Positions 1-45,882 of a stretch of DNA of 45,882 nucleotides are shown here, one piece after another. Position 1 is the first letter of the stretch, and every line of letters begins with the position of its first letter. Both the position numbers and the translations under genes were made by a program. The stretch lies in NCBI RefSeq assembly GCF_029255185.1, contig NZ_JAPUVO010000094.1, positions 1 through 45,882 on the forward strand, written 5' to 3'. This stretch comes from Propionivibrio sp. Its GTDB lineage: Bacteria > Pseudomonadota > Gammaproteobacteria > Burkholderiales > Rhodocyclaceae. A model generated the notes under the pieces. It did no database searches. It had not been told where the DNA came from and saw only the letters and a program-made list of their open reading frames with translations.

Positions 1-1
1 C

Positions 2-433
2 AAATTCGGCTCGGAGAAGTCGGCGCTTGGCCTGCCAGTGCAAGCGCAGTACTGGAGCGGCAGTACCTGGGTGATCAACGATGGCGACAGTTGCACAACC
101 GTGCCGGCCAATGCCTTCGCCCTGTCTGGCGGCATCGCCGCCAACACCAGCGCCGCGGCGCTCACCTTAGTCGCCGGCAATGGCACCGTGACGCTGGCCG
201 CGCCCAGCCCGCAGGCCGTCGGCTACGTCGATGTGGCGGCCAACCTGGGCAGCAGCGGGGCCGACCAATCGTGCCTGACCAGCCACGGCGGCACCGCCGC
301 CAATCGCCCCTGGCTGCGCGCGCAGAACGGTGCGTGCGCAGCGACCTACGATCGCGACCCGTCGGCGCGCGCGACCTTCGGCATGCGCTCGCCTGAGTCG
401 AGGAAAATTATTCACGTGCGGGAAATATTCTAA
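2..433 (+). CDS. C-terminal part of a DUF6701/MshQ-like pilus-associated protein (5' end outside window)
   Basis: The frame is open from base 2 to the stop at 433 and has no start codon of its own, so this is the tail of a larger protein. The ending, with a YWSGSTWV block, a DSCT motif, a SARATFG motif and a final IIHVREIF, resembles the C-termini of DUF6701 proteins. These are long extracellular proteins often encoded with MSHA-type or other type IV pilin genes (family knowledge). Two cysteines in this tail fit a secreted, disulfide-containing protein. It is convergent with the next gene, with only 8 bases between stops. The family assignment rests on the last ~140 residues only. Confidence 0.6.
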   Translation, partial: KFGSEKSALGLPVQAQYWSGSTWVINDGDSCTTVPANAFALSGGIAANTSAAALTLVAGNGTVTLAAPSPQAVGYVDVAANLGSSGADQSCLTSHGGTAANRPWLRAQNGACAATYDRDPSARATFGMRSPESRKIIHVREIF

Positions 434-441
434 GGCTTGGG

Positions 442-1179
442 TTACAAGGACAGCCGTTTGAAGACCCGCTCGGGGATATGCCGGATGATGGTCATAATCA
501 GCCACCAGAAGGCGGGCAGGTAGACTTCGTCGGACTTCTGCTCGATGGCCCGCACGATGCCGCGCGCGATGGCATCCGGTTTTGCCCATAGCGCGCCTTT
601 GGGAAAGGCTGCCGTCATCGGCGTATCGACAAAACCGGGCTTGATCGTCAGCACCTGTACGCCAAGCCTGGCCAGACGATTGCGCAATCCCTGCAGGAAG
701 AGCGTGACCATGCCCTTGGCCGCGCCATAGACGTAATTGCTCTGGCGGCCACGATCACCGGCTACCGAACTGATCACCGCCAGACTTCCCGCACCCTGGG
801 CGGCGAATTTGTTGCCGAGCAGGGTCGCCAGCGCGATCACCGACAGACCGTTGACATTAATTTCGCGCAGCGTCAGGTCGACCGAAGCTTCGCACGCCTT
901 CTGGTCCGGCAGCGAGCCGTACGCAATCAGCGCGACATCGAGCCCGCCGAGCGCTGCCACGGCGGCGTCGAGCATCGCCGCGTGACTCTCGCTGGCGCAG
1001 GCATCCATCACGCAGCAGCCGACGGCAGCGGCGCCGCGCAGGCGCAGATCGGCGGCAATGGCGTTAAGCCGCCCGGCACGGCGTCCGACCAGAAACAGAG
1101 CGTCGCCACGCGCCGCCCACAGCCGCGCCGTCGCTTCAGCGATGGCCGATGTCGCGCCGATGATCAGAATTTTTTGCAT
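442..1179 (-). CDS. SDR-family oxidoreductase, DprE2-like (keto-reductase)
   Basis: This 245-residue short-chain dehydrogenase has a Rossmann nucleotide-binding motif GATSAIA at residues 8-14, a catalytic serine pair at 137-138 and the YGAAK catalytic Tyr/Lys at 151-155. The start at 1179 is chosen because GGAG lies about 7 bases upstream. Downstream of a DprE1-like FAD oxidase and a flippase-like gene, it best fits DprE2, which reduces the 2-keto intermediate made by DprE1 and so completes epimerisation of polyprenyl-phospho-ribose to the arabinose form (established in mycobacteria). The exact sugar here is inference. A plain SDR of unknown substrate is the alternative. Confidence 0.75.
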   Translation of the reverse strand: MQKILIIGATSAIAEATARLWAARGDALFLVGRRAGRLNAIAADLRLRGAAAVGCCVMDACASESHAAMLDAAVAALGGLDVALIAYGSLPDQKACEASVDLTLREINVNGLSVIALATLLGNKFAAQGAGSLAVISSVAGDRGRQSNYVYGAAKGMVTLFLQGLRNRLARLGVQVLTIKPGFVDTPMTAAFPKGALWAKPDAIARGIVRAIEQKSDEVYLPAFWWLIMTIIRHIPERVFKRLSL

Positions 1180-1222
1180 AGGGTTTCTCCGCAAACTACG
1201 GCTTCAGGAAATTCAGAAATCC

Positions 1223-1327
1223 ACCGCAAAGGCGCTAAGGCGCGAAGAGCGCAAAGATAACGCAAAGGGAAGCAAGTTGTTGCTTCGCTCTTCTTCGCGG
1301 CCCTTTGCGCCTTAGCGCCTTTGCGGT
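1223..1327. repeat. Long inverted repeat (hairpin element), copy 1
   Basis: A perfect 21-base inverted repeat (arms 1223-1243 and 1307-1327) encloses a 63-base centre with further partial complementarity. It is rich in CGCAAAGG and GCGCTAAGG words. It fills the gap between the DprE1-like and DprE2-like genes. It belongs to the same general class as the elements at 3559-3673 and 24444-24591 but has a diverged sequence. It could act as an RNA stabiliser or attenuator between the two cistrons. Confidence 0.85.
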
Positions 1328-1339
1328 AGGTGTTATGCA

Positions 1340-2614
1340 TCACAAAACCCGGCGTGAAAAATTCGATGAGAACTTCGGGTCGATGAAGGGCAGGAACTCG
1401 GAAAGGCGCGGGTTGCTGCGCTGGAAAAACTCGCCGCTCATGCGTGTGTCCTTGGCCGCGTAGAGCCGGCCGCCAGCAGCGGCGACGATGGCGTCGAGCC
1501 GCTCGAAGAGCGCCAGCGTCGGCGCACTCCGGTTCGGAAAATCGAGCGCCAGCGTCACTCCCGGCATCGGAAAGGACAGCAGTCCGGGGCTTGGGACATC
1601 GCCAAAGGTCTTGAGCACCGCCAGAAACGAGCCCTGCTCGCTTGCCGCAATGCTCGCCAGGATATCGACCAGCGCCACGCGCGCCGCCAGCGGCACGACG
1701 AACTGGTACTGGTAGAACCCTCTTGGGCCGTACAGCCGGTTCCAGCGGGCAATCCCGTCAAGCGGATAGAAGAACGGCGCATAGTGCGTCACCGTCCGCG
1801 CCGGCAGCGGGCGATGGTAATAGGCCTGATTGAAGGCGCGCAGCGACAGGCCGTTAATCAAGGAAAACGGCGGCGTCAGTGGCAGGCTCAGCGGCTTACC
1901 GGGCGCGACGGCAAGTTCGCCGCCACCCAGGTGATCACCGGCCATGAAGATACCGCGCGGCCTTGATGCCAGGCAGTCGATCCAGGCCACCGTATACTCG
2001 TGGCTGGCCTCGGCGGCGGTATTGAGCGCGAAGAACTCATCGAGTCCGTCAAAGCGCGTGTTGCTGACTGCCATGCTAACGCCGTCAATGCGCCTAAGCC
2101 TGATCTCGGCCCAGGTGATCAGCCCGGTCAGACCCAGTCCGCCGATCGTTGCCGTAAACCATTCGGCATTTTCGTCCGGTGAACAGAGTCGGCGACAACC
2201 ATCAGAGCGCAGCAGTTCGAAACGCCGCACGTGGCAGCCGAAACTCCCGGCGCGGTGGTGGTTCTTGCTATGGACATCGTTGGCGATGGCGCCGCCGATC
2301 GTGACAAAACGCGTTCCAGGCGTCACCGGCAGAAACCAGCCACGCGGCACAAAGATAGCGAGGATCTCGTCAAGCAAGACCCCGGCCTCGCAGGCGAGTA
2401 CGCCACTTTGCTCGTCAAAGGCGATCAGGCGATCCAGGCCGCGCGTATGCAACAAGGTAGCGCCGCTGTTAAGACCAACGTCACCGTAGCTGCGCCCGTT
2501 GCCGTAGGCCAGCATGCTGCCATCGACGGACGGCAGCGCGGCGGAACGATCACCCCACCAGCGTTCATCGGCGGCCGGCTGGGCCGGCAATTGACCCCAC
2601 GAGCGCAATGTCAT
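1340..2614 (-). CDS. FAD-binding oxidoreductase, DprE1-like (decaprenylphosphoryl-ribose 2'-oxidase family)
   Basis: The protein has 424 residues and an N-terminal PCMH-type FAD-binding domain: GNGRSYGD at residues 38-45, then a PVTPGTRFVTIGGAIA stretch and NDVHSKNHH near 112-120, which is characteristic of DprE1 and its bacterial homologues. DprE1 oxidises the 2'-hydroxyl of polyprenyl-phosphoryl-ribose, using FAD, at the cytoplasmic membrane. The ATG at 2614 is two bases past the stop of the flippase-like gene (2616-2618), which suggests translational coupling. A longer frame to 2659 exists but would overlap that gene. The drug-target cysteine of mycobacterial DprE1 was not aligned. No UbiA-type prenyltransferase supplying the substrate is in the window. 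Confidence 0.8.
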   Translation of the reverse strand: MTLRSWGQLPAQPAADERWWGDRSAALPSVDGSMLAYGNGRSYGDVGLNSGATLLHTRGLDRLIAFDEQSGVLACEAGVLLDEILAIFVPRGWFLPVTPGTRFVTIGGAIANDVHSKNHHRAGSFGCHVRRFELLRSDGCRRLCSPDENAEWFTATIGGLGLTGLITWAEIRLRRIDGVSMAVSNTRFDGLDEFFALNTAAEASHEYTVAWIDCLASRPRGIFMAGDHLGGGELAVAPGKPLSLPLTPPFSLINGLSLRAFNQAYYHRPLPARTVTHYAPFFYPLDGIARWNRLYGPRGFYQYQFVVPLAARVALVDILASIAASEQGSFLAVLKTFGDVPSPGLLSFPMPGVTLALDFPNRSAPTLALFERLDAIVAAAGGRLYAAKDTRMSGEFFQRSNPRLSEFLPFIDPKFSSNFSRRVL

Positions 2615-2615
2615 A

Positions 2616-3557
2616 TCAGCGTTGCCGGGCCAGAAAAATGGCGCCGAGCGCGACGGCAAACCACAGCGTCGCCAGACGGCAGATCAGCGTCGCGCTGACC
2701 GCGACCGGCTGCGGGAAGCCATTGATCACCAGCAGGCCGATCATCACCGCCTCGCTGCTGCCCAATCCGCCGGGCAGGAAGGAGATGCCGCCGACCAGCA
2801 TGGCAAAGGCATAGATAAACACGGCCGTGGTCAGCGGCAGCGGATGGCCCAGCGCGCCGAGCAGCCACCAGAAGCCAAGACCTTCGGCGAACCAGGCCAG
2901 GGCGCCGAGCATCAGCCCCATCGCCAGCGCTGACAGGCTAAAACAGCGGCGAAAATGTAGCACGATCGCGCACAGATGGACGATCAGCCGCGCCCATTTC
3001 TGCGTGCGGCGTGCGGCCCAGTGGTCAATCGCCGCAATCAGCGCCGTCCATTGCACCAGCAGTAGCGCCACGACGACCGCCGCCAGCGCCAGGCCTACTA
3101 GCGGACGCGCTGGCGCGTAGGCCAACAGGCCGACAGCGGCGAGCACCAGAATCGACAGCAGGTCGCTGGCGCGCTCGGCAAAGAAGGCGGCGAGGCTGGC
3201 CGGTGTCGGAACGCCGTGCGGCTTGAGCAGTACCGAGCGCAGCAGCTCGCCGAGCTTGCCCGGGCTGGTGGTCAGCGCAAAGCCGGAAAAATAGACTTGA
3301 AGATTGATCCGCCAGGCCACCGGCGCGTCGAGCAGGGCCAGGTAACGCGACCAGCGCAGGAAGCGCAGCAGGTAGTTGGAGAGCGACAGCGACAGCAGCC
3401 CGACCAGCACCCACGGGCCAACCACGACAACCGCCGCCAGCACCTCCCGCCAGCCTGCCCACAGCGACAGGCCAAGATAGCCGAGCGCAGCCAGCGCGAC
3501 GCTCCAGAAAACGGCGCGCAGCGGGAAGGTTGGCAAGGCCGAGAAAGTCAAAAGCAA
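2616..3557 (-). CDS. Flippase-like integral membrane protein (LPG synthase TM-domain family)
   Basis: About 313 residues form seven or more hydrophobic helices, with no catalytic domain. The pattern includes a conserved region near residues 75-90 (SGFALTTSPGKLGELLRS) typical of the lysylphosphatidylglycerol synthase transmembrane or UPF0104 family. Members of this fold often sit with polyprenyl-linked glycan genes, so a role in moving the DprE1/DprE2 product across the membrane is plausible. That role is inference. No ATG is available at the N-terminus. TTG codons at 3557 or 3551 are the likeliest starts, and both abut the left edge of a hairpin repeat (3559-3673). Confidence 0.7.
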   Translation of the reverse strand: MLLTFSALPTFPLRAVFWSVALAALGYLGLSLWAGWREVLAAVVVVGPWVLVGLLSLSLSNYLLRFLRWSRYLALLDAPVAWRINLQVYFSGFALTTSPGKLGELLRSVLLKPHGVPTPASLAAFFAERASDLLSILVLAAVGLLAYAPARPLVGLALAAVVVALLLVQWTALIAAIDHWAARRTQKWARLIVHLCAIVLHFRRCFSLSALAMGLMLGALAWFAEGLGFWWLLGALGHPLPLTTAVFIYAFAMLVGGISFLPGGLGSSEAVMIGLLVINGFPQPVAVSATLICRLATLWFAVALGAIFLARQR

Positions 3558-3558
3558 G

Positions 3559-3673
3559 CTCTTTTAACGCAGAGAGCGCAGAGACGCAGAGAACGCAGAG
3601 TTTTTTTCGGAGGCTTTTCCGTTTGTTTTTTCTCTGCGAACTCTGCGCCTCTGCGCTCTCTGCGTTGAAAGAG
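3559..3673. repeat. CGCAGAG-type hairpin repeat, copy 2
   Basis: Two arms of about 41 bases, 3559-3600 and 3632-3673, are nearly complementary, and both consist of tandem CGCAGAG/GCGCAGAG words. The left arm begins CTCTTTTAACGCAGAG and the right arm ends with CTCTGCGTTGAAAGAG. The loop is T-rich. It lies between mnmA and the flippase-like gene. The frame through it encodes a low-complexity NAESAETQRTQ-type peptide often mis-annotated as a gene. The same class of element occurs at 24444-24591. Confidence 0.9.
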
Positions 3674-3690
3674 GTTTTTGTTGCTAACTC

Positions 3691-4791
3691 TCAAGCAATC
3701 ACCCCCCCACCCAGGCAAACGCGGCTTTCGTAGACCACCACCGACTGCCCCGGTGTTACCGCCCACTGCGGTTCGGCGAACTTGATGTGGCATGCAGCGG
3801 CATCGACGTGCTCGATCTCGCAGGGTGCATCGGCCTGCCGGTAGCGCGTCTTGGCGCCATAGACCCAGTGCGTGTGCGGCATCTGGCCGGAAATCCATGA
3901 CAACTGGTCGGCGCGCAGTTCCTCGGCAAACAGGGCCGGATGATCGTGCCCCTGCACCACGTAGAGCACGTTGCTGGCCATCGCCTTGCCGGCCACGAAC
4001 CAGGCATCATGCTCGCCGTCCCGGGCGTAGTTCTTCGTCCCGCCGATGTGCAGGCCCTTGCGCTGGCCGATGGTGTGAAAGGTCAGCCCGTCGTGCTCGC
4101 CGATGACACGGTCATCGTCAAGGCAACGAATCTCACCTGGCTTGGGCGGCAGATAGCGCATCAGGAATTCCTTGAACGGCCGCTCGCCGATGAAGCAGAT
4201 GCCGGTCGAATCCTTTTTGACAGCGACGTGAAGATCGGCTTGCAGCGCCATTTTCCGTACATCGCGCTTGTAGATGTCGGCCAGCGGAAAAAGCGTCATC
4301 GCCAGTTGCTGCTGGTTCAGGCGGTGCAGGAAATAGCTTTGGTCCTTGCTGCCATCCTCGGCCTTGAGTAACTGGAACATGCCGTCAAATTCGCGCACTC
4401 CGGCATAATGGCCGGTGGCGATTTTGTGCGCGCCCATTTTGACGGCGTGTTCGAGAAAGGCGCGAAACTTGATTTCCGAATTGCATAACACGTCGGGATT
4501 GGGCGTACGTCCGGCCTGGTATTCTGTGAGGAATTGTGCGAAGACACGCTCCTTGTACTCCCTGGCGAAGTTGACCACTTCAACGTCGATGCCGATCTTG
4601 TCGGCAATGCTCATGACATCGATCAGGTCCTGACGCGACGAGCAGTACTCGTCGCTATCGTCGTCCTCCCAGTTCTTCATAAACAGGCCGATCACTTTCC
4701 AGCCCTGCGCTTTCAGGAGCAGCGCCGCCACCGCAGAATCGACGCCGCCGGACAAACCGACGACCACCGTCTTGCTCTCATTCACCGACAT
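3691..4791 (-). CDS. mnmA: tRNA-specific 2-thiouridylase MnmA
   Basis: This 366-residue protein thiolates the 2-position of wobble uridine 34 in tRNA-Lys, -Glu and -Gln, using ATP and a persulfide relay. The PP-loop SGGVDS is at residues 14-19. The two catalytic cysteines are C103 (in PDVLCNSE) and C199 (in [12 protein letters not shown]), matching the spacing in E. coli MnmA. The start at 4791 (MSVNES) is preferred over an upstream in-frame ATG at 4809 because the family begins just before the PP-loop. Its first 14 bases overlap the end of the upstream small exported-protein gene, so the two are probably cotranscribed. Confidence 0.97.
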
Positions 4792-5332
4792 TCGGACTCT
4801 CTCCCGCACGCCATTGCGCCAGCGGCATCACCACCGCCGGCTGGCCGTTATCAAAAAACCAGCTATCCACCACGTAGCGCCGCCCGCCCGCCTGTTCAAC
4901 TTCCTCGATCAGCGCCGTGTAGTGCTCGAAGATCAGGAAGCTTCGCCGCACCACCGGTTCGAGCACCCGGTGATAACGCAGCAAGCCCCGCCGGTCCATC
5001 AGATGCAGCAGGCGTGTCGTCGTCGTCGAGTGGTCGATGCAATCCATCTTGCCATAGACGCCATCATCGGCGTAGTTGCCGCCGCGATCGGCAAAAATCG
5101 GCGACTGCTTGCCCGCCCAGTCGAGCAAACGACCGACGGCAATGCCAATCGCCACCCGCTCCTGCGCCGCATCGTGCGCCTGCCCCAGAATCAGGCCGAG
5201 CTGGCGTAACTGCTCGTCGCCATAGACAACCTCCGCCTGCGCCAGGCAACCATAGTTGAAACACACCATGACCCGCTCTTCGGCCCTCACGCTCAGAGTG
5301 CAGAGCAGCAGGATGCAGGCCAGCCACCTCAT
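4778..5332 (-). CDS. Small exported protein of unknown function
   Basis: The 184-residue product begins with [20 protein letters not shown], a signal peptide with predicted cleavage after VRA. The mature part has a pair of cysteines early ([12 protein letters not shown]) and a third in [11 protein letters not shown], which suggests a disulfide or metal site. I do not recognise a named family. The start overlaps the stop of the Nudix gene as ATGA, and the end overlaps mnmA by 14 bases. The three genes therefore form a tight operon (Nudix, this gene, mnmA). Confidence 0.8.
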
Positions 5333-5775
5333 GCGTAGTGCGTAATCAGTTCAAGCGGATAACGCTTGCCAGCCTGCCAGTCTTCGATGCAGCGCAGAAT
5401 CAGCGGGCTGCGGTGCCGTGCTTCGAGGCCGCGAATTTCATCGAGCGCCAGCCAGCGCGCAGCGATGATTCCGGTGTCGAGCGGGCGTTGTGCATCGTGC
5501 CCGGTGATTTCGCCAGCAAAGGCAAAACGCAGGTAGGTCACGTCCCTGGCCTCGTTGCGCCAGTTATAGACGCCAACCAGAGACTTCGGATTGAAGCCGT
5601 AAGCAGTCTCTTCCAGCACCTCGCGGATCACCGCATCGGTCAGCGATTCACCGCACTCGAGGTGGCCGGCCGGCTGGTTGAAACGAATTCCGTCATCGCT
5701 TTCTTCTTCGACGAGCAGAAACTTCCCGTCGCGTTCAAGAACGGCGGCGACGGTCACATGCGGCTTCCAGATCAT
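5329..5775 (-). CDS. nudJ: Nudix hydrolase, NudJ-like
   Basis: The 148-residue protein has a Nudix box at residues 37-59 (GHLECGESLTDAVIREVLEE). The E-x7-RE-x2-EE metal-binding core is intact, and alanine replaces the usual late glycine, as in the NudJ/phosphatase subgroup. NudJ acts on HMP-pyrophosphate and nucleoside di/triphosphates, and its gene commonly sits immediately before mnmA in proteobacteria (family knowledge), as here with one small gene between. It is the first gene of the leftward operon, with an ATG start at 5775. Substrate specificity cannot be read from the sequence. Confidence 0.88.
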   Translation of the reverse strand: MIWKPHVTVAAVLERDGKFLLVEEESDDGIRFNQPAGHLECGESLTDAVIREVLEETAYGFNPKSLVGVYNWRNEARDVTYLRFAFAGEITGHDAQRPLDTGIIAARWLALDEIRGLEARHRSPLILRCIEDWQAGKRYPLELITHYA

Positions 5776-5878
5776 GGTTGGCTTCGAGACAATGCAAAGC
5801 GCCTATTTTACCGCCAAGCGGGCAGCGAAATCGGCTAGAATTCCGTTTTCGAAAATTGCGGCTGAGGAAGAGAACACC

Positions 5879-6799
5879 ATGTCCATGGCGGATCGCGACG
5901 GATTTATCTGGCATGACGGCAAACTGGTGCCCTGGCGCGAAGCCACGACCCACGTCCTGACCCATACCCTGCACTATGGCATGGGCGTCTTCGAGGGCAT
6001 TCGCGCCTATCAGGCCGAACAGGGCACCGCCATCTTCCGCCTGCATGAACACACCGAACGGCTGTTCAATTCAGCGCACATTTTCCAGATGAAAATGCCC
6101 TACGACCGGGCCACGCTGATTGAGGCGCATAAGGCGGTTGTGCGCGCCAACCGCCTCGAGTCCTGCTACATCCGGCCGATCGTTTTCTATGGCTCAGAAG
6201 CCATGGGCATCGCGGCAACAGCGCTGTCTACGCATGTTGCCATCGCCGCTTGGCCCTGGGGCGCCTACTTGGGCGCCGAAGGCATGGAGAAGGGTATCCG
6301 CGTCAAGACCTCGTCCTTCACGCGCCACCACGTGAACATCAATATGTGTCGTTCAAAATCGGTTGGCACCTACACCAACTCGATCCTGGCGCACCAGGAA
6401 GTCGCCCACGACGGTTACGACGAGGCCCTGCTGCTCGACGTTGATGGCTATGTCGCCGAAGGCGCCGGCGAGAACGTTTTCATCGTCAAGAACGGCCAGT
6501 TGTACACGCCGGACCTGACGTCCTGCCTTGAAGGCATCACGCGCGCTTCAGTGCTGACGCTGGCTGACGAACTTGGCCTGACGGTGATCCAGAAGCGCAT
6601 CACACGCGACGAAGTGTATTGTGCCGACGAAGCGTTCTTCACCGGAACGGCCGCCGAAGTAACGCCAATCCGTGAACTCGACAACCGCCAGATCGGCACC
6701 GGACAACGCGGGCCGATCACCAGCCAGATCCAGAGCCTGTTCTTCGACTGCGTCAATGGCCGGGCGCCAGCGCATCAGGACTGGCTCAGTTACATTTGA
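5879..6799 (+). CDS. ilvE: Branched-chain amino acid aminotransferase
   Basis: The 306-residue fold-type IV PLP enzyme interconverts Leu, Ile and Val with their 2-keto acids, using glutamate. The PLP lysine is K160 in NMCRSKSVGTY. YGMGVFEGIRAY (33-44) and EGAGENVF are family signatures. The ATG at 5879 follows a GAGGAAGAG ribosome-binding site, and a second ATG follows two codons later. The longer upstream frame to 5678 runs through the divergent Nudix start and is not used. A TAGAAT -10-like hexamer lies at 5836-5841. Confidence 0.96.
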   Translation: MSMADRDGFIWHDGKLVPWREATTHVLTHTLHYGMGVFEGIRAYQAEQGTAIFRLHEHTERLFNSAHIFQMKMPYDRATLIEAHKAVVRANRLESCYIRPIVFYGSEAMGIAATALSTHVAIAAWPWGAYLGAEGMEKGIRVKTSSFTRHHVNINMCRSKSVGTYTNSILAHQEVAHDGYDEALLLDVDGYVAEGAGENVFIVKNGQLYTPDLTSCLEGITRASVLTLADELGLTVIQKRITRDEVYCADEAFFTGTAAEVTPIRELDNRQIGTGQRGPITSQIQSLFFDCVNGRAPAHQDWLSYI

Positions 6800-6849
6800 C
6801 CCGTCCGGCTTTTTTCACCGCTTGATTTCAGATCACAAGGTTGTGCACC

Positions 6850-7047
6850 ATGGCTGAGAATACCGCATCGAAAACCATCAAAATTACTACCCATGATCTG
6901 CCGCTGCACTGCCCGCTGCCGGATGCACCGCTGTGGTCGCGCCATCCGCGCGTTTTTCTCGACCTTAGCCATACGGGCGAAGTCGTCTGCCCCTATTGCA
7001 GCGCACACTATGTGTTCACCGGCGAGTTGCCCAAAGGGCAGCACTGA
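6850..7047 (+). CDS. Small zinc-finger (CHCC type) protein
   Basis: This 65-residue protein has the zf-CHCC pattern: HCPLP, then HPRVFLDL, then VVCPYCSAHYVF, giving Cys/His ligands for one zinc ion. The same domain occurs in the small NDUFS6-like subunit family, but bacterial members are of unknown function. It is encoded between ilvE (50 bases upstream) and waaF (36 bases downstream) on the same strand, an arrangement I associate with many betaproteobacteria. Confidence 0.85.
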   Translation: MAENTASKTIKITTHDLPLHCPLPDAPLWSRHPRVFLDLSHTGEVVCPYCSAHYVFTGELPKGQH

Positions 7048-7083
7048 GCTTGCCAAAACCCGGCAGCACCTGGGCGTCACACC

Positions 7084-8133
7084 ATGAAAGCACTACTTGT
7101 CGCCCCCGCCTGGATTGGCGACACTGTCATGGCACAGCCACTGTTCATGCGTCTGCACGAACACACTCCGGGACTGCAACTTGATGCACTGGCCCCCCCC
7201 TGGGTGGCGCCAGTGCTGCACCGCATGCCGCAGATCGGGCAGGTCATGGACAATCCTTTCGCGCATGGCGAACTGTCCCTGGCAGCGCGTCACCGTCTGG
7301 CGCGCCAGTTGGCGCAGGCCGCTTACCAGCGCGCCTACATCCTGCCCAATTCGCTCAAGTCGGCGCTCATCCCCTGGCTGGCCGGCATTCCCGAGCGCAT
7401 TGGTTTTACCGGCGAATTCCGCTACGGTTTGATCAACCGCCGCCACCGGCTTGATGAAAGCGCGTTGCCGCAAATGAGTGAGCGCTTCGCGCAGCTCGCC
7501 GAAGCCCCTGGCACCCCCTTGCCGCGACCGCTTCCCGTACCGCGCCTGGTCTCCAGCAGCGCGCAGCAAACGGCGACACTGGCTGCCCTGGGCATGGTGC
7601 GCCCGGAACGAGTCGCGGTTTTCTGCCCAGGTGCCGAATACGGCCCAGCCAAGCGCTGGCCGGCACGTCATTTCGCGACGCTGGGTGACGAACTGGCCAA
7701 ACGCGGTTATGCCATCTGGCTTCTCGGTTCGCCGCAGGACAGGGCGATCGGCGACGATATTGTCCGCAGCGTGCGCCAGGCAGCGGGCGATGGCGCGCCA
7801 GTCAACCTCTGCGGAAGAACCTCGCTGACCCAGGCCATCGACCTCATCGCGGCGTCCAGCGTTGTTGTCTGCAACGATTCCGGTCTGATGCATGTCGCTG
7901 CGGCGCTCGACCGTCCTCTGGTCGCCGTCTACGGATCGTCGTCACCGGGCTTTACCCCACCGCTGTCGCCACATGCGCAAATCATCAGCCTCAACCTAAA
8001 GTGCAGCCCCTGTTTCGAGCGCGAATGCCCGCTCGGCCACCTCGATTGCCTGAACAAACTTGAGCCACAGCGGGTGCTGGCGGCCTGTCTGAATGCCCAA
8101 CCCCTGGCTTACCCGACGGGAGCAAGTCGATGA
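7084..8133 (+). CDS. waaF: ADP-heptose:LPS heptosyltransferase II
   Basis: The 349-residue GT9-family enzyme adds the second L-glycero-D-manno-heptose to the LPS inner core at the cytoplasmic face of the inner membrane. The N-terminus MKALLVAPAWIGDTVMAQ is the typical WaaF start, and CNDSGLMHVAAAL near residue 262 is the conserved donor-site region. C-terminal KCSPCFERECPLGHLDC is also characteristic of heptosyltransferases. Length is normal. The stop overlaps the next start as ATGA. Confidence 0.95.
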   Translation: MKALLVAPAWIGDTVMAQPLFMRLHEHTPGLQLDALAPPWVAPVLHRMPQIGQVMDNPFAHGELSLAARHRLARQLAQAAYQRAYILPNSLKSALIPWLAGIPERIGFTGEFRYGLINRRHRLDESALPQMSERFAQLAEAPGTPLPRPLPVPRLVSSSAQQTATLAALGMVRPERVAVFCPGAEYGPAKRWPARHFATLGDELAKRGYAIWLLGSPQDRAIGDDIVRSVRQAAGDGAPVNLCGRTSLTQAIDLIAASSVVVCNDSGLMHVAAALDRPLVAVYGSSSPGFTPPLSPHAQIISLNLKCSPCFERECPLGHLDCLNKLEPQRVLAACLNAQPLAYPTGASR

Positions 8134-8573
8134 GTGTCATTTTCACCACCGCCGAAGACGCTGAAAATGCCTTCTATGGGGCTATTGGTCGCGGCGACCT
8201 CGAAGCCTTGATGAGTGTCTGGGCAGATGACGAAGAAATCGTCTGCATTCACCCGACCGGGCAGCGCCTGACCGGGCCCGCGGCCATCCGCGACAGTTGG
8301 CGGGCAATTTTCGCCAACAATCCCCGCCTTACCGTGCACGTCAAGCGCAGCACCCGCTGGAAAAGTGTCATGCTCGACGTGCATAGTGTCGTCGAAATAC
8401 TCTACCTCGGTGATGAGCCAAAACCACAAGGCCCGATGCTGTCGACCAACGTCTTCCAGCGTGGCCCCAACGGCTGGCGCCTGCTCTCGCACCACTCCAC
8501 GACCGCCGCCGATGATGCCGCAGCGGAGCCCGGCAGTGAGCCGGACCACAGCCGCTTGCGCACACTGCATTGA
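8130..8573 (+). CDS. SnoaL/NTF2-like fold protein
   Basis: The 147-residue protein has a cone-shaped NTF2-like pattern (AFYGAIGRGDLEALMSVWADD, then CIHPTGQRLTGPAAIRDSW, and a C-terminal VFQRGPNGWRLLSHH). Such proteins bind small ligands or act as isomerases or hydrolases, and the function here is unknown. It is translationally coupled to waaF (ATGA overlap). Confidence 0.8.
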   Translation: MSVIFTTAEDAENAFYGAIGRGDLEALMSVWADDEEIVCIHPTGQRLTGPAAIRDSWRAIFANNPRLTVHVKRSTRWKSVMLDVHSVVEILYLGDEPKPQGPMLSTNVFQRGPNGWRLLSHHSTTAADDAAAEPGSEPDHSRLRTLH

Positions 8574-8667
8574 TCGTTTGAAGTCACCACGCAGCCGAGC
8601 ACGGCCATTTCGCTAGTGCTAAGATTTGCCGCTAGCAGGTCGCGCCCGACGTCAAAAAGGAATCAAC

Positions 8668-9927
8668 ATGCCCAATAACGAGCAGCTGGAAGTTTTTCTC
8701 GGTCGCCAGCCTATCCTTGATCGCAACCAGCAATTGTTCGCCTACAAATTGCTTTTTCGTGATGGCCCGCTCGCTACCGGCAACCGCGCTGACATCCTTG
8801 ACCCAACGCAGGCAACGGCAACGGTGATTGCCAATACCTTTACCGAATTGGCAACCAATAACGCGCTCGGCCCCTATCGTGGCTTCATCAGCATTGACCA
8901 CGAGCTGCTGTTCAGCGACCTGATCGAAGCGCTGCCGCCGCAACTCGCTGCCTTTGAGATTCTCGATACTGTTGCGCCGACGACAGAAGTCGTCGCGCGT
9001 TGCCAGCAACTTCATGAGCATGGGTTTACCCTGGTCATCGACGACATCGAAGATATCAGCGCGGACTATCTTCCGCTGCTGGCCCTGGTCGATATCATCA
9101 AGGTCGACATCATGAAAATGGACGCCGATCGCCTGCGCGTCGTCGTGGCCCAGTTCATCCCCTTCGGTAAGAAGCTGCTGGCCGAAAAAGTGGAAACGAT
9201 CGAACAGTTTTCCTTGTGCCACAGTCTGGGCTTCGACCTGTTTCAGGGCTACTTTTTTGCCCGGCCAACAATCATCGTCGGCAAAAAGCTCAATCCTTCA
9301 CAACTGTCACTCATACGCCTGCTCGGGCTGATCCTTGAAGATGCTGAAACCGACGCCATCGAAAACGCCTTCAAACTCGAGCCCGGGCTAACCGTCAACA
9401 TGCTGCGCCTGACGAATTCGGTCAGTTGCAGCCTGGCAACGAAAATCACCTCGCTGCGACATGCCATAACAATTCTCGGTCGCCGGCAGTTGCAACGCTG
9501 GTTGCAACTACTCATTTACACCGACCCCAAGGGCGCGACGCAAGATACCCCCCCTCTGCTACAGTTGGCCGCAACCCGTGGTCGGCTGATGGAGCTGCTG
9601 GCCGACCGCGAGCACGCCAGGAACCGCGAATTCTCGGATCAGGCCTTCATGGTCGGCATCATTTCCTTGATGCCCGCCCTGATCGGCATGGCGATGGAGG
9701 ATATCGTCGAGCAGTTGCCCGTCGCTCTGCGGGTCAAACAGGCACTGACCGGGTACGGTGGAGCGCATGGTCAACTGCTGCGTCTGGTGGAAGCAACTGA
9801 ACAGACCGACCCGGTGGTGCTTGAAGAAGCGCTGCACGGCCATCCGGCAATCAACATGGATTTTCTTGGCAATTGCCTCACGCAGGCCCTGTCCTGGGCC
9901 AATCACCTTGGCCAGGAGCAAGCGTAA
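8668..9927 (+). CDS. EAL-like plus HDOD signalling protein, first of tandem pair
   Basis: The 419-residue protein has an N-terminal EAL-type fold (about residues 8-200), starting VFLGRQPILDRNQQLFAYKLLFR, and a C-terminal HDOD domain (about 205-400). This is the YuxH architecture. The EAL signature is replaced by YKLLFR and the usual metal ligands are not evident, so it is probably a non-catalytic c-di-GMP or protein-binding module rather than a phosphodiesterase. The ATG at 8668 follows AAAAAGGAATCAAC. It shares architecture and motif order with the next gene, for example HAITILGRRQLQRWLQLL in the HDOD part, so the pair arose by tandem duplication. Confidence 0.9.
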   Translation: MPNNEQLEVFLGRQPILDRNQQLFAYKLLFRDGPLATGNRADILDPTQATATVIANTFTELATNNALGPYRGFISIDHELLFSDLIEALPPQLAAFEILDTVAPTTEVVARCQQLHEHGFTLVIDDIEDISADYLPLLALVDIIKVDIMKMDADRLRVVVAQFIPFGKKLLAEKVETIEQFSLCHSLGFDLFQGYFFARPTIIVGKKLNPSQLSLIRLLGLILEDAETDAIENAFKLEPGLTVNMLRLTNSVSCSLATKITSLRHAITILGRRQLQRWLQLLIYTDPKGATQDTPPLLQLAATRGRLMELLADREHARNREFSDQAFMVGIISLMPALIGMAMEDIVEQLPVALRVKQALTGYGGAHGQLLRLVEATEQTDPVVLEEALHGHPAINMDFLGNCLTQALSWANHLGQEQA

Positions 9928-9955
9928 TCGCCCCTTAAGCAAACCCGCCATCCTC

Positions 9956-11212
9956 ATGAGTGACTCAGCCATCAACGAAGCCCTGCTCAGCCGCCAGCCA
10001 GTTGTCGACCTGCAGCATGAACTCTTTGGTTACGAACTGTCGCTGCAATCGCCGGCGGAGGCCAGTCGGCCCGCCACCTACGACCGATCGCGTGCGGCAA
10101 CGCTCGTCTGTGCGGTCTACGCCGAACTGGGCATCCGCAGCGCACTGGGGCGCAGCAAGGCTTTTCTGCGCGTTGACCCGGACTTTGTCCACGACGATGC
10201 GGTCGAGGCGCTGCCGTCCGATGCCGTCGTTCTCGAACTCGTTCTTAATGCCGCGCCGGATGAGCGTACACTCGAGCGCTGCCGCGCCCTACGCGATCGA
10301 CACTATGCGCTGGCGCTGGCCGATTACGTCGGCCTTGATGAATGCAGCCGGCCGTTGCTGACCATGCTCGACATCGTCAAGATCGACATCACTCGATGCG
10401 ACGATGCCATGCTGCGCGAACTCGCCGGACCCCTGGCCAAACTTCCGCTCAAACTGCTGGCCAAAGGCGTTGATACGCAAGAGCAAATGGAACGCTGTCA
10501 GAAGATTGGCTTCCAGCTTTTTCAGGGGCATTTTTTTGCCCGGCCTGAGATTGTCAGCGGACGTCGCCTTTCGGCATCGCAGGCCGCCCTGATTCAACTG
10601 ATCAACCTCGCCGGCCGTGATTCGGATACCGCCAAGATCGAAGAAGCCATGAAACACGAGCCGGCGCTCGCGGTGAATCTGCTGCGCATCGTCAATTCAG
10701 TCGGCTACGGCCTGTCGCGACCTATCGCTTCCCTACGCCACGCCATCACGCTGCTTGGCCGACGCCAATTGCAGCGCTGGCTGCAATTACTGCTCATGGC
10801 CCCCTCAGGAAAAACACCCGACGCCAGCCGTTCCCCTCTGCTGCAACTCGCCGCGCTGCGCGGCCGGATGATGGAAATGCTAATCGCATACGACCGCCCG
10901 GCTGATCAAAAACTGGCTGACCAAGCCTTCATTACCGGAATCATGTCGATGATGCCGGCAGCCCTTGGCCTACCCATGAACGAGATTTTCGAGCAGATTG
11001 CCCTCGAAGCTGAAATCATGCAGGCACTGATATCCCGTGCCGGCAGGCTCGGCAAAACACTGGCGCTGATCGATTGCTTTGATGCCGATGACGGTGCAGG
11101 GTGTGACGCCCTGCTCGCTCAACTGTCCGACCCCAGCCTGACCCGCAGCACGCTCAATACCTGCCTGATGGAGTCGCTGCGCTGGGTCAACGGCAACAGC
11201 GACGAGAACTGA
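9956..11212 (+). CDS. EAL-like plus HDOD signalling protein, second of tandem pair
   Basis: The 418-residue paralogue of the preceding gene starts 28 bases after its stop. The N-terminal part (ALLSRQPVVDLQHELFGYEL) again lacks a proper EAL motif. LDIVKIDITRCDD and LLAKGVDT keep the barrel framework, and RHAITLLGRRQLQRWLQLLL marks the HDOD domain. The two proteins differ widely outside these motifs, so the duplication is old. They could form a heterodimer; that is inference. Confidence 0.9.
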   Translation: MSDSAINEALLSRQPVVDLQHELFGYELSLQSPAEASRPATYDRSRAATLVCAVYAELGIRSALGRSKAFLRVDPDFVHDDAVEALPSDAVVLELVLNAAPDERTLERCRALRDRHYALALADYVGLDECSRPLLTMLDIVKIDITRCDDAMLRELAGPLAKLPLKLLAKGVDTQEQMERCQKIGFQLFQGHFFARPEIVSGRRLSASQAALIQLINLAGRDSDTAKIEEAMKHEPALAVNLLRIVNSVGYGLSRPIASLRHAITLLGRRQLQRWLQLLLMAPSGKTPDASRSPLLQLAALRGRMMEMLIAYDRPADQKLADQAFITGIMSMMPAALGLPMNEIFEQIALEAEIMQALISRAGRLGKTLALIDCFDADDGAGCDALLAQLSDPSLTRSTLNTCLMESLRWVNGNSDEN

Positions 11213-11226
11213 CCTGAATCTTGCCA

Positions 11227-11871
11227 TCACACAAGCTCAGCCCGCCCTTCCTGGCTCAGCAACCAGGCCCGATACACCCGCAGCGCGACATGGGCATCGT
11301 TGGCCGCATACAGTAACTGCCGCTCCGTCAGGCGGGGAGTGGCCCAGTTGCTGGTGCCAGTTTTCTTGGATTTGTGCAATTTCTCGCCGAAGAAATGCGC
11401 CACTGCCACTTTCGCACCTACCGTTCCCCGATGCCCTTGTCCGCGCAGAATCTCTCCCAGATCAAGGACGTTGGCAAGCTCGATGCCCAAACGGGATTTA
11501 AGGGCACTGCGATCATTGCCCAGGCCAAACCCGACCTTCAACAGGCGCGGCGACTCGAGCATGATTTTTAACTCGCGGGTACTGGGCAGTTGGGCGATCG
11601 GGAACAGGTAGGCCCGGTTTTCGCTCGCCATCTGGATCAGATGCGGGCCGGTCGACACCTCGCCTTTCAGAAAGGTCGGTTTTGATTCCGTGTCGAAGCC
11701 GATGACCTCGGCCGCCATCAGTGCCGCAAATGCCTCGGCCGCCAGCAGTTCCGAAGTGACCAGCGTAATATTGGCCAAGGCAATGCCCACGTAGGCTGGA
11801 AGCTCGGCGGCACTGAGCGCGGCACGGTTGAGGACGACGCCGCTCAACTCAGCATGCTGCCATGATGTCAC
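11227..11871 (-). CDS. 3'-5' exonuclease, RNase D-like DEDDy domain
   Basis: The 214-residue single-domain protein has the DEDDy exonuclease signatures: FDTESKP (Exo I), VGFGLGNDRSAL (Exo II) and LLYAANDAHVALRVY (Exo III with the tyrosine and final aspartate). It has no HRDC domain, so it is not classical RNase D. Small stand-alone members act on RNA or DNA 3' ends. The first 23 bases overlap the end of the carboxylesterase gene, so the two are probably cotranscribed. Confidence 0.88.
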   Translation of the reverse strand: MTSWQHAELSGVVLNRAALSAAELPAYVGIALANITLVTSELLAAEAFAALMAAEVIGFDTESKPTFLKGEVSTGPHLIQMASENRAYLFPIAQLPSTRELKIMLESPRLLKVGFGLGNDRSALKSRLGIELANVLDLGEILRGQGHRGTVGAKVAVAHFFGEKLHKSKKTGTSNWATPRLTERQLLYAANDAHVALRVYRAWLLSQEGRAELV

Positions 11872-12526
11872 CGAGCCATTTTCCGATCACCTTGATCTCT
11901 TCAAGGCATACCGAGTGTGGCATCGGGTAGTCATGCCACTCAAGCCGGTAACCGCGCTCGAGCAGGAAATCTCGTGCCGCCAGACCAAGCTCGATCGGCA
12001 CCACCTCATCCTCAGTGCCATGGGCAGCGAAGATCGGAATCGCCCGATTGGCCAGCACAGCTTTGTCGGCGAGCAGGCCGGGGAGCGGGAGGTAGGTTGA
12101 CAGGGCGAGGACTCCAGCCAGTTTCTCCGGATACGTCAGCGCTGTGGCGTAGGCGATGGCGCCACCCTGCGAGAATCCGGCGATGAAAATTCGATGGCTC
12201 GGAATCCCGCGCTGATTCTCGCGTGCAATCAAACGGGCAATCGCCTGGCAAGAACTGAGGATTCCGGCTTCGTCAACCAAGCGGCTGCTGATCTCCAGCG
12301 AAATAATGTCATACCACGCCGGCATCACGTAGCCCTCGTTGCAGGTGACCGGGATCGATGGCGCATGGGGAAAGATGAAACGGATTGCAAGCTCGTCAGG
12401 CAAGCCCAACTCGGGCACCACTGGCACAAAATCGGAGCCATCCGCTCCCAGGCCGTGCAACCAGATCACCGAGAATTGCGGGTTTGCGGCGGTTTCCACT
12501 TCGCTGGCGGGCAATAAGGTTTCCAA
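11849..12526 (-). CDS. Carboxylesterase/phospholipase, alpha/beta hydrolase
   Basis: The 225-residue Abhydrolase_2 family protein carries WLHGLGADGSDF (oxyanion region), the nucleophile elbow GFSQGG, an aspartate in HGTEDEVVP and a histidine in MPHSV. These complete the Ser-Asp-His triad of small cytosolic carboxylesterases (EstB type). The start codon is TTG at 12526, supported by an AGGAG six bases upstream. No ATG lies near the proper N-terminus. Confidence 0.9.
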   Translation of the reverse strand: METLLPASEVETAANPQFSVIWLHGLGADGSDFVPVVPELGLPDELAIRFIFPHAPSIPVTCNEGYVMPAWYDIISLEISSRLVDEAGILSSCQAIARLIARENQRGIPSHRIFIAGFSQGGAIAYATALTYPEKLAGVLALSTYLPLPGLLADKAVLANRAIPIFAAHGTEDEVVPIELGLAARDFLLERGYRLEWHDYPMPHSVCLEEIKVIGKWLGDIMAAC

Positions 12527-12674
12527 TGAAAGCTCCTGTAAAGATTAGTCCGGGCATTATCGCAGATGTGCGGGCCGCATCGGTGTAGCGTTGCCGGCGG
12601 CGTAAATCCGCATAAATCTGGCGGCATTAATTGACGAGGGCGTTGGGCGGCGCGAACGGTAGCGGAGCAGACAA

Positions 12675-12698
12675 CACAGGGGCCACGAAGCCCCTGTG
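12675..12698. repeat. Perfect 9-bp hairpin in an otherwise empty gap (12527-12844)
   Basis: CACAGGGGC (12675-12683) and GCCCCTGTG (12690-12698) form a perfect stem with loop CACGAA and no T tract. Nothing else convincing was seen in the 12527-12844 interval. An 89-codon reverse frame there has no recognisable content. This interval marks the start of the accessory region. Confidence 0.6.
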
Positions 12699-12844
12699 CG
12701 TAACTGAGTCTGATGCCGGTCAGAAAGGTCAGAGCACCTGATCTCGAAGATATGCAAATTCACTTGCGAAGACTCAAGAAGCCAATAGGCATAAGCGTTA
12801 CTCGAAATTTTTAGCGCAAAAGTCAAAGAGTAGTACGCAGCGGG

Positions 12845-13063
12845 GTGCGGAATTTGCGACGATACGGTTTTCAGATTGACGACACGTTCAGTGCCTCATT
12901 TCGCAAGGACTTCCCCGTGCCACAACTTCATTTGCCGATATTTCCGCGAGGCTCGACCGAGATCACGGCCAGCTTGTCGTTTAAGCGGGAAGACGATTGT
13001 CACGCACCCTCGACGATTACCCAATCCTCAACGACTGCCCATTGTCCTTTGCCGTCAGTTTAA
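12845..13063 (+). pseudogene. N-terminal fragment resembling a transposase
   Basis: The frame contains PQLHLPIFPRGSTEITASLSFKREDD written as a continuous block of about 26 residues (positions 12920-13000). It resembles the N-terminal LPIFP...ITxxLxFKRED start of a transposase family from memory. Similarity stops after KREDD, a few bases before the stop of an SDR fragment on the other strand, so the gene has been cut off there. The family call is tentative. Confidence 0.4.
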
Positions 13064-13220
13064 GAAAGAACGGTACCGCCCGTTTCATCCACACATTCGG
13101 CGCATCGTGTTTGTTGGCGTCAGCTCCAAGCACCCGTATGAGCATGTCAGTGGCGATGACACCGGGACTCACCGCGATGGCCGTGAATCCCTTGCCAACA
13201 GGGCGATTGAAAACCTGCAC
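13017..13220 (-). pseudogene. C-terminal fragment of a short-chain dehydrogenase
   Basis: This 67-residue frame contains TAIAVSPGVIATDML followed by WMKRAVPFFLKLTAKDNGQS, which match the last third of an SDR enzyme (the PG motif after the catalytic Tyr/Lys, then the C-terminal substrate loop). The Rossmann motif and YxxxK segment are missing, and the sequence upstream of 13220 does not continue the family. It is the remnant of a deleted gene butted against the transposase-like fragment. Confidence 0.7.
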
Positions 13221-13314
13221 CGAGATGCTCGTAGTTAACAGGTTTCGAGAAAACTGGCGTCTAAGAGCGCAGAATTCAGAGAATGCGGGGAGGCGAGGTT
13301 AACAGGTAGAAACG

Positions 13315-13350
13315 AAAAACCCCGCACAGACTGGCGTCTGGTGGGGGTTT
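13315..13350. terminator. Bidirectional rho-independent terminator-like hairpin
   Basis: AAACCCC (13317-13323) pairs with GGGGTTT (13344-13350), and CAGAC (13327-13331) with GTCTG (13336-13340) around a TGGC loop. The A run on the left gives five T on the minus strand, so it works best leftward, downstream of no intact gene now visible. A second inverted repeat, AGAACAT...ATGTTCT, follows at about 13366-13392. Confidence 0.65.
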
Positions 13351-13616
13351 CGTGGTGGTCTAGAACATTTGAGTTGCTACTTATGTTCTGGCGGGCCAGA
13401 AGGTACGCCAACACAAACCGTCTACGTTTCCTTGAGTACGCCTTCAGCAGAATGGTAATTAGGAAATATATTTTGAATCAGCAGATTAAAGGAGTTTCTC
13501 CTAACTCGTTTGATTCGGCTCATCTCTTAGCCATGCAGGTATATCTCGGCTATCGTGAAGCACACGCCACACTACAAGATTTGGCAAATATTGGCAAGAC
13601 GACGAGCCTCGCTTGA
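13341..13616 (+). CDS. Hypothetical ORF, doubtful
   Basis: The 91-codon frame starts inside the terminator-like hairpin, so the annotated first codons are unlikely to be used. An internal ATG at 13383 would give a 77-residue product. Base composition is more AT-rich than the flanks, suggesting foreign origin. No family was recognised. The following 13617-13829 interval has nothing convincing. Confidence 0.2.
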   Translation: MGVSWWSRTFELLLMFWRARRYANTNRLRFLEYAFSRMVIRKYILNQQIKGVSPNSFDSAHLLAMQVYLGYREAHATLQDLANIGKTTSLA

Positions 13617-13829
13617 AGCCTTATTTGTTGTCCGTGCTCAGGCCACAATCCTGAACGATGGCTTTCATTTTTGTCTCGCCTCCTTCAAACCCGGGCGACC
13701 TCTTCTTCCCTTGGTTATAGCCGTCAACCGCAACATCCAATCTTGACGACGTCTGCACCCACCTTTGGCGTCCTTGACTTCTGAGCCCGACTACGCGGTT
13801 ATGCGGGCACGTTATCAGAGGGGAAAATC

Positions 13830-14060
13830 ATGCCGACCACTTCGTATCCGATGTCACCTATCCGTGCGATTGCCATCATTCTTGCCTATGGTGCCTTGCG
13901 CTCAATGAGGACCCGATCAACGGGTTTGAGCGCCACACTGGTTGGAACTGCAGCAGTCACGCCTCCGTTGCTCCTTGGACCTTTGCCGCTGATGCCAGCA
14001 CTGGCATCAGGAATTCACGTAGATACGTTACTACCTCTGACAGTGGCTTTGGATCGATAG
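13830..14060 (+). CDS. Small ORF, copy 1 of a tiny paralogous family (3' end probably lost)
   Basis: An ATG at 13830 follows GAGGGG. The first ~30 residues, MPTTSYPMSPIRAIAIILAY and then GALRSMRTR, match a 36-residue ORF at 15583 on the far side of the abiE genes (shared pattern YP-x-(S/T)P-(I/L)R-x-IAIILA-x3-LR). After about 13920 the frame runs antisense to abiEii and is low in sense content, so the natural stop was probably lost when the cassette arrived. Function unknown. Confidence 0.4.
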   Translation: MPTTSYPMSPIRAIAIILAYGALRSMRTRSTGLSATLVGTAAVTPPLLLGPLPLMPALASGIHVDTLLPLTVALDR

Positions 14061-14835
14061 CATTTTTTCTCAAGAAGGCGTTCCACTGCTTGACCTTCTG
14101 CGGATCACTGGCGAATTCGTTGCTCAATCCGATGGGCACTCCATCAGGAAATCCGGTCTGCCGGCGTTGAAAGGTTGCGGCAATCGCTCGTGTCAAAATC
14201 TGGCTGTCGAACTCGGAATGCCTCGCCAGTACCCACAGATCGAAATAGTCCTTCATCCGGCTGTTGAGTATGCCGAGTGACGTCAGCGCCTCGAACTTCT
14301 CGGCAACCACTGTGTAACGGGGATACACCCGCAGGTGGGGTGCCGGCAACTCAGCAAGGAGAACCGGGTAATCAACTTCATCGGGGCCGGGAACGACGGC
14401 ATCCCCGAAGCCGATGTCAGCTTGGACCGGGCAACGCGCCTTGTCGAGCATGCCCAACAGCGTGACCCGGACTCCGGCGTAGTTGGCTTCCTTACGAATT
14501 TCAGACGCCTTTACAGAATCCGGATCGAACACGATCCCATCTGCCACCTCGATCCGGCAGATGTCCCGGAATACCGCTTCTACCTGCGGAATTTCCGCCG
14601 AACCGAAACCAAGAAAATCGGCGTCGTGTGTCGGACGGTGCGGCACATCGAACCACAAGTCGAACAGCAAAGCTCCCTTCAACAGAAACCGATCCCGCTC
14701 TGACGAGATGCTCAGACGGTAGATCATGCGCTCCAGCGCATACCGGATTAGCAGCAGGTTGTAGTCCAGTTTTTCCGCTCTGGCCTTGTTTAGCAGCCGG
14801 TCACGGATCGACGCCGCAAGGTTCCGACCGCTCAT
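13957..14835 (-). CDS. abiEii: AbiEii/AbiGii-family nucleotidyltransferase toxin
   Basis: The 292-residue protein has the minimal-nucleotidyltransferase pattern of type IV toxin AbiEii: FLLKGALLFDLWFD around residues 47-60, then HRPTHDADFLGFG with the DxD metal-binding pair. AbiEii/MenT-type toxins transfer nucleotides to tRNA or other targets and are neutralised at the transcriptional and protein level by AbiEi (family knowledge). The gene starts within the ATGA overlap with abiEi (14832-14835), the usual order of antitoxin then toxin. The locus can provide abortive phage defence or stabilise the island. Confidence 0.88.
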   Translation of the reverse strand: MSGRNLAASIRDRLLNKARAEKLDYNLLLIRYALERMIYRLSISSERDRFLLKGALLFDLWFDVPHRPTHDADFLGFGSAEIPQVEAVFRDICRIEVADGIVFDPDSVKASEIRKEANYAGVRVTLLGMLDKARCPVQADIGFGDAVVPGPDEVDYPVLLAELPAPHLRVYPRYTVVAEKFEALTSLGILNSRMKDYFDLWVLARHSEFDSQILTRAIAATFQRRQTGFPDGVPIGLSNEFASDPQKVKQWNAFLRKNAIDPKPLSEVVTYLREFLMPVLASAAKVQGATEA

Positions 14836-15431
14836 GACAGGCTATCCAGATATGGGCGCATTACGTTGGCCACACGGCAGACCTTTGCGTAATGCCAGAG
14901 GTCATCACTGGTCATGCGTTTCGCGTGCCACGCATCACGCAGGGCTTCCAGGGCAACGTCGAGGCCAATCTTGTTACGGTACTTGAAGCAGTCGGCGACG
15001 GTCTTGGCGACAGCAGTAACGCGGACCGTGACGCCGTCGACACCATGCTCTTCAATGCCCTCCGTCAGCGCCGCGCCGGAGAACCGGACAATTCGCAGCT
15101 TCGGGTAGTCCAGTTTGGGGGCCAGTGCTTTGTTTTCGATGGCGAGCCACACCTCGAAGGGGGCTTGAGTCGTCAGGCCGTGAAACCTCAGTGCCGAGAG
15201 CAGGCACACGACCCCTTTGGGGACGCGGCGAGCCACCTCGGCGAGTGATCCGTGTTCCGACACCTGCCGGCCCGGCAGTCTGTAAAGTCCCCGACCGACG
15301 CGCTCCAGATCTCCACGGCGGACAGCCCGAGTCAGGGAAACCCGCGGGATTCCCTGCGCAGTCAGATCTCTGGGACGAAGCAGTCCCAGAGATCGCACGA
15401 GTTCGATAAGCCGGTCGGTGGTGGTGTTCAT
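14832..15431 (-). CDS. abiEi: AbiEi-family type IV antitoxin
   Basis: About 199 residues begin MNTTTDRLIELVRSLGLLRP, followed by an N-terminal winged helix (PRDLTAQGIPRVSLTRAVRR) and a YRLPGR wing, typical of AbiEi. The C-terminal domain (DCFKYRNKIGLDVALEALRDAW) is the conserved antitoxin core. ATG 15431 is preferred; in-frame ATGs at 15440 and 15455 would overlap the promoter-like sequence. The family represses its own promoter by binding inverted repeats, and one lies immediately upstream (15443-15454). Confidence 0.87.
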   Translation of the reverse strand: MNTTTDRLIELVRSLGLLRPRDLTAQGIPRVSLTRAVRRGDLERVGRGLYRLPGRQVSEHGSLAEVARRVPKGVVCLLSALRFHGLTTQAPFEVWLAIENKALAPKLDYPKLRIVRFSGAALTEGIEEHGVDGVTVRVTAVAKTVADCFKYRNKIGLDVALEALRDAWHAKRMTSDDLWHYAKVCRVANVMRPYLDSLS

Positions 15432-15437
15432 ATGGTG

Positions 15438-15468
15438 CATAGTGTTGCACAACATCGGTAGAAGTCAA
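15438..15468 (-). promoter_or_regulatory. Candidate abiE promoter with overlapping operator
   Basis: On the minus strand a TTGACT -35 (15468-15463) is followed after 18 bases by CACTAT (15444-15439). The inverted repeat TGTTG-TG-CAACA (15454-15443) overlaps the -10. The predicted transcript start falls close to ATG 15431, so the message may have almost no leader. Position and symmetry fit AbiEi autorepression; this is inference. Confidence 0.45.
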
Positions 15469-15582
15469 TATTTACCAATGTAGCGAAACAGCCATGGGAG
15501 AACATCTCTGTGCTGCGCAGCCTTGACTTCCTTCTGGGAGTAGGTGAGTTATACGGCCATCGCGAAACCAAAAGGTATCCAT

Positions 15583-15693
15583 ATGCAGGCACCGGCTTAC
15601 CCCATAACTCCGCTGCGCCAAATCGCAATCATTCTGGCGCACTGCGTCTTGCGAATTCAGAACAAACGATTGACTGACTTACCGCCTGCTTGA
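15583..15693 (+). CDS. Small ORF, copy 2 of the tiny paralogous family
   Basis: This 36-codon ORF reads MQAPAYPITPLRQIAIILAH and then CVLRIQNKRLTDLPPA, ending in TGA at 15691-15693. It is too short for routine gene calling, but its first 25 residues parallel the ORF at 13830 at protein level, while the DNA differs at many positions, mostly in ways that keep the residues. That pattern suggests selection on a real peptide. Function unknown. It has no strong Shine-Dalgarno sequence. Nothing else convincing was seen in 15456-15744. Confidence 0.4.
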   Translation: MQAPAYPITPLRQIAIILAHCVLRIQNKRLTDLPPA

Positions 15694-15744
15694 TCCGTAC
15701 CGGTGCCCGATACAAGCTTCATGCAGTGGGTAGCAACTTTACGC

Positions 15745-16605
15745 CTAGGTCCAAAAGGAACTGCGGATTTCGATCAACCGCTTCATCATGACGGTGTCTT
15801 CATCGTCATAGGCTTGCTCGATCTCGTGGGTCTTGTCCAGGGCTTGCTTGCTCATGGCCCGTTCTTCATCCGTGCGCTCTTCATGGAGGACTTCGTCGCC
15901 ATATCTGACGCGCATGTAGTCGCAGTAGGCCGACCAACCTCCCACATCCATGGGATCCGGGCGCTTCGGGCGGACATTTACCCACCAGTCGTAGAGTTCG
16001 CCAATTTCGGTGGCATTCTTGGCTTGTGGCATCAGCTGCCCGTAGTCCGGGTAGTTGGCTTTTTCTGCATCCGTGAACACGCGATCGGGATAGCCATACC
16101 AGCTTTCGTTGTACGCCAGGCCCTTCTCCCACTCCAGGTACACCAGCCCCAACTCGGGATAGTTGAAGTGGGTGAAGTGGCGAAAGGGCCACGTTGTCTT
16201 CCAGAACGGAAGGTGGCGGTACTTGTCGGAATGGCTGATGTATTCCATCCAGGATTTCTGCTCTCTCACGAACCAGACCAGTTCGTTGAACAGGCCGTGC
16301 AGCATGCGTTCGCCGGTCTCGTGCCACTCCCCCTTCTTCAGCCCGGTGCGGCACACGTGGGTCTGCTCGACGAACCGGTTGTTGATCCAGTACGTCAGAT
16401 TGTGTAGCCGGTCCATGGGCCAGTTGACAAAGTCCTGGGCTTTATCGAGAAACTCCTCTGCAAGCCAGAAGCGCAAGGGTTTCCGGGCTTTCGCATCCTC
16501 CTTCCAATCACGCCAGCCCCCGGCGGTTTCGCTGTGCGGCTTCGTAGTGCCGCGCATCCAGTCGGCAAGCCGGGAACAGCTCCAGTAGCGAATTCGCTGT
16601 TTCAT
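15745..16605 (-). CDS. Hypothetical protein, phage-like
   Basis: The 286-residue, strongly aromatic protein (many Trp and Tyr) has no signal peptide or transmembrane helix. The opening CSRLADWMRGTTKP and the later DWWVNVRPKRPDPMD resemble uncharacterised proteins of large tailed phages, from memory. The start overlaps the stop of the upstream gene as ATGA, so both are one transcription unit. Glu/Asp-rich C-terminus. Function not recognised. Confidence 0.7.
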   Translation of the reverse strand: MKQRIRYWSCSRLADWMRGTTKPHSETAGGWRDWKEDAKARKPLRFWLAEEFLDKAQDFVNWPMDRLHNLTYWINNRFVEQTHVCRTGLKKGEWHETGERMLHGLFNELVWFVREQKSWMEYISHSDKYRHLPFWKTTWPFRHFTHFNYPELGLVYLEWEKGLAYNESWYGYPDRVFTDAEKANYPDYGQLMPQAKNATEIGELYDWWVNVRPKRPDPMDVGGWSAYCDYMRVRYGDEVLHEERTDEERAMSKQALDKTHEIEQAYDDEDTVMMKRLIEIRSSFWT

Positions 16606-17129
16606 GTGCCCTCCGCCACGTTCACGATCTTCAATCCCAGCGTCTCCGGCGCATGATCCAGCCAGAGGTCATCACCCGCACGATAGAGGAAGGCATCGTT
16701 GTCGACGATCCGGATTTCCACGTCAGAGTGGGCCAGTCGGTAGTCCCGAAACTCCGTTCCGTGACGCACGCGCAGAAAGTACCCGTCGTCCGCACCGGAA
16801 ACCAGCAGCATGCCGTTCACGAAATAAGCCGAGAACTCGGTGCACTGGTTTTCGCCGACGTGGCAGTAGAAGCGGATCTCACCAGTAAACGGCACAGGCT
16901 CCCAGCGCTCGTTGACGCGGCTTAGCCTGCCGACCAGGCGAGCGAGTCCCTCGGCATTCGAGTCGCTCCTGTCCTCGATATCGTATTCCAGGTGCCACAA
17001 AGAGCCGTCCGCGCGGATTTCGTAGTTGTCCAGAAACTGTGCCGGCGTGTCCTTGGTCTGGAATTCCAGATCGTTATCGCCGGCATCAGGCAATGGATAT
17101 TTGCACTTCAGGTGATCGAACATTCCCAT
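16602..17129 (-). CDS. Hypothetical protein, phage/ICE-type MFDHLKCKYPLPD family
   Basis: This 175-residue protein opens MGMFDHLKCKYPLPD and continues LEFQTKDT, a beginning shared by a group of uncharacterised phage and integrative-element proteins (from memory). The rest is predicted mainly beta strand (EIRFYCHVGENQCTEFSAYF). It is preceded by a clear AAAAGGATGACATC ribosome-binding region and by the hairpin system at 17172-17270. It is coupled by ATGA to the next gene. Confidence 0.7.
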   Translation of the reverse strand: MGMFDHLKCKYPLPDAGDNDLEFQTKDTPAQFLDNYEIRADGSLWHLEYDIEDRSDSNAEGLARLVGRLSRVNERWEPVPFTGEIRFYCHVGENQCTEFSAYFVNGMLLVSGADDGYFLRVRHGTEFRDYRLAHSDVEIRIVDNDAFLYRAGDDLWLDHAPETLGLKIVNVAEGT

Positions 17130-17171
17130 GATGTCATCCTTTTCTATAAACGGCCGGGACCTTGAAAAGCA

Positions 17172-17270
17172 CGAGGCCCGGAGTCCTTTCGGAGCATCCG
17201 GGCCTCGTAGCCTGAGACCTTTCGGTCTGTCGGGCTAGGCTATCCATTTCCCTCCCGGATGCTTTTTTTT
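17172..17270. ncRNA. Mutually exclusive hairpin element (attenuator or structured RNA candidate)
   Basis: Segment A (17172-17182) is perfectly complementary to B (17197-17207), 11 bp. An overlapping part of B (17194-17202) is perfectly complementary to C (17254-17262), 9 bp, and C is followed by eight T (17263-17270). Between B and C sits a further hairpin, TAGCC (17208-17212)/GGCTA (17233-17237) capped by AGACC-TTTC-GGTCT. On the plus strand B:C is a terminator and A:B an antiterminator. On the minus strand the order reverses and A:B is followed by TGCTTTT. It lies in the 431-base gap between divergent genes. No known riboswitch class was recognised. Confidence 0.55.
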
Positions 17271-17446
17271 GCGTATTCGTTCCAACCGTTGCACTGCGCG
17301 CGATCGTGATCGTATTCAAACTGGGCGAACGTACTGGTCGGGCAAACGGGTGACGGACCAAGTACGCACGGCAACGCACGTAGGGACATCACCGCTACAG
17401 GCTGCCGCTTGTGTGATCTGTCGATGTCGACACGCGTGTGTTGCAC
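17240..17446 (-). CDS. Possible small phage-type ORF
   Basis: A 68-codon frame ends FEYDHDRAQCNGWNEYAKK followed by SIREGNG and a stop, just inside the hairpin element. The last 30 residues look protein-like (charged, aromatic, no low complexity), whereas the first 35 do not. No clear ribosome-binding site was seen. If real, the hairpin at 17172-17207 would be its leftward terminator. Low confidence. Confidence 0.22.
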   Translation of the reverse strand: MQHTRVDIDRSHKRQPVAVMSLRALPCVLGPSPVCPTSTFAQFEYDHDRAQCNGWNEYAKKSIREGNG

Positions 17447-17560
17447 GTCATACTCCTGGATGGTTTTCGGGAACTATTGCCCGTGACACATTGGCGCGAA
17501 TTGTGCCGGAAAGGGTGGCATGCAGCAAGTAACAGGCTGGTAGGCTTCCATATTTCAATC

Positions 17561-18169
17561 ATGAAACCAACTGCCAGCAAGAACAAACGCAAACCGAATG
17601 ACGGTTACGAACCTCTGACGTTCAGGCAGAACGACGTCAAGAAGATGACGGCCAAGGAGCAAGGCGAGGATCTCTTGCGCATCCTGATCACCGGTCTGCA
17701 ACGAAAACTCAACCTCCCGCAGACGACAACAAATCCGCAAGCTGCGAGGCCAAGAAAGAAGGTGGCAGATGAATCTGTTCAGTCACCCCTGCCTCCCTTG
17801 CCTGATCGCCCGCAGGAGATTTGCAAGTTCCATTCGGTGATGGTGATCATCTCGGAAGAACTACTGGCCGAACGCTGGTTCTGTTCGGTTTCGCGGATTC
17901 AGCGCTGGCGCTCACAGAAGATTGGGCCACCCTACATCAAGATGATGGGCCGCATCCTGTGTCGGGTGAGTGACATCGAGGCTTACGAACAGTCCTGCCT
18001 AGTTATCCCAGGGGCGGAGAATTATGCCTATTTTTGCAGCTCAGATGCAAGCCGTTACAAGTATTTCCAACAAACCGCGGCCATTTCCAAGCAATGGCCA
18101 AAAACCTGCACTAAAGACGGTTTGAAGTACAGAATTTTGGGTGCCAAAAGGCGAAAAAGCCGCTTCTGA
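17561..18169 (+). CDS. Helix-turn-helix protein, excisionase/AlpA-like DNA-binding domain
   Basis: From the ATG at 17561 the product has 202 residues. A Lys/Arg-rich N-terminal third with a proline-rich linker precedes a winged helix at about residues 100-150: EELLAERWFCSVSRIQRWRS, then KIGPPYIKMMGRILCRVSDIEAYE. This pattern (helix-turn-helix, GPPYIK wing, then VSDIEAYE) is the MerR-like/excisionase HTH_17 domain. Such proteins regulate or excise mobile elements. It ends 131 bases before tRNA-Ser. No integrase is present in the window. No strong ribosome-binding site precedes the ATG. Confidence 0.6.
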   Translation: MKPTASKNKRKPNDGYEPLTFRQNDVKKMTAKEQGEDLLRILITGLQRKLNLPQTTTNPQAARPRKKVADESVQSPLPPLPDRPQEICKFHSVMVIISEELLAERWFCSVSRIQRWRSQKIGPPYIKMMGRILCRVSDIEAYEQSCLVIPGAENYAYFCSSDASRYKYFQQTAAISKQWPKTCTKDGLKYRILGAKRRKSRF

Positions 18170-18224
18170 ACGGTACAGTTCAGGTTCGTCAAAAACTCGG
18201 AAGATCATGAGGTTTTGCTCGGAA

Positions 18225-18289
18225 CCCCTTGCTGCAAGGGGCTCCGGCAGTTTGATACGCCAATTTCAGAGAGTTCGCGTTGGCGTATC
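18225..18289. terminator. Two hairpins 3' of tRNA-Ser
   Basis: CCCCTTG (18225-18231)/CAAGGGG (18235-18241) and the perfect 10-bp repeat GATACGCCAA (18254-18263)/TTGGCGTATC (18280-18289) lie just beyond the 3' end of tRNA-Ser. Neither has a long T tract, so they may be processing or termination structures, or part of the island boundary. Confidence 0.4.
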
Positions 18290-18299
18290 TCTTGGTATT

Positions 18300-18392
18300 T
18301 GGCGGAGACGGAGGGATTCGAACCCTCGATTCAGGTTTTGCCCGAATGCTCCCTTAGCAGGGGAGTGCCTTCGACCTCTCGGCCACGTCTCC
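18300..18392 (-). tRNA. serX: tRNA-Ser (anticodon GCT)
   Basis: The minus strand folds into a 93-base class II tRNA with an extended variable arm, a TTCGAATCCC T-loop and encoded 3' CCA (18302-18300). The anticodon GCT (18358-18356) sits in a loop bounded by CTCCC/GGGAG and reads AGC/AGT codons. It lies between lysC and the accessory region, so its 3' end is a natural candidate for an integration site, although no second copy of the 3' end was found by eye in 12527-18299. Confidence 0.96.
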
Positions 18393-18445
18393 AGAAGGGC
18401 GCGATGATAGCTTTTCCAACACGCTCGGTCAAACCATAACCGGAA

Positions 18446-19672
18446 TCAATCCGCTTTTTCGAGACCGAAGGCCTTGTGCAGGATGCGCACGGCCAGTTCA
18501 AGGTATTTTTCTTCAATGACAACGGAAATTTTAATTTCGGACGTGGAAATCATCTGGATGTTTATCCCCTCGGCACCCAGCACACTGAACATCTTGCTGG
18601 CGACTCCCGGATGGGATCGCATGCCGACACCAACCGCCGACACCTTGCAGGTTTTGTTATCGCCGGTCACACCGCGCGCATTCATCCTGGTGGCGACGTC
18701 CTTGAGCAGTTCCAGCGCTTTGGTGTAGTCGGCACGATTGACTGTAAACGAGAAGTCGGTGGTGCCATCGTGACCGACGTTTTGAATGATCATATCAACG
18801 TCAATGTTGGCGTCAGCAATCGGGCCGAGAATCTGATAGGCGATACCCGGGCGATCAGGAACGCCGAGTACGGTGAGCTTGGCCTCGTCGCGATTGAAGG
18901 CGATTCCGGAGATGATCGGTTGTTCCATTTTCTTGTCTTCCTCAACAGTGATCAATGTGCCTTCGCCTTCGTCCTGAAAACTGGAAAGCACACGCAGTTT
19001 GACTTTGTATTTGCCGGCGAACTCGACAGAGCGTATCTGCAGGACCTTTGAGCCCAGGCTGGCCATTTCCAGCATTTCTTCAAAGGTAATGGTGTCGAGC
19101 TTGCGGGCCTCTGGGACAACGCGTGGATCCGTGGTATAGACCCCGTCGACGTCGGTATAGATCTGGCATTCGTCAGCCTGCAACGCCGCAGCCAAGGCCA
19201 CGGCCGAGGTGTCGGAACCGCCGCGACCGAGTGTGGTGATGTTGCCATGCTCATCGGCGCCCTGAAATCCGGCAACGACAACGACATGGCCTTCGGCCAG
19301 ATCCTTGCGAATTCGCTCGTCGTCGATATGCAGAATGCGCGCCTTGGTAAAGGTGCTGTCGGTCAGCACGCGAACCTGCGGGCCGGTATAGCTTTTCGAC
19401 TTGAGGCCCTCTTCGTGCATGGCCATGGCCAGCAGGGCGATGGTCACCTGCTCGCCAGTCGAGGCAATGACGTCGAGCTCACGTGGATCGGGCGTGGAAG
19501 AAATCGCTTTAGCCAGCCCGATCAGGCGATTGGTCTCGCCAGACATGGCCGAGGGAACAACGACAATGTCATGCCCCTCTGCTTTCCAGCGCGCCACCCG
19601 CTTGGCTACATTTTTGATGCGGTCCGTTGTGGCAACCGACGTGCCGCCGAATTTCTGAACTATCAGCCCCAT
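18446..19672 (-). CDS. lysC: Aspartate kinase
   Basis: The 408-residue protein phosphorylates aspartate, the first step to lysine, threonine, methionine and diaminopimelate. It has the kinase motif KFGGTSVA at residues 6-13, TLGRGGSDTSAVALAAAL near 150, and two C-terminal ACT domains (from about residue 260) for allosteric feedback. ATG 19672 is chosen over an upstream TTG. Its start faces a HTH gene across a 250-base intergenic region. Confidence 0.96.
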   Translation of the reverse strand: MGLIVQKFGGTSVATTDRIKNVAKRVARWKAEGHDIVVVPSAMSGETNRLIGLAKAISSTPDPRELDVIASTGEQVTIALLAMAMHEEGLKSKSYTGPQVRVLTDSTFTKARILHIDDERIRKDLAEGHVVVVAGFQGADEHGNITTLGRGGSDTSAVALAAALQADECQIYTDVDGVYTTDPRVVPEARKLDTITFEEMLEMASLGSKVLQIRSVEFAGKYKVKLRVLSSFQDEGEGTLITVEEDKKMEQPIISGIAFNRDEAKLTVLGVPDRPGIAYQILGPIADANIDVDMIIQNVGHDGTTDFSFTVNRADYTKALELLKDVATRMNARGVTGDNKTCKVSAVGVGMRSHPGVASKMFSVLGAEGINIQMISTSEIKISVVIEEKYLELAVRILHKAFGLEKAD

Positions 19673-19795
19673 TAACAATCCAATTTTTACTTTTCGAAAG
19701 GTCGCGATTTTACCTCAATGCCTGGTTGAAACGTAAAGGGTTTTTCTTTTTCAGGATGCTGGCCCTATTAGTCATATGGTCTTATTAAATGCTGC

Positions 19796-19824
19796 TTGCA
19801 ATTTTTATGTATTTGTTCTACGCT
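19796..19824 (+). promoter_or_regulatory. Candidate sigma-70 promoter of the HTH gene
   Basis: TTGCAA (19796-19801), 17 bases, then TACGCT (19819-19824), in an AT-rich stretch rare for this genome. A second -10-like TATATT lies at 19833-19838. Either would give a leader of about 80-90 bases containing the hairpin at 19867-19889. Confidence 0.4.
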
Positions 19825-19865
19825 GCGTGCGCTATATTGAAGGTTGTAAGTACAGGATCATCGAA

Positions 19866-19889
19866 CGAGGTCGAAAGAGCCTCGACTTC
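19866..19889 (+). promoter_or_regulatory. Leader hairpin before the HTH gene
   Basis: GAGGTCG (19867-19873) can pair with CGACTTC (19883-19889, one GU), or CGAGG (19866-19870) with CCTCG (19880-19884). The two pairings exclude each other. The hairpin ends 33 bases before the ATG and upstream of the GAAAGGA ribosome-binding site. Confidence 0.35.
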
Positions 19890-19922
19890 ACTACTGCAGG
19901 CTAACCGCACGAAAGGAAAAAA

Positions 19923-20225
19923 ATGAACAGCACCAAAACCATGGACAAAACCGATCCGCGCGAGATTCGCCGCAAGCTTGGTCTGAATCAGCAACAATTT
20001 TGGTCAAAGATTGGCGTCACGCAAAGCGGCGGTTCCCGCTATGAGAGCGGTCGCAACATGCCGCGCCCGGTACGTGAGTTGCTTCGCCTGGTGCACGTCG
20101 AACAGATCGACATCCAGCGCATCAAGCGCGAAGATGTAGATGTCATCGAGTACCTGAAGAGCGAAGAGTCCGAGTTGTTCAAGACCCTGAAAAAGTCCGC
20201 CAAGAGCAAGAAAAAAGCGGCCTGA
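19923..20225 (+). CDS. XRE-type helix-turn-helix regulator
   Basis: The 100-residue protein has one Cro/C1-like HTH (IRRKLGLNQQQFWSKIGVTQ, then SGGSRYESGRNMPRPV) and a Lys/Glu-rich C-terminal tail (KTLKKSAKSKKKAA). It has the TQSGGSRYESGR core seen in a small betaproteobacterial regulator family. It is preceded by GAAAGGAAAAAA. Divergent from lysC, it could regulate that gene or itself; there is no direct evidence. Confidence 0.85.
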   Translation: MNSTKTMDKTDPREIRRKLGLNQQQFWSKIGVTQSGGSRYESGRNMPRPVRELLRLVHVEQIDIQRIKREDVDVIEYLKSEESELFKTLKKSAKSKKKAA

Positions 20226-20237
20226 TCTAACTAGGCA

Positions 20238-21071
20238 TCAGGGGTTGGCAACAACTTCGGTGCCCTGGGAGGAGACACGTTTGGCAAAGCGTTGAAAATT
20301 TTCCTGACTCAGATTCGACAACCTTGATGCATCAGGCTGCAACGAAGGGCGTGCCAGACCGTAAAGGTGCACGCCCTTTATCTTTTCCTTGACTGATTCG
20401 ATGAGCTCAAGATAGGCCGACTGCTCCGTTTCACTGGCTACTTCGCCATCAATGGCGAAGTAGCAGGTTTGCACCCAGGTTGGCGCCAATTCCGCACACA
20501 GCAAAAGCGATTCCCTGATTTTCTCCGGCGTCAGGCGGACACCATTGACGCACTCGATGCCGTCCGCTGTGGCGCGATCAATTTTGAACCAGACCTCCCC
20601 GCCCAGCGCACCGATGCGGGCAATCCCCTGCCGCACCAAAGGACGGTGCATGAGGCTGCCGTTGGTAATCAAACGTATTTTGACGCTCTCCAGCAGACCA
20701 AATTCCAGCAGCACACCCCCGACACGCTCCACAGCTTCGGCAAACTCCGGCGCGCTGGTTGGCTCGCCATTTCCGGAAAAAGCCACATCGACCAGTCGCC
20801 GCGCTTTCGGCGGGGCGTTTCTGAGCAAGAAATCGCCGTCGGTGGCGTCGTGCAGAAAGCGCCTTAGCTCAATTTCAAGCAACTCCAGATTAATCGGTGG
20901 CGGCCCGCCACGCGTCAGGTTGGGAACCTGGCAATACACGCAGGCCCAGTTGCAGGCGTTGTTGACGTTCAGGTTGATGCCCACCGAGACACCGCCGGCG
21001 CGGCGTGATACGACGGGGTATACATAGGTCATTCCTGCACTTTCGCGGCTGTGATCGTTAATAGTCAACAT
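20238..21071 (-). CDS. Radical SAM protein
   Basis: The 277-residue protein has the [4Fe-4S] motif C-x3-C-x2-C in NACNWACVYCQ (about residues 39-49), SGNGEPT (the GGE-like SAM-binding segment) and a TIM-barrel framework. It does not look like QueE, which is shorter and has a different cluster spacing. The family is close to Fe-S oxidoreductases of unknown substrate. ATG 21071 is preferred over upstream 21128. Its gene is divergent from queD, 96 bases apart. Confidence 0.85.
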   Translation of the reverse strand: MLTINDHSRESAGMTYVYPVVSRRAGGVSVGINLNVNNACNWACVYCQVPNLTRGGPPPINLELLEIELRRFLHDATDGDFLLRNAPPKARRLVDVAFSGNGEPTSAPEFAEAVERVGGVLLEFGLLESVKIRLITNGSLMHRPLVRQGIARIGALGGEVWFKIDRATADGIECVNGVRLTPEKIRESLLLCAELAPTWVQTCYFAIDGEVASETEQSAYLELIESVKEKIKGVHLYGLARPSLQPDASRLSNLSQENFQRFAKRVSSQGTEVVANP

Positions 21072-21167
21072 GCTTGGCAAACTCCTCGGCGCGCCAGACA
21101 AGGCGCGACGGGGCGCCCAATCGGGCAATGATATAATCCGCGCTGCTCTTTGCTCCGAGTTTTTTCA

Positions 21168-21611
21168 ATGCTCGTCACCCGCCGCCTTGAATTCGATGCC
21201 GGTCATCGCATACCTGACCACAAAAGCCAGTGTCGCCATCTGCATGGTCATCGCTATGCGCTGGAGGTCACGCTGGCGGGTAACATCATCGAGCAGGCAG
21301 GCGATCCGGCCAATGGTATGGTGATGGATTTTGGCGAAATCAAATCGTTGGCGCAACAACACCTGGTTGACCACTGGGATCACTCCTTTCTGGTCTATGC
21401 CGGCGATACGCCGGTTGTCGAGTTTCTGCGAACCCTGCCGGACCACAAGACCGTGGTGCTCGATTGCATCCCGACGGCCGAGAATCTCGCCGGGCAGGCT
21501 TTCGCCCTGCTCAATGCCGTTTATCGCGACACCTACGGCAATCATCTTCGCTTGGAGCGTGTACGCCTCTACGAAACACCCAACTGCTGGGCAGATGCGG
21601 TTCGCCAGTAG
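21168..21611 (+). CDS. queD: 6-carboxytetrahydropterin synthase
   Basis: The 147-residue enzyme converts dihydroneopterin triphosphate to 6-carboxytetrahydropterin in the queuosine pathway. Zinc ligands are in FDAGHR and HLHGHRY, the catalytic cysteine is in SQCRHLHGH, and DHWDHSF and PTAENLA are conserved. ATG 21168 (MLVTRRLEFDAGH) fits the family start better than 21150. Confidence 0.92.
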   Translation: MLVTRRLEFDAGHRIPDHKSQCRHLHGHRYALEVTLAGNIIEQAGDPANGMVMDFGEIKSLAQQHLVDHWDHSFLVYAGDTPVVEFLRTLPDHKTVVLDCIPTAENLAGQAFALLNAVYRDTYGNHLRLERVRLYETPNCWADAVRQ

Positions 21612-21647
21612 GAATTCAGGCGTGAGACTGAACGGCTTTGGACAGTC

Positions 21648-22109
21648 TCATTTCACGTCGAACTCAAAACTTGCCGCCACCTGGCCTTCAATGATCACCT
21701 GAAGATGCCGATGGCCGGCGGGTTCGCTTGGCCCCACAGCCCATTCGCCGTAAATCTTGCCGTCTACGGGAACCAGTTGTCTTTGGCTGACCTGGTTGCG
21801 CCGCTGTGGTCGAATGCTCAAGCTTTCGCTTACGGGGTCGGTGTCGTTCGGAATCTCGACTTCGGTGGGCAGCAGGTATTCTTCGCGTACACTCAAGGTA
21901 CGCCTGGCGGTGCCGACTTCGATGATCCAGCCGTAACGCTGACCCACCTTGTGGGGAACAACATTGGCCGGCTCGAAGCGGAGTTCACGCGGATTACTGG
22001 CGTCGAAGAGGCCAAACTCGGCCTGAAGGACAGCAACGGGTGTTTGTGCCGACAGCGGTGTTGCGGCAACAGCCATGAAGACGACAATCAGGATCAAAAT
22101 TTTTCGCAT
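21648..22109 (-). CDS. DUF3859 exported protein
   Basis: This 153-residue protein has a signal peptide (MRKILILIVVFMAVAATPLS, cleavage after LSA) and a beta-rich body: a QAEFGLF start, GWIIEVGT, and a C-terminal HRHLQVIIEGQVAASFEFDV. This matches the DUF3859 pattern. Function unknown. It follows the MCE operon on the same strand with only 27 bases between, so it may be its last cistron. Confidence 0.75.
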   Translation of the reverse strand: MRKILILIVVFMAVAATPLSAQTPVAVLQAEFGLFDASNPRELRFEPANVVPHKVGQRYGWIIEVGTARRTLSVREEYLLPTEVEIPNDTDPVSESLSIRPQRRNQVSQRQLVPVDGKIYGEWAVGPSEPAGHRHLQVIIEGQVAASFEFDVK

Positions 22110-22136
22110 CAGACACCCTTCCATGATCGGTATGAC

Positions 22137-22736
22137 CTACAGTTCCCGACTTGATCCGCTGCGCGCCAGGTCGGCCAGAAACTCCGCATAGATCCTGCTC
22201 AGCGCCTGCTCCATGGCCACGACAAAAGCGTCTAGCGAGTCGTCGGCGGCGGCCTGTTCCGCCTGATAAGTCTTGTTCAGCAGTGGTTTGCCGGCGGCAT
22301 ATAGAGACAGTTCAAGTGCGACTACGGCTACGGCTACGGCCTTGCTATTCTTGCCCGACAGCACGCGTTCGAAGTTGAGAATGCGCCCATCCAAAACATT
22401 CGCTGCCGTGTTGCCGCCGGAAAGGTCCACCGCGTTGCCAAGGCTGGCCAGCAGATGCTCACGCACCATCTGTGCCGGCGGATAGAGCCACAGGTGATAG
22501 TAGTACTGGCGTAACTGGCGCAGGCTGGTCGCTTCGCTATAGACGATGGGGCGTTCCGCGTACAGGCTGTCGGCGCGGAACGGCTGAACGGCCACCGCAC
22601 CAGGTAACGCTTTGGCGGAGGATGAAAGACTCACCGGCTGCAAGCGGTAGAAGCGATCGATCGGCGCCGGCGGCACGTTGCCACAGGCGGAAAGTAGCAG
22701 GGAAAGCGACAGAAGGATGGCGTGCAGTCGGTTCAT
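22137..22736 (-). CDS. ABC-transport auxiliary lipoprotein (PqiC/LptE-like family)
   Basis: The 199-residue lipoprotein precursor has lipobox LLSAC (residues 14-18) and an ABC_trans_aux pattern (DRFYRLQP, QPFRADSLYAERPIVY, LRQYYYHLW). Such lipoproteins, like PqiC, partner MCE-domain transporters in the outer membrane. Its start overlaps the mlaD-like stop (ATGA). Confidence 0.88.
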   Translation of the reverse strand: MNRLHAILLSLSLLLSACGNVPPAPIDRFYRLQPVSLSSSAKALPGAVAVQPFRADSLYAERPIVYSEATSLRQLRQYYYHLWLYPPAQMVREHLLASLGNAVDLSGGNTAANVLDGRILNFERVLSGKNSKAVAVAVVALELSLYAAGKPLLNKTYQAEQAAADDSLDAFVVAMEQALSRIYAEFLADLARSGSSREL

Positions 22737-23614
22737 TGCGTTGCTCCTGCGGCATCGGTTGGCGGTCGGCTTTGCAGCAGCGCGGCCGGATTTTCGCGGA
22801 TGGTGCGGGAAAACTCGTTGAGGTTGCGTCCAGCCGCCTCAAGCTGGTAGAGCGTCGCATCGACGCGGCGCAATGCATCTTTCAAATCCTTGCCACTGCT
22901 CGAGACGATGCCGCGGGAGTCCTTGATCAGCGCTTCCACCTCGTAGCGTACCCCCGACAGATCGGTCGACAGTTTCAGGGCATTGGCCGACGCCCCATCG
23001 GCATTTTGCAACAGCCGGCCCCAGTGCTTCACGTTCTCGTCGTTGAACAGGGCGTCAATGCGCCCTGCCGTGCGGTTGATGCGTTCCATCATCGAGCGCA
23101 TATCGGCCAACGCTGGCGACACGTTCTGGTTGATTTGCGCGAGCATTGGCTTGATGCTGGTTTCGGTGATCTTTCCAAGATCGGCGGCCAACGCAGCGAC
23201 CGTCTCCATCAGATCAACGCGGAGGCTGCCGGGAATATCCTCACCGATGGCCACGATGTCGCGGCTATGGCCTTCCTTGATCTCAACTACTGGCGCACTG
23301 AGCAGCCCCGGCGTGGCAATCACGGCGCGACTGTCAACCGGAATCCTGACTGGCGCGCGCAGGTTGAGGGTGATGCGGTACGTGGTGTGGTTGTCACGTG
23401 TCAGCGGGCTGATCTGTGCCACGTTCCCCACTTCAAAACCCTCGTAGGTCACTACCGTCCCCTCCTTGATGCCGGCCACGTTTGGGAAATGGGTGAAGTA
23501 GATATCGCCCTCTTTACTGTGACCGGTGATCCGGTACAGCGCGTAGAACAGCATGGCGGCCATCAGCAGCACAAAGCTGCCGACCAGCAGGTAATTGACG
23601 TTGTCGCGCTTCAT
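22733..23614 (-). CDS. mlaD: MCE-domain substrate-binding protein, MlaD-like
   Basis: The 293-residue protein has one N-terminal transmembrane helix (LLVGSFVLLMAAMLFYALY), an MCE domain (about residues 38-118: FPNVAGIKEGTVVTYEG, TPGLLSAPVVEI) and a long helical C-terminal part (about 120-280). It is longer than E. coli MlaD (about 180), closer to the PqiB/YebT or plant TGD2 style. It carries phospholipid across the periplasm between inner-membrane permease and outer-membrane partner. Confidence 0.9.
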   Translation of the reverse strand: MKRDNVNYLLVGSFVLLMAAMLFYALYRITGHSKEGDIYFTHFPNVAGIKEGTVVTYEGFEVGNVAQISPLTRDNHTTYRITLNLRAPVRIPVDSRAVIATPGLLSAPVVEIKEGHSRDIVAIGEDIPGSLRVDLMETVAALAADLGKITETSIKPMLAQINQNVSPALADMRSMMERINRTAGRIDALFNDENVKHWGRLLQNADGASANALKLSTDLSGVRYEVEALIKDSRGIVSSSGKDLKDALRRVDATLYQLEAAGRNLNEFSRTIRENPAALLQSRPPTDAAGATQ

Positions 23615-23630
23615 TCGATAAGCCTCATGG

Positions 23631-24431
23631 TCAGAAAATCTCTCGGGTCAGTCGCTCCATATACTCATCCGGGTTGATGGCTTCGTTTCTTGGCGTGCGG
23701 TTGAGGAGCGACTGGATGCGTTCATTGTCGCTGGCGCGCACGGCGGCAACGGTATCCGACATCAGGATGCGCCCCTGATCAAGGACGGTAATGCGGTCGG
23801 CGATCTTGAAGGCGCTCTCCAGTTCGTGCGTGACCACGACAATCGTCATATTCATCGCATCGCGCAGAATCAGGATCAGCTCATCGAGTTCGGCCGAAAC
23901 CACCGGGTCTAGTCCCGCCGAAGGCTCGTCAAAAAACAGCAGGCGCGGGTCCATGACAATGGCTCGGGCCAGCGCCGCGCGCTTGATCATGCCGCCTGAC
24001 AACTCCGACGGCATCAGGTTTTCAAAGCCGGCCAGATGCACCACCTCGAGCTTCATGCGGCTCATGATGCGCATGGTATTTTCGTCGAGCCGGGTATGTT
24101 CGCGCAGCGGCAGTTCGACGTTCTCGCCGACCGTCATCGAGTTAAACAGCGCGCCGCCTTGAAACGCCACACCCATGTTCTTGCGCAGGTCGTACATCGC
24201 GTCGGCACTGAGCTGGGTAATGTCCTTGCCAAGCAGACTGATGCTTCCCGAGGTCGGCTGATGCAGGCCGAGCAGATGGCGCAGCAGGGTGCTCTTGCCC
24301 GAACCGCTGCCGCCCATGATGACCATGATCTCGCCCTGCCGTGCCTGGAAGCTGATACCGTCGAGAATCTTCCGAGTCCCGTAATGGGTGACCAGATTTT
24401 TGACGTCGATGGCGAGGTCGGAGGCGTTCAT
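23631..24431 (-). CDS. mlaF: ABC transporter ATPase, MlaF-like
   Basis: The 266-residue ATPase has Walker A GGSGSGKST, signature LSGGM, Walker B LLFFDEPSAGLDP and H-loop VTHELESAF. LSGGMIKRAALARAI is typical of the MlaF/Ttg2A subgroup. It powers the MlaE-type permease. It is separated from mlaE by the repeat at 24444-24591. Confidence 0.95.
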   Translation of the reverse strand: MNASDLAIDVKNLVTHYGTRKILDGISFQARQGEIMVIMGGSGSGKSTLLRHLLGLHQPTSGSISLLGKDITQLSADAMYDLRKNMGVAFQGGALFNSMTVGENVELPLREHTRLDENTMRIMSRMKLEVVHLAGFENLMPSELSGGMIKRAALARAIVMDPRLLFFDEPSAGLDPVVSAELDELILILRDAMNMTIVVVTHELESAFKIADRITVLDQGRILMSDTVAAVRASDNERIQSLLNRTPRNEAINPDEYMERLTREIF

Positions 24432-24443
24432 TAAATGCCCAAA

Positions 24444-24591
24444 CTCTTCAAACGCAGAGGGCGCAAAGAGCGCAGAGGAAGAGTCTTGAAGTCTTGATAC
24501 CCCTTCAAGAAAACTCGCCTATTCATTCTGTTTCATCTTTCAAGTATTTCTCCGCGCACTCTGCGCCTCTGCGTTCTCTGCGTTGAAAGAG
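24444..24591. repeat. CGCAGAG-type hairpin repeat, copy 3
   Basis: The left arm (24444-24479, CTCTTCAAACGCAGAGG...) is nearly complementary to the right arm (24550-24591, ending CGTTGAAAGAG). The loop contains a second inverted repeat around TCTTGAAG/CTTCAAGA. It occupies the whole gap between mlaF and mlaE and ends two bases before the mlaE stop, so it could dampen expression of mlaF relative to mlaE or stabilise the mRNA. Confidence 0.88.
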
Positions 24592-24592
24592 C

Positions 24593-25393
24593 TTACCTGC
24601 TCATCAGGAAGGTAAAAACCATGTCGGCGAGAATGATGCCGATACAGCCGAGCACGACCGAGCGCGTTGTTGCCTGCCCCACGCCTTCGGCGCCGGCGCT
24701 CACATTGAAACCGTTGGCAGTGCCGATCAGGGTGATGATCACGGCGAAGATGAAGCTCTTGAGCACTCCGTGAATGACATCGTCGGCGACCAGCACTTCG
24801 AAGCTGCGGTCGAAGAAAATTCCCATTGGCAGACTCAGTTCGCCAGCGCAATACAGCGCTCCGCCGAACAGCGCAATCAGGTCGGAGAGGATAGTCAGTG
24901 CCGGCAGGGTAAGCAGCATGGCGGCGAGCAGCGGCGCCACCAGATAACGCACCGGGTTGATGCCGATCACACGCAAGGCGTCGATCTCCTGCGAAATCTG
25001 CATGGTGCCGATACGTGCGGCAATCGCCGAACCGGAACGTCCGGCGACGAAGATGCCGGTGATCAGCGGCGCGAATTCGCGCGTTACCGACAGCGAAATG
25101 CCGAGCACCACCTGCCCCTCGGCGCCAAAGGTACGCAGCGTATAAATGCCCTGGATGGCCAGCATCATGCCGACGGCAAATGAGGCCAGCGCGACAATCG
25201 GAATGGCGTTCACACCGACGCCAACTGCCTCCTTGAACACCGCAGAGAGGCGCACCGGCTGCCGGCGCCAGCGCCCGAACAATAGCCAATAGAAGGCCTC
25301 GACCAGCAACGCGGCATGATAGCCGACCTCCCTGACCGCTTGCAGGCTGCGCTGACCGACTAGAGCGACAAAGGACGTGAGAGGATCAGGCAC
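24593..25393 (-). CDS. mlaE: ABC transporter permease, MlaE-like
   Basis: The 266-residue MlaE/YrbE-family permease has five to six membrane helices, with family motifs TREFAPLITGIFVAGRSGSA and IGTMQISQEIDALRVIGINP. It forms the inner-membrane lipid channel. Its ATG overlaps the STAS gene by 8 bases, so the regulator and transporter are translationally coupled. Confidence 0.94.
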   Translation of the reverse strand: MPDPLTSFVALVGQRSLQAVREVGYHAALLVEAFYWLLFGRWRRQPVRLSAVFKEAVGVGVNAIPIVALASFAVGMMLAIQGIYTLRTFGAEGQVVLGISLSVTREFAPLITGIFVAGRSGSAIAARIGTMQISQEIDALRVIGINPVRYLVAPLLAAMLLTLPALTILSDLIALFGGALYCAGELSLPMGIFFDRSFEVLVADDVIHGVLKSFIFAVIITLIGTANGFNVSAGAEGVGQATTRSVVLGCIGIILADMVFTFLMSR

Positions 25394-25715
25394 TTTCCAG
25401 GCGCTCCTCGATTGACGCGTGGATCGGGAACACCTTGTCGAGCCGCGCCAGCTTGAGCACGTTCATCGCCGACTGCGCCACCGCGACCAGACCGAATTCC
25501 AGCCCCTGCTTCTTGGCAGTTTGATAGCCCTCGACCAGGCTCGCCACACCGGAGCTGTCCATGTAGCTTACCGCCGAGAGCTCGACGAGCAGTGGCGCCT
25601 TCAGCTTGAGGCAATCCAGGATGGCCTCGCGCGCCCGGGGCGAGGAATGCAGGTCAACGTCGCCGCAGAGTCGGACAATCTTGAATGGCGGCCAGTCTTC
25701 GATCTTAATATCCAC
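25386..25715 (-). CDS. STAS-domain protein (anti-sigma antagonist type; MlaB-like position)
   Basis: This 109-residue single STAS domain has the phosphorylation-site motif YMDSSGVASL, serines 54-55, matching the phospho-serine segment of SpoIIAA/RsbV. In Mla operons the equivalent position holds MlaB, also a STAS protein, which binds MlaF. Here the gene both overlaps the permease gene by 8 bases and is preceded by a kinase and a phosphatase gene of the partner-switch type. So it may serve as a phosphorylatable MlaB (inference). Confidence 0.85.
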   Translation of the reverse strand: MDIKIEDWPPFKIVRLCGDVDLHSSPRAREAILDCLKLKAPLLVELSAVSYMDSSGVASLVEGYQTAKKQGLEFGLVAVAQSAMNVLKLARLDKVFPIHASIEERLESA

Positions 25716-25724
25716 TGCGATTCC

Positions 25725-26135
25725 TCAATAAATTCGTTTGGTGAGTTGCAAGCAGTTGGTAAAGCCTTGCGGCGCTTCAATGTAAGCCACGCTGTCCATC
25801 AACTCGCGCATGAAGCGCACACCGAGCCCGCCAGGTCGTAATTCATCGAGTTCCCTGGGGCGCAAATCCACGTCGCTTACCGGCAGGCCATTATCCAGTA
25901 AATGCGCCACCAACACAGCGTCATCAACAGCAAGACGCAGCGTGAAATGCTGCCCATCGGCAAACCGATAAGCATGCTGGATAACATTCATGCACGCCTC
26001 GTTGATTGCCAGCACGACCTGCTCGCCGCATTGTTCACTATTGCCCGCGTGCTGGCAGGCAGCGCGCACCGCCGCGCGAACTGCGGCAAGTACCCCGGTG
26101 CTTGCCGCAAAGTTTTGATCGAGCAGGGTCTCCAT
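25725..26135 (-). CDS. RsbW-like serine kinase / anti-sigma factor (HATPase)
   Basis: The 136-residue GHKL ATPase has the N-box NEACMNVIQHAY, DNGLPVSDVD (G1) and GGLGVRFMRELMDSV (G2). The closest functional class is RsbW/SpoIIAB, which phosphorylates a STAS partner and may bind a sigma factor. Its start shares one base with the stop of the phosphatase gene (TGATG). No sigma factor gene is nearby. Confidence 0.88.
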   Translation of the reverse strand: METLLDQNFAASTGVLAAVRAAVRAACQHAGNSEQCGEQVVLAINEACMNVIQHAYRFADGQHFTLRLAVDDAVLVAHLLDNGLPVSDVDLRPRELDELRPGGLGVRFMRELMDSVAYIEAPQGFTNCLQLTKRIY

Positions 26136-27403
26136 CAGCCGATCACCAGCAGGGTCAGGTCGTCATGCAGACGCACGCCGGGGCGAACCAGCGCCTCGGC
26201 GACGCGCGCCAACTGATCGGCCGCTGGCAACGCGGCATGCCGATCGAGCAGCGCTTGCAGGCCGGCAAGCGCCAGCATTCTGCCATCATCGGCCCGGCCT
26301 TCCGTCACCCCGTCGGTAAACAGATAAAGGCGTCCGCCATCAAGTTTCAGGCGCTGTTCGGCGTAGCTCATGCCCGGCACGATGCCAAGCGGCGGCGAGG
26401 ATTCCTCAAGCTCGTGGTAGGCGCCCATCCGGTCCCGATAGAGTGGCGGCTGGTGCCCCGCGTTGGCAAACAAGATCTCTCCGCTCGCCGGATCGAAGAC
26501 CCCCAGCGCCATAGTGACGAACATGCCGCGACTGGCTGTCTCGGAAATTTCGTCGTTGAGGATGGACAGCAATTGTGCGCAGTCATGCACTGTCTTGCCG
26601 AGGCAACGGAACAGACTGATTGTCTTGGCCATGAGCATGGCCGCATTCATTCCCTTGCCCGACACATCACCCAGCCCCCAGGCGATACGCCCATCAGCGA
26701 GAGTGAAGAAATCATAAAAATCGCCGGAAACCTCCAGCGCAGACAGGTTAAGCCCCTGCAAGGGAAAGTCGACCTTCGGCGGGGCCGGCAGCAGATCGCG
26801 CTGAATCTCGCGCGCTAGATCGAGTTCGCGCCGCATGCGTTCCTGCTCAACCAGCGCTTCGGTCATCTGAGCGTTGTGCACGGCCAACGAAACCATTCCG
26901 GCCAGCACCTGCAGAAACCGCTTGTCAGCCAAATCAAAAAGCCCGTCGCCCTTGCGCTTGTTGATAACTTCCAGGGCGCCCAGCATGCGCCCCTTGACCA
27001 TCAGGGGAGCACACAGGATAGAGCGGGTGGTAAAGCCGGTATGGTCATCGACAGCGGTGCAAAAATCGCCATCAACCGACACGTCGCGCACCATCTGGAC
27101 TGAATTGCTGGCCAGCGCGCGGCCGATAATCCCCTGATTTCTGGCGATGGTCAGCCCTTCGATGGAGACCGGTCCGGCGCAGGCCAGGCAGGTCAGCTTC
27201 TCGTTCGGCGCATCGAGCAGGAAGATCGAAGCCGCTTCGGTATTCATGTAGGCCATGATCTGGTGAATCGCGTTGGCCAGCGTTTCACTCATCGCGGGAG
27301 ATCCCACGAAGTCCTGGCTGATCGCCAGAAGCAGTTCCATATCGCCCGTCAACGGTGGATTGGCGCTGTTTTCGACCCGTTGTTTAGCGTGTTCGATCGT
27401 CAC
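26135..27403 (-). CDS. GAF plus PPM-type (SpoIIE/RsbU-like) protein phosphatase
   Basis: The 422-residue cytosolic protein has a GAF sensor domain (about residues 30-180) and a SpoIIE-type phosphatase domain (about 205-420: EVSGDFYDFF, GLGDVSGKGMNAAML, LTLLVIG) with the metal-binding aspartates GD and GLGD present. It is predicted to dephosphorylate the STAS protein in response to a GAF ligand. First gene of the operon. Confidence 0.9.
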   Translation of the reverse strand: MTIEHAKQRVENSANPPLTGDMELLLAISQDFVGSPAMSETLANAIHQIMAYMNTEAASIFLLDAPNEKLTCLACAGPVSIEGLTIARNQGIIGRALASNSVQMVRDVSVDGDFCTAVDDHTGFTTRSILCAPLMVKGRMLGALEVINKRKGDGLFDLADKRFLQVLAGMVSLAVHNAQMTEALVEQERMRRELDLAREIQRDLLPAPPKVDFPLQGLNLSALEVSGDFYDFFTLADGRIAWGLGDVSGKGMNAAMLMAKTISLFRCLGKTVHDCAQLLSILNDEISETASRGMFVTMALGVFDPASGEILFANAGHQPPLYRDRMGAYHELEESSPPLGIVPGMSYAEQRLKLDGGRLYLFTDGVTEGRADDGRMLALAGLQALLDRHAALPAADQLARVAEALVRPGVRLHDDLTLLVIG

Positions 27404-27537
27404 TGAACGAAGCTCCGATTCGGCATGCGGTGATTATCGCATTACGTAACCGCTGCGTACGTTTTCCAGAATTTGCCATGCAGTTAAGTACAAAGGCATA
27501 ATGCGAAGGCAGCACTTTACCAACAAGGACAAAACCA

Positions 27538-28092
27538 ATGAACAAGACTTCATCACTGCCATGGCACAATTTTCTAGTGCTTGCCTTGGCCCTGGCCTCC
27601 GCCACAACGTACGCTCGCAATACAAGATTGCTGTTTCCGATCACTGAAGTGACAAAATCGTCGCGCGCTCAACAGATCATTGGGCAGGACATGCGGCTCT
27701 ATTTTGGGGAGTCTCTACCAAAAGAGATTGGCACGCCCGACATAATCGAAGAGGTTTCGGTAAAGGCTGTGGCAAACCCGGTGCGATCCCCAGGAGCAAA
27801 ATATAACGAAGAAGAATCCGATCAACGAACGTGTCGTGAAGCATTCCGTATGGCCCTGTCGGACCTTAGCCAGAAAAGTCGGAACAAAGGCGGGGATGCG
27901 GTTATAAACATTGTCAGTTTTTATAACAGTGTCGAAATGAGCAGTCCTACAGAATACGAATGTCATTCCGGAATGACACGTTCAGTGGTTGAATTGAAAG
28001 GGCGTATCGTAAAGCTCAATCCGTCCGCTGCCCTCCATAGCGGATCACAGAGGCTACAGAGCAACGCTGGTGAAATTATGCCTCGTCAGTAG
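27538..28092 (+). CDS. Exported protein, related to proteins often mislabelled 'excinuclease ATPase subunit'; 3' end altered
   Basis: The 184-codon frame has a signal peptide (LVLALALASATTYARN, cleavage near ARN) and a body ending SVVELKGRIVKL, with a conserved GGDAVINIVSFY segment and cysteines in QRTCREAF and EYECHSG. The family is known from proteobacteria, without function. The final 24 residues, NPSAALHSGSQ to MPRQ, look unrelated and run toward the ISL3 remnant, so the natural stop near 28020 was probably lost by an insertion or deletion. Confidence 0.65.
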   Translation: MNKTSSLPWHNFLVLALALASATTYARNTRLLFPITEVTKSSRAQQIIGQDMRLYFGESLPKEIGTPDIIEEVSVKAVANPVRSPGAKYNEEESDQRTCREAFRMALSDLSQKSRNKGGDAVINIVSFYNSVEMSSPTEYECHSGMTRSVVELKGRIVKLNPSAALHSGSQRLQSNAGEIMPRQ

Positions 28093-28101
28093 AATCTGTG
28101 G

Positions 28102-28818
28102 ATAAGTTCGGACCGTCGTGAGGTTGTAGCGAAGCAGATCACGCAGGCGAACGCGCTGGTTGCCGGTAAGCTTTGTCTTGCGCTTGAGCAGGCACCATCG
28201 CGACTTATGGAAGACCGGTTCAAAGCCATCCTGGACGAGTCGGCGCGCCTCGGCGGCGCGAACCTCATCGAGCGCGTCATTCATCTTGGCGACGATATGA
28301 AAGCGGCCGAGGATATTGAGGGCGTTAGTACAGCGCTCGCGGATGACGCGCAGGTACGGCTTCCACATGTCGGAGCAGACGAACTCGATCTTCGCGGAAA
28401 GCGCCTTGCCGATCCACAGTAGCCGAGTGCAGTGCCCGTCGATCTGGTAGACCAGGGTCAGGTACTTGTGGCCCTTGGCATACGTCACTTCGTCGACGCC
28501 GATCGCCTGGATCGGTCCCAGGGTTCGCTGTTCGAGGCCCCAGGCAACGCCGTATTCGACGGCCTGGCAGACCTTCTCCCATGACGTATGGAATGACCGT
28601 GCGGTCTCCGTCCACGACAGCTTTCTCGCCCAATGGGCAAGAAACAGCATATAGGCCGTCGTCAGTTGATGCTTGCCGCAACCCCACGGCACCTGCTCGA
28701 CCTTGACGCCGCAGGTCCGACAATCGATCCGGCGCATGCGGTAAAGTAGCAGGACCATGAAACCCCAGAAGGGGACGAATTCGAAACGACGTTGCGCCAG
28801 ATGATCGTAGGTGGGGCC
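28102..28818 (-). pseudogene. ISL3-family transposase remnant
   Basis: The frame from about 28818 to 28102 contains GPTYDHLAQRRFEFVPFWGF, a zinc-finger-type CRTCGVKVE, the DDE-region IGVDEVTYAKGHKYLTLVYQ and LLKRKTKLTGNQRVRLRDLL, all typical of ISL3 transposases. It is cut before the N-terminus at the higBA remnant. The C-terminal 100 or so residues after NLTTVRTY are missing. Annotated starts such as 28758 are only internal methionines. Confidence 0.85.
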
Positions 28819-28914
28819 GGGTACCGCGTTTATTACGCGCAGGTTGGCAATCAGGTGATATTGCTCACCAGTGGTGGTGACAAGAAGTCGCAGAACAGGG
28901 AAATCCTGAATTGA
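28807..28914 (+). pseudogene. HigB/RelE-type toxin C-terminal remnant
   Basis: The frame VGGAGYRVYYAQVGNQVILL and then TSGGDKKSQNREILN, followed by TGA (28912-28914), resembles the end of HigB-like addiction-module killer proteins (GAGYRVYF...GGDK pattern). The N-terminal half is absent where the ISL3 transposase fragment begins. Confidence 0.7.
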
Positions 28915-28988
28915 AAACGCTTTCTGCGATTCTCAAGGCCATGGGGATGCGGCTGGCCGTACAGCCGATTTATCAGTTGCATGCCTGA
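28911..28988 (+). pseudogene. HigA-type antitoxin C-terminal remnant
   Basis: The frame LKTLSAILKAMGMRLAVQPI ending at 28988 resembles the C-terminal tail of HigA antitoxins. It begins where the toxin remnant stops, so a deletion has removed the toxin end and most of the antitoxin. Confidence 0.65.
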
Positions 28989-29010
28989 CCACATTTACGC
29001 ATCGCCAGCT

Positions 29011-30180
29011 TCAAGGCCAGGCGCGTGCGCCCCAGATCATCCGTTTGGCGACGAAATGACGCAGTGGCGGGTAGAGGTCAAGGGCCAGCAGGCCGAGACC
29101 GCGCGCGCAACGTAGCGGCGCCAGGTCATTGGAAAAGAGGCGCACGATGCTATCCGTGAACGCCATGCTGTAGCGTCGGTCGATCCGGCGACCGCGCGCG
29201 TAGGCGGCTAGCGCTGTCGTGTTGCCGGCATCGTCAGGGCCATGATCGAGCAGCGCTGTGGCAAGTTCGATGGCATCGCGCAGGCCGAGGTTGAAACCCT
29301 GGCCGGAAACCGGGTGCAGGGTTTGTGCGCAGTTGCCGATCCATACCTGACGCGGCCGGGTGATCTGCGACCGGACGCGCAGCGCCAGCGGGAAGCCGGA
29401 ACGCGGGCCGCAACTGACGAAATCGAGGCGCTTGCCAAACTGCTCGCGCAGCGCGGCGAGGAAGGCTTCGTCGCTGTACGCGAGCAGCCGTGCCGCCTTA
29501 TCCGCAGGTGCGGTGAACACCACCGAGTAGTCCTGCCCAAGCGGCAACAGCGCCAGTGGACCATCCGGCGTAAAACGCTCCCAGGCGCGGTTGTGGTGCG
29601 GCGATGCCGGGCGGGCTTGCGCGACGATGGCGTGCTGGTGGTAGTCACGTACCCTGATGTCGGGGTTGCCCTCCGGCGTGCCCTCGGCATGGACGATAAG
29701 TTTGGCCGTGATGCGCATCGCTGCGCCTTGGTGCGCAAGCGTTGCGGTGATCTGATCTTTACTCATTTTGCTGCCGGTTTCGATAGAATCGACGACGCAC
29801 TCGGAGATCAACTGCCCGGGCGCGATGCGTGCGGCGAGAGCGGCGGCGAGGTCGCGGTAGGGCATGACATAACCGAGCGCCGGGGCGCCGTAATCCTTGG
29901 CGGTCAGCAGCGTTCGCCCGAAGCCGCCGCGCTGCGACACATGGATTTCGCTGATCGCTGTGCCGGCACGGGCATTCCAGGCGTGCAGTCCTTCGAGCAG
30001 TTGCTGGCTGCCGTGCGCCAGCGCCAGGGCGCGCGGGTCGTCGGCCCAGGCGTCGCGCCGACGTGCGTCAATCAGCAATACGCGCAGCGTGCTGTCGGCC
30101 AATGACAGCGCCAGCGCCATGCCGACCGGGCCGGCGCCGATGATCAGGACGTCGGTATCGAGTGCGGTGGGGTCAGTCAC
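29011..30180 (-). CDS. ubiH: Ubiquinone biosynthesis FAD-dependent hydroxylase, UbiH-like
   Basis: The 389-residue aromatic hydroxylase has a Rossmann FAD motif GAGPVGMALALS (residues 16-27) and a second FAD motif GNCAQTLHPVSGQGFNLGLRD. Placed next to pepP, as in many proteobacteria, it is probably UbiH, which hydroxylates the benzoquinone ring during ubiquinone synthesis at the inner membrane. Distinguishing UbiH, UbiF or UbiI by sequence alone is not possible. Overlaps pepP by 8 bases. Confidence 0.88.
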   Translation of the reverse strand: MTDPTALDTDVLIIGAGPVGMALALSLADSTLRVLLIDARRRDAWADDPRALALAHGSQQLLEGLHAWNARAGTAISEIHVSQRGGFGRTLLTAKDYGAPALGYVMPYRDLAAALAARIAPGQLISECVVDSIETGSKMSKDQITATLAHQGAAMRITAKLIVHAEGTPEGNPDIRVRDYHQHAIVAQARPASPHHNRAWERFTPDGPLALLPLGQDYSVVFTAPADKAARLLAYSDEAFLAALREQFGKRLDFVSCGPRSGFPLALRVRSQITRPRQVWIGNCAQTLHPVSGQGFNLGLRDAIELATALLDHGPDDAGNTTALAAYARGRRIDRRYSMAFTDSIVRLFSNDLAPLRCARGLGLLALDLYPPLRHFVAKRMIWGARAWP

Positions 30181-31471
30181 GACGCATCACTTCTTCAATC
30201 TCGGCAATGGTTTTCGGCGCACTGGTGTAAACATCGCAGCCATCGGTCGTAACAAACAGGTCATCCTCGATGCGGATGCCGACGCCGTGCAGCTGCTCCG
30301 GAACGCCGGCGGCGGGGCGGATGTAAAGGCCAGGCTCAACGGTCAGCGCCATTCCCGGCTCAAGTCGAACCCAGTCGTCGCCGGCCTTGTAGTCGCCGGC
30401 ATCGTGCACGTCAAGGCCAAGCCAGTGCCCGGTACGGTGCATGTAATAGGGCTTGTAGGCTTCACTTTCGATAGCGCCATCAACGCTGCCGGTCAGTAGC
30501 CCGAGGTCAATCATTCCCTGCACCAGAACGTGCAGCGCGGCTTCGTGGTAGGCAATGAAGGGCGCGCCGGGTTTGACTTCGCTGACTGCCGCGTTCTGTG
30601 CGGCGAGAACGATTTCATAGGCGTCGCGCTGGACGCCGCTGAAGCGGCCGTTGACCGGGAATGTTCGCGTAATGTCAGAGGCATATCCCTGTACTTCGCA
30701 GCCAGCGTCGATGAGTACCAGCGCGTGCTCGGCCAGCAGCTTGTTGTTTTCGATGTAGTGCAGGACGCAGGCATTGTGACCGGCGGCGACGATCGGTGAA
30801 TAAGCATGGCCGTCGGCGCCACGTTTGCGAAATTCGTAGCCAAGCTCGGCTTCGAGTTCGTATTCGACCATGCCTGGACGGCATGCGCGCATGGCGCACG
30901 CATGCCCGGCCGAGGCGATGGCGGCGGCGTGGCGCATGATTTTTGTTTCGTAACTGTCCTTGAGCAGGCGCATGTGGTCGAGCGTTCCTCGCAGGTCGTA
31001 AAGTTCGCCGGGCGCGCGCTTGCCGGCACGGCTTTGCGCGCGCACTGCGTTGAGCGCGCTGACAATTTTTGTGTCCCAGGCGGGGTCGTGGCCAAGGGCG
31101 TGCCATAGTGCGCTGCGATTGGCAATCAGCTCGGGAAGCTTTTGCTCGAAGCTGGTGAAGTCATAGGCTTCGTCAAAACCGAAGGCATCGCGCGCCGCTT
31201 CCGGGCCGTAGCGAAAGCCATCCCAGACTTCGCGTTCTTCATTCTTTTCGCGGCAGAAGAGGATGGCTCTGGGTTCCTTGCCGCCGACCAGAATGATAAC
31301 TGCCTCGGGTTCGGGAAAGCCGGAGAGGTACCAGAAATAGCTGTCAAAACGGTAGGGGTGGTGCGAGTCGCGATTGCGTACGCGTTCTGGCGCGGTCGGA
31401 ATGACGGCGACGCCATCGCCAATCCGTTTGAGCAAGGCATTGCGGCGTGTCGAGTAGGGTTCATGCTTCAT
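30173..31471 (-). CDS. pepP: Xaa-Pro aminopeptidase P
   Basis: The 432-residue M24B metallopeptidase has an N-terminal AMP_N domain and a C-terminal pita-bread domain. Metal ligands appear in LIDAGCEVQGYASDITRTFP (D and D), HRTGHWLGLDVHD (H), LTVEPG (E) and GIRIEDD (E), so the Mn-binding set is intact. It removes N-terminal residues preceding proline. ATGA overlap with the murU-like gene. Confidence 0.94.
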   Translation of the reverse strand: MKHEPYSTRRNALLKRIGDGVAVIPTAPERVRNRDSHHPYRFDSYFWYLSGFPEPEAVIILVGGKEPRAILFCREKNEEREVWDGFRYGPEAARDAFGFDEAYDFTSFEQKLPELIANRSALWHALGHDPAWDTKIVSALNAVRAQSRAGKRAPGELYDLRGTLDHMRLLKDSYETKIMRHAAAIASAGHACAMRACRPGMVEYELEAELGYEFRKRGADGHAYSPIVAAGHNACVLHYIENNKLLAEHALVLIDAGCEVQGYASDITRTFPVNGRFSGVQRDAYEIVLAAQNAAVSEVKPGAPFIAYHEAALHVLVQGMIDLGLLTGSVDGAIESEAYKPYYMHRTGHWLGLDVHDAGDYKAGDDWVRLEPGMALTVEPGLYIRPAAGVPEQLHGVGIRIEDDLFVTTDGCDVYTSAPKTIAEIEEVMRRD

Positions 31472-32160
31472 GATGTTGTCCTCAATTGTGCGCGCACTTC
31501 CTGGTCGAGTTCGGCAAGGCGTTGGGGTGTTCCTACGTCGACCCAGCGGCCGGTGTGGCGTTCCCCGCTGACGGTGCTCCGGGCGATTCCGGCGTCGAGC
31601 AGGGGGCGCATTTTCATGATTGCACCAGGGGGCACACCGGCGAAAAACGCCGGCGAGAAAACGCCGGTGCCGGCGTAGGTCAGCGTCGGGCCGATACCGC
31701 TACTCGCGTATCTGACGGTCTCGCCGTCGAGGCAGAAATCACCGCCGGCATGTTGTGGTGGGTTGTCGACAAAAACCAGATGTGCGGTACGTCCGGCCAG
31801 CGCGTGGGCGCGTTTGAAATCCCAGTCGCACCAGACATCGCCATTGACTACCAGAAACGTGTCGTTGCCAAGCAGGCCCAGGGCCTGGGCAATGCCGCCT
31901 GCGGTTTCCAGGGCGCCTGGCGGTTCCGGCGAGTAGCGGATGTGCAGGCCGAATTGGCTGCCGTCGCGCAATAAGGCTTCGATCTGCTCGCCAAGATGGG
32001 CGTGGTTGATGACGACGTCGTGGAAGCCGCTGGCGGCAAGCCGCTCAAGATGCCAGACGATGAGCGGCTTGCCGCCAGCGCACAGTAGTGGCTTGGGCGT
32101 GCTGTCGGTGAGTGGTCGCATGCGTTCACCGCGGCCTGCGGCGAGAATGAAGGCTTTCAT
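31468..32160 (-). CDS. murU: N-acetylmuramate-1-phosphate uridylyltransferase
   Basis: The 230-residue nucleotidyltransferase opens MKAFILAAGRGERMRPLTDS (signature GxGxRMRPLT), with VNGDVWCDWDF as catalytic Asp region. In the order amgK-murU it makes UDP-MurNAc from MurNAc-1-P, the recycling branch that bypasses MurA and can give intrinsic fosfomycin tolerance (family knowledge). Its start shares one base with the amgK stop. Confidence 0.88.
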   Translation of the reverse strand: MKAFILAAGRGERMRPLTDSTPKPLLCAGGKPLIVWHLERLAASGFHDVVINHAHLGEQIEALLRDGSQFGLHIRYSPEPPGALETAGGIAQALGLLGNDTFLVVNGDVWCDWDFKRAHALAGRTAHLVFVDNPPQHAGGDFCLDGETVRYASSGIGPTLTYAGTGVFSPAFFAGVPPGAIMKMRPLLDAGIARSTVSGERHTGRWVDVGTPQRLAELDQEVRAQLRTTS

Positions 32161-33191
32161 TAGAAGGTATAAGCGGCATCGACCGGCCGCTGTTTGAGCT
32201 GGTCGAGCAGGCGCGCCAGGGGCCGCAGTTCGAGGTAGCGTTCGCAGGTCTGGCGCAGATAGGCCATGACCGTCGGCATGTCTTTGAGATAGCCATCCTT
32301 ACCGTCACGCTGGCTAAGACGGGCAAAAATGCCGAGAACCTTGATCTGGCGTTGCGCACCCATCCATTCGTAATCACGGTAAAAATCGTGAAAGTCGGCA
32401 TGCACCGGCAGCCCGGCCTGGCGCGCCATTTCCCAGTAGCGGATGACGAAGTCGAGTTCTTGTGCCTCTTCCCAGTGGATGTAGGCGTCACGGTAGAGCG
32501 AGGCGAGGTCGTAGGTGATCGGGCCGTAAACCGCATCCTGAAAATCGATGATTCCGGGATTGGTGGGAAATGAGGAAACACCACCTTCAGCACAAACCAT
32601 CAGGTTGCGCGAGTGGTAGTCGCGATGGACGAAAACCTGCGGCTGCGCCAGGTTGTTGGCGAGGATCTTTGCGAATACCGAGCGCAGCGTGGCCTGCTGG
32701 CCGCTGTCAAGCGTGATGCCAAGGTGGCGGGCGACATACCAATCGGGGAACAGATCGAGTTCACGGGAAAGCAGTGCGTGGTCGTAGGCGGGGAGGACGC
32801 CAGGCCGGCTGGCGAGCTGGATGCCGACCAGCGCGGCGTTGGCGTCACGATAGAGCGCGGGCGCGGTGCTGGCGTTGAGGACGTCGAGGTAGGTGGTGTG
32901 GCCGAGGTCGGAGAGGAGCAGAAAGCCCTGCGCCAGGTCTTGGGCATAAACGTCAGGGACGTGCACGCCGGCATCGCGCAAGAGCATTGCAACCTTGAGA
33001 AAAGGGCGGCAATCTTCGTGCTCGGGAGGCGCATCCATGACAATACGGGTGCTGTTATCCGGCAAGGTGAGACGGAAATAACGACGGAAACTGGCGTCGG
33101 TCGATGCCGGCGCCAGGGACAATTCCTGATCTGGGTACTGGGGCAAGAAGTGGCGATCAAGCCAGTCGCGCAGCAGGACAGTACGCGGCAT
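32160..33191 (-). CDS. amgK: N-acetylmuramate/N-acetylglucosamine kinase
   Basis: The 343-residue APH-fold kinase has the catalytic loop HRDYHSRNLMV and metal loop IIDFQDAVYGPITYDLASL, typical of AmgK. With murU it forms the MurNAc recycling pathway, supplying UDP-MurNAc. Divergent from lptD, as in Pseudomonas and many betaproteobacteria; the 125-base gap probably contains both promoters. Confidence 0.9.
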   Translation of the reverse strand: MPRTVLLRDWLDRHFLPQYPDQELSLAPASTDASFRRYFRLTLPDNSTRIVMDAPPEHEDCRPFLKVAMLLRDAGVHVPDVYAQDLAQGFLLLSDLGHTTYLDVLNASTAPALYRDANAALVGIQLASRPGVLPAYDHALLSRELDLFPDWYVARHLGITLDSGQQATLRSVFAKILANNLAQPQVFVHRDYHSRNLMVCAEGGVSSFPTNPGIIDFQDAVYGPITYDLASLYRDAYIHWEEAQELDFVIRYWEMARQAGLPVHADFHDFYRDYEWMGAQRQIKVLGIFARLSQRDGKDGYLKDMPTVMAYLRQTCERYLELRPLARLLDQLKQRPVDAAYTF

Positions 33192-33316
33192 GCCGCTTCT
33201 CCTTGAGCTATGGTGCTAAAATGCGACGATTTTACCACTCGTACCACTTGCCCCGCTGGTCGCTGCGCTGTCGGGAAACAACCCGAGTTCGCTGCATTTT
33301 TTACTGATGGTTCCGG

Positions 33317-36300
33317 ATGAATTTTCCTTCCCGGCGCAAACCGCTCGCGCTGTTCTTCTATTACGGTTTTGTCAGCGTTCTGGTCGGCGGATATGCCGGG
33401 CAGGTACAGGCGCAGGCGCCTGTACCGCTGCGCGTTGACCCGGCACTGCTTGGTCTGCCACCGATAAAGCCGGCAGAAGCGCCCACGCCGGCGGCTTCTC
33501 CGGGCCCGGTCGACAGGCCGCGCAGCGAAGTCATGCCGGTAGAAGCGCCTGTTGTTGAGGCCCGTCCGGTCGAGGCGCAGCCGCAGGCCAGCAAGGCGTC
33601 GGCGCAGGAGATTTCCGCCCGTTCGCCAGCGCCGCAAGCGGTGCCCAGCGTTCCTGTAACTTCGCCGGCGAAACCGCCAGACTCCGTGCCGCAGGCGCCG
33701 AGGCCAACGGTTCAACCTTCGGCTCAGGCCGCTGCGACAGCCTCTTCAGCCACGAATTTTTCCACATTGGCGCCCTTGCGCGTCGACCCGGCGCTGCTCA
33801 GGCAGCCCACGGTTTCGGCGACGACACCCGTCGCTCAAGAAGCTCCCGGCGCGGTCGTCGCCGGTCGACCAGCGACTGTGGCTTCAGCGGCCCACGCCGC
33901 CAGCGGGGCAAAATCGGCTGGTGCTGACAAATCCTGGTTCCGGCGCATCTGGGATCCAGTTGCCGACGCTTATGACAATGGGGCCTGGGAGTTTTATCTG
34001 CCCGTGCACACACACCATTTGCGTAGCGCGTATAGCGCAGAAAAAATCGCCACCTACCAGGAAAGCCCATTGGGTTTCGGTGTGGGAAAAGGGCTTTATG
34101 ACGAGAAGGGGAACTGGCAGGGCGTTTATGCGATGGCTTTCCAGGATTCGCACTTCAAACCAATGTACATCGCCGGTTACGGCTGGAAGGCGATCTGGCG
34201 CCCGGCCGAGGATGTCCGCCTGGGTCTGGGTTATACCGCCGGCCTGATGTCGCGCACCGATATTGCGCACTACATTCCATTCCCGGCCGTCTTGCCGTTG
34301 GCTTCGCTGGCCTACAAGAATCTCAATCTGGAGACGACTTTTGTTCCGGGTGGGAACGGAACAGGCAATATTTTCTTCATCTGGGCCAAGTGGGAGTTGG
34401 GCAAGACTGGAGAAGCCGTCGGCACGCCGGCACGTCCGCCAGCGCCGAGCGAAATCGCCAACACGGCCTTTGGTCAGGCCACCACGCCAGCTCATCAGCG
34501 CGTGCCCTATGGCCCTGCCCTAGAGGTTGGTGCAGGCTCGCGCCTGGCATCGTCAGCACAAACCGTTCCGCCGCAGGTGCCGGCCACCGGTTCGCGCGAC
34601 GAGGAAGAAGTTCCCGATGCCCTGCCGCCGCTGGCCTTGCGTAGCGCGAAGACCATGGTGCCGCCAGCGAAAGACAGTGCTGTGCCGCGACCAGTATTCC
34701 TCAGTGCATTGCGCATGGGCGGGGATGTTGATCGAGAGTTCAATGCCGAGGGTGATGCAGAGTTACGCAAGATTGGTACCGTCGTCAATTCTGATCGCCT
34801 GACCTACTGGCCGATTGACGATGAGATCGAGGCCGAGGGCAATGTGCGCCTTGAACAGGGCGCGGATCGGATTACCGGTCCAAAAATGCGACTCAAGCTG
34901 GAAGACCAAATTGGTTTTTTCGAGCAGCCTTCGTACACCATCAAGCGACAACCGCAAGCCGGGAGCAAGGCGGCCGCGGACAAGGCCTTTGCAACGAACT
35001 TTACCGAACAGTTGCGCAACGACGATTCATGGCTGACCTCAGGCTTCGCCTCGCCGCGCGCTTTCGATATCAGACCCGGCCAGACCACCCTCGACGATTC
35101 GACCCGGATGCCCAAGGGGATGACCGAAGGGCGGGGTGATGCCGACCGTATCGATTTTGAGGGCGAGAATCAGGTCCGGCTGACCAACGGAAGTTATACG
35201 ACCTGCGCGCCGGGAAATAACGATTGGTATCTCAAGGCGAGTGAGCTCAAGCTCGATTACGACCGCGAAGTGGCCGATGGTCGCGATGGCGCGGTGTATT
35301 TCAAAGGTGTGCCGATTATCTATTCGCCATGGCTGTCGTTCTCGCTCAACAACGAACGAAAATCGGGCTTTCTGGCGCCGACTTTTGGCACCAGCAGTAC
35401 CAGCGGCATCGATCTCGCGCTGCCCTACTACTGGAATATCGCGCCGAACATGGATGCGACGATTGCGCCACGGGTATTCACCAAGCGCGGCGTCCAGATC
35501 GGTAGCGAGGTCCGCTATCTCAATACTGCGTTCGGTGGTTTGTATGGATCGCAGGCGCGTTTCGAGCTGCTGCCAGACGATAAATTACGCAACGGCGATA
35601 ACCGATATGCATATTCTCTGATGCATACCCAGGCCACGGCAAATGGGTTTTCCGGGCTGATCAACTATAGCAAGGTATCCGACGACAACTACTACACCGA
35701 CTTGTCGAGCAGAATTGCCAGCACTTCGCAGGTCAATCTTCTGCAACAGGGTATGCTGAGCTATGGCGGCGGTGGCTGGTGGACTGCAACGGCCAATTTT
35801 CAGTCTTACCAGACCCTGCAACCCGATCAGGCCACGGTGAATCCGAATCCGTACCGGATGTTGCCGCAGATCACCTTCACTGCCCGCAAGCCCGATCTGT
35901 ACACGACCGACAGCAGTTTCCTTGGCCAGTACACGGCGTTCACCAAGCCGAAACAGGTGATCAACGGCGTTGTGACGACCGATCCAGACGGACAGCGCAC
36001 CGTGCTCTATCCGCAGGTGGCGCTGCCTTACGTGACGCCGGGCTGGTACGTGACACCCAAGATCGGCGTCAATGCGACCCATTACGCACTGTCGGGTCAG
36101 GCGGCGGGCATCCCGGATGCGATCAGTCGCACCCTGCCGATTTTTAGTGTCGATTCGGGAATGACCTTTGAGCGCTCAAGCAACTGGTTCGGGCGGGATT
36201 ACACGCAGACCCTTGAGCCGCGGCTTTTCTATCTGAACGTTCCGTACAAGAATCAGGACCAGATTCCGATTTTTGATACCGGTCTGGCCGACTTCAATTT

Positions 36301-37039
36301 CGCGCAGATTTTCTCGGAGAACCAGTTTTCCGGATGGGATCGCGTTAGCAACGCCAACCAGCTAACTGCGGCAGCGATGACCCGCTTGCTTGAACCGTCT
36401 ACCGGCAACGAAATCATGCGCGCGATGCTCGGGCAACGTTTCTATTTTACGCAGAACAGGGTGAAACTCCCTGGCGCCGCGCCTGATAGCGGAAAGTGGG
36501 ACAAATCCGATTTTCTGGCCGCCTTTAGTGGGCAACTATTGCCCAGGGTCTATGCCGATACCGCAGTGCAGTACAACCTGAGTGATCAACAGGTCAAGCG
36601 CTATTCGATCGGGACGCGCTATCAGCCTGAACCGGGCAAGGTGCTCAACCTGGCGTATCGCTACAATCGTGATTCGAATGCACCAATTGACCAGATCGAT
36701 CTGTCCGGGCAGTGGCCTATCACGGGAGGCTGGCATGCTGTTGGCCGGATCAACTACTCGTTCAAGGATGATGCAAGCAATACCTCGACCAGCAGCCAGG
36801 GGGGGCGTCTTATCGAGTCGATCGGCGGTCTGGAATACAACGGCGGTTGCTGGGTAGTGCGCGGCGTTATCCAGCGCATCGCCCTGACCCAGGCGAGTAA
36901 CTCAACGGGATTTTTCATCCAGCTTGAACTCAGTGATTTTTCGCGCATCGGCTCCAATCCGCTGAATCTTCTCAAACGCAATATTCAGGGTTACAGCCTG
37001 ATCAATCAGCCAACGGCCGACCCTGTCTTTGGTCAATAG
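33317..37039 (+). CDS. lptD: PagP-LptD fusion: LPS assembly outer-membrane protein with N-terminal lipid A palmitoyltransferase domain
   Basis: A single open frame of 1240 residues; E. coli LptD has 784. Order: signal peptide (residues 1-32, cleavage after VQAQA), Pro/Ala-rich linker (33-205) in which PLRVDPALL occurs twice (37-45, 153-161), PagP domain (about 206-361), second Pro-rich linker (362-460), LptD jellyroll (about 463-545) and C-terminal barrel to FGQ. PagP's catalytic histidine is H234 (in HTHHLRSAYS) and the Asp-Ser pair D277-S278 (in YAMAFQDSHF). LptD keeps only two cysteines, C630 and C1178, one possible disulfide; E. coli has four. It is the first gene of the lptD-surA-pdxA-rsmA operon. 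Promoter not identified. Confidence 0.93.
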   Translation: MNFPSRRKPLALFFYYGFVSVLVGGYAGQVQAQAPVPLRVDPALLGLPPIKPAEAPTPAASPGPVDRPRSEVMPVEAPVVEARPVEAQPQASKASAQEISARSPAPQAVPSVPVTSPAKPPDSVPQAPRPTVQPSAQAAATASSATNFSTLAPLRVDPALLRQPTVSATTPVAQEAPGAVVAGRPATVASAAHAASGAKSAGADKSWFRRIWDPVADAYDNGAWEFYLPVHTHHLRSAYSAEKIATYQESPLGFGVGKGLYDEKGNWQGVYAMAFQDSHFKPMYIAGYGWKAIWRPAEDVRLGLGYTAGLMSRTDIAHYIPFPAVLPLASLAYKNLNLETTFVPGGNGTGNIFFIWAKWELGKTGEAVGTPARPPAPSEIANTAFGQATTPAHQRVPYGPALEVGAGSRLASSAQTVPPQVPATGSRDEEEVPDALPPLALRSAKTMVPPAKDSAVPRPVFLSALRMGGDVDREFNAEGDAELRKIGTVVNSDRLTYWPIDDEIEAEGNVRLEQGADRITGPKMRLKLEDQIGFFEQPSYTIKRQPQAGSKAAADKAFATNFTEQLRNDDSWLTSGFASPRAFDIRPGQTTLDDSTRMPKGMTEGRGDADRIDFEGENQVRLTNGSYTTCAPGNNDWYLKASELKLDYDREVADGRDGAVYFKGVPIIYSPWLSFSLNNERKSGFLAPTFGTSSTSGIDLALPYYWNIAPNMDATIAPRVFTKRGVQIGSEVRYLNTAFGGLYGSQARFELLPDDKLRNGDNRYAYSLMHTQATANGFSGLINYSKVSDDNYYTDLSSRIASTSQVNLLQQGMLSYGGGGWWTATANFQSYQTLQPDQATVNPNPYRMLPQITFTARKPDLYTTDSSFLGQYTAFTKPKQVINGVVTTDPDGQRTVLYPQVALPYVTPGWYVTPKIGVNATHYALSGQAAGIPDAISRTLPIFSVDSGMTFERSSNWFGRDYTQTLEPRLFYLNVPYKNQDQIPIFDTGLADFNFAQIFSENQFSGWDRVSNANQLTAAAMTRLLEPSTGNEIMRAMLGQRFYFTQNRVKLPGAAPDSGKWDKSDFLAAFSGQLLPRVYADTAVQYNLSDQQVKRYSIGTRYQPEPGKVLNLAYRYNRDSNAPIDQIDLSGQWPITGGWHAVGRINYSFKDDASNTSTSSQGGRLIESIGGLEYNGGCWVVRGVIQRIALTQASNSTGFFIQLELSDFSRIGSNPLNLLKRNIQGYSLINQPTADPVFGQ
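33932..34399 (+). other. PagP (lipid A palmitoyltransferase) domain inside lptD
   Basis: Codons 206-361 encode a stretch matching PagP along its length. It begins with an amphipathic start (SWFRRIWDPVADAYDNG), then HTHHLRSAYSAEKI, GKGLYDEKGNWQGVYAMAF with QDS, IAGYGWKAIWRP, LGLGYTAGL, YIPFPAVLPLASLAY and a closing NIFFIWAKWEL. E. coli PagP has the same order and spacing, with catalytic H33, D76 and S77 (mature numbering). About 155 residues fits an eight-stranded barrel with both ends in the periplasm, so it can be joined to the LptD jellyroll. Confidence 0.93.
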
Positions 37040-37051
37040 AAGGTGTTACGC

Positions 37052-38365
37052 ATGACGCTACTGCTTCGTACTCTGGTTCTCTTCCTGTGTTCCGTCGGAC
37101 TGGTTTCGGCGCAATCACCACAACGTCAGACCAACAATGCGCCCCTGCCGGCTGACCGCATTGTTGCCGTCGTCAATGACGAAGTGATTACCCTGCACGA
37201 GTTGCGCACGCGCCTTGAACTGGCTCTCCAGCAACTACAGCGGCAGGGTACGCCATTGCCTGCGCGCGATGTGCTTGAGCGGCAGATGCTCGAACGTCTG
37301 GTCATGGACAAGGTTCAGTTGCAGCATGCGCGGGATATCGGTCTGCGGATTGACGATACGCAACTCGATCAGGCGCTACAGCGCATTGCCGCCAGCAACA
37401 AGATGTCGCTCACCCAGTTTCGCGAGGCGCTGCAAAAAGACGGTATTGCCTTCGTGAAGTTCCGTGAGGAAATTCGCGAAGAAATGGTCATTGCGCGGGT
37501 TCGCGAGCGTGAAGTGGAAAACAAAATTGTCATATCGGAAGGCGAGATCGACAACTATCTCTCCGATGATTCGGCCAAGGGCAGCGGACGTGAAGAGTAC
37601 GAGGTCGCCCATATTCTTCTGCGCACTCCCGAATCGGCGAGCCCGGAGCAGATTCAGCGGCTCAAGGCCAAGGCGGATCAGATTTTTGACCGGATCGGGA
37701 AGGGCGACGATTTCTCGCAGCTTGCGGCGTCCTTTTCCGATGCGCCGGATGGCTTGCAGGGTGGAAATCTGGGGCTGCGCCAACTTAATCGTCTGCCCGC
37801 CATTTTTTCGGAAATTGTCGTCAAACTCAATGTTGGTGAGGTGGCGCCGATTCTGCGCAGCCCCAACGGTTTCCATATCGTCAAACTGGTTTCAAAGCGG
37901 GGCGGGGCGGTGGCGACTGCGGTTCAGCAAACGCATGTCCGGCATATTCTGATCAAGGTCAACGAAGTGGTTTCGGAATCCGATGCCAAACATAAACTGA
38001 CCGGTCTGTATGAACGAATCAAGAATGGCTTCAGTTTTGCTGAACTGGCCAAGCTCTTTTCGCAGGATGGTTCGGCGTCCAAGGGTGGCGATCTTGGCTG
38101 GATCTATCCCGGCGATACGGTGCCTGAGTTCGAGCGGGTGATGAACCAGTTGCAACCTGGTGAACTGAGTCAGCCTATCCAGTCGCCGTTTGGTTATCAC
38201 CTGATCGAAGTGCTTGAGCGACGCGTTCAGGACGCCTCGGCTGACCGTCAGCGCTCGGCAGCACGCCAGGTCTTGCGCGAACGCAAAATGGATGAGGCGT
38301 ATCAGGACTGGTTGCGTCAGGCGCGCGACCGCGCCTACGTCGAGCTGCGCCTCGAAGAGCGCTAA
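37052..38365 (+). CDS. surA: Periplasmic chaperone and peptidyl-prolyl isomerase SurA
   Basis: The 437-residue protein has a signal peptide (LLRTLVLFLCSVGLVSAQ), a SurA N-terminal chaperone domain (ADRIVAVVNDEVITLHELR) and two parvulin domains (EYEVAHILLRTPE and THVRHILIKVNEV, each with GGDLG/GGNLG). It delivers nascent outer-membrane proteins, notably LptD, to BAM. ATG 37052 is chosen because AGAAGG ends 8 bases upstream; a GTG at 37043 is possible. It lies 12 bases after the lptD stop. Confidence 0.96.
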   Translation: MTLLLRTLVLFLCSVGLVSAQSPQRQTNNAPLPADRIVAVVNDEVITLHELRTRLELALQQLQRQGTPLPARDVLERQMLERLVMDKVQLQHARDIGLRIDDTQLDQALQRIAASNKMSLTQFREALQKDGIAFVKFREEIREEMVIARVREREVENKIVISEGEIDNYLSDDSAKGSGREEYEVAHILLRTPESASPEQIQRLKAKADQIFDRIGKGDDFSQLAASFSDAPDGLQGGNLGLRQLNRLPAIFSEIVVKLNVGEVAPILRSPNGFHIVKLVSKRGGAVATAVQQTHVRHILIKVNEVVSESDAKHKLTGLYERIKNGFSFAELAKLFSQDGSASKGGDLGWIYPGDTVPEFERVMNQLQPGELSQPIQSPFGYHLIEVLERRVQDASADRQRSAARQVLRERKMDEAYQDWLRQARDRAYVELRLEER

Positions 38366-38368
38366 GCC

Positions 38369-39373
38369 ATGCCTCCGGCGATCTTGCCAACCATCGCCGT
38401 CACCTCGGGTGAGCCAGCCGGGATTGGCCCGGAAATCTGCTTGCGTCTCTTTGAGCGTGCTTTGGGAACGCTCCCGGCACACCTGCTAGTCCTTGCCGAT
38501 CGAGAGCTTATGGCCGAACGGGCGCAGGTGGTCAATTTCCACGGGCAACTGCGCGACTGGACGCCCGGTTTGCCAGCAGCCCCGGGAACGCTCGACATTC
38601 TGCATAGTCCTCTGGTCATCACTTCGCATCCCGGTCAGCTTGATCCGGCCAATTCACCTTATGTGCTGCATTTGCTCGATCGGGCTATTGAAGGGTGTCG
38701 CTCAGGCGCGTTTGCAGCAATGGTCACAGCACCGGTGCATAAAGGGGTGATCAACGATGCCGGTGTGGGCTTTACGGGACATACCGAGTATCTGGCCGAG
38801 AAAACCGCGACTCCACGGGTGGTGATGATGCTCGTCGGCGGCGGCCTGAGGGTTGCGCTGGCGACTACCCATTTGCCGCTGAAGGACGTATCCGCAGCCG
38901 TGACGCAGGAATCACTTGAACAGACACTGCGTATACTGCATGCCGATCTGGGCAGGAAATACGGCATCTCCAGCCCGCGCATACTGGTCGCTGGGCTTAA
39001 TCCACATGCCGGTGAGGGGGGCTATCTTGGGCGTGAGGAAATCGAGGTTATTACGCCGGTGCTTGATCGTCTGCGTGCCGAGGGCATGGCGCTGATCGGC
39101 CCCTTGCCCGCCGACACGATGTTCACTCCACCGCTGCTGGCGCAGGGGGATTGCGTGCTGGCCATGTACCACGATCAGGGGTTGACGGCGCTCAAGTACG
39201 CCAGCTTCGGTAATGGCATCAACGTGACGCTTGGCCTGCCGATCATCCGTACCTCGGTTGACCACGGTACGGCGCTCGAATTGGCGGGCACCGGTCGCGC
39301 TGACCCGGGCAGCCTCTTCGTCGCCGTCGACCAGGCCATCGAGATGGTGCAACGGGCAGGATTGAGCCGATGA
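38369..39373 (+). CDS. pdxA: 4-hydroxythreonine-4-phosphate dehydrogenase
   Basis: The 334-residue enzyme oxidises 4-phosphohydroxythreonine in pyridoxal phosphate synthesis. Family motifs [12 protein letters not shown] at the N-terminus, [18 protein letters not shown] and [15 protein letters not shown] (metal-binding His/Asp) are all present. It is 3 bases from surA and overlaps rsmA (ATGA). Confidence 0.96.
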
Positions 39374-40149
39374 GCAAACATATTGCGCGCAAGCGCTTTG
39401 GGCAGAATTTTCTGATTGACTATCAGGTGATCGCCGACATCGTTAATGCCGTTGCGCCAAAGCGCGGCGATTGTGTCGTCGAGATCGGTCCCGGGCTCGG
39501 TGCGCTGACCGACCCGCTACTGAACAGACTGGACCATCTGCACGTCATCGAGATTGATCGCGATATCATCGCTCGTCTGAAGCCACGTTATTCGCCTGAA
39601 AAGCTCACCATCCACGAAGGCGACGCGCTGAATTTTGATTTTGCGTCGCTGCTTGATGATTCTGGCAGCCGACTGCACGTGGTCGGCAATCTGCCCTACA
39701 ACATTTCGACCCCGCTGCTTTTTCACCTGGCCAGCTTTGCCAACGACGTTTACGACATGCACTTCATGTTGCAGAAAGAAGTCGTCGAACGCATGGTTGC
39801 CGAGCCGGGAAGCTCGGATTTCGGCCGCCTGTCGGTAATGCTTCAATACCGTTTTGTCATGGACTGGCTGCGTGATGTGCCGCCGGAGTCCTTTGCGCCA
39901 GCGCCGAAGGTTGACTCGGCCGTGGTGCGGTTGATTCCCCGTCCGCCCGAGGAACTTTTGGCAAAGGACGAAGCCAAGTTTGCGGCGCTAGTGTCGGCGG
40001 CGTTCGCGCAGCGACGCAAGATGCTGCGCAACAACCTCAAGGGAATTCTTGGCGGTCTTGGTTTTGAGCAGCTCGGCATCTCCCCGACGGCGCGGGCGGA
40101 GGAGTTGTCGGTTGCCGACTACATTCGTGTTGCCAACACGCTGCAATGA
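39370..40149 (+). CDS. rsmA: 16S rRNA (adenine1518/1519-N6)-dimethyltransferase
   Basis: The 259-residue KsgA methyltransferase has [11 protein letters not shown] at the N-terminus, SAM motif [12 protein letters not shown], and the catalytic NLPYNIS motif. It dimethylates two adjacent adenosines in helix 45 of 16S rRNA. Last gene of the lptD operon. Confidence 0.97.
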
Positions 40150-40211
40150 ATCAGGCTGAAAAGTCGCGTGCGAGTCGTGATGCGTCGTTTCCGCTTACCC
40201 AGCGATTTGAC

Positions 40212-40409
40212 TCAGCTACTCTTCTTTATCGTGCAGGTGCTCATGCCGAGCAGCGGATAGAGCGGACACCAGCCAATCAGCCCGGTCAGCAAGGGAACTA
40301 CGCCGATCCAGCCCCAGTCGCCAATGGCGCCTGTTGCCGCCAGCGCGATGAGCACAATGCCGACTACGATGCGCAGGATTTTGTCGATGCCACCAACATT
40401 TGTTTTCAC
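40212..40409 (-). CDS. DUF2892 inner-membrane protein
   Basis: The 65-residue protein starts MKTNVGGIDKILRIVVGIVL and has two hydrophobic helices with a central GDWGWIGVVPLLTG and a C-terminal WCPLYPLLGMST, the DUF2892 signature (YgaP-like membrane part). Function unknown. Convergent with rsmA. Interval 40410-40555 shows nothing convincing. Confidence 0.85.
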   Translation of the reverse strand: MKTNVGGIDKILRIVVGIVLIALAATGAIGDWGWIGVVPLLTGLIGWCPLYPLLGMSTCTIKKSS

Positions 40410-40555
40410 GATGTGTTCCGCAAGGGGTGTTGATCAGAGGAGCAGTTTATGCCTCTGCCGGAGCCCTGTATATACGACAACAAATCAGCACCACCCGCAC
40501 CATCTGCTACTTGGCAACGCAGCGTACGAACTGGCTTCTCCTTTGCGGTGAGGAT

Positions 40556-41323
40556 TTAGTCGGCAATGTCTGCGGTAACAGGTGCGTGGTCGGACGGGCG
40601 CTCACGCTTGCGCATTTCGCGGTCTATCCCCGCTGTCGTGCAGCGTTCGGCCAGTGGCGCCGAGAGCAGGATGTGGTCAATACGCAAGCCCTGGTTCCGC
40701 TGGAAGCCAAGCATCCGGTAATCCCACCAGGAAAAGCTTTTTTCCGGCTGTTCGAAGAGTCGGAAGCTGTCCTTTAGACCGAGCGCCAGCAGACGCGCAA
40801 AGGCAGCACGCTCCGCTTCTGAGCAGAGAATTTGTCCGGCCCATGCTGCCGGGTTATGCACGTCGCAGTCTGCGGGAGCGATGTTGAAGTCGCCGGCCAG
40901 CGCCAGCAAGGGGTGTTTGGACAACAACTCGCCGATCCAGGCATGCAGGGCATCCAGCCAGGAAAGTTTGTAGGCATACTTTTCGCTGCCTACCTCCTGG
41001 CCATTGGGTATGTAGGCACAGACCACGCGCACGCCACGCACCGTGGCAGCGATTAAACGCTTTTGCGGATCGGGGAAAAGAGGGTTGCCGCAGACGACGT
41101 CGGTCGGCGCTTCTCGTGCCAGCAGGGCGACGCCGTTATAAGTCTTTTGACCAGAGAAGACGACGTGATAACCAGCCGCCTTGATGTCATTGTGCGGGAA
41201 GTTGTGATCCTCAAGCTTTGTTTCTTGCAGGCAGACGACATCTGGACGTTGCGCGGCAAGCCATTCGAGCAGTTGCGGCAGTCGAACCTTGAGCGAATTG
41301 ACATTCCACGCGGCAATCTTCAT
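40556..41323 (-). CDS. xthA: Exodeoxyribonuclease III
   Basis: The 255-residue AP endonuclease/3'-5' exonuclease has the EEP-fold motifs WNVNSLKVRLPQ, LQETKLED, ALAGDFNIAPAD (catalytic Asp/Asn) and RIDHILLS with SDHAPV at the C-terminus. It incises abasic sites in base-excision repair. No neighbour suggests a special role. Confidence 0.95.
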   Translation of the reverse strand: MKIAAWNVNSLKVRLPQLLEWLAAQRPDVVCLQETKLEDHNFPHNDIKAAGYHVVFSGQKTYNGVALLAREAPTDVVCGNPLFPDPQKRLIAATVRGVRVVCAYIPNGQEVGSEKYAYKLSWLDALHAWIGELLSKHPLLALAGDFNIAPADCDVHNPAAWAGQILCSEAERAAFARLLALGLKDSFRLFEQPEKSFSWWDYRMLGFQRNQGLRIDHILLSAPLAERCTTAGIDREMRKRERPSDHAPVTADIAD

Positions 41324-41388
41324 TTGTCGCTACATCCTTTGAAAATACTCACCAGTTTGAATCGCACCCTGCGGATGTTGCGGATGGC

Positions 41389-41416
41389 TTTGCGCGAACT
41401 CAGGTTGTCGTATGAT
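41389..41416 (+). promoter_or_regulatory. Candidate promoter of the FtsX-type permease
   Basis: TTTGCG (41389-41394), 16 bases, TATGAT (41411-41416), about 36 bases before the ATG at 41452. The region between the xth start and this gene is AT-richer than average. No clear Shine-Dalgarno sequence follows. Confidence 0.35.
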
Positions 41417-41451
41417 AACAACCTTGCGACTTTGCGACCTAATATCGACAG

Positions 41452-42681
41452 ATGATTATCGTAATTGAAAATTTTCGTCTTGCCGCCCGCAATCTCCGGC
41501 GTAACTCAAAGCGTACGTCGGTGGCCGTGCTGACTGTAGCCGGCGGTATTATTGCCTTTCTCCTCGCTGGTGGGTTCATCAACTGGATATTCGACAGCAT
41601 GCGGGAAGGCGTGATTCATTCGCAACTGGGCCACATCCAGATTGTTCGCCCCGGATATTTCGAGAAGGGAATTGCTGACCCCTATGCTTTTTTGCTGCCA
41701 GAACAGTCTGAGGTGCAGCAACTCATAGAAAAAGTCCCAAGTTTCAAGTCGCTTGCGCCTCGTCTGGCATTTAGCGGACTGGTCAGCCATGGTGATACCA
41801 CCATTGCTTTCGTCGGTGAAGGCGTCGACCCCGTGCGTGAGAAACCGGTGAGTACCTTTGTTTTCATTTTTAGCGGTAGTGATCTTCAGTCAGCCAATGA
41901 CAAGGCAGTTCTATTGGGAGAGGGTCTGGCCAATAGCGTGGGAGTGAAGACGGGGGATACTGTCGTTCTGCTGACTACTGCGGCCAATGGGAGCGCCAAC
42001 GCGGTCGAGGTGAGCGTAGCCGGTACATTTTTTTCAGGTTCCAAGGGCTACGATGATGTTGCGCTACGTTTGCCGATAGGCCTGGCGAGAAAACTGATGA
42101 AGGTCAATGGCGCGACATCCTGGGTTGTCTTGCTCGATAAAACAGGACACACAGCAGAAGGTGCAAACCAACTGGGCGCCGTATTGTCGAACCGAAACTT
42201 CGAGATTGTTCCATGGACTACTCTGGCAGATTTCTATAACAAGACCGTTGTCCTGTTTACAAAGCAGGTCAATGTCGTGAAATTCATCATCGGACTGATC
42301 ATTGTGTTGACCATTTCCAATACGCAAACGATGAGTGTTCTGGAGCGCACAACTGAAATCGGAACCAGCCTTGCCATCGGGCAGCGACGCAATAAGATAC
42401 TGAGCATGTTCATTACCGAGGGCGCGTTGATCGGGTTTTTCGGTGGACTGTCAGGAATTGCTCTGGGCTATGTCCTGGCGCAGGGGGTTAATGCACTTGG
42501 CATACCTATGCCGCCGCCACCGGGAATGACGCATGGATTCGCTGCGATGGTCCTGATTTCACCACAACTGGTTATTGACGCGCTGATTCTGGCGCTGGTC
42601 AGCACACTTCTTGCCAGTGTCATTCCCGCCTGGAAAGCCAGTCGCATGGCTATCGTCGATGCCTTGCGACACAATCAATGA
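41452..42681 (+). CDS. FtsX/MacB-type ABC transporter permease without an adjacent ATPase
   Basis: The 409-residue protein has an N-terminal helix (TVAGGIIAFLLAGGFINWIF), a periplasmic MacB-like core domain (about residues 50-270) and three C-terminal helices with TISNTQTMSVLERTTEIG and ALVSTLLASVIPAWKASRMA, the FtsX permease pattern. Such permeases need an ATP-binding partner; none is encoded here, as the next gene is on the other strand. It may use a distant ATPase or be the remainder of a broken operon. Confidence 0.85.
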   Translation: MIIVIENFRLAARNLRRNSKRTSVAVLTVAGGIIAFLLAGGFINWIFDSMREGVIHSQLGHIQIVRPGYFEKGIADPYAFLLPEQSEVQQLIEKVPSFKSLAPRLAFSGLVSHGDTTIAFVGEGVDPVREKPVSTFVFIFSGSDLQSANDKAVLLGEGLANSVGVKTGDTVVLLTTAANGSANAVEVSVAGTFFSGSKGYDDVALRLPIGLARKLMKVNGATSWVVLLDKTGHTAEGANQLGAVLSNRNFEIVPWTTLADFYNKTVVLFTKQVNVVKFIIGLIIVLTISNTQTMSVLERTTEIGTSLAIGQRRNKILSMFITEGALIGFFGGLSGIALGYVLAQGVNALGIPMPPPPGMTHGFAAMVLISPQLVIDALILALVSTLLASVIPAWKASRMAIVDALRHNQ

Positions 42682-42807
42682 GAGAGGATGGTCGGCCCTG
42701 CTGCCCGCATCTGACACGTTGATGAAGAGTTAGGCTGTGCAGTGTCGACCCGGGCGACGCGAAGCGGAGTAAGACAAGGGTTGTGCGCGCTCCTGGGCGG
42801 CCTGCAG

Positions 42808-43923
42808 TCATCGCCTGGAATTTTCCAGATAGTAGTTCAGCACCTTGTCGAGGTAGGTGGAGGGTGCCGGCAGGCCAAGTCCAGCGGCAGAAAGCAGGGC
42901 TTGCGTACGGCTGTTGGCAAAGGTCTGCTCGGTGGCCAGGTAATCGAGAAATACTGGCAGGGTCTTGATCGCCCGCCGGGTTTCAGCGGGCATGAAGACA
43001 CTGACTCCGTTGAGAAGTGCCCGAAAAACGCCAGTCGGCAAATTGATGACTGGAGGAAGCCTGCGACCGGCAGAACGAAAGGCGCGTCGTACGTTTTCGC
43101 GCAAAGGCTCGAGAAGCAATGCCATTTCCGGCCCCGAGCAAGAGTGAATGATCCGGCCGGTGGTCGCGGTAGTCGTGCTGGACCAGGCGATGGCCTTGGC
43201 GACGTAATCTGCCGGCACGATATCGAGCCGGGCAACACCGAAGCCCGGGGCCAGCCCCAGCGTGCGTCGTCCGCAGAGAAACTCGCATAGGTGATAGAAA
43301 ATCTGGAAATGAATGATGCGCCCACTGCGTGTGTCGCCGACAACCATGCTGGGTCGATGAACGGTGAGCGGCAGGCCACGTTCAAGCGCTCCTCGTATCG
43401 TGTCTTCGGCTTCCGCCTTGGCTTGTTCATAGGTGTTGTGGAAGCCGCGCGGGGTCAGGATCCAGTCTTCGGGAACCGTGCCGTTGGTGCGTCCGCCAAC
43501 GCCAACGGTACTGACGAATTCAATTTTTTCCAGGCGCGGGCAGTGCTGTGCAAAATCAATGATATTTTGTGCTGAATCGACTGAAGAGTGCCGCGCCTGT
43601 TCGATCGGCAGGTTCATCCGAACATTGCCTGCCGAGTGAACGATGTGGGTGCACTCACGGCAAAGTGACTGGTAGGCCGCATCATCAAGGGCAAACTTGG
43701 GCAGGGAGACATCGCCACGCAAGGCCTCCACCCGGCTACGGGTGGTCACGTCAGCGGGTTCGATCTGCCAGAAACTGAACAGGTCTTCAAGTCTTGACGG
43801 CAAGTCTTCGGCGGATTTCGCACGCAACAGGATGCGGACACTGCTTCTTGCATCTTGCAGCAGGATGGGTATCAGCGCACTGCCGATAGCGCCGGTGGCG
43901 CCGGTGACAAAGTAGGTTTTCAT
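42808..43923 (-). CDS. NAD(P)-dependent acyl reductase / SDR (thioester-reductase-like)
   Basis: The 371-residue extended SDR has GATGAIGSALIP at residues 8-19 and catalytic YEQAK. Its layout (FVSTVGVGG, YEQAKAEAEDTIRGAL, HRPSMVVGD) matches the NAD_binding_4 group, including thioester and fatty-acyl reductases. Its start overlaps the ligase stop (ATGA), so the two probably act in sequence: activation of an acid, then reduction of the thioester or adenylate (inference). Confidence 0.75.
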   Translation of the reverse strand: MKTYFVTGATGAIGSALIPILLQDARSSVRILLRAKSAEDLPSRLEDLFSFWQIEPADVTTRSRVEALRGDVSLPKFALDDAAYQSLCRECTHIVHSAGNVRMNLPIEQARHSSVDSAQNIIDFAQHCPRLEKIEFVSTVGVGGRTNGTVPEDWILTPRGFHNTYEQAKAEAEDTIRGALERGLPLTVHRPSMVVGDTRSGRIIHFQIFYHLCEFLCGRRTLGLAPGFGVARLDIVPADYVAKAIAWSSTTTATTGRIIHSCSGPEMALLLEPLRENVRRAFRSAGRRLPPVINLPTGVFRALLNGVSVFMPAETRRAIKTLPVFLDYLATEQTFANSRTQALLSAAGLGLPAPSTYLDKVLNYYLENSRR

Positions 43924-45707
43924 AGGCTGAAGAATAGTACGCGACCATCCTTGCTTTGCGCTTCAAAGGGAGCGCCGGCAGCGTTATCGATGGTCATGCA
44001 AAGCTCGTTCAAGGCAGAAGAAAAATTTTTCTCGATCGTGCCTCTGCGCAGTTTCAGATTAGCGGTTAGCTCCCCGCCGGCGATTGTCAATGCTTGTGGC
44101 GTGACGGCCAATCCGGCCGGGCGCAGGTAAGTGGGTAACGCCGCCAATGCGAGTGCCGCTGCCGCCCGCAAATGCTCGCAAAGCTGATGCCGATCTGCCT
44201 GCCAGGCGGCTTCACTGACGACTAGCAGAGCCGTTGGCAAAGTACGGCCCGCACCAAATACTACGGCGTAATCAACCTGTGGTAGTCGGTGCAAAAGGCT
44301 TTCGATGCTTGCTGGTGCGACCCGGCGGCCGGTTGAGGTCTTGAATATCTCCGATTTTCGACCGATCAGCGTGATGAAGCCGTCATCATCAATGCGTGCA
44401 AAATCGCCACTCGATAGAAAACCGTCCTGGTCTATTCCGGTATCGGCCGCGTCTTCACCAAAGTAGGCGCTGAAAACTCCTGGTCCGCGCACGAGTAGTT
44501 CACCGTCGCTGGCAAGGCGAATATCGCATCCTTGCAGTGGGCGGCCAACGGTGCCAAAACGGAATTGGCCGGGCCGGTTCATGGATACCGGGATGATGTT
44601 TTCACTCAAGCCGTAGGCTTCGAGAATTGGCAGCCCCATGGCGTGAAAACGTTCAAGCAACCACAGGGGCATCGGTGCCGAGCCACTGACCATGCACTGG
44701 AGGTTGACACCCAAAATTCCCCTCAGTTTTCTCAGAACCACGAGTTCAGCCAAGGCAAATTGCAGCTTGAGTAAAAGGCCCGGAAGCTGACCGGCGCGCA
44801 GGGCGACTTGGTGCCGGTCGCCAACACGCAAGGCCCATTGCGCAAGCCGTTGCTGCCAGGCAGGCTTTGTTGCCAGGGCCTCCTGGATGCCGACGTAGAG
44901 CTTTTCATAGAAGCGTGGAACACCAATAAAAAGGCGTGGCGAAATATCGGGCAGGAAGCGCATGATCTGTCGTGGATCGGCGACGTAGAACGTCTGCGCA
45001 CCGCAGCCGATGGCGCAGAGGTTGATCATGCGCTGGAAAAGGTTGGATAGAGGGAGCCAGCAGGCCAGATGGCTGCCCGCGCGGATATCGGAAAAAGCGG
45101 CCAGGACGGAGGCAGTGGCCAGGCACATCTGGCGATGGCTGTATTCGATGCCTTTGGGGGCGCCCGTTGTGCCAGAGGTAAAAATAATGGTCGCCACCGC
45201 ATCCGGTTGGGCGTGGTTCCAGTCCTTGTCTTTATCGTCGACATTTTGAGAAACAAGGGAATCAAGTGCTATGACGTCAGGTTCGGAGCCAGTCTCGATG
45301 CTGACGACGAAGCGCAGGTTTTTGCGAACTTCACTACCCAGCTTGTCGAGAAGCGCCTGATTACCGACCACTATGCCAGTCAAATCGCAACGACGGGCAA
45401 TCTCCTGAATGTGTTCATCAAGTCCGTAAGGGTCAAGGCCGATGGCGACGCCACCCGCAGCCAGAATGCCAAGCTGGGCATAGTCCCACTCTTTGCAACT
45501 GGCGGCCATGATGCCTACGCGATGGCCTTGAGCCACCCCCAGTGTTCTGAGGCCAATGGCAAGGGAGGCAACGGCCTTGTGGTAATCGCCCCAGGTACTT
45601 GCAAGCCATTTTCCGTCTGCAGCCATTTGCCATAGCGCCACATCGTCCGGATTGGCAGAGTTGCGGACACAGAGCAGACCGGGAACGGTCCAGCCGGCAC
45701 TTTCCAT
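43920..45707 (-). CDS. AMP-dependent acyl-CoA synthetase / ligase
   Basis: The 595-residue ANL-family enzyme has A-motif IIFTSGTTGAPKGIEYSH, the VSGSAPMPLWLLERFHAMGL-type core and YGLSE (A5), GELLVRGPGVFSAYF and DDDGFITLIGRKSEIFKTSTGRR (A7-A8) with a lysine in the hinge. Closest to long-chain fatty acid CoA ligases of the FadD15 type. The ATG 45707 lies three bases from the stop of the IS630 transposase, so the native promoter region has probably been displaced. Confidence 0.87.
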   Translation of the reverse strand: MESAGWTVPGLLCVRNSANPDDVALWQMAADGKWLASTWGDYHKAVASLAIGLRTLGVAQGHRVGIMAASCKEWDYAQLGILAAGGVAIGLDPYGLDEHIQEIARRCDLTGIVVGNQALLDKLGSEVRKNLRFVVSIETGSEPDVIALDSLVSQNVDDKDKDWNHAQPDAVATIIFTSGTTGAPKGIEYSHRQMCLATASVLAAFSDIRAGSHLACWLPLSNLFQRMINLCAIGCGAQTFYVADPRQIMRFLPDISPRLFIGVPRFYEKLYVGIQEALATKPAWQQRLAQWALRVGDRHQVALRAGQLPGLLLKLQFALAELVVLRKLRGILGVNLQCMVSGSAPMPLWLLERFHAMGLPILEAYGLSENIIPVSMNRPGQFRFGTVGRPLQGCDIRLASDGELLVRGPGVFSAYFGEDAADTGIDQDGFLSSGDFARIDDDGFITLIGRKSEIFKTSTGRRVAPASIESLLHRLPQVDYAVVFGAGRTLPTALLVVSEAAWQADRHQLCEHLRAAAALALAALPTYLRPAGLAVTPQALTIAGGELTANLKLRRGTIEKNFSSALNELCMTIDNAAGAPFEAQSKDGRVLFFSL

Positions 45708-45710
45708 TAC

Positions 45711-45882
45711 TCAGCAGTCGGTAATATAGGCGACAGACGGTGCCTTGAAAAATGATCGGACGAGGTTGGGCAATTTTTGAAGTGTTGCAAGTTGCGCCTC
45801 TATTTTGTCGCGCAGTTTTTCGCCCTTTTGCAAAGGACGTCTTGCCGTGCCAGTACGTTTGACATGGCTCCATACCAGTTCA
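45711..45882 (-). mobile_element. IS630-family transposase, C-terminal end (continues beyond window)
   Basis: The reverse frame from 45882 to the TGA at 45711 reads ELVWSHVKRTGTARRPLQKG, then EKLRDKIEAQLATLQKLPNL and VRSFFKAPSVAYITDC. The ELVWSHVKR block is the region of the catalytic Glu of IS630 DDE transposases. The rest of the element lies outside the window. Confidence 0.85.

Follow-up and report, generated by a model that had tools for sequence, protein, structure and literature searches.

The window, that is, the whole stretch of 45,882 nucleotides from Propionivibrio sp. analysed here, carries on its forward strand a gene in which the lipid A acyltransferase PagP is joined, within one reading frame, to the LPS inserter LptD. 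The gene order at this fused locus is lptD-surA-pdxA-rsmA, and a divergent block lies on the other side; amgK, murU and ubiH are tentative names for three genes of this block. The features are as follows, with the basis of a call in parentheses.

29011-30180, reverse: ubiH-like FAD monooxygenase (gene context)
30173-31471, reverse: pepP-like aminopeptidase P (gene context)
31468-32160, reverse: murU-like nucleotidyltransferase (gene context)
32160-33191, reverse: amgK-like kinase of the APH family, first gene of the divergent block (gene context)
33317-37039, forward: fused pagP-lptD gene, 1240 aa (open-frame reading, Pfam, NCBIfam)
33317-33415, forward: probable Sec signal peptide, residues 1-33, with RRK, a hydrophobic run and an AxA-like site (by eye)
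33416-33931, forward: linker 1, residues 34-205, 68% P/A/S/T/V (composition)
33428-33463, forward: LRVDPALLGLPP motif, first copy, residues 38-49, in linker 1
33776-33799, forward: LRVDPALLGLPP motif, second copy (LRVDPALL), residues 154-161
33932-34399, forward: PagP domain, residues 206-361, N-terminal helix and eight strands (profiles, predicted structure)
34016-34018, forward: His234, at the position of the active-site His in E. coli PagP (alignment)
34145-34150, forward: Asp277-Ser278, matching the active-site Asp-Ser pair of E. coli PagP (alignment)
34400-34432, forward: junction GKTGEAVGTPA, residues 362-372 (alignment)
34400-34702, forward: linker 2, residues 362-462, 57% P/A/S/T/V (composition)
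34784-35269, forward: LptD_N, the periplasmic LptA-like domain, residues 490-651, containing Cys630 (Pfam)
35270-37036, forward: LptD barrel region, residues 652-1240, containing Cys1178 (Pfam)
37043-38365, forward: surA (gene context)
38369-39373, forward: pdxA (gene context)
39370-40149, forward: rsmA, rRNA adenine dimethylase (gene context)

The frame is open throughout, from an ATG start to a single terminal stop (1240 codons), and comprises, in order, the signal peptide, a Pro/Ala linker, PagP, a second linker and LptD. The first-pass annotation had described just such an uninterrupted frame, in which two Pro/Ala-rich linkers flank a full PagP domain (about residues 206-361) with its catalytic residues intact and a complete LptD follows, and this description was borne out: 14 genomes show this join, both linkers have the biased composition listed above, and a search with PagP and LptD profiles, which the annotation had proposed, matches both families in one frame. 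A break in the frame, a missing PagP profile match and absence of the segment from all close relatives were each looked for, and none was found.

The Pfam PagP profile matches residues 216-358 over positions 3-144 of its 144 (180.7 bits against a cut-off of 24; E = 1.4e-53), and the NCBIfam PagP equivalog scores 195.5 bits against a cut-off of 155. H234, D277 and S278, which we take to be the catalytic residues, fall at matching positions in an alignment with E. coli PagP, and the active-site His, Asp and Ser are kept in all 14 fused PagPs; likewise invariant (14/14) are four prolines aligned with what are presumably the lateral-access prolines of the E. coli enzyme. A structure prediction yields a helix and an eight-stranded barrel (pLDDT 90.3) that folds like E. 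coli PagP; Foldseek ranks 1-3 are all PagP, with 3gp6 as the best PDB match (E = 1.9e-15). Aligned with E. coli Gly88, which we assume to be the acyl-chain ruler position, is Gly289 in the window protein; a glycine is present there in nine of the 14 fused PagPs, the other five having A, T, Q, S and S, so that the chain added by these five may be other than palmitate. No separate PagP was found in the window genome, where the fused domain is the only PagP found.

The LptD part is matched by the Pfam families LptD_N at residues 490-651 (27.5 bits, cut-off 20.4; E = 4e-6) and LptD at residues 761-1139 (337.9 bits, cut-off 22.4; E = 1.2e-100). Two NCBIfam LptD equivalogs match strongly yet score below threshold (362.2 bits against 683, and 338.5 against 944); these values are the naming cut-offs of two whole-length models rather than values defining a part of the protein. 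The whole fused protein has just two cysteines, Cys630 and Cys1178, which may form the pair that links the periplasmic part to the barrel; E. coli LptD has four. This is the only LptD found in the window genome, and LptE is present there as well (69.9 bits, cut-off 23).

The fusion occurs in 14 genomes of three genera within one family, and the named carriers include P. dicarboxylicus DSM 5885 as well as Rhodocyclus tenuis 2761, R. gracilis DSM 110 and R. purpureus DSM 168. When it was mapped in relatives, as the first-pass annotation had suggested, its recurrence within the genus was upheld (10 of 28 genomes) but wide conservation was not: no PagP match was obtained in the other 18, of which 16 have an LptD match (two of these, G303 and G308, being genes cut by a contig end). 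Because 16 of the 28 genomes give an LptD match but no PagP match, coupling of the two is not essential. Judged by open-frame length, and with the window genome counted in each sample, no other LptD-size frame was found among the genomes with a PagP match in the order (58 of 399), class (15 of 369) or phylum (25 of 398) samples, where the next-longest frame has 539 aa. A Pfam scan of nine long unfused LptD frames (1110-1448 aa) found LptD families only and no extra domains. Among the matches listed in a search of the open-access literature, no earlier description of a PagP-LptD fusion was found.

The motif GK.....GTP, with five residues between its halves, is present at the junction in 14/14 fused proteins and in 0/12 aligned stand-alone relatives, and the fused PagPs form one clade, with weak bootstrap, in the PagP tree. 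This common junction and single clade make one origin of the fusion likely, and the LptD tree suggests later losses of the PagP domain in Propionivibrio. (The LptD and PagP trees have 65 and 53 rows, respectively, chosen among loci; the fragment G303 was left out of the former.) The usual site of a stand-alone pagP in the family is the gap between purH and purD, in many cases 7-10 kb from lptD and on the opposite strand, and this slot is empty in 8/8 fused genomes examined. Gene order makes it tempting to derive the fused domain from the local purH-purD pagP by a plain move into lptD, but the AU test opposes this: placing the fused PagPs in one group with the PagP of G031, a close LptD relative, is rejected (p 0.0003, for a grouping chosen once the tree was known), which makes another source for the domain, or a subsequent replacement in G031, just as possible. 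A clade of 13 fused PagPs (without G025) together with L101 and L103 is likewise rejected (p 0.03). A 593 aa stand-alone frame in G031 was set aside, its extra part overlapping purH in another frame.

As to how the fused protein might work, one exported polypeptide would carry two outer-membrane barrels, the eight-stranded PagP and LptD, both presumably folded by BAM, with some 100 residues of flexible linker between them. PagP would then be produced whenever LptD is, in a 1:1 ratio, and held within roughly 10 nm of it; drawing on outer-leaflet phospholipid at LptD as acyl donor, it would palmitoylate lipid A (or phosphatidylglycerol) as LPS exits. Under coupling of this kind, acylation would be constitutive and take place locally, instead of being induced by stress at scattered sites, and LPS may thus be delivered and modified at one spot. 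On balance we favor a PagP that is enzymatically active and held at the LPS exit site by its tether, the coupling being the inferred element; more tentatively, the protein could be a two-barrel machine in which export and acylation are physically coupled and the tethered PagP also removes outer-leaflet phospholipid at the insertion site. The interpretation in the first-pass annotation is upheld in part: the conserved fusion of complete domains, the retained active-site residues and the lack of a second PagP match in this genome agree with it, while palmitoylation at the exit site and consumption there of displaced phospholipid would be its hypothetical part.

A serious though rather less probable alternative is that both domains are active but uncoupled in space and time, the join fixing only co-expression and stoichiometry, with PagP using any phospholipid it can reach. 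Consistent with this, the Pro/Ala-rich linkers drift in sequence, from the LptD tree the domain seems to have been lost repeatedly with lptD retained, and linker 2 is the lowest-confidence part of the full-length model (pLDDT about 25) and is probably disordered; that model is poor overall (pLDDT 46.8, pTM 0.28), so no contact or arrangement of the two barrels can be read from it. Against it, the length of linker 2 is fairly steady (96-123 aa in nine, and 56 aa in one, of the 10 fused proteins measurable among 12 tried), and five columns are invariant in the junction alignment, which is beyond the needs of a free spacer. Unlikely, though little speaks against it, is cleavage of the chain within a linker after export into separate PagP and LptD, the fusion then being a device for shared secretion and dosage. 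Proteases could reach the linkers, both being Pro/Ala-rich and the second apparently disordered; a promoter scan of 33150-37200 says little here, having found none within the fused gene and none before it either. An LptD translated separately would have no signal peptide, which is no argument against cleavage.

Very improbable is a PagP part that no longer transfers acyl chains and now serves in structure or sensing. Variation at the ruler position (G, A, T, Q, S) might hint at such a role, but the invariance of His, Asp, Ser and the four prolines speaks against it, as does purifying selection: dN/dS is 0.03-0.21 for PagP in eight pairs, 0.07-0.20 for the LptD barrel and 0.16-0.67 for the linkers where defined, ratios that are rough in many comparisons because dS exceeds 1. 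By these ratios PagP is constrained about as much as the LptD barrel; the conserved residues and the selection likewise make a degenerate PagP unlikely. That the join is an assembly error or frameshift has a negligible chance, even with the gene cut by a contig end in three genomes (G277, G297, G312), because independent genomes of three genera have the same join, 11 of the 14 with a frame that lies entirely within a contig and all with an identical junction pattern.

Here an LPS inserter is combined with a lipid A acyltransferase that usually stands alone; to our knowledge, it is rare for one chain to contain two outer-membrane barrels. If the two are coupled as favored above, the acylation step would be located at the LPS exit site, which would hint at phospholipid arriving in the outer leaflet at that place. 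The named carrier strains, with same-genus relatives lacking the domain as natural controls, make it possible to test whether phospholipid in this leaflet is exposed at sites of LPS insertion. Older chemical work on the lipid A of Rhodocyclus tenuis strain 2761 reportedly exists. A search for published lipid A data on Rhodocyclus gave one relevant paper, whose passages covered here describe LPS sugars and a dominance of C16 fatty acids and give no lipid A acyl chains (PMC8954225).

Compared with known systems, the fused protein resembles PagP (PF07017; E. coli, PDB 3gp6 and 1thq) in its whole domain, active-site residues, helix and eight strands, but here PagP is an internal domain of another outer-membrane protein and has no signal peptide of its own. 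Stand-alone pagP of the family encodes a homologous enzyme, but in a separate short gene without the GK.....GTP junction. With LptD (PF04453, PF03968; PDB 7omm and 4q35) it shares the periplasmic domain, the barrel, the single copy, the neighboring surA-pdxA-rsmA order and an LptE in the genome; it differs in its long Pro/Ala N-terminal extension bearing a second barrel and in scoring below the NCBIfam equivalog cut-offs. Another PagP-barrel fusion was noticed in a different family of the order (L254-L260): there, too, PagP is joined to a second outer-membrane barrel, but the partner is a small C-terminal barrel of the OMP_b-brl type rather than LptD.

The fusion of PagP to LptD is real and is shared among relatives of the window's genome. 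The fused gene and two motif copies within it are placed as follows.

33317-37039, + strand: single open frame of 1240 residues, comprising linker 1 (residues 34-205), PagP, linker 2 (residues 362-462) and LptD
33428-33463: copy of the LRVDPALLGLPP motif in the N-terminal extension of the fused protein, by pattern search
33776-33799: second copy of this motif, same extension and method

The first-pass annotation had described an uninterrupted 1240-codon frame with a full PagP domain at about residues 206-361, intact H234 and D277-S278, a Pro/Ala-rich linker on either side and LptD thereafter, and this description is borne out throughout. Pfam detects PagP over nearly its whole profile, together with LptD_N, LptD_2 and LptD; the protein lies above the cut-off of the NCBIfam PagP equivalog and matches two LptD equivalogs strongly, yet below their cut-offs. 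Compared with PDB sequences, the PagP part finds E. coli PagP at E 9e-36; for the LptD part the hits are LptD chains, the strongest being 7omm at E 3.9e-107. Residues 206-361 constitute PagP, with H234, D277 and S278 present; the residues P, A, S, T and V make up 68% and 57% of the flanks of PagP versus 30-33% of the domains. Modelled alone, the PagP region forms a helix and eight strands (pLDDT 90.3; 25 sequences), with PagP structures at ranks 1-3 among its PDB matches; in the full-length model (pLDDT 46.8, pTM 0.28; 13 sequences) the placement of PagP relative to LptD is unreadable.

That annotation had also raised the questions of a stand-alone pagP in the same genome and of the spread of the fusion. 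In the window's genome PagP and LptD are each matched once, in each case within the fused gene, and LptE is present. Across 28 genomes of the genus, PagP is matched in 10, and in 10/10 of these it is joined to LptD (in genome G297 the gene is split across two contigs, one piece on each); the small-genome clade of this genus (2.2-2.7 Mb; loci L061, L070 and L073 of G195, G306 and G235) has no PagP match. All three genomes sampled from genus g59 and the one sampled from genus g26 are fused. The family sample yields PagP matches in 44 of 297 genomes, 43 over the cut-off and 8 of these fused. The distinct fused genomes number 14; in 11 of them a single contig encloses the frame completely, which contradicts misassembly, and in three (G277, G297 and G312) the gene is cut by a contig end. 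Named members include Propionivibrio dicarboxylicus DSM 5885, Candidatus P. aalborgensis, Rhodocyclus tenuis 2761, R. gracilis DSM 110 and R. purpureus DSM 168; others are metagenome bins, one titled Accumulibacter.

In a 53-row PagP tree all 14 fused sequences group as a single clade (55 bootstrap / 94 SH-aLRT), and the fused label changes once in 58% of bootstrap trees; by bootstrap, the support is weak. Independent support for the fused PagPs belonging together comes from the junction GK.....GTP directly after PagP, which occurs in 14/14 fused genomes (columns G163, K164, G170, T171 and P172 being invariant in the 13 rows of alignment A2) and is missing from 12/12 stand-alone relatives in alignment A3, nine of which stop at the last strand or just beyond it, while loci L145, L146 and L150 have unrelated tails. 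Clade and junction together make a single origin likely. The fused PagPs group apart from the PagP of genome G031, whose LptD is closely related to theirs; a tree forced to unite them, a grouping chosen once the tree had been inspected, was rejected (AU p 0.0003).

On the 65-row LptD tree the fused label requires five changes, at least four by starred branches. Within Propionivibrio, the window and genome G302 diverge first and the 15 unfused members in this tree constitute two inner clades (12 and 3), a branching that fits an early gain followed by two losses; the remaining changes involve G031/G090 and G125. As expected from loss, G216--the deepest of the 12-member clade--has what looks like a leftover linker, resembling the one after PagP (PYG ... 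RDEEEVPD), with PagP absent in frame. Since the unfused Propionivibrio may have lost PagP, more distant unfused LptDs are a better guide to the condition that preceded fusion; those of G020, G032 and G042 each have two or three LRVDPALLGLPP-type copies, carried in G020 and G032 (whose sequences were inspected) by a Pro/Ala-rich extension. From these, PagP seems to have entered an LptD extension that already existed. With variants allowed, one to three copies occur in the N-terminal extension of 31/39 LptD frames, fused or unfused, and LRVDPALLGLPP is possibly a binding motif.

Regarding the source of PagP, 35 pagP genes above the cut-off stand alone in the family sample, and the neighbourhoods of 28 were examined. 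In 22 of the 28, pagP lies between purH and purD (including among loci L040, L044-L046, L050, L051, L203-L212, L237 and L238); in three one of these genes flanks it and the contig stops on the opposite side (G202, G135 and G064), and in three it lies elsewhere (G246, G125 and G116). This steady neighbourhood is a curious tie between lipid A palmitoylation and purine genes in the family. Twelve stretches (11 of the 22, plus G064) contain both genes, pagP being divergent from lptD at a distance of 7.1-10.5 kb, in the order lptD, amgK, murU, pepP, ubiH, dusB, purH, pagP, purD; in G042 and G122 the slot is far from lptD, so that proximity is not universal. Among fused genomes, purH-purD lacks pagP in 8/8 examined (the window's own pair not among them), the two genes being adjacent in seven and 1.85 kb apart in G144 (a match to R. 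purpureus, locus L227); the slot is also empty in 3/3 unfused, PagP-less Propionivibrio examined. Given the empty slots and the proximity of lptD and pagP, a local move of pagP from the purH-purD slot into lptD is plausible, but the rejected grouping with the PagP of G031 counts against it, and acquisition from another source, or later replacement in G031, is equally plausible. In the window, an ISL3-type transposase gene (28054-28758, - strand; Pfam match positions 1-149 of 240) adjoins a ubiH-like gene, at the flank that carries dusB-purH-purD in relatives, so the block is rearranged here.

Among the 14 fused PagPs there is no variation at the active-site His, Asp and Ser or at four prolines, which align with the lateral access gates of E. 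coli PagP. Column 84 of alignment A1 aligns with E. coli Gly88, the floor of the acyl-chain ruler; Gly occupies it in 9/14, the window's protein among them, and the others have A, T, Q, S and S; these five replacements would predict shorter added chains. For 8 gene pairs hand-chosen from 66 possible among 12 fused genes, dN/dS is 0.03-0.21 for PagP, 0.07-0.20 for the LptD barrel, 0.05-0.29 for the LptD periplasmic part (defined for 6/8) and 0.16-0.67 for the linkers where defined, ratios that are rough because dS exceeds 1 in many comparisons. Such patterns indicate that fused PagP is under selection. Of 12 fused proteins tried, 10 allowed linker 2 to be measured: nine have 96-123 residues and G025 has 56. 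Linker 1 contains runs of QAT repeats in P. dicarboxylicus (L036, G277), whose contig end falls within the repeat, and in a close relative (L037, G105).

PagP transfers palmitate from phospholipid of the outer leaflet to lipid A, and its activity marks exposure of phospholipid in the outer membrane. The N-terminal domain of LptD lies on the periplasmic side, as do the two ends of PagP, which makes the order PagP-then-LptD possible. For 100 residues of flexible chain we estimate a root-mean-square span of about 6-8 nm; given the length of linker 2, PagP should therefore stay beside its own LptD. One source describes palmitate transfer and the marker role, but with inner-leaflet phospholipid as donor (PMC11537012), and another describes LPS insertion by LptD with LptE via a lateral opening (PMC4353691). 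The main rival explanation is that the join serves plain co-expression of PagP and LptD. We favour local, constitutive acylation: linker 2 would tether PagP next to LptD, and lipid A would be acylated as LPS exits.

Among the matches listed in open-access literature, judged by titles and the starts of abstracts, no description of a PagP-LptD fusion was found, subscription papers and InterPro-type databases being outside the search; the fusion is likely already listed automatically in domain databases. We rate it as a new architecture of known families. A second two-barrel fusion of PagP occurs in family f20 (loci L254-L260; genomes G332, G639, G554, G665, G459, G421 and G378), where 7/7 PagP hits in the order sample run in frame into another barrel, over the Pfam cut-off in six and just under it in L259. 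PagP may have a tendency to fuse with further barrels of the outer membrane; the partner in f20 is not LptD, and is instead a C-terminal barrel of the OMP_b-brl type.
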